In this document: positions 1-64,000 of the stretch, in pieces
How positions within the stretch are numbered: position 1 is the stretch's first letter
Layout of the letters: each line of letters opens with the position of its first letter
DNA from: Flavivirga algicola
GTDB lineage: Bacteria; Bacteroidota; Bacteroidia; Flavobacteriales; Flavobacteriaceae
Direction of reading: 5' to 3'
Assembly (NCBI RefSeq): GCF_012910715.1
Contig: NZ_JABBHF010000001.1
Span: 317,170-381,169 of the forward strand
Length of the DNA: 64,000 nucleotides
Notes under the pieces: model-generated
What the model was told of the DNA's origin: nothing
The model's input: only the letters and a program-made list of their open reading frames with translations
The model's database searches: none
Program-made: the position numbers and the translations under genes

Positions 1-307
1 TCCATCCATCAATAACTTGCTGCAAACCAAACGATACGCCTTCTACACTACTTTCTTCAAAAACCGACCCATTAGTAAAATAACCTTTATAAGCTACAGT
101 AACTGTTGATGTTAAATTGGGTTGCGCCCCTGTTCCTTCGTTATCAATTATATAATAAAGACCTGTAGGGCTTTTTTGTGCAACTAAATTGTTTTGGGCA
201 ATATAATCTGTAATTTCTTGATCATTTAAAGCAACATAATCCTTTTCATCATCGCTACTACATGAAACAAAAAGAGATAGTACCAAAGCAAATGCAATAT
301 ATTTCAT
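1..307 (-). CDS. FKBP-type peptidyl-prolyl cis-trans isomerase lipoprotein, C-terminus beyond window
   Basis: The gene starts with ATG at 307 and runs off the left edge, leaving 102 codons. A short signal peptide ends in a lipobox (LFVSC, Cys16) followed by SSDDE, so the product is probably a lipoprotein facing the periplasm. The visible part of the FKBP fold includes VTVAYKGYFTNGSVFEES and, further on, QVIDGW, both characteristic FKBP strands near the active site. Such enzymes speed proline isomerisation during folding of exported proteins. It is divergent from the exporter gene at 432 across about 120 bp. The family call is firm; the C-terminal active-site residues cannot be seen. Confidence 0.88.
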   Translation of the reverse strand, partial: MKYIAFALVLSLFVSCSSDDEKDYVALNDQEITDYIAQNNLVAQKSPTGLYYIIDNEGTGAQPNLTSTVTVAYKGYFTNGSVFEESSVEGVSFGLQQVIDGW

Positions 308-431
308 AGTTTATTTTTTGTGTAAATATAGCAAACACATCTACTTTATAAATTATAAAAAATGATAAAATTTATGAATATTGTAACCTTAAGTTTAAGC
401 TTGCTAACTTTATATAAAGTACTTTTGCTTC

Positions 432-1640
432 ATGCAAAAAACAAATAATAAGTTCCAATTTGAATTTGTAGCATTAATGGCATCTCTTATGTCTATTGTT
501 GCTTTATCTATAGATGCATTATTGCCTGCGCTTCCTGAAATTGGGAATTCATTAAATGTTACCAATACGAGTGACAACCAACTACTCATTACCATGATTT
601 TTTTGGGGCTGGGGTTTGGTCAGCTTATCTTTGGTCCCTTATCTGATAGCTTTGGGAGAAAACCCATTGTATATATAGGCTTTATAGTATTTATAATTGC
701 CAGTATTATTTGTGTAACGACCAAAAGTTTTGAAATGATGATTATTGCCCGTGTGCTTCAAGGCATTGGATTATCTTCCCCAAGAACCTTAAGCATTGCT
801 ATTGTAAGAGATTCGTATAGTGGAGATTACATGGCTAAAATTCTATCTATCGTAGTTATGGTTTTTATTTTAGTTCCTATAATAGCTCCGACATTAGGAT
901 TGTTTTTGCTTAATTTTTATAATTGGGAATCTATTTTCTATGTGAATTTAATATATGGTCTTTTAATCATGCTTTGGTTTTGGAAACGACAACCAGAAAC
1001 TCTAGACAAAGAAAAACGTATAAAATTCACGTCACATCAATTTATTGATGGTGCAAGAGAATTTATTAAATATAAGGATGCTGTGGCTTTTACACTTATT
1101 TCCGGCTTTATAACAGGTTCGTTTATGGTGTACCTAAGCACCTCTCAACAAATTTTTCAAGAGCAGTATAATATGGCAGATATGTTCCCATATATTTTTG
1201 CAAGTTTGGCCATATCTATTGGGTTTGCAACCTATTTAAATAGTGTTTTGGTTGTCAAATATGGTATGTGGCGTATTTCATATTTGGCGACTATAGCATA
1301 CGCTGTTATTTCTATTTTATATGTCTTTTTATTTTGGTCTGGGAACAATCCAAGTATAGGTATTTTACTCGGCTTTTTTGCTATACAATTCTTTGCTGTT
1401 GGTTTCATTTTTGGAAACTTAAGAGCTTTGGCCATGCAACCCTTGGGGCATATTGCTGGTATCGGGGCGGCGATTAATGGTTTTGTATCTACAGTTATGG
1501 CTGTACCTATAGCCAATTACATAGGTGGTTTTGTTACCAATTCTGTACTGCCCTTATTTATAGGGTTTTCAATTTTTGGTGTTTTGTCACTTTTAACTTT
1601 TATTTTTCTAAAAAGGAAAAAGAGGTTATTACACGTTTAA
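432..1640 (+). CDS. MFS transporter, Bcr/CflA-type drug exporter
   Basis: This 402-residue integral membrane protein has about 12 hydrophobic segments. The first contains SIDALLPALPEIG (residues 26-38), the acidic first-helix pattern of the Bcr/CflA drug:H+ antiporter group. MFS motif A follows between helices 2 and 3 as GPLSDSFGRKP (68-78). Length and layout match the family. Members export drugs or small metabolites using the proton gradient; the substrate here cannot be told. The gene stands alone, divergent from the FKBP gene. A hairpin with a T-rich tail about 190 bp downstream (1829-1852) may end the transcript. Confidence 0.85.
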   Translation: MQKTNNKFQFEFVALMASLMSIVALSIDALLPALPEIGNSLNVTNTSDNQLLITMIFLGLGFGQLIFGPLSDSFGRKPIVYIGFIVFIIASIICVTTKSFEMMIIARVLQGIGLSSPRTLSIAIVRDSYSGDYMAKILSIVVMVFILVPIIAPTLGLFLLNFYNWESIFYVNLIYGLLIMLWFWKRQPETLDKEKRIKFTSHQFIDGAREFIKYKDAVAFTLISGFITGSFMVYLSTSQQIFQEQYNMADMFPYIFASLAISIGFATYLNSVLVVKYGMWRISYLATIAYAVISILYVFLFWSGNNPSIGILLGFFAIQFFAVGFIFGNLRALAMQPLGHIAGIGAAINGFVSTVMAVPIANYIGGFVTNSVLPLFIGFSIFGVLSLLTFIFLKRKKRLLHV

Positions 1641-1754
1641 TTAAGTATCCCCAGATCGCCAATCATCCTTCTGTAATGTAAATTGAAAAGTATCTAATAC
1701 TACAACAATTCTATTCCAAACCCAATTGGAAGCACTCACTGTATTTTTTTGCAA
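1641..1754 (-). other. Possible C-terminal gene remnant in the 1641-1948 gap
   Basis: This 308-bp gap holds one protein-like frame of 37 codons on the minus strand (TTG at 1754, stop at 1641-1643). It includes NWVWNRIVVVLDTF and ends QKDDWRSGDT, with an in-frame TGA just upstream. The composition looks more protein-like than random AT-rich DNA, so it could be the decayed end of a former gene. I cannot name a family and chance is a fair explanation. The rest of the gap shows only the hairpin at 1829-1852. Confidence 0.15.
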
Positions 1755-1828
1755 TATTCATTTTAACTGTTATCCAGTCACAGAGCGTTAAGGAAATCAA
1801 CTAATTACCTAATACGGCTCATAGTAAA

Positions 1829-1852
1829 AAAAGGTGTTGAGGTTCACCTTTT
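1829..1852 (+). terminator. Hairpin with T-rich tail, probable terminator
   Basis: An 8-bp stem (AAAAGGTG with CACCTTTT) closes an 8-nt loop and is followed by a T-rich tail. It lies between the MFS gene and the propeller gene on the same strand, so it most likely insulates the latter from upstream transcription. Confidence 0.5.
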
Positions 1853-1948
1853 ATTTTAACACATTTACCACATAAATAAACAGACTCACCATATTAATTT
1901 AGAAATAATATAATGATGACATAAGTTAGCTTTAAAATTAAATAAACC

Positions 1949-3013
1949 ATGAAAAAAATTATCAAACCCCAAAACATAGGAATCATATTGTTTTCTATAT
2001 CTTTATTTTTAAGCGGTTTCAAACTTATTGCGCAAACAACAGGTTTAGACGGTCCAAATGGCCTGCTACTTAATGGAAATGACTTATATATTGCTGAAGC
2101 AGAGGGAAACAAAATTTCTAAAATAGACCTTACTGCGGTTACCCCCACTATTACAGACGTGATAACAGGATTGAATCGTCCTACTAGCATGGTGCTCCAT
2201 GGGAATGAAATGTATATTGTCGAAGCTATTGGAAATAAAATTTCTAAAATAGATATTACTACAGCGACGCCTACCGCTACAGACGTGATAACTGGGCTGA
2301 ACGCCCCCAGTACAATGATACTGAACGGAGATGACTTATACATTGCCGAATATATTGGAAATAAAATCTCTAAAATAGACATTACCGCAGTTACGCCTAC
2401 TGCTACAGATGTGATAACTGGATTGAATCGCCCTACTGGAATGGCTCTCCATGGCAATGACTTGTATATTAGTGAATACGGCGGTAATAGAATTTCTAAA
2501 ATAGACATTACCGCAACCTTGCCAATTACTACGGCAACAAATGTAATATTTGGAATGAATCACCCATATGGATTGCTACTTGATGGAAATGACCTATATA
2601 TTGCCGAATATCTTGGAGATAAAGTTTCCAAAATAGATATTAGCTTAGCCGTACCATTGGCAACACTTGTAACTAGAGTAAAAACCCCTGTTCAAATGGC
2701 TGTTAATGGAACCGATTTGTATATCACTGAATTTGATGAAAACAGAGTCTCTAAAGTCAATTTAAGCACGCTTTCAAATAATGATAGTAAAAAATTATCG
2801 CGTATAAAGTTATACCCGAGTCCTTCTCCTGGTTTTATCCAGATTTCTGGATTGACCAAAACAGAAAATTATGCAATTTATAACACGTTAGGAACTAAAA
2901 TAAATAGTGGGATAGTTGCTAGTTATAAAAAAATCGATATTAAAAATTTATCTAACGGATTATATTTTTTAAATCTTGAGAACGGCAACACCTTTAAATT
3001 TATAAAAGAATAA
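1949..3013 (+). CDS. Secreted six-repeat beta-propeller protein with T9SS sorting domain
   Basis: This 354-residue protein begins with a signal peptide (hydrophobic core about 10-25). From about residue 32 come six near-identical repeats of 41-44 residues, each with a version of NGNDLYIAE and GNKISKID, typical of NHL/SMP-30-like propeller blades. Six such repeats would form one complete six-bladed propeller. The last ~75 residues (RIKLYPSPSPGFIQI ... LSNGLYFLNL ... FKFIKE) match the type A C-terminal sorting domain of the type IX secretion system, so the protein is probably exported and attached to the surface. No catalytic residues are evident; a binding role is only a guess. A strong terminator follows at 3045. 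Confidence 0.8.
   Translation: MKKIIKPQNIGIILFSISLFLSGFKLIAQTTGLDGPNGLLLNGNDLYIAEAEGNKISKIDLTAVTPTITDVITGLNRPTSMVLHGNEMYIVEAIGNKISKIDITTATPTATDVITGLNAPSTMILNGDDLYIAEYIGNKISKIDITAVTPTATDVITGLNRPTGMALHGNDLYISEYGGNRISKIDITATLPITTATNVIFGMNHPYGLLLDGNDLYIAEYLGDKVSKIDISLAVPLATLVTRVKTPVQMAVNGTDLYITEFDENRVSKVNLSTLSNNDSKKLSRIKLYPSPSPGFIQISGLTKTENYAIYNTLGTKINSGIVASYKKIDIKNLSNGLYFLNLENGNTFKFIKE
2042..2777 (+). repeat. Six tandem coding repeats of about 126 bp
   Basis: The propeller gene contains six in-frame units, three of exactly 126 bp and then units of about 132 and 123 bp plus a partial last copy. The first three also resemble each other at DNA level (for example ACAGA(C/T)GTGATAAC recurs), which suggests recent duplication or gene conversion between blades. 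Copies 4-6 are more diverged. Confidence 0.8.
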
Positions 3014-3044
3014 GGAACATATTTTTTATACTATTTTATAAAAG

Positions 3045-3080
3045 AAAACAGTAGAAACAGCCATAAGTTTCTACTGTTTT
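3045..3080 (+). terminator. Rho-independent terminator after the propeller gene
   Basis: A perfect 14-bp stem (3045-3058 with 3067-3080) around an 8-nt loop, with an A-run before and a T-run after. It can act in both directions and lies between the propeller gene and the convergent ABC transporter gene. Confidence 0.85.
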
Positions 3081-3144
3081 TCTATATAAATAATTTTGTT
3101 AGATAAAAAGCTAATTAATGTTCTAACAACTTATACTACGCTTC

Positions 3145-4905
3145 TTAAATCTTAGCCTGATAAGTGTATAAATCATAATACCTACCATTTAAAGTGATCA
3201 ATTCATCATGGCTCCCTCGTTCTACAATATGCCCGGCCTCAACAACCAAAATTTGATCTGCTTTTCTAATCGTACTTAATCGGTGCGCTATAACAATGGT
3301 TGTCCTGTTTTTTACCAATTCAGTCAAACTTTTTTGTATTAAAGCCTCACTCTCGGTGTCTAAACTTGAAGTCGCTTCATCCAGAATAATAATTTTCGGA
3401 TCTGCTAAAATAGCACGCGCAATGGCCAATCGTTGACGCTGACCTCCAGACAACTTAACGCCTCTTTCTCCTATTAATGTTTCTAAACCATCTTCAAAAC
3501 GATCTGTAAATTCATTGACGTAAGCTGCTTTAACAGCATTTTGCAATTCAGATTCAGTCGCATCAGGTCTTGGAAACATAATATTCTCTCTAATAGTACC
3601 TTCAAATAAAAATTCATCCTGCAAAACCACTCCTAAATATTGACGATACGTATTCAATTTTACTTTAGATAAATCTTGACCATCAATCGTTACCTTACCA
3701 GATTTCGGATTTAAAAATGTAGCGGATAAGCCAGCTATGGTTGATTTACCCGATCCCGAACTCCCAACCAGAGCTGTTGTTGAGCCAGCAGGTACGGTAA
3801 AATTAATATGGTGTAATACCTCTTTACCTGCTTCATAGGAAAAGGATACATCCTCAAAGACAATCTCTCCATGAATAGTTTCTAACCGAATGGCTCTTTC
3901 TTTATTATCTGCTTCTGCAGTCATGTTCATGAGCTCTTCAGTTCTATCTAAACCTGCTAATGCCTCCGTTAACTGACTCCCAATATTACTCATTTGCACT
4001 ATAGGCGCAATCATAAACCCTAAAATAAGTGTGAAGAATAAAAATTCTCCCGTAGTCATATCATTTTGTATCATATAATAGCCTCCAATGGCCATGATGC
4101 CAGTAGTAGCTACACCAATTAAAAAGGTTGAAGAACTTGTCATTAAAGCTGTAGCTGTTAAGCTCTTTTTTACATTTTGAAATAATCTATCAACACCTTT
4201 CTCAAAAATTTTGTTTTCCTGTGTTTCGGCATTAAAGGCTTTAATGACCCTTACCCCAGCTAAGGTTTCGGTTAAGCGCCCTTTAACTTCGGCATTTATT
4301 TTACCCCGTTTTCTAAAAATGGGGCGTATGTATTTAAAAGCTCTAAGTGCAATATAACCGAATACGGATAGTGGCACGAATACAAAAAGTGTCATCCATG
4401 CGTTCAGTTTTATTAAAATAATTAGGGAAATAATGGCTGTAAAGGTGCCTCCAACCAACTGTACCAAACCTGTACCAATAAGATTTCGAACCCCCTCTAC
4501 ATCACTCATTATACGAGATACCAAAGCTCCAGATTTGGTATTATCGAAAAAACTAATAGGTAACGAAAGCACTTTTTTCTGCACCTGTGCTCGCAGTTCA
4601 CTAATCAGATATTGTGCTTGAACGCTTAAAATGCGAGTAAGCAAAAACGATGTCAGCGATTGTAATAAAATAGCCCCCAAAACAATGGCTACTAATTTGT
4701 ATAATAAATTTATATCTTTATTTGGTACCACCTCATCCAATAACACTTTGCTTTGCCATGGCAAAACCAAACCTGCCAAGCTCCTTATAACTATCAAAAT
4801 CAAACCAATAAACACCAAATTACGTCGCGGCCATATAATGGTTTTAAAGGCCTGTGCCATAGTCACTTTATTTTTGGTTTTTGAGGTGCTCTTGAACTGC
4901 TGCAT
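3145..4905 (-). CDS. ABC transporter, fused membrane and ATP-binding domains (MsbA-like exporter)
   Basis: This 586-residue half-transporter has an N-terminal six-helix membrane domain (about 15-320) and a C-terminal ATPase. The ATPase carries Walker A GSSGSGKST (381-389), signature LSGGQ (485-489), Walker B IIILDE (505-510) and switch histidine AHRLST (His541). The arrangement is that of type IV exporters such as MsbA, which work as dimers and move lipids or drugs across the inner membrane. I chose ATG at 4905; a TTG at 4923 would add six residues. It stands alone, so the substrate is unknown. MsbA itself is possible but unproven. Confidence 0.88.
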   Translation of the reverse strand: MQQFKSTSKTKNKVTMAQAFKTIIWPRRNLVFIGLILIVIRSLAGLVLPWQSKVLLDEVVPNKDINLLYKLVAIVLGAILLQSLTSFLLTRILSVQAQYLISELRAQVQKKVLSLPISFFDNTKSGALVSRIMSDVEGVRNLIGTGLVQLVGGTFTAIISLIILIKLNAWMTLFVFVPLSVFGYIALRAFKYIRPIFRKRGKINAEVKGRLTETLAGVRVIKAFNAETQENKIFEKGVDRLFQNVKKSLTATALMTSSSTFLIGVATTGIMAIGGYYMIQNDMTTGEFLFFTLILGFMIAPIVQMSNIGSQLTEALAGLDRTEELMNMTAEADNKERAIRLETIHGEIVFEDVSFSYEAGKEVLHHINFTVPAGSTTALVGSSGSGKSTIAGLSATFLNPKSGKVTIDGQDLSKVKLNTYRQYLGVVLQDEFLFEGTIRENIMFPRPDATESELQNAVKAAYVNEFTDRFEDGLETLIGERGVKLSGGQRQRLAIARAILADPKIIILDEATSSLDTESEALIQKSLTELVKNRTTIVIAHRLSTIRKADQILVVEAGHIVERGSHDELITLNGRYYDLYTYQAKI

Positions 4906-5057
4906 TGAAACGATTTTTAACAATAAGATTGTTTGCTAAATTAACCAAACTATATGAATAATATGGACACCTTATTAAAACATAAATACACGTATGCCCT
5001 TAATAGTTTCATTATTTTAGCGAAAACACAATAGATACAAAAAAGCAAGCACATCGC

Positions 5058-6812
5058 ATGAATTACAAACAATTAATGAAGCCTCATCTTATCATATTAT
5101 TAATGATTCTTTTATCTGCATGTGGAAAAGCATCAAAAACAAAGCACCCCACCATTATTGAACAGGTATACAAAAACCCCATTATCAGTGCTGATTTTTC
5201 CGATCCTGATGTTATAAGGGTTGAGAACGATTATTATATGACCGCCTCAAGTTTTAATATGGTTCCTGGATTGCCAATCCTGCATTCTAAAGACCTGGTA
5301 AACTGGAAACTTATTGGGCACGGTATCCAACACTTACCCGATGCACTTTTTAGCTACAAAAACAGAAATAAAGACCAACTCGATTACAACGTGCCTCGCC
5401 TTGGTAAAGGTGTATATGCTCCTGCTATTCGCTACCATAATGGTTACTTCTGGATTTTCTGGGGAGATCCCGATGCTGGGGTTTATCAAATAAAAACAAA
5501 AAACCCTGCTGGAACATGGAGCAAACCTGTATTGATTAAAGAGGCCTCTGGTTGGATCGACCCTTCCCCTATCTGGGATAAAAAAACAGGCAAAGCATAT
5601 CTTGCGCACGCACATGCAGCCTCTCGCCGCGGTATTAACGAACGTATTGATGTCTGGGAAATGAACTGGGAAGGTACAGCTCTTATTGGAGAACCCGTTA
5701 CTGTATTTGATGCCAAGGATTCCAAAAATTTTCCAACTGATAAATATCAAAGTGTTATAGAAGGCACCAAGTTTATGAAACGTGGTGAGTGGTTCTATAT
5801 TTTATGCCCTGCTGGTGGCGTAGAATTTGGTTGGCAAACCGCCTTGCGATCAAAAAGCCCTAAAGGTCCCTATGAAATTAAGACTATTTGCGAGACTGGT
5901 AATACAGGAATAAATGGCCCACATCAAGGCGGTTTAGTAGAATCGCATACAGGTGAATGGTGGTTTATTCATTTTCAATCGGTTGGTACTTTAGGACGCA
6001 TTGTACGTTTAGAACCAGCGCATTGGACAGACAATGATTGGCCTGTAGTTGGCATCGACCCCGATAATGATGGTATTGGAAACCCTGTAGAAAGCTATAC
6101 ATTCCCACATCCCGCTGTTCCTTTTAAACTACAAAACTCTGATGATTTTAGTTCTAAAACGTTAGGGTTACAATGGCAATGGCCTGCAAATCCGCAAAAG
6201 AATTGGTACAAACTTGAAAAAGGAAAATTGGTTTTACCAGCTCTTTTTTCAGCCAATCAAGAACTGGAGCGTGTTCCACAAGTTTTAACACAAATGTTTC
6301 CTAATTTCAATTTTTCGGCAACCGTAAAAATGAATGCTTCTAACTATAAAGGTATAAGAACTGGATTAACTTCTCTAGGACGAAAATCATTTGATATTGG
6401 TGTTGAAGAAATAAAAGATACTATGAAAGTATCTATGCGCTTTGGTTTGCAAACCTTGGGTGCCAAAACTGTTACTGGTACTGATTTTTGGTTACGATTA
6501 GACACACAAGGTACGCTTCCTAAACCTTTAAAATATAGAACCAGACGTTCAAAAGAGGAAAAAGAAACACACAAAGCCACACTACAAGATTATCAGTTAA
6601 AAAAACTAGACCGTTATGGCAATGGTATTATCTATGGCCAGTTTTTATTTAGTACCAACGGCGAGGATTTCTCCAAATTAGGTCCTGAGTTCGAGGTACG
6701 TTCTGGTGCATGGATCGGCGCCCGCATTGGATTATATTGTGTGCAAAAAGACACAAGTGCCTTACAACAAAGGGCTGTTAATTTTGATGAGATTACCTTC
6801 ACACAATATTAA
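5058..6812 (+). CDS. Glycoside hydrolase family 43 lipoprotein (beta-xylosidase/arabinofuranosidase type)
   Basis: The 584-residue protein has a signal peptide ending in lipobox LLSAC (Cys22). The five-bladed GH43 catalytic domain (about 38-355) begins with ISADFSDPDVI, where Asp49 fits the catalytic base. Asp168 in GWIDPSP fits the pKa modulator and Glu235 in VIEGTKF the general acid. YYMTASSFNMVPGLPILHS is typical of the xylosidase-type subfamily. A C-terminal beta-sandwich (about 360-584) resembles the accessory domain of that group. It probably trims xylose or arabinose from oligosaccharides at the cell surface or in the periplasm. No SusC/SusD pair is nearby, so it is an orphan enzyme. 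Confidence 0.88.
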   Translation: MNYKQLMKPHLIILLMILLSACGKASKTKHPTIIEQVYKNPIISADFSDPDVIRVENDYYMTASSFNMVPGLPILHSKDLVNWKLIGHGIQHLPDALFSYKNRNKDQLDYNVPRLGKGVYAPAIRYHNGYFWIFWGDPDAGVYQIKTKNPAGTWSKPVLIKEASGWIDPSPIWDKKTGKAYLAHAHAASRRGINERIDVWEMNWEGTALIGEPVTVFDAKDSKNFPTDKYQSVIEGTKFMKRGEWFYILCPAGGVEFGWQTALRSKSPKGPYEIKTICETGNTGINGPHQGGLVESHTGEWWFIHFQSVGTLGRIVRLEPAHWTDNDWPVVGIDPDNDGIGNPVESYTFPHPAVPFKLQNSDDFSSKTLGLQWQWPANPQKNWYKLEKGKLVLPALFSANQELERVPQVLTQMFPNFNFSATVKMNASNYKGIRTGLTSLGRKSFDIGVEEIKDTMKVSMRFGLQTLGAKTVTGTDFWLRLDTQGTLPKPLKYRTRRSKEEKETHKATLQDYQLKKLDRYGNGIIYGQFLFSTNGEDFSKLGPEFEVRSGAWIGARIGLYCVQKDTSALQQRAVNFDEITFTQY

Positions 6813-6935
6813 GCATATATATTATTTTCAATTCTCAAAAAAGTTTAACTACATTTATGTGAAGTAAAATATGTTATATTAGTACAGAAATATTGAATTA
6901 ATAAGTCATGAAAAATACTCCCAAATCCCAATATC

Positions 6936-8045
6936 ATGAAAAATCACGAAGAAAAATCATTCTATGATGTAAGTTCCACCTTAGTTCAAATAGATAAAAA
7001 TATTTCTACTGAAGAAGTAAGCGAAACATTAAAAGGCATAGATTTTAACAATGTTCGAGATAAAAACATGTTGATCTTATCACAAATGGTATCTGAAGGA
7101 GAAACAAAAGCTGTAAAATACCTTTTAGACCATGGAGCTGATCCTAATCTCGAATCATCTTCATATCACTATTACAAAGGCCCTGCTATTCTTTTTGCGC
7201 TTCAAAATAAACGTTCGAAAACAGAGGTAAAACTAGAAATTATTAATATGCTTATTGATTATGGGAGCGATATCAATGCTAAGGCACAGTGGTTTGACAG
7301 TAATCAAGAATTAGCAATAAATGGAAACCTCATAGAGTATGGGTTAGAATTGGGCATGGAAAGTCTTAAAGTGGTGAATGATGAAAACTTCGATGCAGAG
7401 TCCAGAAAATCTTCTGCAAAAGAAATTGAAGGCCTGCAAGCCATGCTTTCATTGTTACAAAAATCTGGATCTATCGTAAAACCAGAAACCTTAAAAAACC
7501 TAAAAGTGTTCTTAAATGTTGAAATTAAAAACGCTACGAAAGCAGATCCTAAAAAATTTCTTGAAGAGGCATTAAGTGTTTTATCTGTTAAAGACCGAGT
7601 ATATGATTTGCCAAGTGCAGCAAAAAAGGTATGCTATAAATATCTTGAAAACGAATACTTCATGCTTTCAAAAGAGTGGGCTGAACTAATCAGACACTTG
7701 GTTAAAATCTCCCTCACTTTTGAAGAAGTTTCTGAATATGTTTACGATGGAGAAATTGTTTCCTTTATGGATGATGAAGGTTGGCTTTCCCAATCTTGGG
7801 AAGAGTACAACTGGTTTGATGAATTAGTTGACGTTTTTTTTAATGAAAATGTCAAAAAGAATCCTGAATGGAATAAACTTTTAGCTCTTATGATAAAGGA
7901 ATGCCCAAAATATGATGCCGAAAGTATTGATGAGAAATTAGCTAACCTCTTAAAAGAAGCTTGGGTGCAATCACATAAATCATTTCAAGAGTTAAAAAAT
8001 ATAGCTAAACAGAACATACCTCAAATTAGTATATATCTGGATTAG
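6936..8045 (+). CDS. Ankyrin-repeat protein of unknown function
   Basis: This 369-residue, acidic, apparently cytoplasmic protein has no signal peptide or membrane segment. Residues about 45-110 contain two ankyrin-like units, the first with AVKYLLDHGADPNLES and the second with IINMLIDYGSDINAKA. The rest is helical and not recognised. Ankyrin repeats bind other proteins, but no partner is suggested by the neighbours. An ATG 28 bp upstream (6908) is out of frame and opens only a 19-codon frame, so 6936 is preferred. Bacterial ankyrin proteins are sometimes immunity or stress proteins; nothing here supports either. Confidence 0.65.
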   Translation: MKNHEEKSFYDVSSTLVQIDKNISTEEVSETLKGIDFNNVRDKNMLILSQMVSEGETKAVKYLLDHGADPNLESSSYHYYKGPAILFALQNKRSKTEVKLEIINMLIDYGSDINAKAQWFDSNQELAINGNLIEYGLELGMESLKVVNDENFDAESRKSSAKEIEGLQAMLSLLQKSGSIVKPETLKNLKVFLNVEIKNATKADPKKFLEEALSVLSVKDRVYDLPSAAKKVCYKYLENEYFMLSKEWAELIRHLVKISLTFEEVSEYVYDGEIVSFMDDEGWLSQSWEEYNWFDELVDVFFNENVKKNPEWNKLLALMIKECPKYDAESIDEKLANLLKEAWVQSHKSFQELKNIAKQNIPQISIYLD

Positions 8046-8082
8046 AGCTTGGGTAAAAAATATCTTTTTGATTCCTACTATT

Positions 8083-9177
8083 ATGAAAAACATAACAAGC
8101 ATAACAATTCTAGCCTTATTAATAAATAGCTTTTGCTATGGACAAAAAACATACACTTACTCCCAACCAAAAGAGCTTAATGATGGGTGGAAAACAAGTA
8201 GCTTAAAATCACATGAGATTGACACCACAAGAATATATAAGTTATTCGACCAAATGAAAAACGGAAAGCATAAAATCCACAGTGTTTTATTGGTAAAAAA
8301 TAATCAACTCATTATTGAAACGTATTTTAATAACTATGCTATAGATAAGCAGCACGACCTACGTTCGGTAACAAAAAGTATAAGATCCATTTTAATGGGA
8401 ATTGCTATAGATAAAGGATTTATAGATACCGTTAAAGCCCCCATATCAAAATACCTTACAAATCCAATACCAACAAAAAATCTTGATCCAAGAAAAACAA
8501 AGATTACTATTGAACACCTTTTAACGATGTCGAGCGGACTTGATTGTAATGATTGGGATAAAAAATCAAAAGGTCAGGAAGATAAAGTTCATAAAAAAAA
8601 GGATTGGATTCAATATACACTTAACCTACCCATGATAAATGAACCAGGAACGATATCCAATTATTGCTCAATGGGTTCAATTTTGGTAGCAGAAATAATA
8701 AGTCAAGCATCGGGGATGCCCATCGACAAATTTGCTGAACACTATTTATTCACCCCATTAGGAATTAAAAATGCGAATTGGGGCCATACTTCAGATAAAA
8801 AGATCATACCTTCAGGAAAAAGATTATATATGACTTCACGCGATATGGCCAAAATTGGTCAATTAATCCTCAACAAGGGGAAATGGCATGAAAAACAAAT
8901 CGTATCCGAAAAATGGATTGAAAAATCAACCACTCCAAAAACCAAAATTACAGGAATAGATTATTGTTATTTATGGTGGCAGATCCCATTTAAAATAGAT
9001 GAAAAAGTTGTTATTTCTAAAACCGCCACTGGAAACGGAGGTCAGTATATTATGATCTTTCCAAGTATGGACTTGGTTGCCATTTTTAATGGTGGAGCTT
9101 ACAACTCGCAAGAAGATAAATTGCCCTTTGCCATGATGAAAGATATTTTTCTTCCAATATTTAAAAGCGAAGAATAA
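8083..9177 (+). CDS. Serine hydrolase of the beta-lactamase/class C family, secreted
   Basis: The 364-residue protein has a signal peptide (residues 1-20, ending near CYGQ) and a penicillin-binding-type fold. The nucleophile motif SxxK is SVTK (Ser95-Lys98). The second motif is YCS at Tyr194, a variant of Tyr-x-Asn. The third is probably GNGG near 310. The loss of Asn and of the usual His/Lys-Thr-Gly triad suggests an esterase or peptidase rather than a true beta-lactamase. I chose ATG at 8083 because it begins the signal peptide; a TTG at 8068 is in frame. The gene follows the ankyrin gene by 37 bp. Confidence 0.78.
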   Translation: MKNITSITILALLINSFCYGQKTYTYSQPKELNDGWKTSSLKSHEIDTTRIYKLFDQMKNGKHKIHSVLLVKNNQLIIETYFNNYAIDKQHDLRSVTKSIRSILMGIAIDKGFIDTVKAPISKYLTNPIPTKNLDPRKTKITIEHLLTMSSGLDCNDWDKKSKGQEDKVHKKKDWIQYTLNLPMINEPGTISNYCSMGSILVAEIISQASGMPIDKFAEHYLFTPLGIKNANWGHTSDKKIIPSGKRLYMTSRDMAKIGQLILNKGKWHEKQIVSEKWIEKSTTPKTKITGIDYCYLWWQIPFKIDEKVVISKTATGNGGQYIMIFPSMDLVAIFNGGAYNSQEDKLPFAMMKDIFLPIFKSEE

Positions 9178-9306
9178 TAAAAACAAAATATATTAAGAAG
9201 AAAACAATCTATATACTTGAAAAATTATTTTTAAATCTTCCCAGTAGTCTGCTTAATTTATTACTTTTATTGGCTTAAATTAATCTTATAAACAATAATA
9301 AAAAAG

Positions 9307-9921
9307 ATGAAAATTATAGGCATTGGTAAAAATTATGTGAGTGATAAAACAGAAATCGAAGCCCTTAAAAATGGTTCTCAATTAATATTCACAAAACCAG
9401 AAAGTACCTTAGTAACCGATAATAAAGATGTTGAATTTCCTGCCATTACCAACGAATTGGTTTATGAGGTCGAACTGGTTGCTAAAATTGGTAAAACGGG
9501 TAAAGATATTAGTGTAGCAGATGCAGCGTCTTATATTTCTGAAATTGCTGTTGGAATAGACTATACAGCCAAAGATGTGCTAACAGCCAGTAGAGCCAAT
9601 AAAGGCCCTTGGGCATTAGCTAAAGGTTTTGATGGCGCATCACCTATATCAAGTTTTAAACCTATTTCTAACTTTCCTGAACTTAATAATATTAATTTCG
9701 ACTTAGTTATCAATGGCGAACAAAAACAAGTTGGAAATACCGACTTTATGATTTACAATTTTAGCGAGATCATTAGCTTTGTTTCAAGTTTTATGACTTT
9801 GGTCCCTGGTGATTTAATTTTCACAGGAACGCCAGCTGTAGGTGCTGGACAAATTTTTAAAGGAGACCATTTACAAGCTTCTATTGAAGGTGAATTATTG
9901 TTAGATTTTAAAATGATTTAA
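9307..9921 (+). CDS. Fumarylacetoacetate hydrolase (FAH) family protein
   Basis: At 204 residues this is the compact FAHD1-like form of the family. Metal-binding acidic residues fit Glu54 and Glu56 (VYEVELVAKIG) and Asp85 (GIDYTAKD), and KGFDGASP (106-113) is the conserved substrate loop. Members are Mg-dependent acylpyruvate hydrolases, oxaloacetate decarboxylases or enol-acid isomerases; the sequence alone does not decide. It lies 33 bp before the CNBD/CBS/DUF294 gene on the same strand and may be co-transcribed with it. Confidence 0.85.
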   Translation: MKIIGIGKNYVSDKTEIEALKNGSQLIFTKPESTLVTDNKDVEFPAITNELVYEVELVAKIGKTGKDISVADAASYISEIAVGIDYTAKDVLTASRANKGPWALAKGFDGASPISSFKPISNFPELNNINFDLVINGEQKQVGNTDFMIYNFSEIISFVSSFMTLVPGDLIFTGTPAVGAGQIFKGDHLQASIEGELLLDFKMI

Positions 9922-9954
9922 TAATAATACCTTAAATCTATTAAACAAGGTTTT

Positions 9955-11871
9955 ATGAAGAATTCTATAGCAGAACGTGTCGTTGATTTTTTAGGTGGCT
10001 ACCCGCCTTTTAATATGCTTTCCAATAAAACCTTGTTACAAATTGCTACAGAGACTACAATAACCTATTTAGAAAAAGGGGATACCATATTTAAAAAGGA
10101 TGATGTCTGTCATGAGCATTTTTATATGGTAAGAAATGGCGCTATAAACTTATATTATAGTAACGGAGATGTTAAAGACATTATGAATATTCATGATACT
10201 GGTGATGTTTTTGGATTACGCCCTCTTATAACTAATGAACCTTACAAATTGACCGCCACTGCCAATGAAGAATCCATAGTATATGCAATTCCTATTGCTG
10301 TTTTTCAATCGGCAACAGATTATAATACTCAAGTTCATAAATATTTAATTACTGCTTTCGCTTCCAATGCATACGATCCATATTCGGCCGAAGTAGCAGG
10401 TGAAATTTTTGTTGATTATTTGCCTAACAGGTCACAAGATATGGTGAATTTTCAAACAGCTAATTATACAAAATCGCCCATTACCTGTTGCATAAAAACG
10501 TCTTTAAAAGATGCAGCAAAAAAAATGAGCAACCATAAAATTGGCTGTATTGTGGTGGTTGATGATGAAAAAAAACCAGTTGGTATTATTACAAACAGTG
10601 ATATTAAAAACAAAATAGCAACGGGTCTATTTCCTATTGAAACTCCTGTGACCAATATCATGAGTTCGCCCGTAATGACAGGAAAAAAAGGCTTAACTAT
10701 AGCTGATGGACAATTACAAATGATCAAACATAGTATTGGCCATTTGTGTATTACCAAAGATGGTACAATTAATTCTAAACTTATTGGTGTTTTAACCCAT
10801 CATGATGTTTTGGTAACTTTGGGCAACAACCCAACTGTCATACTTAAGGAAATAAAACGGGCTAAGCGGACTAAAAAATTGCGTACAGCCAGGCTTAAGG
10901 CCAATGCTCTATTAAAAAACTATATCGAGCAAAATATTCCCATATCCCACATTATAAATGTGATTTCCCAAATCAATGACGCCGTTACTATACGTGTTGT
11001 TGAATTGGCCTTGAAAAAAATGCCTACAGCACCTCCTGTAACTTTTTCCTGGTTAGCGTTAGGTAGCCAAGGACGTAGTGAACAATTACTTTTCACCGAC
11101 CAGGATAATGCGCTGGTGTTTGAAGATGTTCCAAAAGAACAGTATGAAGGCACACAAGCTTATTTTTTAGAACTTGCTAAATTAATCACAAAATCTTTGA
11201 ACAAAATTGGGTTCGAATATTGTGAAGCCGATATGATGGCAAGTAATCCCGAATGGTGCAAATCCTTATCAGCATGGAAAACTCAATTTAAAGATTGGAT
11301 TTTAAAACCAGATGAAAAAGCAGTTTTATTGTCTTCTATTTTTTTTGATTATAACCGTGTTTATGGAAGTGAAGAATTAGTTGACGACCTTACGGACACT
11401 ATTTATGCTACACTTGAAAAAACAGATTTATTTTATAAATTTTTAGGGCGAGATGCCGTTAAAAGCCCCTCTCCTCTTGGTTTCTTTAAGCAATTTTTAG
11501 TAGAGCAAAACGGTGATCAAAAAGAGCTTTTCAATATTAAGAACAGAGCTTTAATGCCTCTTATTGATGCTGCCAGATTACTTATATTAAGCAAGCAAAT
11601 GAGAGGCGTTAATAATACGTACGAGCGTTTTGAAAAATTAGCGGAGCTAGAGCCTAATAACAAAGAGCTGTACGAATCCTGTTCTTATGCCTTCAAGGCC
11701 TTGTCTAAATTTAAAACCAGACAAGGACTGTTACGCAACAATTCAGGCAAGTTTATTGATTTAGAAACCTTAACCAAGGAAGAAAAACTAAAACTTAGAC
11801 GCTGTTTTAAACCCATTCAAAAAATTCAGGAAATTTTAAAAATCAGATTTGACTTAAAAAACTTTATCTAA
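9955..11871 (+). CDS. CNBD-CBS-DUF294 nucleotidyltransferase-like signalling protein
   Basis: The 638 residues divide into a cyclic-nucleotide-binding-like domain (about 15-130), a pair of CBS domains (about 170-285), a DUF294 nucleotidyltransferase-like domain with GSQGRSEQLLFTDQDNALVF, and a C-terminal helical DUF294 domain. CBS pairs commonly bind adenine nucleotides. The CNBD phosphate cassette is degenerate (DVFGLRPLITNEPYKL lacks the usual Glu and Arg), so cAMP binding is doubtful. The stop is directly followed by the exonuclease start. From memory, the same protein pair accompanies acs and its symporter in Gammaproteobacteria; both are present here on the other strand. Confidence 0.85.
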   Translation: MKNSIAERVVDFLGGYPPFNMLSNKTLLQIATETTITYLEKGDTIFKKDDVCHEHFYMVRNGAINLYYSNGDVKDIMNIHDTGDVFGLRPLITNEPYKLTATANEESIVYAIPIAVFQSATDYNTQVHKYLITAFASNAYDPYSAEVAGEIFVDYLPNRSQDMVNFQTANYTKSPITCCIKTSLKDAAKKMSNHKIGCIVVVDDEKKPVGIITNSDIKNKIATGLFPIETPVTNIMSSPVMTGKKGLTIADGQLQMIKHSIGHLCITKDGTINSKLIGVLTHHDVLVTLGNNPTVILKEIKRAKRTKKLRTARLKANALLKNYIEQNIPISHIINVISQINDAVTIRVVELALKKMPTAPPVTFSWLALGSQGRSEQLLFTDQDNALVFEDVPKEQYEGTQAYFLELAKLITKSLNKIGFEYCEADMMASNPEWCKSLSAWKTQFKDWILKPDEKAVLLSSIFFDYNRVYGSEELVDDLTDTIYATLEKTDLFYKFLGRDAVKSPSPLGFFKQFLVEQNGDQKELFNIKNRALMPLIDAARLLILSKQMRGVNNTYERFEKLAELEPNNKELYESCSYAFKALSKFKTRQGLLRNNSGKFIDLETLTKEEKLKLRRCFKPIQKIQEILKIRFDLKNFI

Positions 11872-12537
11872 ATGGTTTTTAAATGGTTTCATAAAAACAA
11901 AAAAGAATACCCTGATTTTTGGGTTGACTATATTGACAGCTTTAAAAATATCAATAAAAAACCAATCGGTGAAACGCGTTTTGTTGCTTTTGACACTGAA
12001 ACCACTGGTTTTGATAGAAAAAAAGATAGAATTCTATCCATTGGCGCTGTTAGTTTTGTTGGTAAATCTATTGAAGTAAGAAATAGTTTAGAACTATATT
12101 TAGAGCAAGAAATTTTTAATCCAGAAACTGTTAAAATACACGGATTAATGAAAAAAGGAGACTTAGAAAAAGTAACCGAACTAGAAGCCATTAAGACCTT
12201 TCTAGCCTATGTGAAAAACGCTGATCTCATAGCACATCATGCTAATTTTGATAAAAATATGATGAATGAAATGCTATCAAGACATGGACTCGGCAAACTA
12301 AAAAACAGGTTTATTGATACTGGGTATTTGTTCAATAAATCGAAGCATATTATTTATCAAGAAAATTTAAAAGAGCATTATACACTAGACGATTTATGTA
12401 AAGAACTTAATGTTCCTAAAGTAGATAGACACACTGCTAATGGGGATGCTCTTATAACCGCTATTGTATTCCTAAAAATTCTGTCTCGATTAGACAAGCG
12501 CAAAAAATTAGAATGGGATTATCTATTAAAACCCTAA
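11872..12537 (+). CDS. 3'-5' exonuclease, DnaQ-like (DEDDh)
   Basis: This 221-residue protein carries all DEDDh exonuclease motifs: Exo I FDTETTGFD (Asp41, Glu43), Exo II AHHANFDKNM (Asp127), and Exo III DRHTANGDA (His187, Asp192). It resembles the proofreading subunit of DNA polymerase III but is a stand-alone form. Its ATG directly abuts the stop of the DUF294 gene, implying translational coupling. The pairing with the DUF294 protein next to acetate genes recurs in other bacteria, yet its job there is not settled. Nucleic acid substrate is unknown. Confidence 0.87.
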   Translation: MVFKWFHKNKKEYPDFWVDYIDSFKNINKKPIGETRFVAFDTETTGFDRKKDRILSIGAVSFVGKSIEVRNSLELYLEQEIFNPETVKIHGLMKKGDLEKVTELEAIKTFLAYVKNADLIAHHANFDKNMMNEMLSRHGLGKLKNRFIDTGYLFNKSKHIIYQENLKEHYTLDDLCKELNVPKVDRHTANGDALITAIVFLKILSRLDKRKKLEWDYLLKP

Positions 12538-12574
12538 TCGGCAAAATCGTTAAAACCAATCTGTTAAAAGCCTT

Positions 12575-13756
12575 CTATTTTAACTCCCATGTCCGTACCC
12601 AGTCGTAAAAGGTCGTTCTTTCTTCTTCGGTTCCGGTCATACCTCCATCAGAAGGTACTGGATTCCAATCGTAGGTTTCAACTACCATTCTTAAATACAG
12701 TGGTAAATCAAAATTAGCCTTAGGAGTAACTGTATACACTTTTTTACCATCTAAATAAAACTCTATTTCGGTAGCACTTTTCCACCAGGCTCCATAAACG
12801 TGGTAACCTGCCCAAACTTTTGATCCTATTTCACTATTATCTCCTGCGGAACCTGTTGGCGTACCAGTACAATCGGTTTGTCTGCTGTGTGTATTAGAGT
12901 GGATTGCTTCATCAAAATTTTGAGCAAAATTTGCAGTCCCAGTAATTTGTCCTACACACTCTTGAATATCTAATTCCGTAACTCTTTTATCGCAACCAAC
13001 GCCATCATTTCTATTATTAATCAGCCAAAATGTAGAAGACATAAACGTTTTATTGGCTTTCATTCTACATTCAAAATAATAGCCGACTTGAGCCGCTTCC
13101 TTAGAATAAATATTTGATCCTGCATGCGTAAATGTATTACCGTTTACTATCTCTGGTGTATCTAACTGATATGCTGTAAGCTTAAGATTATCGTCGGCTT
13201 CAGTTACTGTATTTTCCTTAAAAATCCCTGGCGCTCTTCCTATCCATCTATTAGGATCTGTATTTAACCATTTACTTTCATCAAAATTACTATCGCTAAA
13301 CTCATCCGACAAATTTTCAACTTTATGCCATGTTTTTCCCGAAGGCGTTGGATCTACTTCAATAAAATAAGGTAAGTTCGAAGAAGGCTCATCTCTTGTA
13401 ACCGTAATGTTAAAACTACAAGACACCGTATTACCTGTAACATCTTTTACTTGGAATGTATTTTTAGTAGTCCCTACAGGAAATACTTCGCCAGAAGCCA
13501 AACCTTCAGTTTGTGATGTAATAGCTCCTGGTTGGTCATCTGAACCAACAGGTATTGTATATGTTATTGCCTTACCATTTGACAACGCATCTACAGTTTC
13601 ATTTATATCTGAAACACATGTTATAGTAGGATCGACATTATCTACGGGTTCTTCCTTTTCGGCTTCGTTTCCATCACTACTACAACTGGCGACCATTATA
13701 TTAACCGTAATAAACGAAAATGTTATGAGCTTGAAATAAAGTGCTTTTTTTAACAT
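12575..13756 (-). CDS. GH16 glycoside hydrolase lipoprotein with HYR domain (beta-agarase-like)
   Basis: The 393-residue product starts with a lipoprotein signal (lipobox MVASC, Cys25). An HYR-type immunoglobulin-like domain (about 43-120) follows, then a GH16 catalytic domain (about 135-393). The active site is ELDIQE (Glu261 nucleophile, Asp263, Glu266 acid/base), the EXDXXE form used by agarases, porphyranases and kappa-carrageenases. The surroundings (LSDEFSDSNFD, SSTFWLINN, WYHVYG-like strand, WDWV-like end YDWVRTWELK) fit best with beta-agarases. It would cut red-algal galactan outside the cell. No sulfatase or SusCD genes are near. It sits between the exonuclease and acs genes and interrupts the acetate cluster. 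Confidence 0.85.
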   Translation of the reverse strand: MLKKALYFKLITFSFITVNIMVASCSSDGNEAEKEEPVDNVDPTITCVSDINETVDALSNGKAITYTIPVGSDDQPGAITSQTEGLASGEVFPVGTTKNTFQVKDVTGNTVSCSFNITVTRDEPSSNLPYFIEVDPTPSGKTWHKVENLSDEFSDSNFDESKWLNTDPNRWIGRAPGIFKENTVTEADDNLKLTAYQLDTPEIVNGNTFTHAGSNIYSKEAAQVGYYFECRMKANKTFMSSTFWLINNRNDGVGCDKRVTELDIQECVGQITGTANFAQNFDEAIHSNTHSRQTDCTGTPTGSAGDNSEIGSKVWAGYHVYGAWWKSATEIEFYLDGKKVYTVTPKANFDLPLYLRMVVETYDWNPVPSDGGMTGTEEERTTFYDWVRTWELK

Positions 13757-13863
13757 AGTGACTTTTTTTTACAAAGCTATACTCTATACCACGTAGTAGT
13801 TGCTCCATATGTTTCGTAATAAGCAACTCATGTCCTAAATAAGACTATTTCATCGAATATCTG

Positions 13864-15771
13864 CTAAAAAGCATTGTCTATAATATCCTGAACCACTTCT
13901 GGGTTTAAAAGTGTGCTGGTATCTCCTAAATTGCTGGTATCTTTATGAGCTATTTTTCTCAAAATACGTCTCATAATTTTACCAGAACGTGTTTTTGGCA
14001 AGCCTTGAGTAAATTGAATTTTATCCAATTTTGCAATAGGACCAATATGTTCGGTTATAATTTGATTAATCTCTTTGCGCAAATTATCTTGATCTCTCGT
14101 TTCGCCAACATCCTTTAAAATAACATAACCGTATAAAGCATTTCCTTTTACATCATGCGGAAAACCTACAATAGCAGATTCTGCAACTGCTGGGTGTTCA
14201 TTAATAGCATCTTCAATTGGTGCCGTTCCTAAATTATGACCAGACACAATAATAACATCATCCACACGCCCTGTAATTCTGTAATAGCCTACCTCATCCC
14301 TCAAGGCTCCATCTCCCGTAAAATATTTGTTTTCAAAGGCCGAAAAATACGTGTCTTTATAACGTTGATGGTTACCCCAAATAGTACGTGCCATACTTGG
14401 CCATGGGAACTTTATACATAAACGACCATCTACTTGATTTCCTTTTAATTCCTTACCATTTTCATCCATTAAAGCAGGTTGAATACCAATAAAGGGCAAG
14501 GTAGCGTAAGTCGGTTTAGTCGGTGTTACAAATGGTATGGGTGTAATCATAATCCCGCCCGTTTCTGTTTGCCACCAGGTATCTACTATAGGGCTTTTCT
14601 TTTTCCCAATATTATCATTATACCAATGCCATGCTTCTTCATTTATGGGCTCGCCTACAGACCCCAAAACTTTAAGTGATGATAAATCATATTTCTCGAC
14701 CAATTCCAAACCTTGTTTAGCCAAGGCTCGAATAGCTGTTGGTGCTGTATAAAACTGATTTACTTTATGTTTTTCAACAATCTCCCAAAAACGTCCAAAA
14801 TCGGGATAACTAGGAACCCCTTCAAACATAACGGTAGTCGCTCCATTAGCTAATGGTCCATAAACAATATAGCTATGCCCGGTAATCCAACCAATATCAG
14901 CTGTACACCAATACACATCATTTTCTCTATACTGAAAGGCATTTTTAAACGAATAGGCCGTATAGACCATATACCCCCCTGTTGTATGAACCATGCCTTT
15001 TGGCTGCCCTGTTGAACCTGATGTATACAATATAAACAACGGATCTTCTGCATTCATAACCTCGGCCTTGCAGTCTGTTGAAGCATTATCTAAAAGTGGC
15101 TGTAACCATTTATCGCGACCAGATGTCATTTGTATGTCTGAGTGAATCCGTTTGGCTACCAAAACTGTTTCAACACAAGCACAATCATTTAAAGCTTCAT
15201 CAACAATGCCTTTTAAATCGATTGTCTTTGCTCCTCTGTAGGAACCGTCACTCGTAATAACCATTTTGCAATCACTATCATTAATTCTGGTTGATAAGGC
15301 TGTAGCCGAAAAACCTGCAAAAACTACTGAATGGATGGCTCCTATTCTAGCGCAAGCCAAAACAGCCATTGCCAATTCAGGAATCATAGGCAGATAAATA
15401 CATACGCGATCCCCTTTTTTAATACCTTGTTCTTTTAATACATTAGCAAATTGATTGACGCGTTGATATAATTGATTATAAGTAATATGTTCAGCATCAT
15501 CTTTCGGGTCATTTGGCTCAAATAAAATAGCCGTTTTATTACCACGTGTTGCCAAGTGCCTATCAATACAGTTCTCGGTAATATTTAGTTGTGCCCCTTC
15601 AAACCATTTTACTTCTGGTCTGGAAAAATCCCAACTTAAAACACGATCCCATTTTCGTTGCCACATAAAATGCTCTTCTGCAACTTCTTCCCAAAAATTT
15701 TCGGGTTCTCTTATTGATTTTCTGTAAACTTGATAATATTCTTCTAAATGCTTTATGTGATAATTACTCAT
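13864..15771 (-). CDS. acs: Acetyl-CoA synthetase
   Basis: At 635 residues this has the length of AMP-forming acetate:CoA ligases. The ATP-binding loop YTSGSTGQPKG lies near residue 260, WWQTETGG near 405 supplies the acyl/AMP site, and the C-terminal PKTRSGKIMRR contains the lysine that is acetylated to switch off the enzyme in other species. It converts acetate, ATP and CoA to acetyl-CoA through acetyl-AMP. It lies 118 bp downstream of the acetate-type symporter gene on the same strand, so uptake and activation are probably linked. A separate promoter in that gap is possible but not evident. Confidence 0.95.
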   Translation of the reverse strand: MSNYHIKHLEEYYQVYRKSIREPENFWEEVAEEHFMWQRKWDRVLSWDFSRPEVKWFEGAQLNITENCIDRHLATRGNKTAILFEPNDPKDDAEHITYNQLYQRVNQFANVLKEQGIKKGDRVCIYLPMIPELAMAVLACARIGAIHSVVFAGFSATALSTRINDSDCKMVITSDGSYRGAKTIDLKGIVDEALNDCACVETVLVAKRIHSDIQMTSGRDKWLQPLLDNASTDCKAEVMNAEDPLFILYTSGSTGQPKGMVHTTGGYMVYTAYSFKNAFQYRENDVYWCTADIGWITGHSYIVYGPLANGATTVMFEGVPSYPDFGRFWEIVEKHKVNQFYTAPTAIRALAKQGLELVEKYDLSSLKVLGSVGEPINEEAWHWYNDNIGKKKSPIVDTWWQTETGGIMITPIPFVTPTKPTYATLPFIGIQPALMDENGKELKGNQVDGRLCIKFPWPSMARTIWGNHQRYKDTYFSAFENKYFTGDGALRDEVGYYRITGRVDDVIIVSGHNLGTAPIEDAINEHPAVAESAIVGFPHDVKGNALYGYVILKDVGETRDQDNLRKEINQIITEHIGPIAKLDKIQFTQGLPKTRSGKIMRRILRKIAHKDTSNLGDTSTLLNPEVVQDIIDNAF

Positions 15772-15889
15772 CTTATACTTATACCTACGATTCTAAAAAT
15801 TAATTCTGGATGCCTAAAATAATAAAAATAATGGCTAATTAGCACATAATTTATACCAGTAACATCGAACTATATACAGACCATGCTGT

Positions 15890-17623
15890 CTAATGAGTTG
15901 CTTGACCAGCCCCACTAGGAATTCTAATATGTTCTACTATTTCCTGAACATCTTTAGGAGGTGCTGGTGTAAACCTCATGATAACTATAGATACTATAAA
16001 ATTTAAAACCATAGCCACCGTACCAAAACCTTCTGGAGAAATGCCGAACCACCATTCACTCTTATCGGGAAGCACGTCATCAAACCAGCCTAATTTGTAT
16101 TTAATCATATAGAGCAACATGGCAACAATACCAACTACCATACCTGCAATAGCACCTTCTTTATTCATGCGTTTATAAAAAATGCCCAAAATAATGGCTG
16201 GAAAGAAGGACGCCGCTGCTAAACCAAAAGCCAAAGCCACTACTGCCGCTACAAAGCCAGGCGGATTAATTCCAAAATAACCCGCAACACAAACGGCACC
16301 TACTGCCGACAAACGAGCTGCTACCAATTCTCCTTTTTCTGAAATTGAGGGTTTAATAATCTTTTTAATTAAGTCGTGAGATACTGATGCGGAAATAACC
16401 AATAATAACCCAGCTGCCGTAGATAAAGCTGCTGCTAACCCACCAGCTGCCACTAATGCAATGACCCAATTTGGTAAATTGGCAATTTCTGGATTTGCCA
16501 GTACCATAATATCTCTATCGACTACTAATTCATTTTTAGACTCATCTGCCACATATTGTATAATACCATCATTATTTTTATCAGTAAATACAATCAACTC
16601 TGTAGTTTCCCATTTTTTAAACCACTCCGGAACATTTTCATAGGGTTGATTTGATACCGTTTCAATCATATTGGTTCTGGCAAAAACAGCTACTGCTGGT
16701 GCTGTTGTATATAAAATTACAATGAGCAATAGAGCAATCCCTGCCGACTTACGGGCATCTTTAACACGTTTCACTGTAAAAAAACGGACAATAACATGAG
16801 GTAAACCAGCAGTTCCTACCATAAGCGCTAATGTTATAGCAAAAACATCTATCAATGATTTGGAGCCTTCAGTATATTCAGCAAAACCTAATTCTGTACT
16901 TAAGCCATCTAATTTATCTAATAAATAAGTTCCAGATCCGTCCGCCAATTCACCTCCAAATCCTAATTGCGGGATAGGGTTTCCTGTCATTTGAATAGAT
17001 ATAAAAATAGCAGGTACCATAAAAGCAAAAATAAGGATACAATACTGTACTACTTGCGTATAGGTGATACCCTTCATGCCCCCAAGTACTGCATAAAATA
17101 ACACGATAAGCATGCCAATGATAACTCCTGTGTTAATATCAACTTCTAAAAAACGAGAAAATACAATGCCAACACCTCGCATTTGCCCCGCTACATAGGT
17201 AAAAGATACTAATAAGGCGCAAAACACAGCAACCAATCGCGCTGTCTTTGAATAATACCGATCACCTATAAAATCAGGCACTGTAAATTTTCCAAATTTC
17301 CGTAAATAAGGCGCTAATAACAGTGCTAATAATACATAGCCACCGGTCCATCCCATTAAATAAACAGCACCATCATAACCAGCAAAAGAAATAATACCCG
17401 CCATAGATATAAAAGATGCTGCACTCATCCAATCGGCAGCTGTTGCCATACCATTGGCTAATGGAGATACGCCAGCACCAGCAACATAAAACTCTTTTGT
17501 AGAATTCGCCCTAGACCAAATGGCGATTCCAATATAAATGGTAAAAGTAATACCCACTAAAATATAGGTCCAATTTTGAACCCCTAACGATTCAGCTAAC
17601 ATAATACTAAGCATCATAACCAT
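15890..17623 (-). CDS. Sodium:solute symporter, VC_2705-type (probable acetate/monocarboxylate uptake)
   Basis: This 577-residue SSS-family protein has about 13 membrane segments, the first near residues 17-33 and the sodium-symporter signature region around GLPHVIVRFFTVK. A large loop near 320-370 includes DKNNDGIIQY, an EF-hand-like acidic stretch. Its gene overlaps the upstream DUF4212 gene by 17 bp. That pairing of a large and a small subunit defines the VC_2705 symporter type. With acs next in line, acetate or a related short acid is the likely substrate, by context only. Confidence 0.87.
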   Translation of the reverse strand: MVMMLSIMLAESLGVQNWTYILVGITFTIYIGIAIWSRANSTKEFYVAGAGVSPLANGMATAADWMSAASFISMAGIISFAGYDGAVYLMGWTGGYVLLALLLAPYLRKFGKFTVPDFIGDRYYSKTARLVAVFCALLVSFTYVAGQMRGVGIVFSRFLEVDINTGVIIGMLIVLFYAVLGGMKGITYTQVVQYCILIFAFMVPAIFISIQMTGNPIPQLGFGGELADGSGTYLLDKLDGLSTELGFAEYTEGSKSLIDVFAITLALMVGTAGLPHVIVRFFTVKRVKDARKSAGIALLLIVILYTTAPAVAVFARTNMIETVSNQPYENVPEWFKKWETTELIVFTDKNNDGIIQYVADESKNELVVDRDIMVLANPEIANLPNWVIALVAAGGLAAALSTAAGLLLVISASVSHDLIKKIIKPSISEKGELVAARLSAVGAVCVAGYFGINPPGFVAAVVALAFGLAAASFFPAIILGIFYKRMNKEGAIAGMVVGIVAMLLYMIKYKLGWFDDVLPDKSEWWFGISPEGFGTVAMVLNFIVSIVIMRFTPAPPKDVQEIVEHIRIPSGAGQATH

Positions 17624-17861
17624 ATTTTTTATCTAGTTTGTTCATAAGACGAACATATACAAATATGAGTATAACAAACACATACATCGATCCTTGTTGT
17701 GCAAACCAAAAGCCTAGTTTAAAGCCTCCTAATTTTATTTTATTAAGGGTATCTTTGAATATAATTCCTGCTCCATAGGACACTAAAAACCAAACTAGCA
17801 ATAAAATAATTACATATCTTATATTTTCTTTCCAATAGGCTTTTGCATTATTTTTTGTCAT
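17607..17861 (-). CDS. DUF4212 small symporter subunit
   Basis: The 84-residue protein has two membrane helices (about 16-33 and 58-75) joined by a short basic loop, the standard DUF4212 layout. Aromatic residues such as YWKENIRYV at the N-terminus are typical. It overlaps both neighbours: 14 bp with the AGCS symporter gene upstream and 17 bp with the large symporter subunit downstream. The overlaps point to translational coupling. It is presumed to form a complex with the large subunit. Confidence 0.88.
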   Translation of the reverse strand: MTKNNAKAYWKENIRYVIILLLVWFLVSYGAGIIFKDTLNKIKLGGFKLGFWFAQQGSMYVFVILIFVYVRLMNKLDKKYGYDA

Positions 17862-19236
17862 ATTTATTATGGTTTAGTTGATTACTATATCGTTTAAATT
17901 CTTTAACAACCTTAGGTGCTAAAATCAATGTTGATAACATTGTTGGAATAGCCATAAGGGCAAAAGTACCATCAATTAAATTTAGCATGACGCTAAAAGG
18001 TGTTGTTGCGGCCAATACAATGCTTATAATATACATATAGTTATAATAGTATTTTTTCTCCGCACCTACTAAAAACGACATGCATTTTGTACCATAATAA
18101 GCATAAGAAAACAACGAGGATACACTAAAGATCAAAACACAAAGCATAAGTAAATATTTCCCATAGCCAGGCATGGCATAAGTAAATGCTGAAGCCGTTA
18201 AACTGACTCCGTTATCTGGGGTTGTTTCCCAAACACCTGTTACCAGAATGGCTAAAGCTGTAAGTGTACAAACAACCAGTGTATCTATAGCAGGTCCTAA
18301 CATAGCCACCAAACCTTCGCGTACTGGCTCATCTGTTTTTGCTGCGCCGTGCGCCATAGGCGCCGTACCTATACCAGCCTCGTTTGAAAATGCTCCACGT
18401 CGAATCCCTAGTAAAATAAGAGCTCCCAATACACCTCCTAAGAAAGGTTCATCTGTAAAATGATTCGCAGCAAAAGCATCCGTAAAAATCATTATAAAAT
18501 ATTTAGGAACCACATCATAATTAGAGATCAGGATAAACAAGACCAGAGCAAAATAGAGTAATACCATAGATGGTACGAGCTTAGAAGCGGCGTTACTAAT
18601 CCGTTTTAATCCGCCTAAAATAATAACAGAAGTCAATGAAACCAAAACAAAGGCAATGACTAGGTTAGACTTTAAACTAACAACAATGCCATTGGGCACT
18701 AATATAATATCATTTATAGCTTGTGTTAATTGGTTCACATTTACAACAGGCAATGCTCCTATCATCCCAAAAAAACTAAACATTGCAGCTAAGGGTTTCC
18801 AATGCTTTCCCAGCCCCTCAGTAATAAAATACATAGGTCCTCCTTGCAACTCACCCTTACTATCCTTTCCCCGATACATAACAGCCAATGTGGATGTAAA
18901 AAATTTGGTCGACATTCCTACAATAGCACTTACCCACATCCAAAACATAGCACCAGGACCACCAACAGAAATAGCAACTGCCACACCCGCAATATTTCCC
19001 ATCCCAATGGTTGAAGAAAGCGCCGTAGTTAATGCCTTGAAATGACTAATCTGCCCTGGGTCATTGGGATCATCATACTTTCCCCGTAATACTTGAATGG
19101 CATGCCCTATAAACCTAAATGGTAAAAATCTTGATAGCACCAAAAGATATAGCCCCCCTCCTATAAGTAGTATGACCAAAGGCAACCCCCAGACATTATC
19201 TGAAAAGGATTTAACAATTTTTTCCAATTCGCTCAT
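17848..19236 (-). CDS. Sodium:alanine/glycine symporter (AGCS family)
   Basis: A 462-residue membrane protein of about 10-11 helices. Family landmarks include GGGLYLLVLSRFLPFR near the start, STIGMGNIAGVAVAISVGGP in the sodium-binding region, FFTSTLAVMYRGKDSKGELQGGPMYF, split by the conserved acidic loop, and RRGAFSNEAGIGTAP. Members take up alanine or glycine with sodium. It is the first gene of the run that continues into the DUF4212 and SSS genes and overlaps DUF4212 by 14 bp. Such coupling to an acetate-type system is not the usual arrangement, so alanine and short-acid uptake may be regulated together here. Confidence 0.9.
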   Translation of the reverse strand: MSELEKIVKSFSDNVWGLPLVILLIGGGLYLLVLSRFLPFRFIGHAIQVLRGKYDDPNDPGQISHFKALTTALSSTIGMGNIAGVAVAISVGGPGAMFWMWVSAIVGMSTKFFTSTLAVMYRGKDSKGELQGGPMYFITEGLGKHWKPLAAMFSFFGMIGALPVVNVNQLTQAINDIILVPNGIVVSLKSNLVIAFVLVSLTSVIILGGLKRISNAASKLVPSMVLLYFALVLFILISNYDVVPKYFIMIFTDAFAANHFTDEPFLGGVLGALILLGIRRGAFSNEAGIGTAPMAHGAAKTDEPVREGLVAMLGPAIDTLVVCTLTALAILVTGVWETTPDNGVSLTASAFTYAMPGYGKYLLMLCVLIFSVSSLFSYAYYGTKCMSFLVGAEKKYYYNYMYIISIVLAATTPFSVMLNLIDGTFALMAIPTMLSTLILAPKVVKEFKRYSNQLNHNKYDKK

Positions 19237-19490
19237 ATTACTTTTTAGTTGAATTTATAAATGTATTAAAATTACTTCAGTTTAATTCAACCTGCAATAT
19301 TTAATCAAATAGTTTAATACGGTGCTTAGCTATAATTGGACACGATAAGAGTTAAAAGGCTTACTTTCTATTCCCGAAAACGAAATAGTTAATAACTTTA
19401 AACACAAAACGACCAAAAACTGACAAAAGTAAGGTTTTGGCAACACGTCATGTGTAATTTTGTATTATATAAATGATTTAATCCCATATC

Positions 19491-20264
19491 ATGAATACGA
19501 AAATCACTTCACTTTTAGGTATCGTTTTAATAGTTACAATGTCCTGCACAAATTCAAAAAAACATATACAAGAGGATCAACATCACTGGAGTTATTCAGG
19601 GGAAACAGCACCAAAATATTGGACTGAAATTGAAAAAAATTCCGATTGCGGTGGCAAACACCAATCACCTATTAATATTATTCATAAAAATGTAGATTCC
19701 GTAAAAATTCAGCAAAATTTAAAAATACAATATACGCCAACAACCCTTATTAGTGAGGTTGAAAACAATGGGCATTCTATACAGTTTGATTTTGAAAGGG
19801 GGGATTCCATTAATTACAAAAATGAAACATACTACCTGAAACAGATCCACTTTCACGAACCTTCAGAGCATAAAATAAATGGTGTTATATACCCTATTGA
19901 AATGCACTTGGTACATGTTAGTAAAACCGGAAATATAACCGTTCTAGGGCTGTTGGGAGAAGAGGGTGACGAAAGTCAGTTATTTGAATTTTTTGAAAGT
20001 TTTTTACCCATTGAAGAAGACATGGTTAAAGATATTCATCAAAAAATCGATTTATCCAGCTTGTTTTTAGAGGACAAACATTATTATTCTTATAGCGGTT
20101 CGTTAACCACGCCACCATGTACCGAAAATGTGAACTGGATTGTTTTTAAAGAGCCGATTGTTTTATCTGTTGAAGAAGTTCTAAAACTTAAAAAAAATAT
20201 GCCAATCAACAATTATCGTCATGAACAACCTTTGAATGGACGAATTGTGACTTATCATTTCTAA
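19491..20264 (+). CDS. Alpha-type carbonic anhydrase, lipoprotein
   Basis: The 257-residue protein has lipobox VTMSC (Cys19) and a full alpha-carbonic anhydrase domain: HHWSYSG, CGGKHQSPINI, zinc ligands His120, His122 (QIHFHEPSEH) and His139 (EMHLVH), proton shuttle candidate His95 (NNGHSIQFD), and GSLTTPPCTENVNW. Cys53 and the Cys of TPPC fit the usual disulfide. It interconverts CO2 and bicarbonate in the periplasm or on the cell surface. A TAATTTTG box at 19455-19462 lies 28 bp before the start and could be its promoter, though the -33 spacing is short. It is divergent from the AGCS gene. Confidence 0.93.
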   Translation: MNTKITSLLGIVLIVTMSCTNSKKHIQEDQHHWSYSGETAPKYWTEIEKNSDCGGKHQSPINIIHKNVDSVKIQQNLKIQYTPTTLISEVENNGHSIQFDFERGDSINYKNETYYLKQIHFHEPSEHKINGVIYPIEMHLVHVSKTGNITVLGLLGEEGDESQLFEFFESFLPIEEDMVKDIHQKIDLSSLFLEDKHYYSYSGSLTTPPCTENVNWIVFKEPIVLSVEEVLKLKKNMPINNYRHEQPLNGRIVTYHF

Positions 20265-20419
20265 AATGCATAGTGTTTCAAAAATTGAAGTACTAGATTT
20301 TATAACACCTTAACCATTTAGAAATTTTAAGTTCGAAGTATTTTATCGAATATATTTGATTTGGTAATACTATGGTTGGGATAATAGGAGTATATTTATC
20401 GCAATCAATTTGACTCATT

Positions 20420-21511
20420 TTGCAATCTAATCGTTTGTATTTTATTGATGCTGTTAGAGCATTTGCTATATTAATGATGCTACAAGGGCATTTTATTGAT
20501 ACATTAATAGATCCTATTTATAGAGATTCCACTAGTATAATTTATAACATATGGTCATATTTTAGAGGTATTACAGCGCCTACCTTTTTCTCCATTTCTG
20601 GCTTAGTTTTTACTTATTTGTTATTACGTGCACATTCAAAAAATGATGATCAACCAAGAATTAAAAAAGGTTTTTTTAGAGGCCTTATACTTATTGGAAT
20701 TGGTTATAGCCTTCGTATTAATTTAGTGAGTTGGCTTAGTGGTTATTTTAGCTCTTATTTTTTCGTGGTTGATGTATTGCAATGCATTGGTTTATCACTT
20801 ATTATTTTAGTTAGCCTACATATTTTACTCAAACATTACAGCTATATATTTTCGGTTATTCTTTTTTCCCTAGGGTGCCTTTGTTTTATTTCTGAACCTT
20901 TATATAGAGACTTAGTCATTGATAATTTACCACTTCCTATTGCAAATTATATGACTAAAGTTAATGGTTCTGTTTTCACTATTTTACCCTGGTTTGGTTA
21001 TTCGGCATTTGGAGCTTTTATATCTACCGTTTTTTTTAGACATGTTCACAGAAACCGTTTTAAATTATATACAATAATTACATTCTTTACAGTAGGATAT
21101 TTTCTTATTTATTACTCATCATGGTTTCTTCTAGAATTGCATAGCATTACAAATGTTGAGTTATTACGATTAAGTGCTAGTTATAATTTCCTGTTTATAC
21201 GTTTGGGAAATGTGCTTATTCTATTTGGTATGTTTTATTCCTTTGAACGCTTTTTAAAACAATCTATAATTGCCAAAATAGGCAAAAAAACCCTATCGAT
21301 TTATGTTATCCATTTTATCATTTTATTTGGAAGTTTTACAAATTATGGGCTGAAACGTTTTTTAAACCAGACTTTAAATCCAACCGAAGCCATAATTGGT
21401 GCCATACTATTTGTTATTATAGTCTGCTTTATCTCATTTCATTATGCAAAAACAAATACGTTTGTATATAATTTTATAAATCGAAAATTAATTAATCGCT
21501 CTAAAAATTAA
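20420..21511 (+). CDS. Multi-pass membrane protein, DUF1624/acyltransferase-like
   Basis: The 363-residue protein has about 10 hydrophobic helices. Its N-terminus, NRLYFIDAVRAFAILMMLQG, matches the IDxxRG/A-FAIL-M-xGH start of DUF1624 and heparan-glucosaminide acetyltransferase-like proteins. Members move acyl groups onto glycans or lipids across the membrane, but the substrate here is unknown. No ATG precedes the conserved start; TTG at 20420 is the only good option, with an in-frame TGA three codons upstream. A TATATTTG box at 20351-20358 could be the -7 element. Confidence 0.75.
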   Translation: MQSNRLYFIDAVRAFAILMMLQGHFIDTLIDPIYRDSTSIIYNIWSYFRGITAPTFFSISGLVFTYLLLRAHSKNDDQPRIKKGFFRGLILIGIGYSLRINLVSWLSGYFSSYFFVVDVLQCIGLSLIILVSLHILLKHYSYIFSVILFSLGCLCFISEPLYRDLVIDNLPLPIANYMTKVNGSVFTILPWFGYSAFGAFISTVFFRHVHRNRFKLYTIITFFTVGYFLIYYSSWFLLELHSITNVELLRLSASYNFLFIRLGNVLILFGMFYSFERFLKQSIIAKIGKKTLSIYVIHFIILFGSFTNYGLKRFLNQTLNPTEAIIGAILFVIIVCFISFHYAKTNTFVYNFINRKLINRSKN

Positions 21512-21629
21512 ATTTATAGGCTATTAGTAAAGTCTGAATATGAAACATGAACTTAAAAAACAAGAATATAAAGAAAGTCAAATGATTTTTTTTCGACATA
21601 TGACATTAATACGATATAAAAAGCAATCT

Positions 21630-22733
21630 ATGAGGTTTCTGTTTAAGCTTTTAGTATTCGTAACTCCTTTTTTGATTGGGGTTAAAAGTACGAGTCAAAC
21701 CATTAAAAAGACGAAATATGCTTCTGCAATATTTGAAGCACATCGCATTATAGACTCACTCCAACAAAAGCAAAACATTCCCGGAATTGATATAGCTGTT
21801 TCCATCAATGGAAATATTGTATGGTCTGAAGGGTTTGGATTTGCAAACATTGAACTTCAAGTACCTGTGATCTCTGGAGAAACTATTTTTAGAATTGGTA
21901 GCGTATCAAAACCTCTAACATCTACGGCTCTAGGTAAGCTGATTAAAAATGGTAAATTGAGTTTAGATTCAACCATTCAAACATATGTTAAATACTTCCC
22001 AAAAAAGAAATACCCCATCACGGTCAGACAAATTGCAGGACATATTGCAGGCATAAGACATTACAGAAATACCGAGTATACTTCAGCTAAAAAATATAGC
22101 ACCGTTGAATCAGGGTTGGATATCTTTAAAAACGATTCTTTATTATTTAAGCCAGGAACTGGTTATTCATATTCTTCGTATGGATTTAACTTACTAAGTG
22201 CAGCCGTTGAAAATGCAAGTGGTATGCCCTTTTTAGATTTCATGAAACATGAGATCTTTTCTAAACTAGGTATGAATGCCACATTTGCAGATAAAAATGA
22301 ACGCATTATTGAAAACAGATCGTCATTTTATCAAATTAATGCATCAAATGCTATTGAAAATGCAATTTATGTGGATAATAGCTACAAATGGGCAGGAGGT
22401 GGATTTCTTTCTACGACCCACGATTTGATAAAATTTGGAAATGCTATGATTAAGGAAGAATTTCTTTCAGGTAAAATCATTGCGGAATTTACAAAATCCC
22501 AAAAATTGTCTAATGGTAAAAAGACTGGCTATGGTATAGGTTGGGGGATTATTAAAAGAAATAAACTAAAAGGTTTTGGACATGATGGTGGTTCTGTTGG
22601 AGGTATTACAAAGTTTCAAATTTACCCAAAAGAGAAACTTGTTATTATTGCTTTATCCAATTCATCCAATGTCAATTATGCCAAGACTATTGAAAGTATA
22701 GTCGATCTTTTCATTGAAGCAAAAAAACAATGA
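21630..22733 (+). CDS. Serine hydrolase of the beta-lactamase/class C family, secreted
   Basis: From ATG at 21630 the product has 367 residues and starts with a signal peptide (MRFLFKLLVFVTPFLIG). ATGs at 21540, 21582 and 21600 are in frame but would put a charged extension before it. SxxK is SVSK (Ser91-Lys94), the tyrosine motif is YSS at Tyr181, and HDGG near 300 matches the His-x-Gly motif. All three sites are present, closer to the class C/esterase pattern than in the paralogue at 8083. Substrate is unknown; D-peptidase or esterase is as likely as beta-lactamase. It follows the acyltransferase-like gene. Confidence 0.8.
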   Translation: MRFLFKLLVFVTPFLIGVKSTSQTIKKTKYASAIFEAHRIIDSLQQKQNIPGIDIAVSINGNIVWSEGFGFANIELQVPVISGETIFRIGSVSKPLTSTALGKLIKNGKLSLDSTIQTYVKYFPKKKYPITVRQIAGHIAGIRHYRNTEYTSAKKYSTVESGLDIFKNDSLLFKPGTGYSYSSYGFNLLSAAVENASGMPFLDFMKHEIFSKLGMNATFADKNERIIENRSSFYQINASNAIENAIYVDNSYKWAGGGFLSTTHDLIKFGNAMIKEEFLSGKIIAEFTKSQKLSNGKKTGYGIGWGIIKRNKLKGFGHDGGSVGGITKFQIYPKEKLVIIALSNSSNVNYAKTIESIVDLFIEAKKQ

Positions 22734-22859
22734 TACACCCAATTAAAGAATTTGGTAAATTATTTCAATTGGTCATAATTCTTTGTTAATCGTATTTATA
22801 AATCCATTAAATTTACTCCTAGTTCAACTTAAAAGTAGACATTAAACAAATCCTTTTTT

Positions 22860-23234
22860 ATGGCTTATGACGAATATTTAGCCGATAGAATACGGCAGCA
22901 ACTCAAAGAAAAAAGAACGGCTTTTTCAGAACTTAAAATGATGGGCGGTTTATGCTTTAAAGTCGATAATAAAATGCTTTGCGGCATACATTTAGACAAA
23001 AAATATGGTGATAATTTACTAATGGCCCGTATTGGTGAATCTGTTTACGAAGATGAACTTAAGAAAACAGAATGTTTGCCCATGGACTTTACAGGCCGCC
23101 CTATGCGTGGGTATATTTTTGTGACACCAGATGGCTTTGATACCGATGATGATCTATCTTACTGGTTAGATTTATGCATTGCCTTTAATCCGTTAGCAAA
23201 AGCAAGTAAACCCAAAAAGAAGAAAGCCAAATAA
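22860..23234 (+). CDS. TfoX N-terminal domain family protein
   Basis: This 124-residue protein is a single TfoX_N domain. It shows FSELKMMGGLCFKVDNKMLC, the family's central strand pair, then LMARIGESVYEDEL and PMRGYIFVTPDGF, and ends in a lysine-rich tail. In gamma-proteobacteria TfoX activates competence genes, but stand-alone single-domain members in Bacteroidota have no known role. It lies 28 bp before chrA on the same strand and may share a transcript. Confidence 0.82.
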   Translation: MAYDEYLADRIRQQLKEKRTAFSELKMMGGLCFKVDNKMLCGIHLDKKYGDNLLMARIGESVYEDELKKTECLPMDFTGRPMRGYIFVTPDGFDTDDDLSYWLDLCIAFNPLAKASKPKKKKAK

Positions 23235-23262
23235 TTTACAGTTTACTTTATAACGCAATAAT

Positions 23263-24384
23263 ATGTCTCAAAAAGAGAAGCTAATAGAAATTGCCAAACT
23301 ATTTTTCAAACTAGGCAGTGTTGCATTTGGTGGCCCAGTAGCACATATTGCCATGATGGAAGATGAAGTTGTAAAGAAAAGGAAGTGGATGACACAAGAA
23401 CACTTTCTCGATCTTGTTGGAGCTACAAACTTGATTCCAGGACCAAATTCTACAGAAATGACGATGCATTGCGGACACGAACGTGCTGGATGGAAAGGAT
23501 TATTTGTTGCTGGTATTTGCTTTATTCTCCCAGCTGTTGTCATTACAGCTGTATTGGCTTTCCTCTATCAAGAATATGGACAACTCCCCAATGTAGAACC
23601 TTTTATTTATGGTATTAAACCTGCTGTTATTGCTATTATTTTAATGGCAGCTTTTCGTCTTGGAAAAAAGGCTATAAAAAACATAGAACTAGCTATTCTA
23701 GGCAGTGTAACTATTGTTGCCTGTTTACTTGGAATTAACGAAATAGTTGCTCTATTTGGCGCAGGAATATTAGGCTTATTAATCTATTTTATTAAAAAAA
23801 ACAGCGCCAATTTAAATAGTTTTATTCCTCTTTTAATATTTCAAGTTACAGACCCTCTAAAAGCAGGAACCCTAAAAATATTTCTTACCTTTTTAAAAAT
23901 AGGTGCTATTTTGTATGGTAGCGGCTATGTTCTATTTGCTTTTCTAGATGCTGAACTAGTTGCAAACGGTTGGCTTACCAGACAAGCTCTTATTGATGCT
24001 GTTGCTATCGGACAAATTACACCTGGGCCTGTTTTATCCACAGCAACATTTATTGGTTGGCAAATGAATGGTATTTGGGGAGCCCTTGCAGCTACCCTTG
24101 GAATTTTTCTACCTTCCTTTCTTTTCGTTTTAATTTTGAACCCTTTGATTCCTAAAATGCGGAAATCAAAAATCATTAGAGCTATTTTAGATGCCGTAAA
24201 TACCGCCGCAGTTGCTTTAATAGCTGCTGTTTGTATAGAAATGATAAAAGATACAGTTACAGACTGGCGTACTATTATTATTGCGGCAGTAAGTTTAATT
24301 GTTGTTTTTATATTTAAAAAATTGAATAGTGCCTTTATTGTTTTGGGTGGTGCTATCTTGGGTTTTCTATTGAGTTTAATGTAA
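23263..24384 (+). CDS. chrA: Chromate transporter, CHR family, two-domain form
   Basis: The 373-residue protein consists of two homologous CHR halves. The N-half has FKLGSVAFGGPVAHIAMME and GATNLIPGPNSTEM. The C-half has FLKIGAILYGSGYVLFAFL and IGQITPGPVLSTATFIGW. About 10-11 helices are predicted. ChrA proteins export chromate and lower its toxicity, though the native role in environmental bacteria may differ. No chrB or other metal-resistance gene is nearby. It overlaps nothing and ends 126 bp before the DUF2750 gene. Confidence 0.9.
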   Translation: MSQKEKLIEIAKLFFKLGSVAFGGPVAHIAMMEDEVVKKRKWMTQEHFLDLVGATNLIPGPNSTEMTMHCGHERAGWKGLFVAGICFILPAVVITAVLAFLYQEYGQLPNVEPFIYGIKPAVIAIILMAAFRLGKKAIKNIELAILGSVTIVACLLGINEIVALFGAGILGLLIYFIKKNSANLNSFIPLLIFQVTDPLKAGTLKIFLTFLKIGAILYGSGYVLFAFLDAELVANGWLTRQALIDAVAIGQITPGPVLSTATFIGWQMNGIWGALAATLGIFLPSFLFVLILNPLIPKMRKSKIIRAILDAVNTAAVALIAAVCIEMIKDTVTDWRTIIIAAVSLIVVFIFKKLNSAFIVLGGAILGFLLSLM

Positions 24385-24509
24385 AATCTTAATAATTTTC
24401 TTGCAATTCTTTTAACAAACAATCTTTTTGTTTATTAAAACTTTCTAGATTTGTAGTTAAATATAATGGAACAAAAGGTATGTATCATTGTTCCAAAAAT
24501 TCGAAAATC

Positions 24510-24905
24510 ATGAGTCAATCTGCTTCGCAAGCTTCAATTTTCTACCGTGATGTAGAATCTTCAAACAGACTTTGGACCATAAAAGATAGCGGAGGTTTTC
24601 CTGCGCCAAAGAACAGCTCTGGAAAAAGAGTAATGCCAGTTTGGTCGAGTAAATCAAGAGTTGAAAAAATCATTAAAAATGTACCAGCATATAAAGGTTT
24701 TGAACCATTTGAAATTGACTTGTTTAAGTTTTTCAAAGACTGGCTGAAAGGTCTAAAAAATAATGGGTTTTTGGTTGGAATTAATTGGAGTGGGAAACAT
24801 GTAACAGGATATGATGTTTCTCCAGAAAATTTAATAAAATGGATTAATCATATAAGACCTAGTTGGGAAGATGAAAAACAAAAACCAGTTACAACAAAAA
24901 AATAA
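24510..24905 (+). CDS. DUF2750 domain protein
   Basis: A 131-residue cytoplasmic protein with the DUF2750 pattern SASQASIFYRDV at the start, LWTIKDSGGFPAP, and MPVWSSKSRVEKI. The family has no known function. I chose ATG at 24510 because the conserved domain starts there; an ATG at 24480 adds ten residues. A TAGATTTG box at 24446-24453 could be its -7 promoter element. The C-terminal ~25 residues are polar and probably disordered. Confidence 0.78.
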   Translation: MSQSASQASIFYRDVESSNRLWTIKDSGGFPAPKNSSGKRVMPVWSSKSRVEKIIKNVPAYKGFEPFEIDLFKFFKDWLKGLKNNGFLVGINWSGKHVTGYDVSPENLIKWINHIRPSWEDEKQKPVTTKK

Positions 24906-24962
24906 ACAGTATTAAAATAGCGCGCATACCAAACGCTATATACAATGTAACAAAAACTAAAA

Positions 24963-25502
24963 TTGATTAATGATTTTAAAAACATCGACTATTTAAAAAG
25001 CGGGAACAGCCGACAAAAATTGGCATATTACGAAATTAATGAATTTAAAGTTTTTGAGAAGCTTAAAAATTACAACCCTATTTTAACAGGGACGATTCCT
25101 ATAGAAATTGACTTACCCGAAAGTGATTTGGACATAATCTGTGATTGTAAAAACCATTCTGAATTTTCAAAAACATTAATAGAAGCGTTTGGTAACAAAA
25201 GTGATTTCTGCATTTATTCAACGAAAATAAATGGTATAAAATCTACCATTTCGAAGTTTAAAACCAAAAATTTTACATTTGAGGTTTTTGGACAGAATGT
25301 ACCATCTGAAGAACAAAATGCCTACAAACATATGCTTATCGAAAACTGGATCCTAAAACAAAAAGGATTGACATTTAAAGAAGAAATTATTAAGCTTAAA
25401 TCATCTGGAATTAAAACCGAACCTGCATTTGCCACATTACTTGGATTAAAAGGAAACCCATATACTGAATTGTTAAAATTTAATATTAAAAAAACGAAAT
25501 AG
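24963..25502 (+). CDS. DUF4269 protein (nucleotidyltransferase-like)
   Basis: This 179-residue protein matches DUF4269: IDYLKSGNSRQKLAYYEI at the start, then LTGTIPIEIDLPESDLDIIC, an acidic pair (SDLDI) like that of the nucleotidyltransferase fold, and FTFEVFGQNVPSEEQNAYKHM. Its function is unknown. The frame has no ATG before the conserved region and an in-frame stop lies four codons upstream of TTG 24963, so TTG is the start. It follows the DUF2750 gene by 57 bp. Confidence 0.78.
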   Translation: MINDFKNIDYLKSGNSRQKLAYYEINEFKVFEKLKNYNPILTGTIPIEIDLPESDLDIICDCKNHSEFSKTLIEAFGNKSDFCIYSTKINGIKSTISKFKTKNFTFEVFGQNVPSEEQNAYKHMLIENWILKQKGLTFKEEIIKLKSSGIKTEPAFATLLGLKGNPYTELLKFNIKKTK

Positions 25503-25564
25503 TATCAGGGCTAAGATCACATTAAAATATAGTTTACCCAAACTACTAACATAAAATTAGAAAA

Positions 25565-26305
25565 ATGAAAAAAATAATTGCCCCCGTCTTATTAATAGCA
25601 AATATTTTAACCTGTTTTTGTCAAACCAACAATACCATATACAAGGCTTATGCCTCCGATCGAAGCGAAGAGATCAATTTTTCAAGTCTTAAAAAAATGG
25701 AAAAACCGAACCTCCCCGACTATCAAGGCAGCTATCGCTTTGGCAGCTCAGAAGATGAATCCCAGCTAGAAATAATATATAGTAATGATAGACTCTTTGC
25801 TCGCACAAAATATAACAGTTGGGAAAATGATACCTGGGTTTTAAAATACGACAGAGAATTTGTTAAATATAAAAAAGGAATACTTTATTTAGGCTCTGCT
25901 TCATATCAACTATATATATGCTCAGACGACTCTAACTTGTTTTTAAAAAAAGGAACAAAAGGTTTGGCCTCCTTCCATAATGAAACAGAAAATGGAAAAG
26001 TGTACCATTATATTCAGTTTAATGAGGGCAACTCTATTAAAAAACCAATTGGAAAACACCCTGAAACAAGTTTTGTTAAATTATCTGCAAACGACCTCCA
26101 ATCTTACTCAAAAGATGATCTGAAAATTATGAGAAATGAAACATTTGCTCGAAATGGCCATGTTTTCAAAAAAGGAGGTGCAATGGAAAAGTATTTTTTA
26201 AAAAAAGCATGGTACAGATCCATGAGAAAAACCCGCAGTCCAAAATTGAATGCTATTGAAAAACATAATGTAAATTTGATCTTAAAATTAGAGCGACACC
26301 AATAG
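25565..26305 (+). CDS. YARHG-domain secreted protein
   Basis: The 246-residue protein has a signal peptide (1-19, ending near CFCQ). The C-terminal part contains the YARHG-type motif: LKIMRNETFARNGHVF followed by YFLKKAWYRSM. The middle is beta-rich and not recognised. YARHG domains occur in bacterial extracellular proteins and are thought to bind cell-wall or protein ligands, but no activity is established. The gene lies 62 bp after DUF4269 and 33 bp before the LOG-family gene. Confidence 0.75.
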   Translation: MKKIIAPVLLIANILTCFCQTNNTIYKAYASDRSEEINFSSLKKMEKPNLPDYQGSYRFGSSEDESQLEIIYSNDRLFARTKYNSWENDTWVLKYDREFVKYKKGILYLGSASYQLYICSDDSNLFLKKGTKGLASFHNETENGKVYHYIQFNEGNSIKKPIGKHPETSFVKLSANDLQSYSKDDLKIMRNETFARNGHVFKKGGAMEKYFLKKAWYRSMRKTRSPKLNAIEKHNVNLILKLERHQ

Positions 26306-26338
26306 ATATGTAATAATTTTGAATAAAAACCAATTTAA

Positions 26339-26929
26339 ATGAATAGAATTACTGTTTTTTGCGGTTCGAGCTCTGGAACTGAAGATGTTTTTGAAGTCAA
26401 AGCTAAACTCCTTGGTCAAAAATTAGCAAGAGAAAACATAGGATTAGTTTATGGTGGTGCCAAAGTCGGATTGATGGGAGCCGTTGCGAATGGTGTTTTA
26501 ATGGAAAAAGGGACTGTTATTGGGGTACTACCCCACTTCTTAAAATCAAAGGAAATCGCACACCAAGAACTTACGGAATTAATTTTAGTAGAGACCATGC
26601 ATGAAAGAAAAACTAAAATGAATGATTTATGTGATGGCGTTATTACATTACCTGGTGGTTTTGGGACATTAGATGAGTTTTTTGAAATGTTAACCTGGGG
26701 ACAATTAGGACTTCATAAAAAACCTATTGGTGTGCTAAATATCAATGGCTTTTACGATGATCTAATCAATCTTTTAAATACCATGGTAAACAAAGGTCTT
26801 TTGAAAGAGGTAAACCGTGAAATGGTCTTAATTAGCGATGACATTGATAACTTACTTTTCAAAATGAAAAACTATAAAGCACCAACTGCGGGAAAATGGA
26901 TTGATAAAAAAAACCATTCCAACAAATAA
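26339..26929 (+). CDS. LOG-family protein (cytokinin riboside monophosphate phosphoribohydrolase-like)
   Basis: The 196-residue protein contains the complete LOG signature PGGFGTLDE (105-113) and MHERK (87-91) with the catalytic-site Arg90. It also has the Rossmann-like start CGSSSGTEDVF and GLVYGGAKVGLMGAVA. LOG enzymes cut nucleoside monophosphates to a free base and ribose phosphate; in bacteria many are annotated TIGR00730 with uncertain substrate. Length fits exactly. It is convergent with purC, 37 bp apart. A nucleotide-salvage role near purC is suggestive, not shown. Confidence 0.9.
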   Translation: MNRITVFCGSSSGTEDVFEVKAKLLGQKLARENIGLVYGGAKVGLMGAVANGVLMEKGTVIGVLPHFLKSKEIAHQELTELILVETMHERKTKMNDLCDGVITLPGGFGTLDEFFEMLTWGQLGLHKKPIGVLNINGFYDDLINLLNTMVNKGLLKEVNREMVLISDDIDNLLFKMKNYKAPTAGKWIDKKNHSNK

Positions 26930-26966
26930 AAAATTCGAGCTATCCATTCATAACCAAACAATAAAC

Positions 26967-27914
26967 TTACTTTAAGTATGCCAAAACATTCTCCTCAATA
27001 CGCTTTTGTATATTGGAAACATCAGCTTTCTCAAAAGTCTCTCCAGTAATATTTTCATAAAGTTCAATATAACGCTCACTAACAGTCTCTATATAAGCAT
27101 CACTCATAAAAGGAACTGTTTGACCTTCTAGTCCTTGAAAATTATTTTCTATGAGCCACTGACGCACGAACTCTTTAGAAAGCTGCTTTTGTGCCTCACC
27201 CTTATCTTGACGCTCTTGATAGCCATCTGCATAAAAATAACGTGATGAATCTGGCGTATGTATTTCATCAATCAATACAATTTGTCCACCCTTCGTTTTT
27301 CCAAACTCATATTTAGTATCTACCAAAATAAGTCCTCGTGAAGCCGCAATTTCACTTCCGCGTTGGAACAATTTACGTGTATAATCTTCTAATACGACAT
27401 AATCTGCTTCCGAAACAATACCGCGTTTTAAAATATCTTCACGTGAAATATCCTCATCATGATCACCCTGTTCTGCTTTGGTTGCTGGTGTTATGATGGG
27501 TTCGGGAAACTTATCATTTTCCTTCATGCCTTCTGGCATTGGTACACCACAAAGCATACGTTTACCTGCCTTATACTCACGTGCAGCATGACCAGACATA
27601 TAACCACGTATAACCATTTCTACTTTAAAAGGCTCGCACAAATGCCCCACCGCTACATTAGGGTCTGGCGTGGCGGTTAACCAATTAGGAACCAAATCTT
27701 CGGTCGCCGCCATCATTTTAGTGGCAATCTGATTTAAAATTTGTCCTTTATACGGAATCCCTTTTGGCATGACAACATCGAACGCAGAAAGTCTATCGGT
27801 AGCAATCATAACCAGTTCGTCATCATTGATATTATATACTTCTCTTACTTTTCCCTTGTAAACATTTTGTTGGTTTGGAAAGTTGAAATTAGTGTCTATT
27901 ATTGTATTACTCAT
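26967..27914 (-). CDS. purC: Phosphoribosylaminoimidazole-succinocarboxamide synthase
   Basis: The 315-residue SAICAR synthetase joins CAIR and aspartate with ATP in purine synthesis. Conserved stretches include [64 protein letters not shown], and LVDTKYEFG. The length is the longer form usual in Bacteroidota. I chose ATG at 27914; an in-frame ATG at 27938 would add eight residues that come from a palindromic leader. The leader (27915-28062) holds two inverted repeats. Confidence 0.95.
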
Positions 27915-27936
27915 GTTCCCTCTCTGTCTTTCAGGC

Positions 27937-28038
27937 ATCTCCCAAAGGGAGAAAATTTTAGTTTAAACTTAATTTTGCTTTTTATCGTTAGCGCTTCAGT
28001 TTGCTGTTTTTCGACAAACTTTGGTATGACATAACGAT
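27937..28038. repeat. Palindromic leader upstream of purC, repeat-like
   Basis: Nested inverted repeats lie between purC and phoH. An outer pair ATCGTTA (27984-27990) and TAACGAT (28032-28038) encloses AGTTTG (27998-28003) with CAAACT (28015-28020). A second hairpin, CTCCC-AAA-GGGAG, lies at about 27938-27951. On the minus strand, ATGTCATACCAAAGTTTGTCG resembles, split over its ends, the ATGTCAT-headed intergenic repeats I associate with Flavobacteriaceae genomes. The latter is from memory. I do not recognise a riboswitch here. Confidence 0.45.
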
Positions 28039-28062
28039 TTAATTTTTATACTGAATACCGAA

Positions 28063-29016
28063 TCAAGATCTATTTTCTATCCCTTCGTATGCTTCAATAA
28101 CTTTTTTAACCAATTTATGCCGAATCACATCTTTATCATCTAAAAATATCATCCCTACACCATCTACATTCTTTAAAATTAAAAGCGCCTCTTTCAAACC
28201 AGAAATAGTGCGGCGCGGCAAATCAATTTGCCCTGGATCTCCTGTTAATAAAAACTTGGCATTCTTCCCCATTCGAGTTAAAAACATTTTCATTTGCGCA
28301 TGTGTTGTATTTTGACCTTCATCTAAAATCACAAAAGCATTATCGAGCGTACGCCCACGCATAAAAGCCAATGGTGCTATTTGAATAGTTCCGTTCTCTA
28401 TATAATGTGCCAGTTTTTCGGGAGCAATCATATCACGCAAGGCATCATATAACGGTTGCATGTACGGATCTAGTTTTTCCTTTAAATCACCTGGTAAAAA
28501 TCCTAAATTCTCACCCGCTTCAACAGCAGGACGGGTTAAAATAATGCGTTTAACCTCCTTGTTCTTTAAAGCTTGTACCGCTAAGGCCACCCCCGTATAA
28601 GTCTTTCCTGTTCCTGCAGGGCCAATAGCAAAAACCATATCATTTTTACGCATAAGTTCTACCAACCTACGTTGATTCACTGTTTGCGCTTTAATCGTTT
28701 TTCCTCCCACACCGTGCACAATCACTTCACCACTTTGTTTTGAGGTCGTATAATCCTCACTGCTTTGGCTTGTTAAAACACGCTCAATAACATTTTCATC
28801 AAGCTTATTATACTTTGCAAAATGTTTTAAAAGCATGGTAATTCTACGATCGAATTCCTCTAATAATTCTTCATCTCCAAAGGCTTTAATTTTATTTCCT
28901 CTAGCGACTATTTTTAGTTTGGGAAAATACTTTTTTAGAAGTGCAATATTCGCGTTTTGGGCTCCAAAAAACTCTTTTGGAGTGATTTCTTCAAGTTCGA
29001 TTACAATTTCGTTCAA
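28063..29016 (-). CDS. PhoH family ATPase/RNA helicase-like protein
   Basis: This 317-residue protein has an N-terminal ~100-residue KH-like region and a PhoH ATPase domain with Walker A GPAGTGKT (132-139), Walker B FVILDEGQN and LTGDPGQIDLPR. PhoH proteins bind ATP and act on RNA, often with ribosome-linked nucleases. The conserved family start is MNELxxEL-like and coincides with TTG at 29016; an in-frame TAA lies four codons upstream and no ATG is suitable, so a TTG start is well supported. It lies upstream of purC on the same strand. Confidence 0.92.
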   Translation of the reverse strand: MNEIVIELEEITPKEFFGAQNANIALLKKYFPKLKIVARGNKIKAFGDEELLEEFDRRITMLLKHFAKYNKLDENVIERVLTSQSSEDYTTSKQSGEVIVHGVGGKTIKAQTVNQRRLVELMRKNDMVFAIGPAGTGKTYTGVALAVQALKNKEVKRIILTRPAVEAGENLGFLPGDLKEKLDPYMQPLYDALRDMIAPEKLAHYIENGTIQIAPLAFMRGRTLDNAFVILDEGQNTTHAQMKMFLTRMGKNAKFLLTGDPGQIDLPRRTISGLKEALLILKNVDGVGMIFLDDKDVIRHKLVKKVIEAYEGIENRS

Positions 29017-29158
29017 AGGCGTGAATTAAATTTTGTATTTCATCCGATTTAAATTAAAATAATATTTAATCGATGAAATGATTTTACTAATTTTGTTAAA
29101 ACTCAAAAATACATAAATTTGAGTGACCAAACCCTAAAAACATATCAACAATTTGCCG

Positions 29159-29995
29159 ATGGCGATAATCACATTAACTACTGATTTTGGTGAAAAAGAT
29201 CACTTTGCCGGTGCGACAAAAGGAGCTATTTACAGCGAACTTCATGATGTTAAAATTGTTGATATCTCTCATTCAATATCGCCTTTTAGTATTCCTGAAG
29301 CTGCTTACATCATTAAAAATGCATACAGTAGTTTTCCTAAAGGCACTATCCATATTATTGGGATTGACTCTGAGATAAATCCAGAAAACAAGCACATAGC
29401 CATTAAACTTGATGATCATTTTTTTATCTGTGCCAATAATGGTATCATGAGTATGATTTGTACAGAAATTGCACCCGAAAAAATCGTAGAAATTAACATT
29501 CACGATAAAATACAAACCAGCTTTCCTGTTTTGGATGTATTCGTAAAAGCAGCATGTCATATTGCCCGTGGTGGCACTTTGGAAGTCATTGGAAAAACGA
29601 TTCATGAAATAAAACCCATTAAGAACATTGTGCCTTATGTAAATGACGATAAAACACAAATTATTGGCAGCGTTATCTACATTGACAACTATGGCAATGT
29701 GATTACCAATATTAAAAGAAGTTTTTTTGAAGCCATACAAAAAGGGCGTGCTTTTGAAATTTCGGCAAGAAATAACAAGTTTAAGACTATTTATAAGAAA
29801 TACAGTGATTTTGTAAATTTTGAAATAGAAGAAAACAAACGTAATGACGAAGGTAGAGGCTTGGTGGTTTTTAATTCTGGAGATTTTTTAGAAATTGCCG
29901 TTTACAAAAGCAATAGTGGTACAGTGGGCAGTGCGTCAACACTTATGGGACTTGGCTTAATGGATGCCATTAGTGTTAATTTTATAAAGACATAA
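29159..29995 (+). CDS. SAM hydroxide adenosyltransferase / SAM hydrolase (DUF62)
   Basis: The 278-residue protein fits the DUF62 family in length and sequence: ITLTTDFGEKDHFAGATKGA near the start (catalytic Asp-containing loop), IVDISHSISPFSIPEAAYI and FICANNGIMSMI. The enzymes hydrolyse S-adenosylmethionine to adenosine and methionine and are related to fluorinases. I chose ATG at 29159; TTG at 29153 adds two residues. The stop is followed after 1 nt by the ABM-domain gene, so the two are surely co-transcribed. Confidence 0.9.
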   Translation: MAIITLTTDFGEKDHFAGATKGAIYSELHDVKIVDISHSISPFSIPEAAYIIKNAYSSFPKGTIHIIGIDSEINPENKHIAIKLDDHFFICANNGIMSMICTEIAPEKIVEINIHDKIQTSFPVLDVFVKAACHIARGGTLEVIGKTIHEIKPIKNIVPYVNDDKTQIIGSVIYIDNYGNVITNIKRSFFEAIQKGRAFEISARNNKFKTIYKKYSDFVNFEIEENKRNDEGRGLVVFNSGDFLEIAVYKSNSGTVGSASTLMGLGLMDAISVNFIKT

Positions 29996-29996
29996 T

Positions 29997-30293
29997 ATGT
30001 TTGTTAGGATTGTAAAAATGGGGTTTTACGAACAAAACATAGAACCTTTTCTTGCTAACTTTGAAGCTAACAAAGAAAAAATTAGAGGCTTTAAAGGCTG
30101 CCAGTTTTTAGAACTTTATAGAGATAAAAACGATCCAACGATATTTTTCACTTACAGCTATTGGGATACCGAAAATGACTTAGAAAATTACCGACAATCT
30201 GATGTCTTTAAAAACGTTTGGGCCAAAACCAAACCTTTATTTAATATCCCTCCAATGGCGTGGAGTGTTGATAAATTAGAAACCTTAAATTGA
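29997..30293 (+). CDS. Antibiotic biosynthesis monooxygenase (ABM)-fold protein
   Basis: A 98-residue ferredoxin-like alpha-beta protein of the ABM/quinol monooxygenase superfamily. The pattern includes FVRIVKMGFYEQN, a fold-typical FKGCQFLELYRDKNDP and TYSYWDTENDLENYRQS. Such small dimeric proteins include quinol oxidases and haem-handling enzymes; the catalytic residues are not fixed across the fold. The gene is one nucleotide from the preceding stop and its own TGA is 2 nt before the next ATG, placing it in a tight three-gene operon. Confidence 0.8.
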   Translation: MFVRIVKMGFYEQNIEPFLANFEANKEKIRGFKGCQFLELYRDKNDPTIFFTYSYWDTENDLENYRQSDVFKNVWAKTKPLFNIPPMAWSVDKLETLN

Positions 30294-30295
30294 TA

Positions 30296-30841
30296 ATGGG
30301 TAAAAAAGCACTTCTGGTCATCGATATGCAAAAAGGATCTTTTACTCCAGAAACACCCCGGTATCATACGTTTGGTGTTGTGACAAGGATTAATACATTA
30401 GCCGATAAGTTTAGAACTTCTGGAAACCTCGTTTTTTATATTCAACATGATGGTACAAGGGATAATAATTTTATTCCCAATACTGAAGCATGGGAAATAG
30501 TGTCTGAATTACATGTAGTTGAAGAAGATATATTAATTAATAAATATGCAAACGATGTGTTTTACAATTCTAATCTTAAATTCGAATTAGACGCTCACAA
30601 TATTACCGAATTGTATATTACTGGCTGTGCTACCGATTTTTGCGTAGAAGCAACCGTACAATCTGCATTGGCGAAAGATTATAGCATTACAGTCGTTAAA
30701 GATGCTCATACAACAGGAAACAGACCGCATCTAAGCGCAATAAAAGTCATCGAACATTATAATTGGGTTTGGCAAAATATGATTCCAACAAAAGGAGTTA
30801 TTAAAGTTGAAGATTTTAAAACCATATCAAGTTCATTATAA
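30296..30841 (+). CDS. Isochorismatase-family cysteine hydrolase
   Basis: The 181-residue protein shows the family's catalytic triad: Asp10 (LLVIDMQKGSF), Lys83 (INKYANDVF) and Cys116 (TGCATDFCVEATV). Relatives include nicotinamidases and other amide hydrolases; HDG-type metal ligands of nicotinamidase are not clearly present, so that function is uncertain. ATG at 30296 is preferred over TTG at 30290 because the latter overlaps the previous stop without extra homology. It is the last gene of the DUF62-ABM operon. Confidence 0.87.
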   Translation: MGKKALLVIDMQKGSFTPETPRYHTFGVVTRINTLADKFRTSGNLVFYIQHDGTRDNNFIPNTEAWEIVSELHVVEEDILINKYANDVFYNSNLKFELDAHNITELYITGCATDFCVEATVQSALAKDYSITVVKDAHTTGNRPHLSAIKVIEHYNWVWQNMIPTKGVIKVEDFKTISSSL

Positions 30842-30857
30842 AATTTTGATACAGATA

Positions 30858-30900
30858 AATCGTCTTTGTGCGACAAATTGATAAATTTGTTTTGGCGATT
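30858..30900. repeat. Imperfect palindrome upstream of gldF
   Basis: An inner stem ACAAATT (30873-30879) pairs with AATTTGT (30884-30890) around GATA, and an outer AATCG (30858-30862) pairs with CGATT (30896-30900). There is no T-run directly after it, so it is not a classic terminator. It lies in the 160-bp gap between the isochorismatase gene and gldF. Confidence 0.4.
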
Positions 30901-31001
30901 CTTCAAATAGAAAATAAAATTATTTAGATTAGCGCGTCACTTTGTACTATCTTAAACGGCAGTCAAAAAGATCACTGGAACTGACGTTCAAAATAAAGTA
31001 A

Positions 31002-31721
31002 ATGTTAGCAATACTCAAAAAAGAAATAAATACATTTTTCGCATCACCTATTGGCTATTTAGTCATAGCCATTTTTTTAGTTTTAAATGGTTTGTTTTTA
31101 TGGTTATTTAAAGGTGAATTTAATATTTTGGATTATGGATTTGCAGATCTATCGGCTTTCTTTTTATTAGCCCCGTGGATTTTAATATTCTTGATTCCTG
31201 CTGTGACTATGCGTAGTTTTTCTGATGAGAAAAAACAAGGCACCCTTGAGCTTTTGCTCACCAAACCAATAGCATACATGAACATTATTTTAGGAAAATA
31301 TTTTGGTGCTTTTATTTTAATTCTAATCGCTCTTATACCAACCTTACTTTATGTTTATACCATTTATCAATTAGGAAGCCCCGTTGGCAATTTAGATATG
31401 GGCAGTACACTTGGTTCTTATTTCGGACTTTTATTTTTAATTGCAGCTTACACAGCCATTGGAATTTATGCATCTTCCCTTACAGATAATCAAATTGTGT
31501 CATTTATCATAGCCGTTTTTATTTGCTTTCTATTTTATATAGGGTTTGAAGGTATTGCCGATTTTGCATCAAGTGATTTCATAGAACAATTAGGCATGAG
31601 TGTGCATTATAAAAGTATGAGTCGTGGTGTTCTTGATACACGTGATATCATATACTTTTTAAGTGTTACTATTTTCTTTTTAATGTTAACCAAAGTAAAT
31701 ATAAACAGAGAAAAGAAATGA
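31002..31721 (+). CDS. gldF: Gliding motility ABC transporter permease GldF
   Basis: This 239-residue protein has six membrane helices and the ABC-2 permease pattern. MRSFSDEKKQGTLELLLTKP is the conserved coupling region and the start ILKKEINTFFASPIGYLV is typical of GldF. In Flavobacterium johnsoniae GldF works with GldG and the ATPase GldA and is needed for gliding in that species. gldA is not in this window, as expected since it is usually unlinked. The stop overlaps the next gene by 4 bp (ATGA). Confidence 0.92.
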   Translation: MLAILKKEINTFFASPIGYLVIAIFLVLNGLFLWLFKGEFNILDYGFADLSAFFLLAPWILIFLIPAVTMRSFSDEKKQGTLELLLTKPIAYMNIILGKYFGAFILILIALIPTLLYVYTIYQLGSPVGNLDMGSTLGSYFGLLFLIAAYTAIGIYASSLTDNQIVSFIIAVFICFLFYIGFEGIADFASSDFIEQLGMSVHYKSMSRGVLDTRDIIYFLSVTIFFLMLTKVNINREKK

Positions 31722-32203
31722 TTTTAACGCCTTTATTTGTTGTTTTTTTAATACTTGTTTTCATATTGGTTTGGCTATTTGCAAACACAATAGATAAACG
31801 TAAATGGGTGAGCTTATCAATAAGTTTGGTATTAACACCTGTAGCTTATTTTTATGTGTTTTACCCAGTACTAAACATTTTTAGCAGTTATCACCATCAA
31901 AAACATTTTGATGCCGAAGCCTGGAAAGACAAGCCTGCATTACGCTATGAGATGAGCAAAGAAATACTTGATAAAAATTTGTTTCTTAGCAAAAGTAAAA
32001 AAGACGTAGAAGCAGCTTTAGGAAAAAGCGAATGGTACGGTTGGGATGATCGTATCAAAGCCAATTCCCCTGAAAAATGGAATTACAACATGGGGTTTAA
32101 ACCAGGGGCTTTTAACAATATGCAAGAATGTATTGAATTTACATTCAATAACAATACTGTTGAAAGCATAAAACAATATCAATTAGAGAAAACCTTTGAA
32201 TAA
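31718..32203 (+). CDS. Small membrane protein encoded between gldF and gldG
   Basis: The 161-residue protein has two N-terminal helices (about 3-24 and 31-56) and a soluble C-terminal domain of about 100 residues. The latter contains YEMSKEILDKNLFLSKSKKD, VEAALGKSEWYGW and YNMGFKPG, reminiscent of small lipoprotein-like (BamE-like) folds. It overlaps gldF by 4 bp and gldG by 8 bp, so it is part of the same transcript and coupled in translation. I do not recognise a named family. GldF and GldG are adjacent in F. johnsoniae as I recall, which makes this insertion notable. Confidence 0.75.
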   Translation: MILTPLFVVFLILVFILVWLFANTIDKRKWVSLSISLVLTPVAYFYVFYPVLNIFSSYHHQKHFDAEAWKDKPALRYEMSKEILDKNLFLSKSKKDVEAALGKSEWYGWDDRIKANSPEKWNYNMGFKPGAFNNMQECIEFTFNNNTVESIKQYQLEKTFE

Positions 32204-33863
32204 AAATATAAAACATATAACCATACTTTTAGTTGCCATATTTGCAATTAATTTTTTAGGCAGTAAAGTTTTTAAACGCTTCGATTTAACTACAGACAAT
32301 CGCTATACACTAAGTGAGTCTGCCGTAAACATTATAAAAGATGTAGAATCCCCAATTATAGTAGATATTTTTTTAGAAGGTGATGATTTTCCTTCGGAAT
32401 TCAGGCGCCTCCAAAAAGAAACCAAACAGTTGCTTGAAGAGTTCTCGACAAAAAACAGTAACATCCTTTTCAGTTTTATTAATCCGCTGGAAGATGAATC
32501 TACCCGAGAACGAAACATTCAACAACTTACACAACGTGGGCTAACCCCCATGCAATTAAGAGAGCAAGAAAATGGAAAAACGACGCAAGCTATTATTTTC
32601 CCATGGGCTTTAGCTAGTTATAATGACCAAACTGTTATCATTCCTTTAATTAAAAACAAAATAGGTGCCACTCAACAGGAATTGGTTACCAACTCAGTGC
32701 AACATTTGGAATATGCTTTCTCAGACGGATTTAACAAATTAACAAAACCCAAACGCAGAAAAATTGCGGTTTTAAAAGGTAACGATCAGTTAGAAGACAA
32801 ATACATTGCAGACTTTGCAAAAAAACTTGGTGAATACTATTTTATTGCACCATTTACTTTGGATAGTGTTGCCAGTAATCCCCAAAAGACGCTTCAGGAC
32901 ATCAAAGCATTCGATTTAATAATTTCTGCAAAACCTACGAAAGCGTTCACAGAAGAAGAGAAACTGGTCTTGGATCAATTTACCATGAACGGGGGCAAAA
33001 GTTTATGGCTTGTTGATGCCGTGGCGATGGAAAAAGATAGTTTGTATAATGATACGGGCAAAAACTTTGCCGTAACAAGAGATTTAAATTTAACCGATTT
33101 CTTTTTTAAGTATGGTGTCCGTATTAATCCAGTCATGATAAGTACCCTCTACTCTGCTCCAATTACACTGGCTATAGGAGAAGGCAGTGAATCGCAATTT
33201 CAGCCGCTACGATGGCCTTATTCACCATTGGCATCTTCTAACAGCACCCACCCTATTGTTAACAATTTAAACCTTGTAAAATTCGATTTTGCAAACCAAA
33301 TTGATACACTTAAAAACAATATTAACAAAACCATCCTTTTAGAAACAGCTCCTTTAACAAAACTAGAGGGTACCCCAAGAGAAGTCAGCCTGGATTTAGT
33401 AACCAAGGAACCCGAACCTACACTTTTCAATAAGGGCAACCAAACACTGGCCGTTTTATTAGAAGGCGAATTTACTTCGGTATTTAACAATCGTATAAAA
33501 CCTTTTCAGCTTTCAGAGGGAAAAAATAAAAGCCCCTTTACTAAAATGATTGTTGTTGCTGATGGCGATGTCATTAAAAATGATGTATTAAAAAATAAAC
33601 CACAAGAATTAGGTTTTGACCGTTGGACAGGAAAAACTTATGGGAACAAAGAATTTTTACTGAATGCCGTTAATTATTTGCTAGATGATGATGGACTTAT
33701 AAACATTCGATCTAAGGAAATCACCATGGCGTTTCTCGATCAGCAAAAAATAGCAGCACAAAAAACGAGGTGGCAGCTTATAAACATCGCATTTCCAATG
33801 GTATTGTTAATACTTTTTGGTTTAGGTTTTAATTACATTAGAAAGAAAAAATATACTTCATAA
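32196..33863 (+). CDS. gldG: Gliding motility ABC transporter substrate-binding protein GldG
   Basis: The 555-residue protein has a membrane anchor at the N-terminus, then FKRFDLTTDNRYTLSESAV, the classic GldG/ABC-type auxiliary domain start, a long periplasmic domain, and a C-terminal helix (about 531-550, FPMVLLILFGLGFNYI). It partners GldF. The start is TTG at 32196; no ATG occurs upstream of the conserved region, and the first stop of the previous gene lies 5 nt downstream in another frame. Translational coupling with the inserted gene is likely. Confidence 0.9.
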   Translation: MNKNIKHITILLVAIFAINFLGSKVFKRFDLTTDNRYTLSESAVNIIKDVESPIIVDIFLEGDDFPSEFRRLQKETKQLLEEFSTKNSNILFSFINPLEDESTRERNIQQLTQRGLTPMQLREQENGKTTQAIIFPWALASYNDQTVIIPLIKNKIGATQQELVTNSVQHLEYAFSDGFNKLTKPKRRKIAVLKGNDQLEDKYIADFAKKLGEYYFIAPFTLDSVASNPQKTLQDIKAFDLIISAKPTKAFTEEEKLVLDQFTMNGGKSLWLVDAVAMEKDSLYNDTGKNFAVTRDLNLTDFFFKYGVRINPVMISTLYSAPITLAIGEGSESQFQPLRWPYSPLASSNSTHPIVNNLNLVKFDFANQIDTLKNNINKTILLETAPLTKLEGTPREVSLDLVTKEPEPTLFNKGNQTLAVLLEGEFTSVFNNRIKPFQLSEGKNKSPFTKMIVVADGDVIKNDVLKNKPQELGFDRWTGKTYGNKEFLLNAVNYLLDDDGLINIRSKEITMAFLDQQKIAAQKTRWQLINIAFPMVLLILFGLGFNYIRKKKYTS

Positions 33864-33878
33864 ATGTTAATAAGTTTC

Positions 33879-33910
33879 TTTCGAATTCTTGTACATATCG
33901 AATATATTTG
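33879..33910 (+). promoter_or_regulatory. Putative dnaN promoter (Bacteroidota type)
   Basis: TATATTTG at 33903-33910 fits the TAnnTTTG -7 box used by the Bacteroidota housekeeping sigma factor, 38 bp before the dnaN start. A TTTC at 33879-33882, 20 bp upstream, is a three-out-of-four match to the -33 TTTG element. The 14-bp string ATCGAATATATTTG is shared exactly with the sequence before the gene at 20420. Confidence 0.35.
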
Positions 33911-33948
33911 TAGGTAGCTTATTAAAATATAAACCCTAGTATAAATAC

Positions 33949-35067
33949 ATGAAATTTATAGTATCCAGTACATATCTGTTAAAACAATTGCAAGTTTTAG
34001 GAGGCGTCATTAATAGCTCTAACACCCTGCCTATCTTAGATAATTTTTTATTTGAATTAGACCATACTAAATTAACTGTTTCGGCAAGCGATTTAGAAAC
34101 AACTATGGCTTCATCACTTGATGTTGAGAGTGATAGTAAGGGGAGTGTTGCCATTCCTGCTCGTTTGTTATTAGATACTTTAAAGACATTTCCCGAGCAA
34201 CCACTTACCTTTGTTGTTGAAGATAATAACACGGTTGAAATTAGTTCTAATCATGGTAAATATGCTTTAGCTTATGCAGATGGCAATGAGTTTCCCAAAG
34301 CAGTCGCTCTTGAAGACCCAAGTAAAACAGTCGTTACTGGTGATGTATTGGCTACAGCTATTAGTAAGACCATTTTTGCTGCTGGAAATGATGATTTACG
34401 CCCTGTAATGAGTGGCGTATTTTTTCAATTTTCAACAGAAGGGTTGACTTTTGTAGCTACTGATGCTCATAAATTAGTAAAATATACACGTGAGGATATT
34501 AAAGCGAATCAAGTAGCAGAATTCATTATGCCTAAAAAACCTTTAAATCTTTTAAAAGGTATTTTGGCTGCTAGTGAAGATGATGTGACGATTGAATATA
34601 ACGAATCGAATGCAAAATTCACGTTTGAAAACTCCATATTAATCTGTCGCCTAATTGATGGAAAATACCCTAATTACGAGGCGGTTATACCAAAAGAAAA
34701 CCCTAATAAATTAGTTATTGACAGAACGCAGTTTTTAAACTCTGTGAAGCGTGTAAGTATCTTTTCGAATAAAACAACGCATCAAATACGTTTAAAAATT
34801 GCTGGTGCAGAACTTAATATTTCTGCAGAAGATATCGATTACAGCAATAAAGCTGAAGAACGCCTAACTTGTGACTACCAAGGTGACGACATGCAGATAG
34901 GTTTTAATTCGCGTTTCTTAACTGAGATGCTAAACAATCTAGGGTCTGATGAAGTACAGTTAGAAATGAGCATGCCTAACAGAGCTGGTATATTAACACC
35001 TATTGACGGGCTTGATGAAGGAGAACAAGTTACCATGCTTGTAATGCCCGTGATGTTAAATAGTTAA
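33949..35067 (+). CDS. dnaN: DNA polymerase III sliding clamp (beta subunit)
   Basis: The 372-residue protein is a full-length beta clamp with three clamp domains of about 120 residues. Typical stretches are LQVLGGVINSSNTLPILDNF, FAAGNDDLRPVMSGVFF, FVATDAHKLVKY, IDGKYPNYEAVIP and, at the end, the clamp C-terminus TMLVMPVMLN. It encircles DNA and holds the replicase. It does not lie beside dnaA here, which is usual in Bacteroidota. A strong terminator follows. Confidence 0.97.
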   Translation: MKFIVSSTYLLKQLQVLGGVINSSNTLPILDNFLFELDHTKLTVSASDLETTMASSLDVESDSKGSVAIPARLLLDTLKTFPEQPLTFVVEDNNTVEISSNHGKYALAYADGNEFPKAVALEDPSKTVVTGDVLATAISKTIFAAGNDDLRPVMSGVFFQFSTEGLTFVATDAHKLVKYTREDIKANQVAEFIMPKKPLNLLKGILAASEDDVTIEYNESNAKFTFENSILICRLIDGKYPNYEAVIPKENPNKLVIDRTQFLNSVKRVSIFSNKTTHQIRLKIAGAELNISAEDIDYSNKAEERLTCDYQGDDMQIGFNSRFLTEMLNNLGSDEVQLEMSMPNRAGILTPIDGLDEGEQVTMLVMPVMLNS

Positions 35068-35098
35068 TTCACTCCTGCACTGGTCAGGGTTAAAATAT

Positions 35099-35141
35099 AA
35101 AAGACGCATACCAATTAAGTTTTTGATATGCGTCTTTTTTT
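35099..35141 (+). terminator. Rho-independent terminator after dnaN
   Basis: A 12-bp stem (AAAAGACGCATA at 35099-35110 with TATGCGTCTTTT at 35127-35138) and a 16-nt loop are followed by more T residues. Positioned 32 bp beyond the dnaN stop. Confidence 0.88.
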
Positions 35142-35221
35142 ATTTCTTATAATGACCTAATTCCACTAATAAAATTTCCGTCTTTAAATTTAATAAGCTT
35201 AGCGTAAAAGTTAGAAGTAAA

Positions 35222-35247
35222 AAACGCCCACCAAATAGTGAGCGTTT
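35222..35247 (-). terminator. Terminator of the DUF4870 gene
   Basis: AAACGC(C)CAC pairs with GTG(A)GCGTTT around a 6-nt loop, with one mismatch. On the minus strand the stem is followed by a T-run, so it probably ends the DUF4870 transcript, about 95 bp beyond that gene's stop. Confidence 0.7.
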
Positions 35248-35341
35248 AGTTTATCTCAAGTATAACCTAACTAACTAATAAAATCTAGAGATAAAGAATA
35301 TTTAAAAATATATACTGGCTTTTTACCTTGCTTCCCGTAAC

Positions 35342-35683
35342 TTAGTTTACAAAATTAAAAGAGAACGGGTATACTGGTACTTCCCCATGACTTGCCTTAA
35401 CAGCATTTATAATTGGGAAAATTATAGATATGATACCCAGTACTATAAAGCCTAATATACCTAGACCAAATAATAATATTAGAGGAATACAAAGCAGGCA
35501 ATAAACGATTAAACTTAACTGGAAGTTTATAATATTTTTACCGTGTGCATCCATTTGATACACTTTTTCTTTTTGCGTAAGCCACAACACCAGAGGCAGT
35601 ATCAAACTGCCAAACCCTGTAACCAAAAATATCAATTGGCTGAGATGTGTGATGACTAAAAGTTGATTATCTTGTCTCATCAT
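35342..35683 (-). CDS. DUF4870 membrane protein
   Basis: This 113-residue protein has three predicted helices and the DUF4870 pattern: HLSQLIFLVTGFGSLILPL, DAHGKNIINFQLSLIVY and IFPIINAVKASHGE, which includes the conserved N-A-x-K-A-x-x-G-E near the end. Function is unknown. It is divergent from the sigma-54 activator gene (178 bp between starts). Confidence 0.85.
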   Translation of the reverse strand: MMRQDNQLLVITHLSQLIFLVTGFGSLILPLVLWLTQKEKVYQMDAHGKNIINFQLSLIVYCLLCIPLILLFGLGILGFIVLGIISIIFPIINAVKASHGEVPVYPFSFNFVN

Positions 35684-35861
35684 AGTGATTTTGTTTTGAT
35701 TGATACTTATCTGACGTAACTTTCATCTAAATGTTACACTTTAAAAAAATTATTTCGCCAAAACAAGTTTCCTACAAGTAAGGTTTTAAAACGCTGAACT
35801 ATAAAACTATGATAATAATTAATATCTTTAACAATCATTATCTAACCATACATTAGTAAAA

Positions 35862-37694
35862 GTGGCTAAAACCCTCATAAATTTTTTATCCGAAATTTCT
35901 TTTTTCTCTGAAGTTTCTCAAGAATCACTTAAACACCTATGTAATCATATTACAGAAGAGACCTATATAAAAAATGAAGTCATCTTCGAGAAAGACACCA
36001 TAGGAAATTCTATGTATGCTGTTTTAAAAGGTTCGGTAAAAGTCCATGACAAAGGCCATATTTACGGTACGTTAAGTATTGGAGACTGTTTTGGCGAATA
36101 TGCCTTAATAGATAATGAAACACGTTCGGCTTCTGTTACAGCTATAGAAAGCACTAAGGTTTTAAAAATTGAAAGGGAGCATTTTTTAGATTTAATCAAA
36201 AAAGACAGTGGTTTTGCACAAGGTATCTTATCGGTTATGATAAAACGGCACCGCGAATTAGATACAATTCAGGAGCGTTTAGCATCATCCAAACAAGAAA
36301 TTGAGATAGCAAACAGTAAAATGAAGGGGCTTATTGATGGTGCTATGGATGCTATTATCATGTTTAGTGACGACTTCAGAATTGTACTCACCAACCCTTC
36401 CGCTAATATCCTATTAGAAAATGACGATACCCTACAACGCAATGTCCTATTCTTCTTTGATGAAGACAGTGCCCATTTAATAGAATCGATTGTTAAAGCA
36501 GAAGACGACAAAAAATCAATAAACAATTACCTGCCAAATATTGTAAAAGTAATCGGGTCGCACAATACCGAAACCTTAAACGAGGGCACTATAAGTAAAT
36601 ATGGTACCGATACAAAAACCTTTTACACGCTTATTCTTAGAAATATTGAAGAACGTCTGGTTGCTGAAGACAAAATAAATTTATTGACAAAGCAAACCCA
36701 ATATTTAGCTGAAGAAATTCAAGAACTTACCAGTAGTTATGGTATCATAGCTGAAGATAAAAGCATGAAAGATGCACTTAACCTTATTCACCAAGTAGCC
36801 AAAACTGATGCTACGGTTTTAATAAACGGTGAAACAGGAACAGGCAAGGAATTAGTTGCCAGAGCCATCCATAAAGAAAGTAATAGGAATGATAAACCTT
36901 TAATTCGTATTAATTGCGGTGCGATCCCAGCAAACCTTATTGAAAGTGAGTTATTCGGGCATGAAAAAGGCGCTTTTACAGGTGCTACCATTAGCAGAAA
37001 AGGGCGTTTTTTATTAGCTGACAAAGGCACTATCTTTTTAGATGAAATAGGTGAAATGCCATTAGAATTACAACCTAAATTATTACGTATTATTCAAGAA
37101 GGTGAATTTGATCCCGTTGGAAGCTCTAAAACTATTAAAGTTGATGTTAGAATTATTGCAGCCACCCATAGAAACCTTTTTGAATTTTCTAAAGCAGGTA
37201 AGTTTAGAGAAGACTTATACTATAGACTGAATGTCTTCCCAATTGAAGTTCCTGCACTTAGAAACAGAGGAAATGATGTTTGTTTGATTGCTAGTGAAAT
37301 GATTACTCAGTTTTCTAAAAAATTAAATAAACCCATTGTTGAATTATCTGAAACCGAAAAAGCATTACTTACTTCTTATAAGTGGCCAGGCAATGTTCGG
37401 GAATTACAAAATTTAATAGAACGCGCGGTGATCGTTTCACAAAATGGTATCATAAATTGGGGAGCTATAATTCCAAACAATACAATTTCAACAGACATAC
37501 CGCAAGCAAGCATCAAAGAAAAAATCTTAACATCAAAGGAACTTGTTGCCTTAGAAAGAGAGAATATTTTAAAAGCGCTCAAACAAACCAAGTGGAAAAT
37601 ATCTGGAATAAATGGTGCCGCTTCTTTATTGCAGCTCCCTCCTACGACTTTAACTTCCAGAATTAAGGCCTTGGGCATAGAACGGCCCATATAA
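35862..37694 (+). CDS. Sigma-54 enhancer-binding protein with cyclic-nucleotide and PAS domains
   Basis: The 610 residues contain a CNBD (about 8-125), a PAS-like domain (about 155-265), an AAA+ sigma-54 activation domain (about 295-530) and a Fis-type helix-turn-helix (about 565-606). The CNBD phosphate cassette FGEYALIDNETRSASV retains the key Glu79 and Arg88, so it should bind cAMP or cGMP. Walker A is GETGTGKE (323-330), sigma-54 contact loop GAFTGA (370-375), Walker B FLDE (Asp394, Glu395). Start is GTG at 35862. A CNBD as the sensor of a sigma-54 activator is rare. Its likely target lies just downstream (inverted repeat and -24/-12 promoter before the OsmC gene). Confidence 0.9.
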   Translation: MAKTLINFLSEISFFSEVSQESLKHLCNHITEETYIKNEVIFEKDTIGNSMYAVLKGSVKVHDKGHIYGTLSIGDCFGEYALIDNETRSASVTAIESTKVLKIEREHFLDLIKKDSGFAQGILSVMIKRHRELDTIQERLASSKQEIEIANSKMKGLIDGAMDAIIMFSDDFRIVLTNPSANILLENDDTLQRNVLFFFDEDSAHLIESIVKAEDDKKSINNYLPNIVKVIGSHNTETLNEGTISKYGTDTKTFYTLILRNIEERLVAEDKINLLTKQTQYLAEEIQELTSSYGIIAEDKSMKDALNLIHQVAKTDATVLINGETGTGKELVARAIHKESNRNDKPLIRINCGAIPANLIESELFGHEKGAFTGATISRKGRFLLADKGTIFLDEIGEMPLELQPKLLRIIQEGEFDPVGSSKTIKVDVRIIAATHRNLFEFSKAGKFREDLYYRLNVFPIEVPALRNRGNDVCLIASEMITQFSKKLNKPIVELSETEKALLTSYKWPGNVRELQNLIERAVIVSQNGIINWGAIIPNNTISTDIPQASIKEKILTSKELVALERENILKALKQTKWKISGINGAASLLQLPPTTLTSRIKALGIERPI

Positions 37695-37698
37695 ATTC

Positions 37699-37748
37699 AC
37701 GAAATCTCATAAAAAGATCAACGATATTTCGTAAATAAACGAAATATC
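37699..37748. promoter_or_regulatory. Putative activator binding site (10-bp perfect inverted repeat plus half-site)
   Basis: GATATTTCGT (37723-37732) and ACGAAATATC (37739-37748) form a perfect inverted repeat around AAATAA. A further half-site, ACGAAATCTC (37699-37708), differs at one base from the right arm. There is no T-run, so it is not a terminator. It lies about 75 bp upstream of the -24/-12 promoter, the range normal for upstream activator sequences, and directly downstream of the activator gene. Confidence 0.65.
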
Positions 37749-37809
37749 ATTACGATTCAGAAAAACCAAAACACACACAACTATCTAATTTTAAGTGTGT
37801 TAAAATATT

Positions 37810-37825
37810 TGGCACGTCGTTAGCT
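37810..37825 (+). promoter_or_regulatory. Sigma-54 (-24/-12) promoter of the OsmC gene
   Basis: TGGCACGTCGTTAGCT matches the sigma-54 consensus TGGCAC-N5-TTGC(A/T) at all but one base, with GG at 37811-37812 and GC at 37823-37824 in exact spacing. Transcription would start near 37836, leaving a 38-nt leader before ATG 37874. No second match of comparable quality was seen when I read the window for TGGCAC. Confidence 0.75.
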
Positions 37826-37873
37826 TTATACCAACCAAACGATAATGTTTAACAATTTTAAAAATTAGAAAAA

Positions 37874-38428
37874 ATGATTACAACAGCGAATGTAAAAAAC
37901 GGAGTAAACGTAGATCAATTAGTGGAAACAATTGGAGCAGTTCAACAAAATCCTGAACTAGCAAAATTCGAATTCAGATCTAAAAATGAATGGATTAATG
38001 GCGGACATTGTGTATCCAATATTAAAGGATTCTATGGCGTAGGACAAGAAGACACATCTCGAGAAGAAACCTTCACTATGGAATGTGACCACCCAAATGT
38101 TTTATTAGGAAACGATTTAGCACCTACACCACCAGAAGTCGTATTACATGCTTTAGGTTCTTGTTTAACTGCCGCCATGACTTATCATGCTGCTGCAAAT
38201 GGTATCGACATCGAAAGCGCATCATCTACTTTAGAAGGCGGATGTGATTTACATGGATTTTTAGGATTAGACCCAGAAGTGCGTATGGGATTTGATGGGA
38301 TTAAATTCAAATTAAATGTAAAGTCTGACGCTTCTGCCGAACAACTAGAGAATTTAGCTAAATTTTCTCCTGTATTTGATATGATTAGCAATCCAACTCC
38401 TGTTTCAATAGAAATTGTAAAGCAGTAG
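37874..38428 (+). CDS. OsmC-family protein, single-cysteine form
   Basis: The 184-residue protein has the OsmC/Ohr fold: ECDHPNVLLGNDLAPTPPEV, then HALGSCLTAAM with conserved Cys97. In OsmC/Ohr peroxidases a second catalytic cysteine follows in CPVS; here the equivalent is KFSPVF, so Ser165 replaces it. That argues against thiol peroxidase activity and for a divergent role in thiol or acyl binding. It sits directly behind a sigma-54 promoter and its activator gene, and 73 bp before the oxidoreductase gene. Confidence 0.88.
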   Translation: MITTANVKNGVNVDQLVETIGAVQQNPELAKFEFRSKNEWINGGHCVSNIKGFYGVGQEDTSREETFTMECDHPNVLLGNDLAPTPPEVVLHALGSCLTAAMTYHAAANGIDIESASSTLEGGCDLHGFLGLDPEVRMGFDGIKFKLNVKSDASAEQLENLAKFSPVFDMISNPTPVSIEIVKQ

Positions 38429-38435
38429 TATCCAC

Positions 38436-38475
38436 AAAAAAATGGCTGCTCAAAAACAGTAGCGGCCATTTTTTT
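38436..38475 (+). terminator. Strong intergenic hairpin between OsmC and oxidoreductase genes
   Basis: A 15-bp stem (38436-38450 with 38461-38475, one G-T pair) encloses a 10-nt loop and ends in a run of T. It is 7 bp after the OsmC stop and 26 bp before the next ATG. It should end most OsmC transcripts; some read-through into the oxidoreductase gene is possible. Confidence 0.8.
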
Positions 38476-38501
38476 CATTCTTCATATTCTTAACACTACC
38501 A

Positions 38502-41500
38502 ATGAAAACTACAAAGCAAAGCATATTAAACGCCAATCAAGCAGTAGCCTATATAGCCTATAAAACCAATGAGGTTTTCCCTATTTACCCTATTACACCT
38601 GCTTCAGAAATGAGCGAGTTAGTAGAACAATGGTCCTCAGAAGCAAAACAAAACGGTTTTAAGAACATACCATCTATTTTTCAAATGCAAAGTGAAGCTG
38701 GTGTTGCGGGAGCTATGCATGGTGTTTTACAAACAGGTTCGCTATCTACAACCTTTACAGCGTCCCAAGGTTTACTTCTCATGCTACCAAATATGTATAA
38801 AATTGCAGGCGAATTAACGCCTAATGTTATTCATGTTGCTACTAGAAGTATTGCAACACATGCCTTATCTGTTTTTGGAGACCATAGTGATATTATGGCA
38901 GTACGCCAATCTGGATATGCAATGTTAGGTAGTGCCTCTGTACAAGAAGCTCAAGACTTTGCATTAATTGCTCAAGCTGCCACTTTAAAATCCCGTATCC
39001 CCTTTGTTCATTTTTTTGACGGGTTTAGAACCTCGCATGAAATAAACAAAATAGAAACAATTCAAAATGAAACCATCCAATTTATGATGGATTTAAAAGA
39101 TATAGAAAAGCACAGAGATCGTGCTTTAAACCCAAACAACCCCGTTATTAGAGGCACAGCTCAAAATTCAAATGTATTTTTTCAGAGCCGAGAAGCCATC
39201 AATCCTTTCTACGATGCATGTCCAGACATCGTTCAAAAACAAATGGATACCTTTGCTTTATTAACAGGTAGATCCTATAAATTATTTGATTATACAGGTG
39301 ATTTAAATGCAGAACATATTATTATTTCTATGGCTTCTTCAACCGAAACCACTGAAGAAACCATAGTACATTTAAACAAAAAAGGCGAAAAACTCGGACT
39401 TATAAAGGTTAGGCTTTTTAGACCATTCAGTACCAAGCATTTAATTGAAGCCTTACCAAAATCAGTAAAATCAATCGCGGTTTTAGACAGAACCAAAGAA
39501 CCAGGGGCCACTGGCGAACCTTTATATTTAGATGTCGTGCAGTCAATTTCTGAAGCATTTCAAAATAACAAAATAACAGTATTTCCCAAAATAGTTGGAG
39601 GGCGTTATGGGTTAGCTTCAAAAGAGTTTACTCCTGCTATGGTTCAAGCTATTTTCAATAACTTAAAAAAAGAACAACCAAAAAACAACTTCACAGTAGG
39701 CATCAATGATGATGTAAAAAACTTGAGTTTAGATTTTTCCAGCACCATTCAAATTAAAAATGCTTCGTACGAAGCCATTTTTTATCAGGAAAAAAACAAA
39801 AAAGAACTACAAAGCTTCTCCAATACCTTAAGCATTATTGGGAAAAAAAAAGACACTTATGTACAAGGTTATACACAATGTGACTATAAAAAATCCAACT
39901 CATACGATATATCACATTTACGTATAAGTAACACTATTATAAAAGCACCTTACTTAATAGAACAAGCCGATTTTATAGGTTGTCAACATGTAAACCTTAC
40001 ACAAAACGATAACATCATACAGCAATTAAAACCAACAGCTACTCTTTTGGTAAATACATCGCTAAAGTCAAAAGCATTCTGGCAGTCATTATCGGTTAAA
40101 ACACAACAACAAATTATAGAGCAAAATATTAATTTACTTATTGTGGACAATGCCGAATTATCACAATTAAATAGCTTAAAAAATGACTCATTATCAGAAC
40201 TACATGCTTGTTTTTTAGCACTGAAAAAGGATTTGATATATTCTGATACCATTGCAGATCTAAACGATTTTATATATCAGGTCGATACATCAGTAATCAC
40301 TCAAAACGAAAAAACTATTTCTAACTATGATGTTCATTTCAACAATTCTTTATTAGGAAAATTACTTGCCAATAAAGGTCAGAATGCTCCTGTAAGCTTA
40401 CTTCCTTTAGATGGAACGTATCCTAGCAATACATCAAAATTCAACCCAATTCAACAAAGTGAGTTTTTACCAGAGTGGCATGAAGATTTATGCACACAAT
40501 GTGGTGCCTGCAGTATGGCTTGTCCACAAGGAGCTCTTAGGGTAAAGGCATATAATGATACATATTTAGAGAATTCACCTTCGAATTTCAAATCGGTAAA
40601 AGCTACCGAATCCGATTGGAAAGTAGATCTACTAAATTATACGATTCAAATAAATCCTGAGCAATGCAATGGATGTAATAATTGTGTAGACGCTTGTCCT
40701 GAAAAAGCTTTGTCCATGGTTAATAAATCGCTAGTTTTTAAATCTGAAAAAGAAAAATGGAATCATTTTGAAATCATTCCAGAGTTTAACAGAGAAAAAA
40801 TTGATGCTACTAAAGTAAGTCAACAACAACTACAAGAACCCTTATTTAAATACTCAATTGGAGTTGAAGGTTGTGGTGAAGCACCCTATTTAAAACTTAT
40901 ATCGCAATTATTTGGGGATCGGCTTTTAGTTGCCAATGCTACTGGAGCTAGTTCTATTTTTGGCGGTGCCTTGCCAACAACTCCCTGGAGCAAGAATAGG
41001 AAGGGGCTAGGTCCTGCATGGTCTAACTCATTATTTGAAGATAATGCCGAATTTGGTTTAGGGTATCGTTTATCTATAGATCAGCAAGAAAAGCAAGCAA
41101 AAACATTACTTCTAAAACTTGCAGGTCAGTTAGACGCAAATTTGGTTCGTAATATTTTAAATGCAAAACAAGTGACTGAAACAGAAATCAATCAACAACG
41201 ATCCCGTATTGAATTGCTTAAAGAGCAACTTAAAACTATTCCGTCTGCTGAAGCAAAACAACTTTTAAATATAACAGATAGTTTGGTTAAAAAAAGCATT
41301 TGGATTGTAGGCGGCGATGGTTGGGCATACGATATAGGTTATGGTGGATTAGATCATGTAATAGCCTCAGGAAAAAACGTAAACATATTAGTTTTAGACA
41401 ATGAAGTTTATGACAATACTGGTGGACAAGCGTCAAAGGCTACTCCTTTTGGAGCCGAAGCTAAATTTACTTTTAACGGAAAACAAAAACAGAAAAAAGA

Positions 41501-41999
41501 TTTAGGTCTTTTCGCGATGAATTACGACCACGTTTATGTAGCATCGGTAGCTATTGGAGCAAACCAGGAACAAACCTTAAAAGCTTTCAATGAGGCTGAA
41601 AGTTTTGATGGTCCTTCTATAATTATTGCTTATTCACATAGTAGCTCTCATGGTATAGACATGAAGCATCCAAGCAAGTACCACCAAGCAGCTGTGCAAT
41701 CTGGTCAATGGCTGTTGTACAGAAATGACCCACGGCGTGAAACAAAACGACTGAATCCCTTACAACTTGATTCTGAAGTGCCATCTATTCCAATTCAAGA
41801 TTACCTAAAACTAGAAGCACGGTTTTCAAAGCTGTTTCCGAAAGACAACAAACAATACAACTTATTGATAAACAATATACAAAAGGCAGTAAACAAACGA
41901 TTTAACAAGTATTTGAACATGTCTTCCAATTATTATGCTAACAGAACCAAATTGCTACAAGACAATAATATAAAACGACAACTAACTTATAAAAAATGA
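38502..41999 (+). CDS. Pyruvate:ferredoxin oxidoreductase homologue lacking proximal cluster ligands
   Basis: At 1165 residues it has the layout of fused PFOR (NifJ). TPP-binding parts are kept: YPITPASEM (Thr32), QMQSEAG (Glu65), HVATRS (Arg115), GGDGWAYD and LDNEVYDNTGGQ (Asn972). Two ferredoxin motifs are intact: Cys664/667/670/674 and Cys722/725/728/732. But of the four cysteines that hold the [4Fe-4S] cluster beside TPP only Cys791 remains; the others are Val788, Ala816 and Ser1047. The GSDGTVGANK motif near 430 is also lost. Pyruvate decarboxylation may remain, yet electron flow must differ. Named nifJ by homology only; another 2-oxo acid is possible. Confidence 0.9.
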   Translation: MKTTKQSILNANQAVAYIAYKTNEVFPIYPITPASEMSELVEQWSSEAKQNGFKNIPSIFQMQSEAGVAGAMHGVLQTGSLSTTFTASQGLLLMLPNMYKIAGELTPNVIHVATRSIATHALSVFGDHSDIMAVRQSGYAMLGSASVQEAQDFALIAQAATLKSRIPFVHFFDGFRTSHEINKIETIQNETIQFMMDLKDIEKHRDRALNPNNPVIRGTAQNSNVFFQSREAINPFYDACPDIVQKQMDTFALLTGRSYKLFDYTGDLNAEHIIISMASSTETTEETIVHLNKKGEKLGLIKVRLFRPFSTKHLIEALPKSVKSIAVLDRTKEPGATGEPLYLDVVQSISEAFQNNKITVFPKIVGGRYGLASKEFTPAMVQAIFNNLKKEQPKNNFTVGINDDVKNLSLDFSSTIQIKNASYEAIFYQEKNKKELQSFSNTLSIIGKKKDTYVQGYTQCDYKKSNSYDISHLRISNTIIKAPYLIEQADFIGCQHVNLTQNDNIIQQLKPTATLLVNTSLKSKAFWQSLSVKTQQQIIEQNINLLIVDNAELSQLNSLKNDSLSELHACFLALKKDLIYSDTIADLNDFIYQVDTSVITQNEKTISNYDVHFNNSLLGKLLANKGQNAPVSLLPLDGTYPSNTSKFNPIQQSEFLPEWHEDLCTQCGACSMACPQGALRVKAYNDTYLENSPSNFKSVKATESDWKVDLLNYTIQINPEQCNGCNNCVDACPEKALSMVNKSLVFKSEKEKWNHFEIIPEFNREKIDATKVSQQQLQEPLFKYSIGVEGCGEAPYLKLISQLFGDRLLVANATGASSIFGGALPTTPWSKNRKGLGPAWSNSLFEDNAEFGLGYRLSIDQQEKQAKTLLLKLAGQLDANLVRNILNAKQVTETEINQQRSRIELLKEQLKTIPSAEAKQLLNITDSLVKKSIWIVGGDGWAYDIGYGGLDHVIASGKNVNILVLDNEVYDNTGGQASKATPFGAEAKFTFNGKQKQKKDLGLFAMNYDHVYVASVAIGANQEQTLKAFNEAESFDGPSIIIAYSHSSSHGIDMKHPSKYHQAAVQSGQWLLYRNDPRRETKRLNPLQLDSEVPSIPIQDYLKLEARFSKLFPKDNKQYNLLINNIQKAVNKRFNKYLNMSSNYYANRTKLLQDNNIKRQLTYKK

Positions 42000-42046
42000 G
42001 CATATTAAAAAAACAGGTAATATAGCTCCATCTAACAAGCAAAAGA

Positions 42047-45000
42047 CTATTTTGCCTTCATCTTATTTACCATATCCCAGTGCTTAGGGGTTCCAGAAAT
42101 AGTATACTCGGCAGATTTTGTCACAAAATATTTAGCAACAAGGTCTTCAGGGTTTTTAGTCAACACCGTATCAAAAGCCGCAGATGCTTTAGGGAATTCT
42201 TTATTATAAAAATGGCTTAGCCCTTTTTCAAAATACTTTAATGTCTTAGTTTTTAAATTAATACTCTTCATAGTATCGCCATCAAAGCATTCATAGATAG
42301 CGATCGTATTATCCTTACCTTTTACTTTTACTTTTCCTAAATATCTAAAATTATAATCTTGTTTATTCTTAATCGTATTCAAACTATCCTCACTAACAAT
42401 GATATTGGCGCCGTAATATTTAGTTACTCCTTCCATTCTTGAAGCTGTATTGACAGTATCTGCAATAATGGCCGTATCATTTCTATGAATATCTCCAATA
42501 ATTCCCATGACCAAATCACCTGTATGCAGTCCCATACCCACAGATATTGTTTTGTACCCTTCTTCTACACGTTTAACATTATAAGCTTGTATCGTTTTCT
42601 GCATACCTATAGCTGCTTCTAATGCCTGGTTTGCTTGCTGCGGAAACAAAGCCATAATACCATCACCTAGATATTGATTCACAAACCCTTTTTTACTTTG
42701 AATAATGGGCCCCATTCTCCCCACATAAGCATTTACAAACTTAAAATTTTGTTCTGGCGTCATTGATTCAGATAGATTTGTATAATCTCTAATATCTGTA
42801 AATAAAACAGTTACTTTTTTCTGAGTATGATCTCCTAAAACCACATCTGTTATAGCTTCTCTTCCTACAGATTTTAAGAATTCGGATGGTACAAATCGAC
42901 TTGTAGCTTTGTGAATACCATTAAGATTTAAATGTGTTTTTATTCTACTTAACAATTCATTTTTAGAAAACGGTTTGGTTAAATAATCGTTTGCCCCGAC
43001 ATTAAACCCTGTGACTAAATCGTTTACCCTATTTTTAGCGGTTAATAATACCACTGGTAATTCGCTTGTTAAATATTGCTCCCTGATTTTTTCACAAACT
43101 TCATAGCCAGACATATTTGGCATCATAATATCTAAAAGAACCAAATCAAAAATGAACTCATCAATAAGCTTTAAGGCTTCTTTTCCATTACTGGCTTCTA
43201 CAACATCATATCCAGCCATAGTTAAATGATTTTCCAAAACCCTTCTATTAACAACCATATCATCAACCACAAGAATACGAATATGGGCATTATTTATTTT
43301 AGGTACCGTCTCTTGAATAACACCACTAGAATCATCAATTTTTTGAACGCTTTGAGACAATTCTCCCTTTATGGCTTTATTAAACTCTTTTCTATCTTGT
43401 TTACTTATTGGTAGAGTAAATGTAAATTTTGACCCTTTTTTAACTTCTGATTTTACGGTTATGGTACCACCATGTAATTCAACCAATTGTTTGGTTACAG
43501 AAAGTCCTAACCCAGTACCTCCATATGATCTAACCGTAGAACCATCTGCCTGTTCAAATGATTTAAAAATAGCTTCAAACTTTTCTTCTGGGATGCCAAG
43601 ACCGGTATCTGAAATTGAAATTGATAGCATTCCATCATGCTCCTGTGCTCCTATCTCAACTTTACCAGATTCTGTAAACTTAATCGCATTCCCTATAAGG
43701 TTATATAGAATCTGTTCTAATCTATTTTCGTCGGCCTCAACCAGTGGAATATCTTTAGGTATTGAATTAATTAGGCGTAAATCTTTACCTTTTACTAAAA
43801 ATTCTGAAACTTTTAATACCAAATCTACTGCTGAATGCAAATCAATTGGTTGAAGAGAAAGTGCTAAGTCTTTATTTTTTAATTTAGAAAAGTCGAGGAT
43901 ATCGTTGACCAAATTGGATAAGCGTTTCCCGCTATTTACAATCATATCTAAGTTATCTATAGCTTTAGGCGATAATTGTCCCGCAACACCATCTTTAAGG
44001 GATTCGGACAAACCTATAATCCCATTTAATGGCGTTCGTAATTCGTGTGATGTATTAGCAAGAAATTCATCTTTAAGTTTATCTATTTTTTGAAGTTCTT
44101 TAACACGTTCTTTCTCTCCCTCTGCTTCTGCTATTAACTGCCTCTTTTCTAATTCTTCTTGTTTTAAACGTTGCTTATATTTAAATCTCTTGAAAAATAT
44201 AAAAGACATTAAGATAAGCCCAACCATTAAGCCTATAACAATATTTCTAAAGGTAGTTTGGCGTTTTAGCTTTAAATCTTTAATCTCCGAATCTTTTTCT
44301 AAAGCACTAATAACATTTTGTTTTTTTTCGGCATCAAACTTAGCTTGAAGCTCCTCTATCTGTCTAGATTTGTTTTTATTATATAAACTATCTTTTACAG
44401 TAATAAGTTTCGAATTAAACTCAAAAGCTTTTTTATAATCACCTTTCTCTCTATACAATTCGGAAAGTATGGTATAATTATCTTTTGACTTTTCTTTATC
44501 TCCAATTGCTTCTGAGATAGCCAATGATTTAATCGCAAACTCCTCGGCAAGATTATAGTTTTTGAGCTTGAAATAATTTTTTGCTATTTCAAAATAACTC
44601 ATTGACAATTCCCGCTTTTGATTGAGTTGACTCCTTAAATCAAGTGCTTTTTGATGATAGTTTAAAGCTATTTTATAATGCTGCTGTAAACTCGAAACTT
44701 TGCCAAGTGATTCATAATCATAGGCCATGCCCCATTTACTATTCAACTCAGTATCTAATTTTAAGGCATTATTAAAATAAATTAGTGCCTTATCATAATC
44801 TTTAAGAAGTATATATGTATCTCCAATATTATAATAACAATTGGCCATTTCAGTTTTATCCTCCAATTTCTCAAAAATCACCAATGCCTTATTATAATGC
44901 TCTAATGCAAGATCTATTTTTCCCGATTTCTTTAAAACCTCTCCAATAGCATTAAGTGTCGTTGCTTCTCCAAAAACATCTTTGATTTCTTCGTAAATTT

Positions 45001-45451
45001 TTAAAATATCATAGTAGATCTTAAGGCTTTCTTCAAACGAACCTTTATCATCAAGGATGATCGCTTTTTGATATAAGCCATTGGCAATCTCCTTCTTGTC
45101 CTTATTTCCCTCAGAAAATTCAATATACTCTTCAAAATAGTCAAGTGCCTTATCGTAATTGCCTCTTTGACGTTCAAGAACACCATATTGATATTTAGCT
45201 AATACCTCCCAACTTTTTAATCCAGACTTTACACTTATATTATAAAGACTATCTATATACAATTCGGCCATAGTATTGTTAGACCTATTATTAAGATATT
45301 CCCAGGAAATATTTTTTATTACTTGAGCTTTGGAAGAATCTGTTACAGCCTTTTTCAACTCAAGCTGTAAACTATCTAATGTAGCAGTTTGGCAAAAAGA
45401 AATTGAGTAATAGAAAGTCGTTAAAAATAATATACAAATCTTGTATTTCAT
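42047..45451 (-). CDS. TPR sensor histidine kinase-receiver-nucleotide cyclase hybrid
   Basis: This 1134-residue protein has a signal peptide (1-20), about seven TPR units (about 85-350), a coiled coil, one helix (403-420), then HisKA (His469 in NTSHELRTPLNG), HATPase (580-685), receiver (Asp730/731, phospho-Asp774, Lys826) and a class III cyclase (about 875-1045). The cyclase keeps metal aspartates Asp886 and Asp930 and catalytic Asn1001/Arg1005. The two base-selecting residues are atypical: Gln926 where Lys is usual, Ala994 where Thr/Asp is usual. A short TPR-like tail follows. It is convergent with the oxidoreductase and probably signals by phosphorylation and a cyclic nucleotide. Confidence 0.9.
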   Translation of the reverse strand: MKYKICILFLTTFYYSISFCQTATLDSLQLELKKAVTDSSKAQVIKNISWEYLNNRSNNTMAELYIDSLYNISVKSGLKSWEVLAKYQYGVLERQRGNYDKALDYFEEYIEFSEGNKDKKEIANGLYQKAIILDDKGSFEESLKIYYDILKIYEEIKDVFGEATTLNAIGEVLKKSGKIDLALEHYNKALVIFEKLEDKTEMANCYYNIGDTYILLKDYDKALIYFNNALKLDTELNSKWGMAYDYESLGKVSSLQQHYKIALNYHQKALDLRSQLNQKRELSMSYFEIAKNYFKLKNYNLAEEFAIKSLAISEAIGDKEKSKDNYTILSELYREKGDYKKAFEFNSKLITVKDSLYNKNKSRQIEELQAKFDAEKKQNVISALEKDSEIKDLKLKRQTTFRNIVIGLMVGLILMSFIFFKRFKYKQRLKQEELEKRQLIAEAEGEKERVKELQKIDKLKDEFLANTSHELRTPLNGIIGLSESLKDGVAGQLSPKAIDNLDMIVNSGKRLSNLVNDILDFSKLKNKDLALSLQPIDLHSAVDLVLKVSEFLVKGKDLRLINSIPKDIPLVEADENRLEQILYNLIGNAIKFTESGKVEIGAQEHDGMLSISISDTGLGIPEEKFEAIFKSFEQADGSTVRSYGGTGLGLSVTKQLVELHGGTITVKSEVKKGSKFTFTLPISKQDRKEFNKAIKGELSQSVQKIDDSSGVIQETVPKINNAHIRILVVDDMVVNRRVLENHLTMAGYDVVEASNGKEALKLIDEFIFDLVLLDIMMPNMSGYEVCEKIREQYLTSELPVVLLTAKNRVNDLVTGFNVGANDYLTKPFSKNELLSRIKTHLNLNGIHKATSRFVPSEFLKSVGREAITDVVLGDHTQKKVTVLFTDIRDYTNLSESMTPEQNFKFVNAYVGRMGPIIQSKKGFVNQYLGDGIMALFPQQANQALEAAIGMQKTIQAYNVKRVEEGYKTISVGMGLHTGDLVMGIIGDIHRNDTAIIADTVNTASRMEGVTKYYGANIIVSEDSLNTIKNKQDYNFRYLGKVKVKGKDNTIAIYECFDGDTMKSINLKTKTLKYFEKGLSHFYNKEFPKASAAFDTVLTKNPEDLVAKYFVTKSAEYTISGTPKHWDMVNKMKAK

Positions 45452-45577
45452 TTTAAAATTGAGAGTTTGGTTGGATTAACTATTTTATAAAGTTAAGTGT
45501 AAAAATTCAAAATGAACGAATTTGGATAAAATAATTGGCTGTTTTAGTTTAGAAAATGCACCATCAATACGGACAAA

Positions 45578-45617
45578 AAAAGAACTTAATACCTAAACAG
45601 GGGTACTAAGTTCTTTT
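45578..45617 (-). terminator. Terminator after the cytochrome gene
   Basis: AAAAGAACTTA (45578-45588) pairs with TAAGTTCTTTT (45607-45617), with an inner TACC/GGTA pair. On the minus strand the stem leads into a run of T. It separates the stress-protein/cytochrome operon from the large kinase-cyclase gene. Confidence 0.82.
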
Positions 45618-45649
45618 GTAATAGTAGATGAAAATTAACTATCAAAAAG

Positions 45650-46108
45650 TCATCTTTTCATGCCTTTCTTCATTTGCTTGTAATGCTCCTCAAACCACTC
45701 GGGTTGTTCAATTTCATTGTCAAACATATAGTCTGCAATCTGTTCTATATCTTCTTCACTATAAGGTAATTTTTGCATGACTCCAAATCGCCTAACCGCT
45801 CCAAACATTTTTGCATCTTTCTCATTTGGGTTTTTAATCCACTTTTGTATATCGTTTATAAACACTTCTTTTGATGTATCTTCAAATATATAGCGTTTTT
45901 TAATAGCTATCATTGGGGGTGCCAGCCTCTCTTCTTCAGTTTTAGTAGCGTCATGGCATAAATAACAATGTGTTTCCATAAGCTTTTTTCCCGGATGCTC
46001 TTGTAGTACCTTGTTATAAGATTCGGATAGGGTTTTGTTATTTTCATCTTTTGTTTTTTTACAGCCCATAACCATAAAAAATACTATGAAAAAGGCCAAT
46101 ACTTTCAT
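45650..46108 (-). CDS. Monohaem cytochrome c-like lipoprotein
   Basis: The 152-residue product has lipobox FMVMGC (Cys16) and one haem-binding motif CYLCH (Cys48, Cys51, His52). APPM at residues 63-66 and a second methionine-rich stretch could give the axial Met; the family is small c-type cytochromes on the cell surface or in the periplasm. It lies 15 bp downstream of the universal stress gene, so the two form an operon, and the palindrome upstream of that gene would control both. The partner oxidoreductase is unknown. Confidence 0.8.
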   Translation of the reverse strand: MKVLAFFIVFFMVMGCKKTKDENNKTLSESYNKVLQEHPGKKLMETHCYLCHDATKTEEERLAPPMIAIKKRYIFEDTSKEVFINDIQKWIKNPNEKDAKMFGAVRRFGVMQKLPYSEEDIEQIADYMFDNEIEQPEWFEEHYKQMKKGMKR

Positions 46109-46123
46109 TTTACATAAGTTTAA

Positions 46124-46963
46124 TTAATTATTTTTCATTACCAGAAAAGGGATATCAATGCTAAACGCAAAAGTTTCGACTAAGTGTCGGTTAAATAAGC
46201 GCTCTAAAAAAGAATGTTTTTCTCCAACCATACACAGCATTTCTACATGATTCCTAACAATATACTTATGTACAACATCGTACATATCCTTTGTTTTTAT
46301 ATCGATATAATCATGTATGGAATTCACAAATTGCGAGCTAAAAAAATCTATGTTTTCATTTTGTTTCTGCACTAAATGATTTTCGTCTGCAATATGCAAA
46401 ACATGCAATACAGAGTCATTTAATGCTACTAAATCCACAAGAGGTTTTAGGCGTTCCTCATTAAATTCAGTAGCATTGTTAGTAATAAATGCTATTTTAT
46501 TCAAGTTGGAAAAGACACAATTATCAGGAATAGCAAGCACTGGCACTTTACAACGTTGTATAACTCGAACCGTGTTGCTGCCAAAGATTACCTTTTGCAA
46601 TCCAGAAGCCCCTTTAGTCCCCATTACTATTAAATCAACTTGATTTTTTTCGGCAACCTGATCGATAGAATCTATAAAATTATCATAATCAACCATGAAA
46701 TGAAAATGATGCTTATCATTTTTATAGTGTTCCTTCACTTTAGAAACAATATTTGACAACGACTTTTTTGCCGCATCAATTATTGTGTTGTAAATAGTTG
46801 TTGACGATCCAACAACCATCATATCATCAGAAATAAATGATGATGCTTTCTGGACATTAAGTAAATAAAAATCGCATTCAACATCTTTAAGCAATGTTAA
46901 TGCAAAATGAATAGAATTCATGGAATTTTTAGAAAAGTCGGTAGGTAACAATATCGTTTTCAT
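46124..46963 (-). CDS. Universal stress protein, tandem UspA domains
   Basis: A 279-residue protein with two UspA-like halves. The N-terminal half has the ATP-binding pattern G-x2-G-x9-GS as MGTKGASG and IFGSNT (Gly115, Gly118, Gly128, Ser129). The C-terminal half (about 150-279) ends in CMVGEKHSFLERLF and is degenerate at that site. Tandem Usp proteins are often induced under low oxygen or starvation. A Crp/Fnr-like palindrome lies 55 bp upstream of the start (47018-47031). The downstream gene encodes a cytochrome. Confidence 0.9.
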   Translation of the reverse strand: MKTILLPTDFSKNSMNSIHFALTLLKDVECDFYLLNVQKASSFISDDMMVVGSSTTIYNTIIDAAKKSLSNIVSKVKEHYKNDKHHFHFMVDYDNFIDSIDQVAEKNQVDLIVMGTKGASGLQKVIFGSNTVRVIQRCKVPVLAIPDNCVFSNLNKIAFITNNATEFNEERLKPLVDLVALNDSVLHVLHIADENHLVQKQNENIDFFSSQFVNSIHDYIDIKTKDMYDVVHKYIVRNHVEMLCMVGEKHSFLERLFNRHLVETFAFSIDIPFLVMKNN

Positions 46964-46987
46964 TAAGGTACAGAATAGGATTGCAAG

Positions 46988-47031
46988 TAAATATAAGGGG
47001 CATACTTAAAAAAAAACATGATAAATGTCAT
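46988..47031 (-). promoter_or_regulatory. Crp/Fnr-like palindrome and -7 box of the stress-protein operon
   Basis: ATGATAAATGTCAT (47018-47031, plus-strand reading) is a near-palindrome of the form ATGAY-N4-RTCAT. On the minus strand it is followed after exactly 22 bp by TATATTTA (46995-46988), close to the -7 consensus TAnnTTTG. That places the palindrome near -41, the class II activator position. The same palindrome and 22-bp spacing occur before the SLC13-pckA genes. Confidence 0.55.
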
Positions 47032-47221
47032 TTGTAGTCCATTACTTATACCTGAAATAAAAGTTGAAAAATAATTTTAAATATGTCATTTTCGGCATAA
47101 TAAATGTTAGTAAATATGTATCACCCTGCAATCTTAAGTAATAATGTTATTAGCATACTGAAAAATTATGTGGTTGTTAATGGGTAAAAAATTAAATCAC
47201 TAATCGATTTAAAGAATATAA

Positions 47222-47377
47222 ATGAAAAAAAACCTTGTTTTTCTAACAATTATGGCCTTAGTATTGGCAATAATACTATTAGGACTTCTAATTTATAATT
47301 TAGAAATTATCCCTGGTATTGTGGGGTTAATATTTGGGTTGATTGCATATTATCTATCAAAAAAAGTAATTGTATAA
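47222..47377 (+). CDS. Small two-helix membrane protein, 51 aa
   Basis: ATG at 47222 opens a 51-codon frame. The product has a lysine-led start, one hydrophobic helix (about 5-25) and a second (about 28-44), separated by a short NLEIIP turn, and ends in SKKVIV. Such tiny hairpin membrane proteins are common in Flavobacteriaceae genomes and often unannotated. No conserved family is recognised. It is alone within the 680-bp gap between the stress protein and the first M28 gene. Confidence 0.5.
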   Translation: MKKNLVFLTIMALVLAIILLGLLIYNLEIIPGIVGLIFGLIAYYLSKKVIV

Positions 47378-47643
47378 ACTCTCAAAAAACCATATAGAGT
47401 TCATTATCAAACACTTAAAAATAAGTTTTTAAAAAAACAATAAGCATAAAGCTTTAGAATTTTTATTAAAAACCTTACAAAAAACTAAAGTCCAGAATTT
47501 TATAACATAGATTAAAACTTAACGGGTAAGTAATTTCTCCTCATTTTGCATATATTTGTACTTTAAAGCTTATAACCAAAAGTTTCCCGCCCTTGAAAAT
47601 GGTTTGACCAGCTAGTTGCATGTAAAATCTGACTAATTAACAC
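47378..47643. other. AT-rich intergenic stretch before the M28 pair
   Basis: No further coding frame is convincing here. TATATTTG at 47551-47558, 85 bp before the first M28 gene, matches the -7 consensus but has no clear -33 element. Together with 46964-47221 this is the largest non-coding part of the window; the earlier piece holds the Crp/Fnr-like site. Confidence 0.4.
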
Positions 47644-48696
47644 ATGAAAACCTTTTTTATATTGTCTGCATTTGTACTAGTAGGTACTTGTTCAACGCCA
47701 AAGTATACTGTAAAAATACAAAACCTTAAAAATAGCATTCAATTAGTAGATAGTGTCCACGTTATCAACTATGCCAATAGCATCACTTCAAAAGAATTAA
47801 AAACACATTTATATAAATTTTCATCGGATGAATTTGAAGGGAGAAAAGTTGGTGAAAAGGGACAAAAATTAGCTGCTGAGTTTTTAAAATCGTATTACAT
47901 AAAAGAAAATATAAAATCTCCTCTAGGAGAAAATAATTATTACCAGATTATCCCTAAAGGTTTCTTTTCGGAAGGCATTAATAGCTCCGAAAATGTTTTA
48001 GCATATATAGAAGGTAGTGAAAAACCAGACGAAATCGTTATTATATCAGCACACCTAGACCATCTAGGTATTACTGATGATGGTCAAATAAATCATGGAG
48101 CAGACGACGATGGTTCTGGTACTGTAGCCATTATGGAAATGGCACAAGCTTTTAATTTAGCAAAAAAAGAAGGACATGGTCCAAAACGTTCTATACTATT
48201 TTTACATTTTACCGCAGAAGAAATAGGTAAACAAGGTTCTGAGTTCTATACACAACACCCTATATTTCCTTTAGAAAAAACCGTTACCAACCTAAATATT
48301 GATATGATAGGAAGGGTTGACGAATTACACCAAAACAATAAGGACTATATCTATTTAATAGGCTCGGATAGGCATAGTAAAGAACTTCATTACTTATCTG
48401 AAAAAATAAACAAAACTTATTTTAACATAAATATTGATTACAGATATAATGCAGAAGGTGAAGGCCACCAATATTACTCGCGTTCAGACCACTATAACTT
48501 TGCAATAAAAGGCGTCCCAGTGATTTTTTATTTTAATGGAGAACATAAGGATTACCATGAACCTACAGATACCCCAGATAAAATAGATTACGATCTACTA
48601 CAAAGACGTACAAAACTAATATTTACTACGGCATGGCAAATTGCCAATCAAGAACATCGTATTGTTATAGACGAGCACAATGAACTGTTAAATTAG
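47644..48696 (+). CDS. M28-family zinc aminopeptidase-like lipoprotein (copy 1)
   Basis: The 350-residue protein has lipobox VGTC (Cys16). Zinc-site motifs of M28 are complete: SAHLDHLG (His, Asp), HGADDDGSGTVAIMEMA (bridging Asp), FTAEEIGKQGS (catalytic Glu pair), NIDMIGR (Asp) and HEPTDTPDK (His). M28 enzymes release N-terminal amino acids or cut dipeptides outside the cytoplasm. It is followed 63 bp later by a close paralogue in the same direction, a tandem duplication. It has an N-terminal extension of about 25 residues relative to copy 2. Confidence 0.92.
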   Translation: MKTFFILSAFVLVGTCSTPKYTVKIQNLKNSIQLVDSVHVINYANSITSKELKTHLYKFSSDEFEGRKVGEKGQKLAAEFLKSYYIKENIKSPLGENNYYQIIPKGFFSEGINSSENVLAYIEGSEKPDEIVIISAHLDHLGITDDGQINHGADDDGSGTVAIMEMAQAFNLAKKEGHGPKRSILFLHFTAEEIGKQGSEFYTQHPIFPLEKTVTNLNIDMIGRVDELHQNNKDYIYLIGSDRHSKELHYLSEKINKTYFNINIDYRYNAEGEGHQYYSRSDHYNFAIKGVPVIFYFNGEHKDYHEPTDTPDKIDYDLLQRRTKLIFTTAWQIANQEHRIVIDEHNELLN

Positions 48697-48759
48697 ATTG
48701 AAAAATTGTTATTCTGTTAATTCATTTTTGTATTATCGTACAAAATATATTTTTACAAA

Positions 48760-49770
48760 ATGAAAAAAATAGTAATTCTTCTATATACTACCTTATTGGT
48801 AGTTTCATGCACCTCTTCTCAAAATAAAAAGACTTTAAAAAATGCTAATGCAGCCATTGAGTACGCAAAAACTATTACTGCTGCCGAATTAAAAGAAGCT
48901 CTTTACATTTACGCTTCAGATGAGTACCAAGGCAGAAAAACGGGTGAACCTGGACAAAAGAAAGCCGTTGAGTTTATTAAAAACCATTATATAGCCACAG
49001 GGATTCCTTCTCCTATTGCAGAAGGCGACTATTTCCAGGAAATCCCCACTTCTTACTTTTCTGGTGATATAAAAGACTCCGAAAATGTTTTAGCTTATAT
49101 AAAAGGTTCTGAAAAGCCAGATGAAGTTATTATAATTTCGGCACACTTAGATCATATTGGCATTTCTGGGAATGGAGACATTAATAATGGTGCAGATGAT
49201 GATGGATCGGGAACTGTTGCTATTTTAGAGATTGCTGAAGCCTTAAAAAAAGCATCAGATAAAGGCTATACACCAAAGCGATCTATCTTATTTTTACATG
49301 TTACAGGTGAAGAAATAGGGTTGTTTGGTTCTCGATATTATACCGATGAAGATCCTATTTTTCCTTTAACAAATACTGTAGCCAACCTAAATATAGATAT
49401 GATTGGCCGTGTAGACCCAAAACATAAAGACAATAGAAATTATTTATACCTAATTGGGTCGGATAAACTAAGTAAGGAACTGCATAATGTTTCTGAAGCA
49501 GTGAACAAGAGATACATTAATATGGACTTTGACTATACCTATAATGATGATGATGATCCGAATCGTTTTTATTATCGCTCAGATCATTACAATTTTGCTA
49601 AAAACAATATCCCCGTTATATTCTATTTTAATGGTACCCACGCCGACTATCATAGACCTTCGGATACTCCAGATAAAATTCAATACGATTTGTTGGAAAC
49701 GCGGGCACGGCTTATTTTCCACACGGCTTGGGAATTGGCTAATAGGGATGAACGGGTGAAAGTGGATTAA
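48760..49770 (+). CDS. M28-family zinc aminopeptidase-like lipoprotein (copy 2)
   Basis: This 336-residue paralogue has lipobox VVSC (Cys17) and the same motif set: SAHLDHIG, NGADDDGSGTVAILEIA, VTGEEIGLFGS, NIDMIGRVDP and HRPSDTPDK. All predicted zinc ligands and the catalytic Glu are kept, so both copies may be active. It is closely similar to copy 1 over its whole length (for example AEFLKSYYI against VEFIKNHYI). Copies may differ in substrate. A bidirectional terminator follows at 49814. Confidence 0.92.
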   Translation: MKKIVILLYTTLLVVSCTSSQNKKTLKNANAAIEYAKTITAAELKEALYIYASDEYQGRKTGEPGQKKAVEFIKNHYIATGIPSPIAEGDYFQEIPTSYFSGDIKDSENVLAYIKGSEKPDEVIIISAHLDHIGISGNGDINNGADDDGSGTVAILEIAEALKKASDKGYTPKRSILFLHVTGEEIGLFGSRYYTDEDPIFPLTNTVANLNIDMIGRVDPKHKDNRNYLYLIGSDKLSKELHNVSEAVNKRYINMDFDYTYNDDDDPNRFYYRSDHYNFAKNNIPVIFYFNGTHADYHRPSDTPDKIQYDLLETRARLIFHTAWELANRDERVKVD

Positions 49771-49813
49771 GCTTTTTCTTAAGTAGTTTAAATACAAAGA
49801 TGTATAAAACAAA

Positions 49814-49843
49814 AAAAGCCTTTCAATTTCTTGAAAGGCTTTT
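49814..49843. terminator. Bidirectional terminator between M28 copy 2 and tRNA-His
   Basis: A perfect 13-bp stem (AAAAGCCTTTCAA with TTGAAAGGCTTTT) around TTTC. The minus strand has the longer T-run, so it mainly serves the tRNA transcript, but it can also end the M28 transcript. Confidence 0.85.
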
Positions 49844-49850
49844 ACTTTTG

Positions 49851-49924
49851 GGTGGATGATGGGATTCGAACCCACGACCCTTGGTACCACAAACCAATGC
49901 TCTAACCAACTGAGCTACAACCAC
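49851..49924 (-). tRNA. tRNA-His (anticodon GTG)
   Basis: The minus strand folds into a complete cloverleaf. The anticodon stem TTGGT/ACCAA encloses loop TTGTGGT with anticodon GTG. The T-arm is GTGGG-TTCGAAT-CCCAT and the D-arm region is AGCTCAGTTGGTTAGAGC. A G at 49925 can serve as the extra G(-1) of histidine tRNAs, opposite C73. Acceptor positions 5 and 68 read T and T, an apparent mismatch. No CCA is encoded directly at the end (CACC is present). Confidence 0.93.
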
Positions 49925-49953
49925 CATGTAACTAGCATTTTGTAATGCGTGTG

Positions 49954-49985
49954 CAAATGTAATTGATTTAAACCTTTTCTACAAA
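49954..49985 (-). promoter_or_regulatory. Promoter of tRNA-His
   Basis: On the minus strand, TTTG (49985-49982) and TACATTTG (49961-49954) are separated by 20 bp. Both match the Bacteroidota -33 and -7 elements perfectly. The -7 box lies 28 bp before the tRNA 5' end. It is the best housekeeping promoter match in the window. Confidence 0.65.
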
Positions 49986-50041
49986 GACTTTTTTCAATTA
50001 TTTTATGTTGAAATTAAAAATAAAACTGTCAAAAATTTTAA

Positions 50042-50761
50042 CTATTTAATATCGAACAAACTATCAACCGCAATATGACGTTCGACCGTAAAACCTTCCG
50101 CATACTCAACACCAACTAATCTTCCCAGATCTCGAGCCCTATAAATAATACTATCTGTAAAGTTTTTGCTAGATATAGGTGTTTCCGGCTCTTTACTATG
50201 ACTATTATAGAATTGTGTTTTATAAGCTAGTACAGATGCCATCTTTTTATCTATAAAACCAGAAATATCAACAGTCAAATCTGGTTCTAAATTTTTCCAT
50301 TGTACATAATGATACACTTGCTTAGGCCGCCATGGTGTTTGTAAACTGTGATCGTCACCATGGGTTTCAATTTTAATCAATCCACTTAAAAAACAGGCAT
50401 CGCTAACCAATTTGCTTCCTTTTCCATGATCTATGTGCCTATCATCAATAGCATTACAAAGTACAATATCTGGCTGATATTTACGAATCATTTTAATGAT
50501 CTCTAATTGATGCTTTTTATCATTTACAAAAAAACCGTCTGCAAACCCCATATTAACCCGAACAGCAACCCCTAATACATCTGCAGCCTCTTTAGCTTCC
50601 ACATCTCTAGTTTCTGCAGTACCTCGAGTACCCAGCTCGCCTCTTGTTAAATCTATAACACCTACTTGTTTTCCGTTGGCTATTTCTTTTGCTATGGTAC
50701 CACCACATCCCAATTCCACATCATCGGGGTGAGCTCCAATAGCAAGAATATCTAATTTCAT
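50042..50761 (-). CDS. bshB1: Bacillithiol biosynthesis deacetylase BshB1
   Basis: The 239-residue protein is a LmbE-type metal deacetylase. The zinc site is GAHPDDVELGCGG (His11, Asp14) with DDRHIDH near 128 (His). It has the BshB1 pattern LTRGELGTRGTAETR and GFADGFF. BshB1 removes the acetyl group from GlcNAc-malate during synthesis of bacillithiol, the low-molecular-weight thiol of Bacillota and many Bacteroidota. Other bsh genes are not in the window. It ends 117 bp from the tRNA-His gene. Confidence 0.93.
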   Translation of the reverse strand: MKLDILAIGAHPDDVELGCGGTIAKEIANGKQVGVIDLTRGELGTRGTAETRDVEAKEAADVLGVAVRVNMGFADGFFVNDKKHQLEIIKMIRKYQPDIVLCNAIDDRHIDHGKGSKLVSDACFLSGLIKIETHGDDHSLQTPWRPKQVYHYVQWKNLEPDLTVDISGFIDKKMASVLAYKTQFYNSHSKEPETPISSKNFTDSIIYRARDLGRLVGVEYAEGFTVERHIAVDSLFDIK

Positions 50762-51001
50762 CTGTTACCTTTTATGTTTATTTATTAGTAAAATACAAAC
50801 TCAACCACTATAACCTTCCATTATTAAATCATTGATTATATTTTTTTATAGTACATTTTAAGAGCTACAAAGATTAAATTTATTAAATATATAAGAAATC
50901 ATTAAGAACTCGTTATCACTCTCACGTTTTCGTATTTATTTTCTATAGTTAATACCTCTAAAATCTCATAATTCCCAAAAAATAACACCTTACTAAAAAG
51001 C

Positions 51002-51045
51002 ATGACATTCGTCATAATTATTAGTGGTAATCAGCCGTAATTTTA
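51002..51045 (+). promoter_or_regulatory. Crp/Fnr-like palindrome and -7 box of the SLC13-pckA operon
   Basis: ATGACATTCGTCAT (51002-51015) is a perfect 5-bp-arm palindrome. After 22 bp comes TAATTTTA (51038-51045), close to the -7 consensus, then 44 bp to the SLC13 start. The geometry is identical to that before the universal stress operon (46988-47031), suggesting a shared Crp/Fnr-family activator. Confidence 0.55.
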
Positions 51046-51089
51046 CTATGCAATTATAAAACACTAAAACTAATAAACAATTATATAAT

Positions 51090-52931
51090 ATGATCTATTT
51101 AATGCTCCTCATTTTAGTTATAACCATTGGTTTCTTTGTTTGGGGAAAGTTTACACCAGATATCGTAGCTCTTATGTCTATGATAAGTTTATTCTTAACA
51201 GGAATTTTAACGGCTACCGAAACGCTAAGTGGATTTAGCAACCCAACCGTTATTATGATTGCTGCCCTTTTCATTATAGGCGAGGGTATTGCCCAAACTG
51301 GGTGGACTGCTTTGGCTGGTAAGAAATTTGTAGAATGGGCGGGAAAAAGTGTTCCAAAACTATTAGTTATAGTCACATTAGGTGCAGGTGTACTGTCTGG
51401 ATTTGTAAGTAATACAGGAACCGTAGCAACCCTGATGCCTCTTACCATTTCATCTGCTTGGAGCATTGGTACTTTGCCTTCAAAAATGCTAATGCCCGTT
51501 GCTTTTGGTTCTAATACTGGTGGCCTACTAACATTAACTGGAACCCCTCCTAATATTATAGCTAGTAATGCTTTAATAGATGCTGGTTTTGAAGGGTTCT
51601 CGTTTTTTGAATTCGGATTAATAGGTGTGCCTTTATTAATAATAGCATTAATTTATTTTAGATATATAGGGTATAGGTTATTACCAAAAAATAAAACAAA
51701 TAATAAGCCTGTAAATATTGAATCTACCCTACACAATTGGATAGAAGCTTATAAAATTGATAATGGCTATTATAGATTACGTATAAGATCGTTATCACCA
51801 CTAATTAATACAAAAATTGAAGATTGGCAGTTTGAAAAAAGTTATAATGTATCTATCCTTCGTATAAAAAGAAGACACCCAAATGTCTTAAAGGGGATCC
51901 ATGCATTTGAAGAGTTTCCAGCCCCTAAAACAGAATTGTACTATCATGATATTATAACTGTAAAAGGAGATACAGAGGCTATCAACAAACTAATGATTTC
52001 GTTTAGGCTAGGCCTATTACCCCTTGAGCCTATTACCGATGAGCTAAAACGTAATTTAATAAACCAAGAGGTGGGTATGACTGAAGTTATCGTGAACCCT
52101 AATTCTATTTTAGTTGGGAGAAAATATAAACTGGGAGATTACTTTAAACGATATGGTATTCAGCTTTTAGCAGCCTCAAGAAACAACAAACCTTTACAAG
52201 AAAAGGCTATTACAGTAAAAGCTGGTGATGCCTTTTTAATAAGAGGTACTTGGGAACATATTGATGATTTAAAAAAACAACACGAAAACTTAGTCATTAT
52301 TGGTAGTCCTGAAGGGATGGCTAAAAATGTTGAAAGCCTGAGTCCAAAATCCTTTATTGCTTTAGGAGCTTTAATACTCATGATCGTTTTCATGGTCTTT
52401 AAAATAGTTCCTGGGTCTATTGCTGCCTTAATCTCAGCTGGTATCGTTTTGTTAACGGGCTGTGTACCTATCTCTAAAGCGTACAAAGGGATTAGTTGGA
52501 CAAGTGTTGTTATGATTGCTGCTATGATTCCTATGGGAGTAGCCCTTCAAAAAACAGGAACTGCACAGGTTATTGCCAATGGTTTGGTAGATTATTTGGG
52601 ATCTATTCACCCTATATTATTATTAGGTGGCGTATTCCTACTAACAACAACGTTTAGCCAGGTTATCAATAACTCTGCAACAGCTGTTTTAATGGCTCCT
52701 ATTGCTATACTTGCTGCCAACTCGTTAAATCTCTCGCCAGAACCATTTATGATCGTGGTGGCCATAAGTGCATCAACAGCCTTTTTAACGCCAATAGGTA
52801 CCACGACCAATGCTATGGTAATGACAGCTGGTGGATACAAATTCATGGACTACCTAAAGGTAGGAGCCCCATTACTATTTATATTTTTTATCATTTCATT
52901 AATACTCGTGCCAATAATATGGCCATTTTAA
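51090..52931 (+). CDS. SLC13-type transporter with internal RCK_C (TrkA-C) domains
   Basis: This 613-residue protein has membrane segments at both ends and a central soluble part (about 215-415) with two TrkA-C-like domains (YRLRIRSLSPLINTKIEDW and VNPNSILVGRKYKLGDYFKR). Family motifs are SNTGTVATLMPLTIS, SNTGGLLTLTGTPPNIIASN and, in the second half, STAFLTPIGTTTNAMVM. Such DASS/SLC13 proteins import dicarboxylates, citrate or sulfate with sodium. Coupling with pckA, 33 bp downstream, favours a C4-dicarboxylate, by inference. Confidence 0.87.
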   Translation: MIYLMLLILVITIGFFVWGKFTPDIVALMSMISLFLTGILTATETLSGFSNPTVIMIAALFIIGEGIAQTGWTALAGKKFVEWAGKSVPKLLVIVTLGAGVLSGFVSNTGTVATLMPLTISSAWSIGTLPSKMLMPVAFGSNTGGLLTLTGTPPNIIASNALIDAGFEGFSFFEFGLIGVPLLIIALIYFRYIGYRLLPKNKTNNKPVNIESTLHNWIEAYKIDNGYYRLRIRSLSPLINTKIEDWQFEKSYNVSILRIKRRHPNVLKGIHAFEEFPAPKTELYYHDIITVKGDTEAINKLMISFRLGLLPLEPITDELKRNLINQEVGMTEVIVNPNSILVGRKYKLGDYFKRYGIQLLAASRNNKPLQEKAITVKAGDAFLIRGTWEHIDDLKKQHENLVIIGSPEGMAKNVESLSPKSFIALGALILMIVFMVFKIVPGSIAALISAGIVLLTGCVPISKAYKGISWTSVVMIAAMIPMGVALQKTGTAQVIANGLVDYLGSIHPILLLGGVFLLTTTFSQVINNSATAVLMAPIAILAANSLNLSPEPFMIVVAISASTAFLTPIGTTTNAMVMTAGGYKFMDYLKVGAPLLFIFFIISLILVPIIWPF

Positions 52932-52964
52932 AATTATTTATATGGATCCTTAAAATTTAACAAA

Positions 52965-54596
52965 ATGAAACAAGCATCAAAATTTAAGACACATACAGGT
53001 TTAGAACGGTATGGCTTAAAAAACGTAAAGGTTAATTGGAACTTATCGCCTGAAAAACTTCAACAAATCACTGTTGAGAAAGGTATGGGAAAAGAAACTG
53101 TAAATGGTACACTTGCCATTAATACAGGTAAATTTACCGGGCGTTCTCCTCAAGATCGTTTTTTGGTAAAAGATGATTATACAGCCAACAAAGTTTGGTG
53201 GGGAAAAACAAATAAGCCTGTATCTCCTAAAAATTTTGATGAGCTTAAAAACGAAATAACAAACTATCTATCTGGAAAAGAAATTTATGCCAGAGATGGT
53301 TTTGTGTGTGCAGAACCAGAATATCGGACAAAAATTAGAACGGTAACAGAATTACCTTGGTCTAACCTATTTGTCTACAATATGTTTTTACGGCCAAGCG
53401 AAAAAGAATTAGAAAACTTTGAAGAAGATTGGCTAGTGCTTTGTGCTCCAGGGTATGTCTGTCCAGACCCCAAGGCTTATGGCATTCGTCAAGGTAACTT
53501 TTCAATTATCAACTTTACTCAAAAAATAGCTTTGGTTGGTGGCTCTGCTTATACAGGTGAAATAAAAAAAGGCATTTTCTCAGCATTAAATATGATTTTA
53601 CCAGTAGAGAAAAACGTATTACCAATGCACTGCTCTGCAAATGTCGGGAAATATGGAGACACAGCAATTTTCTTTGGTCTTTCCGGAACAGGAAAAACAA
53701 CCTTATCTGCAGATCCTAATAGAAAATTAATTGGTGATGATGAACACGGCTGGACAGAAGATAATATCATTTTTAACTTTGAAGGTGGCTGCTATGCAAA
53801 AGTTATTGGCTTAACAGAAGAAAAGGAGCCAGACATTTTTAGAGCTGTTAAACCCGGTGCTTTGTTAGAAAATGTGATATTTAAAGATAATGGTGAAGTA
53901 GATTATGAGGATAGTAGCATTACTCAAAACACCCGTGTAAGCTACCCTATTTATCATATTGATAATATTCAAGAAACACTATATGCAGACCATCCTAAAA
54001 ACATATTCTTTTTAACATGTGATGCTTTTGGTGTATTGCCTCCAGTATCAAAACTAACCCCTGGACAAGCTGCTTACCACTTTATCTCTGGTTATACCGC
54101 TAAAGTTGCGGGAACAGAAGCTGGTATTACCGAACCTGTTCCATCCTTCTCTGCTTGTTTTGGAGAACCTTTTATGCCACTACATCCAACCGTTTATGGA
54201 GAAATGCTCAGTAAAAAAATGCAAGAAGCTAGTGTGAATGTATGGTTAATTAACACAGGTTGGAGTTCAGGGCCTTATGGTGTAGGATCTCGTATAAAAT
54301 TAAAATATACCAGGTCCATGATTACGGCAATACTAAATGGTGATTTAGATAATGTGGATTACGAGCAAAACTTTATTTTCGGTTTATTCATGCCTAAATA
54401 CTGTCCAGGAGTTCCATCAGAAATTTTAGACCCCATGAACACCTGGCTGCAAAAGGGCGCCTATATTGGTAAAGCTATTCAATTAGCACATTCATTCCAC
54501 TTAAATTTCGAGAAATTTGCAGGTCAGGCATCAGATCAAATCATTGAAGGTGGTCCACTAATTGATGAACATCATCACTTACACGAACACTTCTAA
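52965..54596 (+). CDS. pckA: Phosphoenolpyruvate carboxykinase (ATP)
   Basis: At 543 residues this is the ATP-dependent PEPCK. It has GRSPQDRFLV, kinase-1a loop GLSGTGKTTLSADPNR, kinase-2 LIGDDEHGW, and the catalytic region MHCSANVGKYGDTAIFF. It converts oxaloacetate and ATP to PEP, CO2 and ADP, the first step of gluconeogenesis from C4 acids. It follows the SLC13 transporter by 33 bp, so the pair could import and process a dicarboxylate. The Crp/Fnr-like site at 51002 would control both. Confidence 0.96.
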   Translation: MKQASKFKTHTGLERYGLKNVKVNWNLSPEKLQQITVEKGMGKETVNGTLAINTGKFTGRSPQDRFLVKDDYTANKVWWGKTNKPVSPKNFDELKNEITNYLSGKEIYARDGFVCAEPEYRTKIRTVTELPWSNLFVYNMFLRPSEKELENFEEDWLVLCAPGYVCPDPKAYGIRQGNFSIINFTQKIALVGGSAYTGEIKKGIFSALNMILPVEKNVLPMHCSANVGKYGDTAIFFGLSGTGKTTLSADPNRKLIGDDEHGWTEDNIIFNFEGGCYAKVIGLTEEKEPDIFRAVKPGALLENVIFKDNGEVDYEDSSITQNTRVSYPIYHIDNIQETLYADHPKNIFFLTCDAFGVLPPVSKLTPGQAAYHFISGYTAKVAGTEAGITEPVPSFSACFGEPFMPLHPTVYGEMLSKKMQEASVNVWLINTGWSSGPYGVGSRIKLKYTRSMITAILNGDLDNVDYEQNFIFGLFMPKYCPGVPSEILDPMNTWLQKGAYIGKAIQLAHSFHLNFEKFAGQASDQIIEGGPLIDEHHHLHEHF

Positions 54597-54634
54597 CAAA
54601 TACTTATTCAACCACAAATGAGAGTATCTAAAAA

Positions 54635-54724
54635 TGTCATTCTGAATGAAAATGAAAAACCGCTTTAACATTAAATATTTACACCTTAGCGTTTTGAAGG
54701 TTTTCGGCCGTGCTCAAAATGACA
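54635..54724. repeat. Intergenic palindromic repeat (TGTCATTCTGA type)
   Basis: TGTCATTCTGA (54635-54645) pairs with TCAAAATGACA (54714-54724), one mismatch, and inside AAAACCGCT faces AGCGTTTT. It is in the pckA to DUF2490 gap and resembles, from memory, the TGTCATTCTGA intergenic repeats of Flavobacteriaceae. No ORF or sRNA is apparent. A terminator role for pckA is possible. Confidence 0.5.
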
Positions 54725-54833
54725 GTTCTTAAGCTTTTTAGATGCTCTCTTTTATTATATCGCTCTTTTAAAAATAGATAGAAGGCCTTACAATACGTAA
54801 TGCCAGACATCTTATTTCTCAAAATTAAAAAAC

Positions 54834-55511
54834 ATGAAGTATTATATAACAACATTCATTTTCATATTAACAATATCATTAGGTTACTCTCAAACTTCAC
54901 CTGAAGACAAATTAGGTGCCTGGTATACCTATTTTGGAAACCACAGAATATCAAACAAATTAAGTATTGTGGCTGGTGGACAAATCTGGGCTTTCGAACC
55001 TGCAACAAACCTCAACCTATTCCTTGCTAAAGTGGGAATAAACTATCATATAAACAATAAATTGAAAGTAGAACTTGGCTATAGCTTTTTAGATATTGAT
55101 AGAAGCATACAACACGTGGAAGGAAGTCATGTATTTGAAAATAGAATATCCGAGCAAATTGCTTTTAAACATAAGCTAAGCAATTTTCCAATAGATCATA
55201 GGTTTAGAGTCGAACATCGTTTTTTTAATTCCAGAGCAAGAAATTCTATAAAACATAGATTAAGATACCGATTGGGAACAAAAGTTAAATTAAACAAAAC
55301 ACTTTTTATTCGTATAAATAATGAAGTGCTTTCCACTATTGAAGACGACTTCTCGTCAGCAAATAGGTTTTATACTGCCCTTGGTATCAATCTTTCCAAA
55401 TCTTGTAACCTACAATTGGGGTATTTAAACAGGTATCTGTTTAAAAAAGATATAAACTTACACAGATTACAAGTAGGATTATTTATAAAAACAGACCATA
55501 GGAAAGGTTAA
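54834..55511 (+). CDS. DUF2490 outer-membrane-type protein
   Basis: The 225-residue protein has a signal peptide (about 1-19, ending GYSQ). It then follows a regular pattern of alternating polar and hydrophobic residues: GAWYTYFGNHRISNKLSI, VELGYSFLDIDRS, RFRVEHRFFNSR, typical of DUF2490 beta-barrels in Bacteroidota. About eight to ten strands fit the length. Function is unknown. It stands alone, followed by the convergent rlmF gene. Confidence 0.83.
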   Translation: MKYYITTFIFILTISLGYSQTSPEDKLGAWYTYFGNHRISNKLSIVAGGQIWAFEPATNLNLFLAKVGINYHINNKLKVELGYSFLDIDRSIQHVEGSHVFENRISEQIAFKHKLSNFPIDHRFRVEHRFFNSRARNSIKHRLRYRLGTKVKLNKTLFIRINNEVLSTIEDDFSSANRFYTALGINLSKSCNLQLGYLNRYLFKKDINLHRLQVGLFIKTDHRKG

Positions 55512-55625
55512 TAGCTGTATCTACGAGAGGGGCGTGCAACGTGCAACCTATACAATGCCATTTAAAAGATTGTATGTAGTGCCTCCTCTCCATGACAGTA
55601 TTCATGACACTTACTTACTTTATAA

Positions 55626-56525
55626 TTATTTTTTATTTAAAAATGTCCAAGCCACAATTCTAGAAATTTTGTGGCCTTGTCCCATATTAATAACTTTAAT
55701 TTCTGTGGCACCTATTTTTTTTAAAGAGACCTGAACCCCCTTTATCAACTCTTTTTTTGAGACTAAAGTTGTAAACCAAGAGCATTGATTTTTAAACAAA
55801 GAACTTTCATATAAATAATTATGGATAAAAGCTTTTTCGCCACCCTTATACCAAAGTTCATTATGTGTTCCTGAAAAGTTTCTAACAAGCTCTTTTGCAC
55901 CATTTTTATTAAGATCTTTTAGTTTCTTCTTAGTGGCCTCCACAGCTTCTATTTCCGATTTATAAAAAGGCGGGTTGCAAATAGCCGCCGAGAACTTATC
56001 CGATTCTTTTAAAACGCCTTTAAGAATATTTGAACTATTTATTTGGTGTCTTAAAACAATCGCTTTTTCTAATCCATTTTTTGAAATAATTTTTTGTGCA
56101 TACCGTAATGATCTTTTATCTATATCAGTACCTACAAAATCCCAACCATATTCGGCATGACCAAGAATAGGATAAATACAGCTGGCACCAGTTCCTATAT
56201 CTAAAACACCTATGTTTTTGTTAATTCCTGACTGCTTTAGCAAATCTGCTAAATGATATATGTAATCAACACGACCAGGAATTGGAGGGCATAAATTAGT
56301 ATCTGGAAATTCCCAGAATTTAACGTTGTAATGAGTAAATAACAACGCCTTGTTTAATGCTTTTACCGCTTTTGGATTGGCAAAATCGATTGTTTGGGTT
56401 TTGTATTTATTTTCAAATACAAACCATTTTAAATCTGGATATGTATGACATAATTTATTTAAATCATATCCAGATTTATGTTTGTTATTTACGTGAAAAT
56501 TTAGATTTGTTTTGATTGTTTTTAT
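55626..56525 (-). CDS. rlmF: 23S rRNA adenine-1618 N6-methyltransferase RlmF, non-standard start
   Basis: The C-terminal 239 codons give a clear RlmF domain: CPPIPGRVDYIYHLADLLK, LDIGTGASCIYPILG (SAM loop) and ICNPPFYKS, the N6-methyltransferase NPPF motif. Another 60 codons of true homology continue upstream (NKHKSGYDL, IDFANPKAVKALNKALL), but no ATG, GTG or TTG occurs before them except the internal TTG at 56345. The upstream frame runs unbroken into the TAG of the VOC gene (56535-56537). A start at ATA 56525 or ATC 56516, or read-through of the TAG, would give about 300 residues, the family norm. It methylates A1618 of 23S rRNA in E. coli. Confidence 0.82.
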   Translation of the reverse strand: MKTIKTNLNFHVNNKHKSGYDLNKLCHTYPDLKWFVFENKYKTQTIDFANPKAVKALNKALLFTHYNVKFWEFPDTNLCPPIPGRVDYIYHLADLLKQSGINKNIGVLDIGTGASCIYPILGHAEYGWDFVGTDIDKRSLRYAQKIISKNGLEKAIVLRHQINSSNILKGVLKESDKFSAAICNPPFYKSEIEAVEATKKKLKDLNKNGAKELVRNFSGTHNELWYKGGEKAFIHNYLYESSLFKNQCSWFTTLVSKKELIKGVQVSLKKIGATEIKVINMGQGHKISRIVAWTFLNKK

Positions 56526-56534
56526 TTTAAATAA

Positions 56535-56963
56535 CTATGCTTCTTCAACTGTGTTCCCTTTTTCATCCAATACCAAATAGGGATTAAAAGCTATCTCCCA
56601 TAGATTACCATCTGGATCTGAAATATAACTACTATAACCACCCCAAAAAACGCTTTCTGGTCGCTTTACAATCGTCACACCTTTTGTTTCTAATGATTGA
56701 ATCAATGCATCGACCTCTTCCTTCGTTCTTGTATTAAAAGCCAACGAAAATCCTTTAAACCCATTTCCTTCATGGCTCACCCCAGCATCTTCAGCCAATT
56801 TCTCTCTTGGGTAAAGCGATAATAAAAGCCCATTTAATTGAAAAAAGGAAATATCCTCGTTGCTCGATGCCATCTTCTTCCAACCAAATTTATTTTCATA
56901 AAAATCATTCGACACCTCCAAATCATTTACGCCTAATCCAACTATAGTTAATCTTTGTTCCAT
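56535..56963 (-). CDS. VOC-family (glyoxalase/bleomycin-resistance fold) protein
   Basis: The 142-residue protein has the vicinal-oxygen-chelate fold: LTIVGLGVNDLEVSNDFYEN at the start, ending with YISDPDGNLWEIAFNP, the conserved metal-site strand. A Glu in WEIAFNP is usually a ligand. Members include lyases, dioxygenases and resistance proteins; nothing here fixes the role. It lies 6 bp after the DUF1801 gene and its TAG stop is in the same frame as rlmF, with no standard start between. Confidence 0.85.
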   Translation of the reverse strand: MEQRLTIVGLGVNDLEVSNDFYENKFGWKKMASSNEDISFFQLNGLLLSLYPREKLAEDAGVSHEGNGFKGFSLAFNTRTKEEVDALIQSLETKGVTIVKRPESVFWGGYSSYISDPDGNLWEIAFNPYLVLDEKGNTVEEA

Positions 56964-56969
56964 ATTTTT

Positions 56970-57323
56970 TTATTCTTTTTCTAAAAATTCTAATCCTGCA
57001 TTTAAAATTGAAACAATCTTTTTTATTGGCAAATCTTCATTTGGATTTATCCTGAAAATTTCAATGTGCTTATGTTTTGTTTTTTCTAAATCTGGATGAT
57101 TTAGATATTTTCCTTCCTGCATAAGAAGGCAAGGTTTATTAGTTTCTTTATCTATCCATAAATAGCAAAACACCTTACTTCTGTATTCAAAACAAGGTGT
57201 TTTAAATTTTAAAAACTCAATAACTTCTTTATTTTGATCAAAAATAATATTCCTTAACGCAAGCAAAGTACTTTTATTGGGCTCTTTTATGTTTAGATAA
57301 TATGTATCTGTTTCCTTGATCAT
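56970..57323 (-). CDS. DUF1801 (YdhG-like) protein
   Basis: A 117-residue single-domain protein with FLKFKTPCFEYRSKVFCYLW, characteristic of DUF1801, and INPNEDLPIKKIVSILN. The family resembles the alpha/beta fold of the frataxin-like YdhG group and is of unknown function. It is first in the run DUF1801-VOC-rlmF, with the VOC gene 6 bp downstream, so all three likely share a transcript. Confidence 0.8.
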   Translation of the reverse strand: MIKETDTYYLNIKEPNKSTLLALRNIIFDQNKEVIEFLKFKTPCFEYRSKVFCYLWIDKETNKPCLLMQEGKYLNHPDLEKTKHKHIEIFRINPNEDLPIKKIVSILNAGLEFLEKE

Positions 57324-57356
57324 TACTCATTAAAACTAAAAAAACGGATATGTCAA

Positions 57357-58763
57357 CTAAACCTTCACAGCTTTCCAATGCCCTTTTTTAAACCAGATAA
57401 TAGACACAATAGCAATTAGTATTTCTGCCAAGGTAATAGCCCAAAATACGCCTACTGGTCCAAAATCTAAAGTAATCGCCATAACATAGGCAAAAGGTAA
57501 CTGCAACAGCCAAAAACACACAAAATTTATATATGTTGGTGTCTTGGTATCTCCTGCCCCATTAAACGCATTAACAACAACCATAGCATATCCATAAAAA
57601 ATATAACCTGCCGCAATAACTCGCAAACATAAACTTCCGTATTTAACAACGTCTGGTGTCGCATTAAACAACACGATTATTTGAGGTGCAAATACTAAAT
57701 AAACAATGGATACCAAGCCCATAAAAATAGCACTATACTTTCCTGTTTTCCAAACTGATAATTCGGCACGCTCTGGTTCTTTTGCTCCTAAATTTTGCCC
57801 TACCAAGGTCGCCGCTGCATTACTCATACCCCATGCAGGCATTAAAGTAAACATCATAACACGAATCGCAATTGTATAACCTGCCAATACCTCACTACCA
57901 AACTCACTCATAATACGCATTAAAAACACCCAGGAAGAGGTACCTATTAAAAACTGACCAATACCGCCAAGTGATACTTTAATTAAATTAAGCATAACAC
58001 CAATACGAATTACCAAGTCTTGAATACCTACTTTAATTTTACTATAACCAAAAAACAGAACAGCTAGTTGAAACACCACCGCAGTGCCACGACCTATGGT
58101 TGTTGCAATAGCAGCTCCCTCTACGCCAAAAGCAGGAATGGGACCAAACCCAAAAATAAACATGGGATCTAGAATAATATTGAGTCCGTTAGACAAAATT
58201 AAGGTCCACATAGCTACAGAAGCATCGCCAGCTCCACGAAAAATGGCATTGATTAAAAACAATAACATGATTGTTAGATTCCCGCCTAAAAGTATTTGAG
58301 TGTACCCATAACCTTCTTCAATAAGATCTGGCTCACCGCCCATAAGTCCTAAAATTTCTTTAGGATATAGTATACCTATCACACTAATAATAGCAGCAAC
58401 CAAAACACCTAAAAAAATAACCTGAACTGCTGCATTAGAAGCACCTTTCAAGTCTTTTTCACCTACACGCCTTGCCACTATAGCCGTAGCTGCCATGCTT
58501 AAACCAATGGCTACTGCATATACCAAAGTAATAACAGACTCCGTTAAACCAATGGTAGCGACTGCATTTACGCTTACCTTAGATACATATAAGATATCCA
58601 CAAGCGCAAAAATAGATTCCATAAGCATTTCTAAAATCATGGGAATGGATAGCATAAATACAGCACGACGAATACTGCCCGAGGTAAAGTTTTGCTCTTT
58701 GCCTGTTACAGCTATTTTAAAATATTGAATAAATTGTTTTAAAGAAATTTTATTTGATTGCAT
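57357..58763 (-). CDS. MATE-family efflux transporter
   Basis: The 468-residue protein has 12 helices in two MATE halves (about 30-245 and 255-465). Landmarks are LSIPMILEMLMESIFALVDI and, in the second half, GQFLIGTSSWVFLMRIMSEF. Members expel drugs or organic cations by sodium or proton exchange. Its C-terminal side is followed by the DUF1801 gene only 33 bp away, so the four genes may form one operon. The substrate is unknown. Confidence 0.9.
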   Translation of the reverse strand: MQSNKISLKQFIQYFKIAVTGKEQNFTSGSIRRAVFMLSIPMILEMLMESIFALVDILYVSKVSVNAVATIGLTESVITLVYAVAIGLSMAATAIVARRVGEKDLKGASNAAVQVIFLGVLVAAIISVIGILYPKEILGLMGGEPDLIEEGYGYTQILLGGNLTIMLLFLINAIFRGAGDASVAMWTLILSNGLNIILDPMFIFGFGPIPAFGVEGAAIATTIGRGTAVVFQLAVLFFGYSKIKVGIQDLVIRIGVMLNLIKVSLGGIGQFLIGTSSWVFLMRIMSEFGSEVLAGYTIAIRVMMFTLMPAWGMSNAAATLVGQNLGAKEPERAELSVWKTGKYSAIFMGLVSIVYLVFAPQIIVLFNATPDVVKYGSLCLRVIAAGYIFYGYAMVVVNAFNGAGDTKTPTYINFVCFWLLQLPFAYVMAITLDFGPVGVFWAITLAEILIAIVSIIWFKKGHWKAVKV

Positions 58764-58822
58764 TTTGATTGTATTAAATATGAATAATTACCAAACACAT
58801 GAAACGCATTTGATAGTTTTAA

Positions 58823-58838
58823 ATCGGGGAATCCCGAT
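58823..58838. repeat. Short hairpin ATCGGG-GAAT-CCCGAT
   Basis: A perfect 6-bp-arm palindrome in the 197-bp gap between the divergent MATE and HAD genes. It lacks a T-run on either strand. GC-rich in a poor background, it resembles part of a palindromic intergenic repeat and may be regulatory. Confidence 0.4.
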
Positions 58839-58960
58839 GCTTGTACGGAAGTGGAATTAAACAATCATAAGACAAAGATGTGTATTTAATTTTAATTTAC
58901 AAAATGATTTTTTAGGTAGTTAATTTCCATTCCAATATCTTCGCACCAAAAAATTAAGCA

Positions 58961-59626
58961 ATGCTAAAAGCAGTTATTTTTGATATGGATGGGGTTATTA
59001 TTGACAGTGAGCCCATGCATAACAAAGCCTATCATGATATGTTTGATGAAGTTGGCATTAAGGTTTCAGATGCATTATATCAATCATTCACAGGGCAGTC
59101 TACTATTAATATTTGTAAACGTTTGTGTGATCATTTTAACTTAACCCAAGCCCCAGAAACTTTAGTGGCTTTAAAAAGGAAACACTACAAACGTTTTTTT
59201 GAGAGTAATTCTGATTTAACATTAATTGATGGCGTTTTAGATTTAATAAAAGACTACCATCGTAATGGATTAACCTTGGTTTTAGGATCGTCTGCCGCTA
59301 TGACAAGCATCAATCAGATTTTTGAACGTTTTGATTTAGATCAATATTTTGTTGCTAAATTAAGTGGTGGCGATTTAAAAGCCTCTAAACCTCATCCCGA
59401 AATTTTTATTAAGGCTGTTGAAGCTTCTGGTTTCAATAATGATGAATGTATGGTTATTGAAGATTCTACCAATGGTATCGAAGCTGCTAAAGCTGCGAAT
59501 ATTTTTTGTGTAGGCTTTGATAGTTTTCATTCAAAAAACCAAGACTATAGTAAGGCCGATATGACAATAAAGGATTTTAAAGAGATTAGGTTTGACAAAA
59601 TAAGGTCATTGATTCCTTCTTATTAA
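58961..59626 (+). CDS. HAD-superfamily phosphatase, beta-phosphoglucomutase-like
   Basis: The 221-residue protein has the four HAD motifs: IFDMDGVIIDSEP (nucleophile Asp8, acid Asp10), LGSSAAMTS, LKASKPHPEIF (Lys), and MVIEDSTNGIEAAKAA. Its cap domain places it with the beta-PGM/sugar-phosphatase subgroup. The substrate, a phospho-sugar or nucleotide, cannot be told. A TATCTTCG box before the start resembles the -7 element. Its stop overlaps that of the small convergent gene by 4 bp. Confidence 0.9.
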   Translation: MLKAVIFDMDGVIIDSEPMHNKAYHDMFDEVGIKVSDALYQSFTGQSTINICKRLCDHFNLTQAPETLVALKRKHYKRFFESNSDLTLIDGVLDLIKDYHRNGLTLVLGSSAAMTSINQIFERFDLDQYFVAKLSGGDLKASKPHPEIFIKAVEASGFNNDECMVIEDSTNGIEAAKAANIFCVGFDSFHSKNQDYSKADMTIKDFKEIRFDKIRSLIPSY

Positions 59627-59781
59627 TCGTCATTATCTTGAGAATTTGCTTTTTTAATGATCGCTTTCAAGCGTTGCTTTCTTAGGGCTTCCTCAGATTT
59701 CTTCTTATTTTTTTTCTGAGCCATTAACTTAGCGTGTTTTGCCTTATTTTTTGTATTCTTATCGCGACCCGTCTTAGGCAT
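59623..59781 (-). CDS. Small basic protein, 52 aa, downstream of ccsBA
   Basis: The 52-residue frame (ATG at 59781) is extremely lysine- and arginine-rich, starts MPKTGRDKNTKNKAKHAKL and ends in an acidic tail SQDNDD. It follows the ccsBA gene by 8 bp, on the same strand, with no terminator between, so it is likely co-transcribed. The charge suggests nucleic acid or ribosome binding. I do not recognise the family. Its last codons overlap the HAD gene stop. Confidence 0.65.
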   Translation of the reverse strand: MPKTGRDKNTKNKAKHAKLMAQKKNKKKSEEALRKQRLKAIIKKANSQDNDD

Positions 59782-59789
59782 AACCAGAA

Positions 59790-62700
59790 CTACTTCTTAT
59801 AATATTTGGCATACCCTCTATACGCAAAAGCTGCTAAAACAGCGACGATGGCACAAGCAATAGCAATAAATTTAACACTCACAATTTGATCACCGCTGGC
59901 ATAGCTATGCAAACCAGCTAAGTAGAAATTAACACCAAAATAGGTCATCAAAATACTTGCAAATGCCACAATAGACATTAAATTATAAAACCAACGTCCA
60001 CGAAGTCCAGGTACCAATCGCATATGAATAACAAAGGCATAAACCATAATACTTATAAGCGCCCATGTTTCTTTGGGGTCCCAACCCCAGTAACGCCCCC
60101 AACTTTCATTGGCCCACATACCGCCTAGAAAGTTCCCAATAGTAAGCATGACCAACCCTACGGTTAAAGCCATTTCATTTATAATAGTAAGCTCCTTAAT
60201 ATTGAGCAACATTTTCTTTTTATTTTCTTTGGTAGTAAAAATCATTAATAATAACGATACGGCACCTAAAATCATTCCCAAAGTAAATGGACCATAACTC
60301 GCCACGATAACAGCTACATGAATCATAAGCCAGTAACTATTTAATACAGGTTGCAGATTTGCAATAGCAGGATCCATCCAGTTCCAATGCGCAATCATTA
60401 AAATCATGGATGTTACAAATGCAGTAGAGGCTATAGTTAAATCACTCTTACGACCAAAAGCCAAACCAAAAAACATAGTGGCCCAAGCCACATATATCAT
60501 CGATTCGTAGGCATCACTCCAGGGGGCGTGTCCAGATACGTACCAGCGTACAATTAATCCAGCCGTATGCAATATAAATAAACCTAAAATGATAAACTTA
60601 AAAACAGTTACAGATACATTAATTGCTTTGTTCTTATCTTTAAAAATTTGAATAATCAGTAGAATAAAAAGCAAACTACCTGCATACATATACCAACTAA
60701 ACAGCTTCTTAAAAATATCGTATTTGTTATACAAAATCTCAGTATGCACCTTATCATCACTAAGCATAACCTCAGCACCGTACTTGTTTTGTGTTTTTTT
60801 AAACGCCCTTAAAAGTTTTGATGCTTCAGAGAAATCATCTGTTTGCTTTGCTTGATTCAGTGTATATAAATAGACACTAAACCCATTTTTTATAAAATTA
60901 CCATAAAGGGAATCTTTTATTTTATTGGGACTATGCCTGTAATCATAAGTAGAAATCCAGGTATTATTTTCATCTTCAGGAACTGGGAATATTTTCAAAG
61001 ACATACCTTCTACACTATTATATAGTAACGAAACACGCTGGTCTGCTTCTTTAAATTCCTTTTGAAACGCATTAGGGATTTGTGCTCCATAAGCTTCTTC
61101 TAAATATGGGGCTAATTTATAGGCACCACGCTCGGTAAAAAAATCTGCTAGTGTGGCATATTTCTCTTCTTTAGAAACATTAATTATTTTTCGAATGGAG
61201 TCTGCTTTCTTCGGTTTTAAATAAATAATAGGTACATTATACCAGAGTGTCGGACTTTCTTGTATAGATAAGAATACTTGGTTGGCATCAAAATCTTCAT
61301 AAGCATCATGTTTACTCAGCTTACGAAGCATCTCTGAGGCATAAGTATTTACAGGCATCATACGACCACTAAGATCTTGAATGACCAGATGTCCAAATTC
61401 ATCTGCATGGTCTTTAGGCGTTATATTTTTTGCTAAAATAGAGTCGATTTGAGCTTTAGTAGGTTTAGAATGATTGTGTCCATCATTAGCAGAATGTTCT
61501 TGAGAAAACATATTCAAACCAAAACATAATAACAAAACAGTAAGCGATTCTGCTTTCTTTGTCTTCACTTTATTTAATTGTCTTTTTAAATCTCCGAAAC
61601 GTGATCCCTTGACAAATAGAATAGCCATCAATCCAAAATAGAGCATAAAATAGCCTATGTAGGTAAGCAAAGTCCCCCAATAGTCATAATTTACAGATAA
61701 AACAGTTCCCTTTTCATCAGGGTCGAAACTTGACTGAAAAAAACGATACCCACGATGGTCTAAAATATTATTCATGAAAATCTTATAATCAAAATCACCT
61801 TCCTCCTTATCCAAAACCGTAACCTGACTAGAAAATGCCGAATATCCTTTATCTGTACCAGGATAACGCTCTGCCTCAAAATCATTTAATTTTATATCAA
61901 AAGGCAGTTCCAATACTTTAGATCCATATTTTAATGCAAATTCTAAGCCGCCAATTTCAATTTGTTTATAGTTTCCGTTAATGCCCCTTCCTCCTAACAG
62001 TCCAACGTGCTTTGTTTCTCCATTGGCCGTAACTTTCAGCACAGCGCCATCGGCATCATTTTTTAAGAGTTTTGATTTCTGAACAACATCAAAAACACCT
62101 TTTACCACAGGTTTGGGAAATACCATTTGCATATTACCAATAATATAACGAGAACGCAAGATTAAAGGTTGTAAACTATCTTTCACTAATCTCCCTTGTG
62201 CTCTTGTAGCCATGGTCATATATTCGCCTTCAAAAGGAGACTGTATGGTAAGCGAATCATTCTTAAAGGTTATATTTATAGCTCCATCTGTGGGCTTATT
62301 TAATGCAAATAAAATGTTATGGATGCTCTGCACTTCTCCTTCTTTCAAAAAATGATTATGCGGCCCGCCTCCACCAGCTTCAACTATTTTTAAATATGCT
62401 TCTCCGCTTTCATCTGGTACAATATCTTCTTCTGCCCCAACTATAAACTTTTCTAATTCAATAGTAACTGGTTGTTTATTATAATCGGTTTCAACTTTAA
62501 AATCGTTATCCAATCGACCAGAGAAATCGACCTTACTTTCTAAATATCGTTGTTGAAGTTGTCCGTTAACCTTATAATCACCTACAATTTGTCCTATGAC
62601 ATAGGTATCTCTAGATAGGAATGTATTTTCTGTAGCACCTTCCCGAATAGCCATCATCCCTTCAAAACTCACATATCTTGTAACAAAAGCTCCTAGCAAA

Positions 62701-62978
62701 ATAAAGATAAAAGATATGTGTAAAATGAAAGTGGCCCATTTTTCTTTTTTATACAATCGGAATCTAAAAATATTACCTGTAAAGTTTATTACAAAAAATA
62801 CCATAATAGCTTCAAACCACCATGCATTATAAATTAAATTTCTGGTATATGGCGTTGGTGAAGTTTCTTGTCCAGCATCTAAAAATGTGCCTGTTGCCAT
62901 AGCTGCAGCAAAAGCAATAAATAAAATAGCAGTAAGACGTGTTGAAAAGAGAATATTGGCGAGTTTATTTTGCATCAT
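59790..62978 (-). CDS. Cytochrome c biogenesis protein, fused ResB-CcsA
   Basis: This 1062-residue protein joins a ResB/Ccs1-like N-terminal part (helices near 10-30, 60-80, 85-110; large periplasmic domain to about 430) and a second periplasmic region to a CcsA-like multi-helix part (from about 750). The haem-handling WWD motif WGRYWGWDPKETWALI and histidines such as VSGHAPWSDAYES are present. System II assembly attaches haem to CxxCH of exported cytochromes such as the one at 45650. The fusion is the standard Bacteroidota form. A MM start leaves ATG 62978 or 62975. Confidence 0.92.
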   Translation of the reverse strand: MMQNKLANILFSTRLTAILFIAFAAAMATGTFLDAGQETSPTPYTRNLIYNAWWFEAIMVFFVINFTGNIFRFRLYKKEKWATFILHISFIFILLGAFVTRYVSFEGMMAIREGATENTFLSRDTYVIGQIVGDYKVNGQLQQRYLESKVDFSGRLDNDFKVETDYNKQPVTIELEKFIVGAEEDIVPDESGEAYLKIVEAGGGGPHNHFLKEGEVQSIHNILFALNKPTDGAINITFKNDSLTIQSPFEGEYMTMATRAQGRLVKDSLQPLILRSRYIIGNMQMVFPKPVVKGVFDVVQKSKLLKNDADGAVLKVTANGETKHVGLLGGRGINGNYKQIEIGGLEFALKYGSKVLELPFDIKLNDFEAERYPGTDKGYSAFSSQVTVLDKEEGDFDYKIFMNNILDHRGYRFFQSSFDPDEKGTVLSVNYDYWGTLLTYIGYFMLYFGLMAILFVKGSRFGDLKRQLNKVKTKKAESLTVLLLCFGLNMFSQEHSANDGHNHSKPTKAQIDSILAKNITPKDHADEFGHLVIQDLSGRMMPVNTYASEMLRKLSKHDAYEDFDANQVFLSIQESPTLWYNVPIIYLKPKKADSIRKIINVSKEEKYATLADFFTERGAYKLAPYLEEAYGAQIPNAFQKEFKEADQRVSLLYNSVEGMSLKIFPVPEDENNTWISTYDYRHSPNKIKDSLYGNFIKNGFSVYLYTLNQAKQTDDFSEASKLLRAFKKTQNKYGAEVMLSDDKVHTEILYNKYDIFKKLFSWYMYAGSLLFILLIIQIFKDKNKAINVSVTVFKFIILGLFILHTAGLIVRWYVSGHAPWSDAYESMIYVAWATMFFGLAFGRKSDLTIASTAFVTSMILMIAHWNWMDPAIANLQPVLNSYWLMIHVAVIVASYGPFTLGMILGAVSLLLMIFTTKENKKKMLLNIKELTIINEMALTVGLVMLTIGNFLGGMWANESWGRYWGWDPKETWALISIMVYAFVIHMRLVPGLRGRWFYNLMSIVAFASILMTYFGVNFYLAGLHSYASGDQIVSVKFIAIACAIVAVLAAFAYRGYAKYYKK

Positions 62979-63151
62979 TTGAACCCGTTTTTAAGGTTGC
63001 GCAAATTTAAGGATTTATGTTTATTATGCCGTGTTAAAGTATTGAAAAAAAGGACATGTGAGTCATATTGAAAAATGAGGTTGTTATTTTAAGGTTTTAT
63101 TTAATTTTAGTATTAAATCTACACACTTTTAAACAGCCAAACAGATACTGC

Positions 63152-63556
63152 CTACTGAGGCTCTCTCGCTTCAAATATTTTTAAATATAAAAATGTGCTC
63201 ATTTTTCTGGCGCGTCTTTTTGCATTTTCAGCATAGTTGCCTTCAAAAAGTTCATCGATAGTTTGAAACCATAAATTTAACCACAAACCAAAGTGAGTTT
63301 CGGTGATACTATTATTATGTTCTGCGTCAACTTTTATATGTGCCTCTAAAGGATTTCCTAAATACTTTTGCTCTAGTTTACGCGTCATGAAAAGGCTTGA
63401 TTCCCAAAAGGCTGTTAAACGTTCTAAATGCGCATCCCAGTCCTTTATGGTCTCATTAAAAAAAGGCCCTAAAACGGGATCTTTTCTTATTTTATTATAA
63501 AATGATGCGACTAATAGAAATACATCATCTCTAGATTTTATATCTTTTTTGTTCAT
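63152..63556 (-). CDS. Truncated haemoglobin (group III)
   Basis: From ATG at 63556 the product has 134 residues, the usual size. It shows LLVASFYNKIRKDPVLGPFF with B10 Tyr20, FWESSLF, and the proximal His88 in THFGLWLNLWFQTIDE. Trunc-Hb group III proteins bind oxygen or nitric oxide and are implicated in NO or redox handling. Upstream in-frame starts only add a nonhomologous stretch. It lies upstream of ccsBA on the same strand, 173 bp apart. Confidence 0.9.
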   Translation of the reverse strand: MNKKDIKSRDDVFLLVASFYNKIRKDPVLGPFFNETIKDWDAHLERLTAFWESSLFMTRKLEQKYLGNPLEAHIKVDAEHNNSITETHFGLWLNLWFQTIDELFEGNYAENAKRRARKMSTFLYLKIFEAREPQ

Positions 63557-63732
63557 AGCATACAAAGTTAAACTAATTATTTCTTGCAAAAGCACGAAAA
63601 ATAGGGGAAGAAAAAACAATAACTGAAATTGAAAACAACAGTAACTATCTGATATTTAAGTTTCACAAAAACGCTTATAATGTGCGATCGAAAATGTTAC
63701 CAAACCACGTTAGGTCAAAAAATCATCATTAG

Positions 63733-63753
63733 TAATTCGTAATTCGTAATTCG
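63733..63753. repeat. Three tandem copies of TAATTCG
   Basis: A 7-bp unit is repeated three times without interruption, followed by TTAG, 17 bp before the DUF2520 start. Such short arrays can change copy number and alter promoter or RBS spacing. It may be a chance slippage product. Confidence 0.5.
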
Positions 63754-63769
63754 TTAGTATTTTAGCAAT

Positions 63770-64000
63770 ATGATTTCATTAGTAATTCTTGGTTCGGGCA
63801 ATGTTGCAACACATTTATTTAAGGCTTTTAATAAAGCTGAAAACGTTAAAATAAATCAGTGGTATAGTAGACGCATAGATGCCATCTCCTCGTATAAAAA
63901 TGATATAGAAATTATTGACGACCTAGCAAAGATTAAAGATGCAGATGCCTATATTTTAGCTGTTAGTGATGATGCCATTTCTGAGCTTTCGTCCCAACTA
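63770..64000 (+). CDS. Rossmann/DUF2520 domain protein, 3' part outside window
   Basis: Seventy-seven codons are visible. The product begins with ISLVILGSGNVATHLFKAF, a Rossmann nucleotide-binding loop with G-x-G-x-x-A, then DADAYILAVSDDAI. This is the N-terminal half of DUF2520/F420-dependent-like reductases, which in Bacteroidota have no settled substrate. It runs off the right edge. It is divergent from the truncated haemoglobin gene. Confidence 0.82.
   Translation, partial: MISLVILGSGNVATHLFKAFNKAENVKINQWYSRRIDAISSYKNDIEIIDDLAKIKDADAYILAVSDDAISELSSQL

Follow-up and report, generated by a model that had tools for sequence, protein, structure and literature searches.

The locus raises the question of what a pyruvate:ferredoxin oxidoreductase (PFOR) homologue can still do once it has lost most of the ligands for its TPP-proximal iron–sulfur cluster. 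PFOR is a well-studied TPP and iron–sulfur enzyme, in which the electron chain via cluster A is treated as fixed. The PFOR-derived variant gene found in the 64-kb window (the whole stretch of DNA analysed) is referred to here as pfor* (Table 1). Its closest known system is the NifJ-type pyruvate:ferredoxin (flavodoxin) oxidoreductase (TIGR02176; structures 1b0p and 6cin): the TIGR02176 profile scores pfor* at 1387 bits against a curated cut-off of 911, and phmmer aligns the frame with the PFOR chains of M. thermoacetica and D. africanus in two long stretches covering nearly its whole length. Where canonical enzymes carry FSGACxGCGETPY, ATGCSS and AYSHC, pfor* reads YSIGVEGCGEAPY, ATGASS and AYSHS. 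By this motif correspondence Val788, Cys791, Ala816 and Ser1047 are the equivalents of Cys812, 815, 840 and 1071, the cluster A ligands of the D. africanus enzyme. The original prediction had named the same four residues; alignment to the PFOR structure chains recovers them again, and their recurrence in 36 distinct variants, together with the motif alignment, indicates that the replacements are real. PFOR holds cluster A with four cysteines, of which pfor* has one, and with three absent the cluster is unable to form with its known ligands. The original prediction had proposed that electrons cannot move by the known route.

Table 1. Features of the pfor* locus, with positions in the window
Feature	Position	Strand	Remarks
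Cyclic-nucleotide-binding sigma-54 activator	35862..37694	+	cNMP_binding, Sigma54_activat AAA and Fis-type HTH
Putative activator box 1, ACGAAATCTCAT	37699..37710	+	
Putative activator box 2, ACGATATTTCGT	37721..37732	+	
Putative activator box 3, ACGAAATATCAT	37739..37750	+	
Sigma-54 -24/-12 promoter motif, TTGGCACGTCGTTAGC	37809..37824	+	Sole pattern match in the window
osmC-like gene, 184 aa	37874..38428	+	PF02566; 2opl_A, E=2.5e-40; adjoins the PFOR variant in 24/24 loci
pfor*, PFOR-derived TPP enzyme without cluster A	38502..41999	+	1165 aa, ATG start, frame intact
Replaced GSDGTVGANK loop of domain III, residues 431–440	39792..39821	+	
Intramolecular ferredoxin domain V, residues 656–755	40467..40766	+	Eight cysteines retained
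Val788, lost cluster A ligand (Cys812 equivalent)	40863..40865	+	
Cys791, sole retained cluster A ligand (Cys815 equivalent)	40872..40874	+	
Ala816, lost cluster A ligand (Cys840 equivalent)	40947..40949	+	
Ser1047, lost cluster A ligand (Cys1071 equivalent)	41640..41642	+	
TPR – histidine kinase – receiver – class III nucleotide cyclase hybrid	42047..45451	-	Pfam

The variant set comprises 36 distinct sequences, window included, in 37 alignment rows (L240 equals L060). Cysteine at 788 or 816 is found in none of the 36, and Ser1047 in all 34 that can be read there, two rows being unreadable at this position; Cys791 is retained in 35, the exception (L084) having serine. Sequencing error or chance was rejected as a cause of the three losses, as they recur in 36/36 distinct variants at readable positions. 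Judged likewise at readable positions, 138 of 164 aligned homologues show no loss, all three cysteines are missing from the other 26 (25 distinct), and none is intermediate. Comparison with a same-genus relative gives a dN of 0.098 and a dS of 0.864 (dN/dS about 0.11), and the selection estimated for pfor* is purifying. With the same loss throughout the relatives and with purifying selection, decay is not the explanation, in agreement with what had been argued earlier from the intact frame.

The variants form one group with an SH-aLRT of 100 (quick-method tree, 23 variants), and pfor* almost certainly represents a real, conserved and distinct subfamily. The variant is present in 23 of 199 Flavobacteriaceae genomes, in one of them (G066) as a fragment at a contig start; G191 and G066 were classified separately. 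Among the best of the matches listed from 395 genomes of the phylum and 395 of the order, every variant read belongs to the Flavobacteriaceae; the phylum set also has weak matches, in families f8, f11 and f12. Of the 80 related loci listed, three are variants, and the remaining 77 are matches at 44 to 51 %. The window's own genome holds no second PFOR, its other match being short and at 31 %.

Judging by sequence, pfor* retains the catalytic TPP domains I, II and VI. Thr32, Glu65, Arg115 and Asn972, which presumably serve the TPP and pyruvate roles of the Thr31, Glu64, Arg114 and Asn996 type in PFOR, are all present; amongst the 36 distinct variants the first three, already listed as remaining in the original prediction, occur in every row and Asn972 in every readable row. 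Both ferredoxin-type cluster motifs also remain, as had been stated, with all eight cysteines (664, 667, 670, 674, 722, 725, 728 and 732) of a domain predicted to hold two 4Fe–4S clusters. These are invariant at readable positions across the 36 distinct variants, suggesting that electrons still pass.

A second departure from NifJ-type PFOR lies in domain III, where the GxDGTVGANK-type loop is absent from the window and from the variant rows inspected; alignment places the replacement, previously located near residue 430, at 431–440. The exact letters GSDGTV occur in none of the 37 variant rows compared with 76 of 133 canonical rows, the remaining canonical rows deviating at least from those exact letters. 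Mean identity within domain III is 0.40 for 21 variants versus 0.61 for 30 sampled canonical rows, and this relaxed domain stands beside domains I and VI at 0.74 and 0.73. A new cysteine, Cys460 (83 %), was considered as a displaced cluster ligand and rejected, as its position is within this drifting domain. CoA presumably binds PFOR at domain III, going by the title of entry 6ciq. From these features pfor* probably does not use CoA in the way that PFOR does.

pfor* also differs from NifJ-type PFOR in its neighbours and promoter. The adjoining gene encodes an OsmC domain (PF02566, 50 bits with a cut-off of 27.5), and within the 199 Flavobacteriaceae genomes an osmC of the window's type is found in 22 of the 23 with the variant, the 23rd being the G066 fragment, and, at an identity of at least 68 %, in none of the 176 without it. 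Nearly its full length matches 2opl, a solved protein presumably from Geobacter sulfurreducens, whose entry is titled 'Hypothetical protein', with no stated function; the partner family differs in having invariant cysteines of its own, in GGHC and GSC/SSC (24/24). Thiol peroxidases of the OsmC/Ohr type use a peroxidatic and a resolving cysteine. This pair is lacking in the partner OsmC, which keeps the first cysteine in 24/24 and has SPV at the CPV position in 24/24; the solved OsmC-domain protein 9wo1, a weak match, has CPV where the window protein has serine. This serine casts doubt on a role as a classical thiol peroxidase. One genome (G1081) has the activator, the boxes, osmC and cytochrome, Tat and DsrE genes without pfor*, its sole PFOR match being elsewhere and canonical, so that osmC is not strictly dependent on pfor*. 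It is nonetheless very probable that pfor* works with OsmC; that OsmC is the direct acceptor seems unlikely.

The osmC–pfor* pair is conserved behind a sigma-54 motif and three boxes, with an activator alongside and, as a rule, a class III cyclase. The activator matches PF00027, PF00158 and PF25601 above their cut-offs and PF02954 below, and a sigma-54 activator lies near osmC in 22/24 loci (32/36 in a larger set). Three palindromic boxes at near-fixed steps of 22 and 18 bp are present in 24 of 26 upstream regions; the box matches number 75, where shuffling gives a mean of 4.6. The pattern of boxes 2 and 3 occurs at one place in the window's own genome, where the backward-pattern control also gives one match; read backwards, the box pattern has 4 matches in 23 genomes. 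In 25/26 regions TGGCAC/T stands at -59 to -73 relative to osmC, and 21 of these also have the downstream GC. The -24/-12 motif, the boxes ahead of it and the neighbouring AAA activator mark the pair as a predicted sigma-54-dependent operon. tblastn finds a match to the hybrid cyclase, or to a second TPR-cyclase type, somewhere in 32/36 loci, and the hybrid is a possible source of the cyclic nucleotide signal.

Gene content differs more widely between genomes with either enzyme. KorA above cut-off is found in 0/21 variant-only versus 20/22 canonical-only genomes, and RnfC in 1/21 versus 13/22. Near 12 canonical Flavobacteriaceae PFOR loci, KorB-/KorA-type genes occur at 8, ferredoxin at 7, an Rnf subunit at 5 and a window-type osmC at 0 (neighbour gene types verified in L141). 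A link of the variant to sulfur draws on two extra box sites and eight loci. One site (G169), which falls outside the combined box pattern, precedes a TauE exporter, and the other (G148) lies before a run of methyltransferase, AhpC-TSA, homocysteine S-methyltransferase, DsrE and aminotransferase V genes; a SoxA/TsdA-type cytochrome c, a Tat-signal protein and a DsrE protein are close by in 8/36 loci. Several features that go beyond the original prediction point to a change of job: domain III is relaxed, osmC is a partner, control by sigma-54 and a cyclic nucleotide is indicated, KorA and RnfC are nearly absent, and some copies have genes for sulfur and thiol functions close to them.

There is about an even chance that pfor* has been repurposed as a CoA-independent 2-oxoacid enzyme, still using TPP, that belongs to an OsmC module for thiol/sulfur stress. 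Here osmC and pfor* would form one operon, which a cyclic nucleotide signal would switch on under thiol, sulfur or peroxide stress. The enzyme would decarboxylate pyruvate or a similar 2-oxo acid, a substrate suggested by the retained residues only, on TPP and without CoA. In the weakest step, acyl or electron equivalents would bypass cluster A, either to the OsmC thiol or from TPP directly to the medial cluster; the product would therefore be acetate or an acyl/thiol adduct and not acetyl-CoA and reduced ferredoxin. The lack of Cys791 in L084 argues against a universal catalytic thiol at this position. The fullest version, namely a new PFOR-derived activity of CoA-free, ferredoxin-independent 2-oxoacid decarboxylation that delivers electrons or the acyl group to an OsmC-type thiol protein of its own and is switched by cyclic nucleotide and sigma-54 within a Flavobacteriaceae sulfur/thiol stress response, is offered very tentatively.

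Alternatively, only the relay cluster has been dropped and the protein is effectively still a PFOR or pyruvate oxidase, with TPP radical electrons tunnelling to the medial cluster, acetyl-CoA or acetate as the product and some electron carrier. The eight invariant iron–sulfur cysteines fit this account at least as well as the CoA-free reading, conservation of the ferredoxin domain equals that in canonical PFORs (mean identity 0.57 versus 0.56), which would be odd if no electrons passed, and the TPP residues are kept in every readable row. Despite this it is unlikely, as the loop of domain III is lost and the domain drifts, KorA and RnfC are nearly absent from variant genomes, and the distance from TPP to the medial cluster in PFOR, about 20 Å or more, is long for tunnelling.

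A non-oxidative TPP enzyme, that is a decarboxylase or carboligase yielding acetaldehyde or an acyloin from pyruvate, would leave the two clusters purely structural, as FAD is in acetohydroxyacid synthase. Cluster A, the oxidative exit, and the domain III loop are indeed lost together and the TPP domains are the best kept; Thr967 of canonical PFORs is, moreover, Asn in 36/36 readable variant rows, and Asn is the usual residue here in the general TPP motif. The strict conservation of all eight iron–sulfur cysteines over wide divergence nevertheless makes this decidedly unlikely. Improbable, too, is another cofactor or a mononuclear metal that sits in the vacated cluster A pocket, anchored by Cys791 and its neighbours, and does the same relay job. 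The near-universal Cys791 would suit it, as would the new and largely fixed residues Lys783, Tyr784, Ala794, Phe820 and Ala823 nearby in sequence and a cysteine two residues ahead of Ser1047 in 27/37 rows, but L084 has serine at 791 and the window has Ser1045. The latter cysteine was also considered as a displaced cluster ligand and rejected as a general replacement, being absent from the window. That pfor* is a PFOR in decay, or already inactive, which simply accompanies osmC is highly improbable. One copy (G154) is much diverged (1037-aa frame, tree branch of 2.21) and shares its genome with a canonical PFOR, but the low dN/dS, the kept promoter and the TPP and iron–sulfur residues, invariant wherever readable across the 36 distinct variants, all oppose it.

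Fewer clusters than in PFOR are described, in the part of PMC5020499 consulted, for the two-subunit 2-oxoacid:ferredoxin oxidoreductase StOFOR of Sulfolobus, which keeps the proximal cluster and is missing the ferredoxin domain; going by that description pfor* is the reverse, keeping the ferredoxin domain and missing the proximal cluster ligands. A title-level search of open-licence literature returned no recognised report of a cluster-A-less PFOR or an osmC–PFOR pair, and the consulted portions of PMC6307301 and PMC9478572 hold nothing bearing on either. With cluster A ligands and domain III loop lost together and the remainder kept, pfor* is a natural, conserved experiment, and the part of cluster A in TPP radical chemistry becomes testable on a native protein. 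TIGR02176 matches 18/18 variants scanned (E-values of 1e-271 or better, by estimate about the cut-off), a label that may imply the wrong metabolism: despite an ordinary pyruvate-oxidising annotation, pfor* may well have a different job.

The osmC-linked promoter signature is now defined and can be searched for elsewhere. A combined box match in G916 lies inside the frame of an unrelated gene run and was taken for chance. Further box matches occur at G129 C12 and G173 C10, and in G011 C25 an activator is followed by boxes near the contig end, beside a transposase-like frame.

The reading frame of pfor*, the PFOR-derived TPP enzyme of the window, is uninterrupted over 1165 aa. Its TIGR02176 score of 1387 bits exceeds the cut-off of 911, and it can be aligned to the PFORs of M. 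thermoacetica and D. africanus across almost its full length. It is the sole PFOR homologue detected by searching its genome; a second match is short (31 %) and to the ferredoxin region. When the window was aligned with 163 other rows (open frames of at least 900 aa from fetched loci, near-copies dropped), the cluster A positions (788, 791, 816 and 1047, window numbering) read CCCC in 133/164 rows and CCC- in 5/164, whilst 26 (25 distinct; the window is present twice) lack the same three cysteines as pfor* at readable positions. No intermediate cluster A states occur among the 164 rows. Widening the set of variants gave 37 rows and, after removal of one duplicate, 36 distinct sequences; in these, cysteine is absent from 788 and 816 throughout, Ser1047 is found in all 34 readable sequences, and Cys791 is kept in 35, with serine in L084. 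The eight ferredoxin-domain cysteines, together with Thr32, Glu65 and Arg115, are present in every variant row, as are Asp939 and Asn972 wherever readable. The L084 variant (8001-11237) carries none of the four cluster A cysteines, displaying Met, Ser, Thr and Ser.

A quick tree of 74 rows unites 23 variants in one group (SH-aLRT 100). A long branch (0.91) separates this group from the canonical rows, and the variants do not join the canonical PFORs of Flavobacteriaceae, the family to which they belong. Comparison of pfor* with a same-genus relative gives dN of 0.098 and dS of 0.864. PFOR matches occur in 50 of 199 Flavobacteriaceae genomes, 23 with a variant and 27 taken as canonical-only, the latter assigned from their identity values, and some of them also by reading the sequence. 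Two of the 23 (G154 and G194) harbour a canonical PFOR besides the variant, and G957, of the same genus as the window, has one in place of pfor*. The G154 copy (L162/L170), the most diverged variant, is a 1037-aa frame adjoining osmC, and is maybe on its way out. Frames of ~1650 aa in L246 (G1063) and G034 C2 weakly match the N-terminal part of PFOR or the KorA model.

An osmC-like gene adjoins pfor* in 24/24 loci, and a cNMP-binding sigma-54 activator lies near the pair in 22 (L154 begins at a contig end; none was seen in L151). When the set was enlarged to 36 loci, osmC was present in 35 (L195 begins within pfor*), pfor* in 34 of the 35 osmC-bearing loci, the activator in 32 and a cyclase match anywhere in the locus in 32. 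Amongst the 199 Flavobacteriaceae genomes, osmC of this type (at least 68 % identity) is found in 22, every one with pfor*; four further genomes have only weaker relatives. In the one exception within the enlarged set, G1081 (L231, 3200-6165), pfor* is missing from the locus: the same boxes and osmC are succeeded by genes for a SoxA/TsdA-type cytochrome c, a Tat-signal protein and a DsrE protein, and the PFOR of this genome, located elsewhere, is canonical. A Usp gene lies within 9 kb of osmC in 9/36 loci. A second TPR-cyclase type is seen near osmC in many other genomes.

Features of the osmC-pfor* region of the window
Feature	Position	Strand	Remark
cNMP-binding sigma-54 activator	35862-37694	+	
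Palindromic boxes	37699, 37721, 37739		before osmC
Sigma-54 type promoter motif	37809		before osmC
osmC	37874-38428	+	
pfor*	38502-41999	+	
TPR, histidine kinase, receiver and class III nucleotide cyclase, single-chain hybrid	42047-45451	-	convergent with pfor*
Small cytochrome c	45650-46108	-	weak SoxX likeness (E=0.0005); by osmC-pfor* pair
Universal stress protein (Usp)	46124-46963	-	by osmC-pfor* pair

By comparison, 12 canonical Flavobacteriaceae PFOR loci have KorB-type (8), KorA-type (8), ferredoxin (7) and Rnf subunit (5) genes nearby, these families being checked in one locus, and in none was osmC of the pair's type found. KorA above cut-off is present in 0/21 variant-only genomes, 20/22 canonical-only genomes (a subset of the 27) and 2/2 genomes with both; for RnfC the counts are 1/21, 13/22 and 0/2, respectively.

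Whilst pfor* is built on the PFOR scaffold, it lacks two defining features of a working PFOR, and it is therefore not filed as one; no earlier account of a PFOR without cluster A, or of an osmC-PFOR pair, was recognised among the papers of an open-licence library. The kept parts suit addition of a 2-oxo acid to TPP and then decarboxylation; those lost are the relay drawing electrons off the radical on TPP and one loop in the CoA-bringing domain. The simplest reading is CoA-free chemistry, the product or electrons of which would leave elsewhere. Live alternatives are direct electron transfer from TPP to the medial cluster, non-oxidative lyase or ligase activity, and a different cofactor standing in. 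An idle ferredoxin domain is disfavoured because its cysteines are invariant. For CoA-free chemistry, OsmC would be the natural candidate partner; a plain peroxidase role for it is disfavoured because its CPV position reads SPV in 24/24.

Upstream of osmC, a sigma-54 type motif (TGGCAC/T) lies at -59 to -73 in 25/26 regions, 21 of these 25 with the downstream GC. Three palindromes resembling ACGAWWWWTCGT, spaced at near-fixed intervals, precede osmC in 24/26 (L151 has none, L194 two). Box matches number 75, against a mean of 4.6 and a maximum of 10 in 200 shuffles preserving base content only. The box pair (≤2 mismatches) occurs at a single place in the window's own genome, before osmC, and a backward-read control gave 4 matches in total across 23 genomes. 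The combined box-promoter pattern has matches in 26/397 Flavobacteriaceae genomes (controls, 3 matches in 2 genomes), and nine of ten matches in previously unexamined genomes precede osmC. The tenth was taken for chance.

Boxes away from osmC are found in two other genomes. Those of G169 (L208, 5000-5929) precede a TauE/SafE exporter (sulfite) gene, with a sigma-54 motif in between and DsrE and rhodanese genes close by. In G148 (L207, 403-4822), boxes and promoter stand before a sulfur/thiol gene run that opens with a methyltransferase and also encodes AhpC/TSA, a weakly DsbD_N-like protein, homocysteine S-methyltransferase, DsrE and a class V aminotransferase. SoxA/TsdA-type cytochrome c, Tat-signal and DsrE proteins are encoded close by in 8/36 loci. 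A LysR regulator, which we take to be OxyR-like, is likewise found in 8/36 loci (one a weak match), accompanied in four by a ferritin-like gene, presumably Dps.
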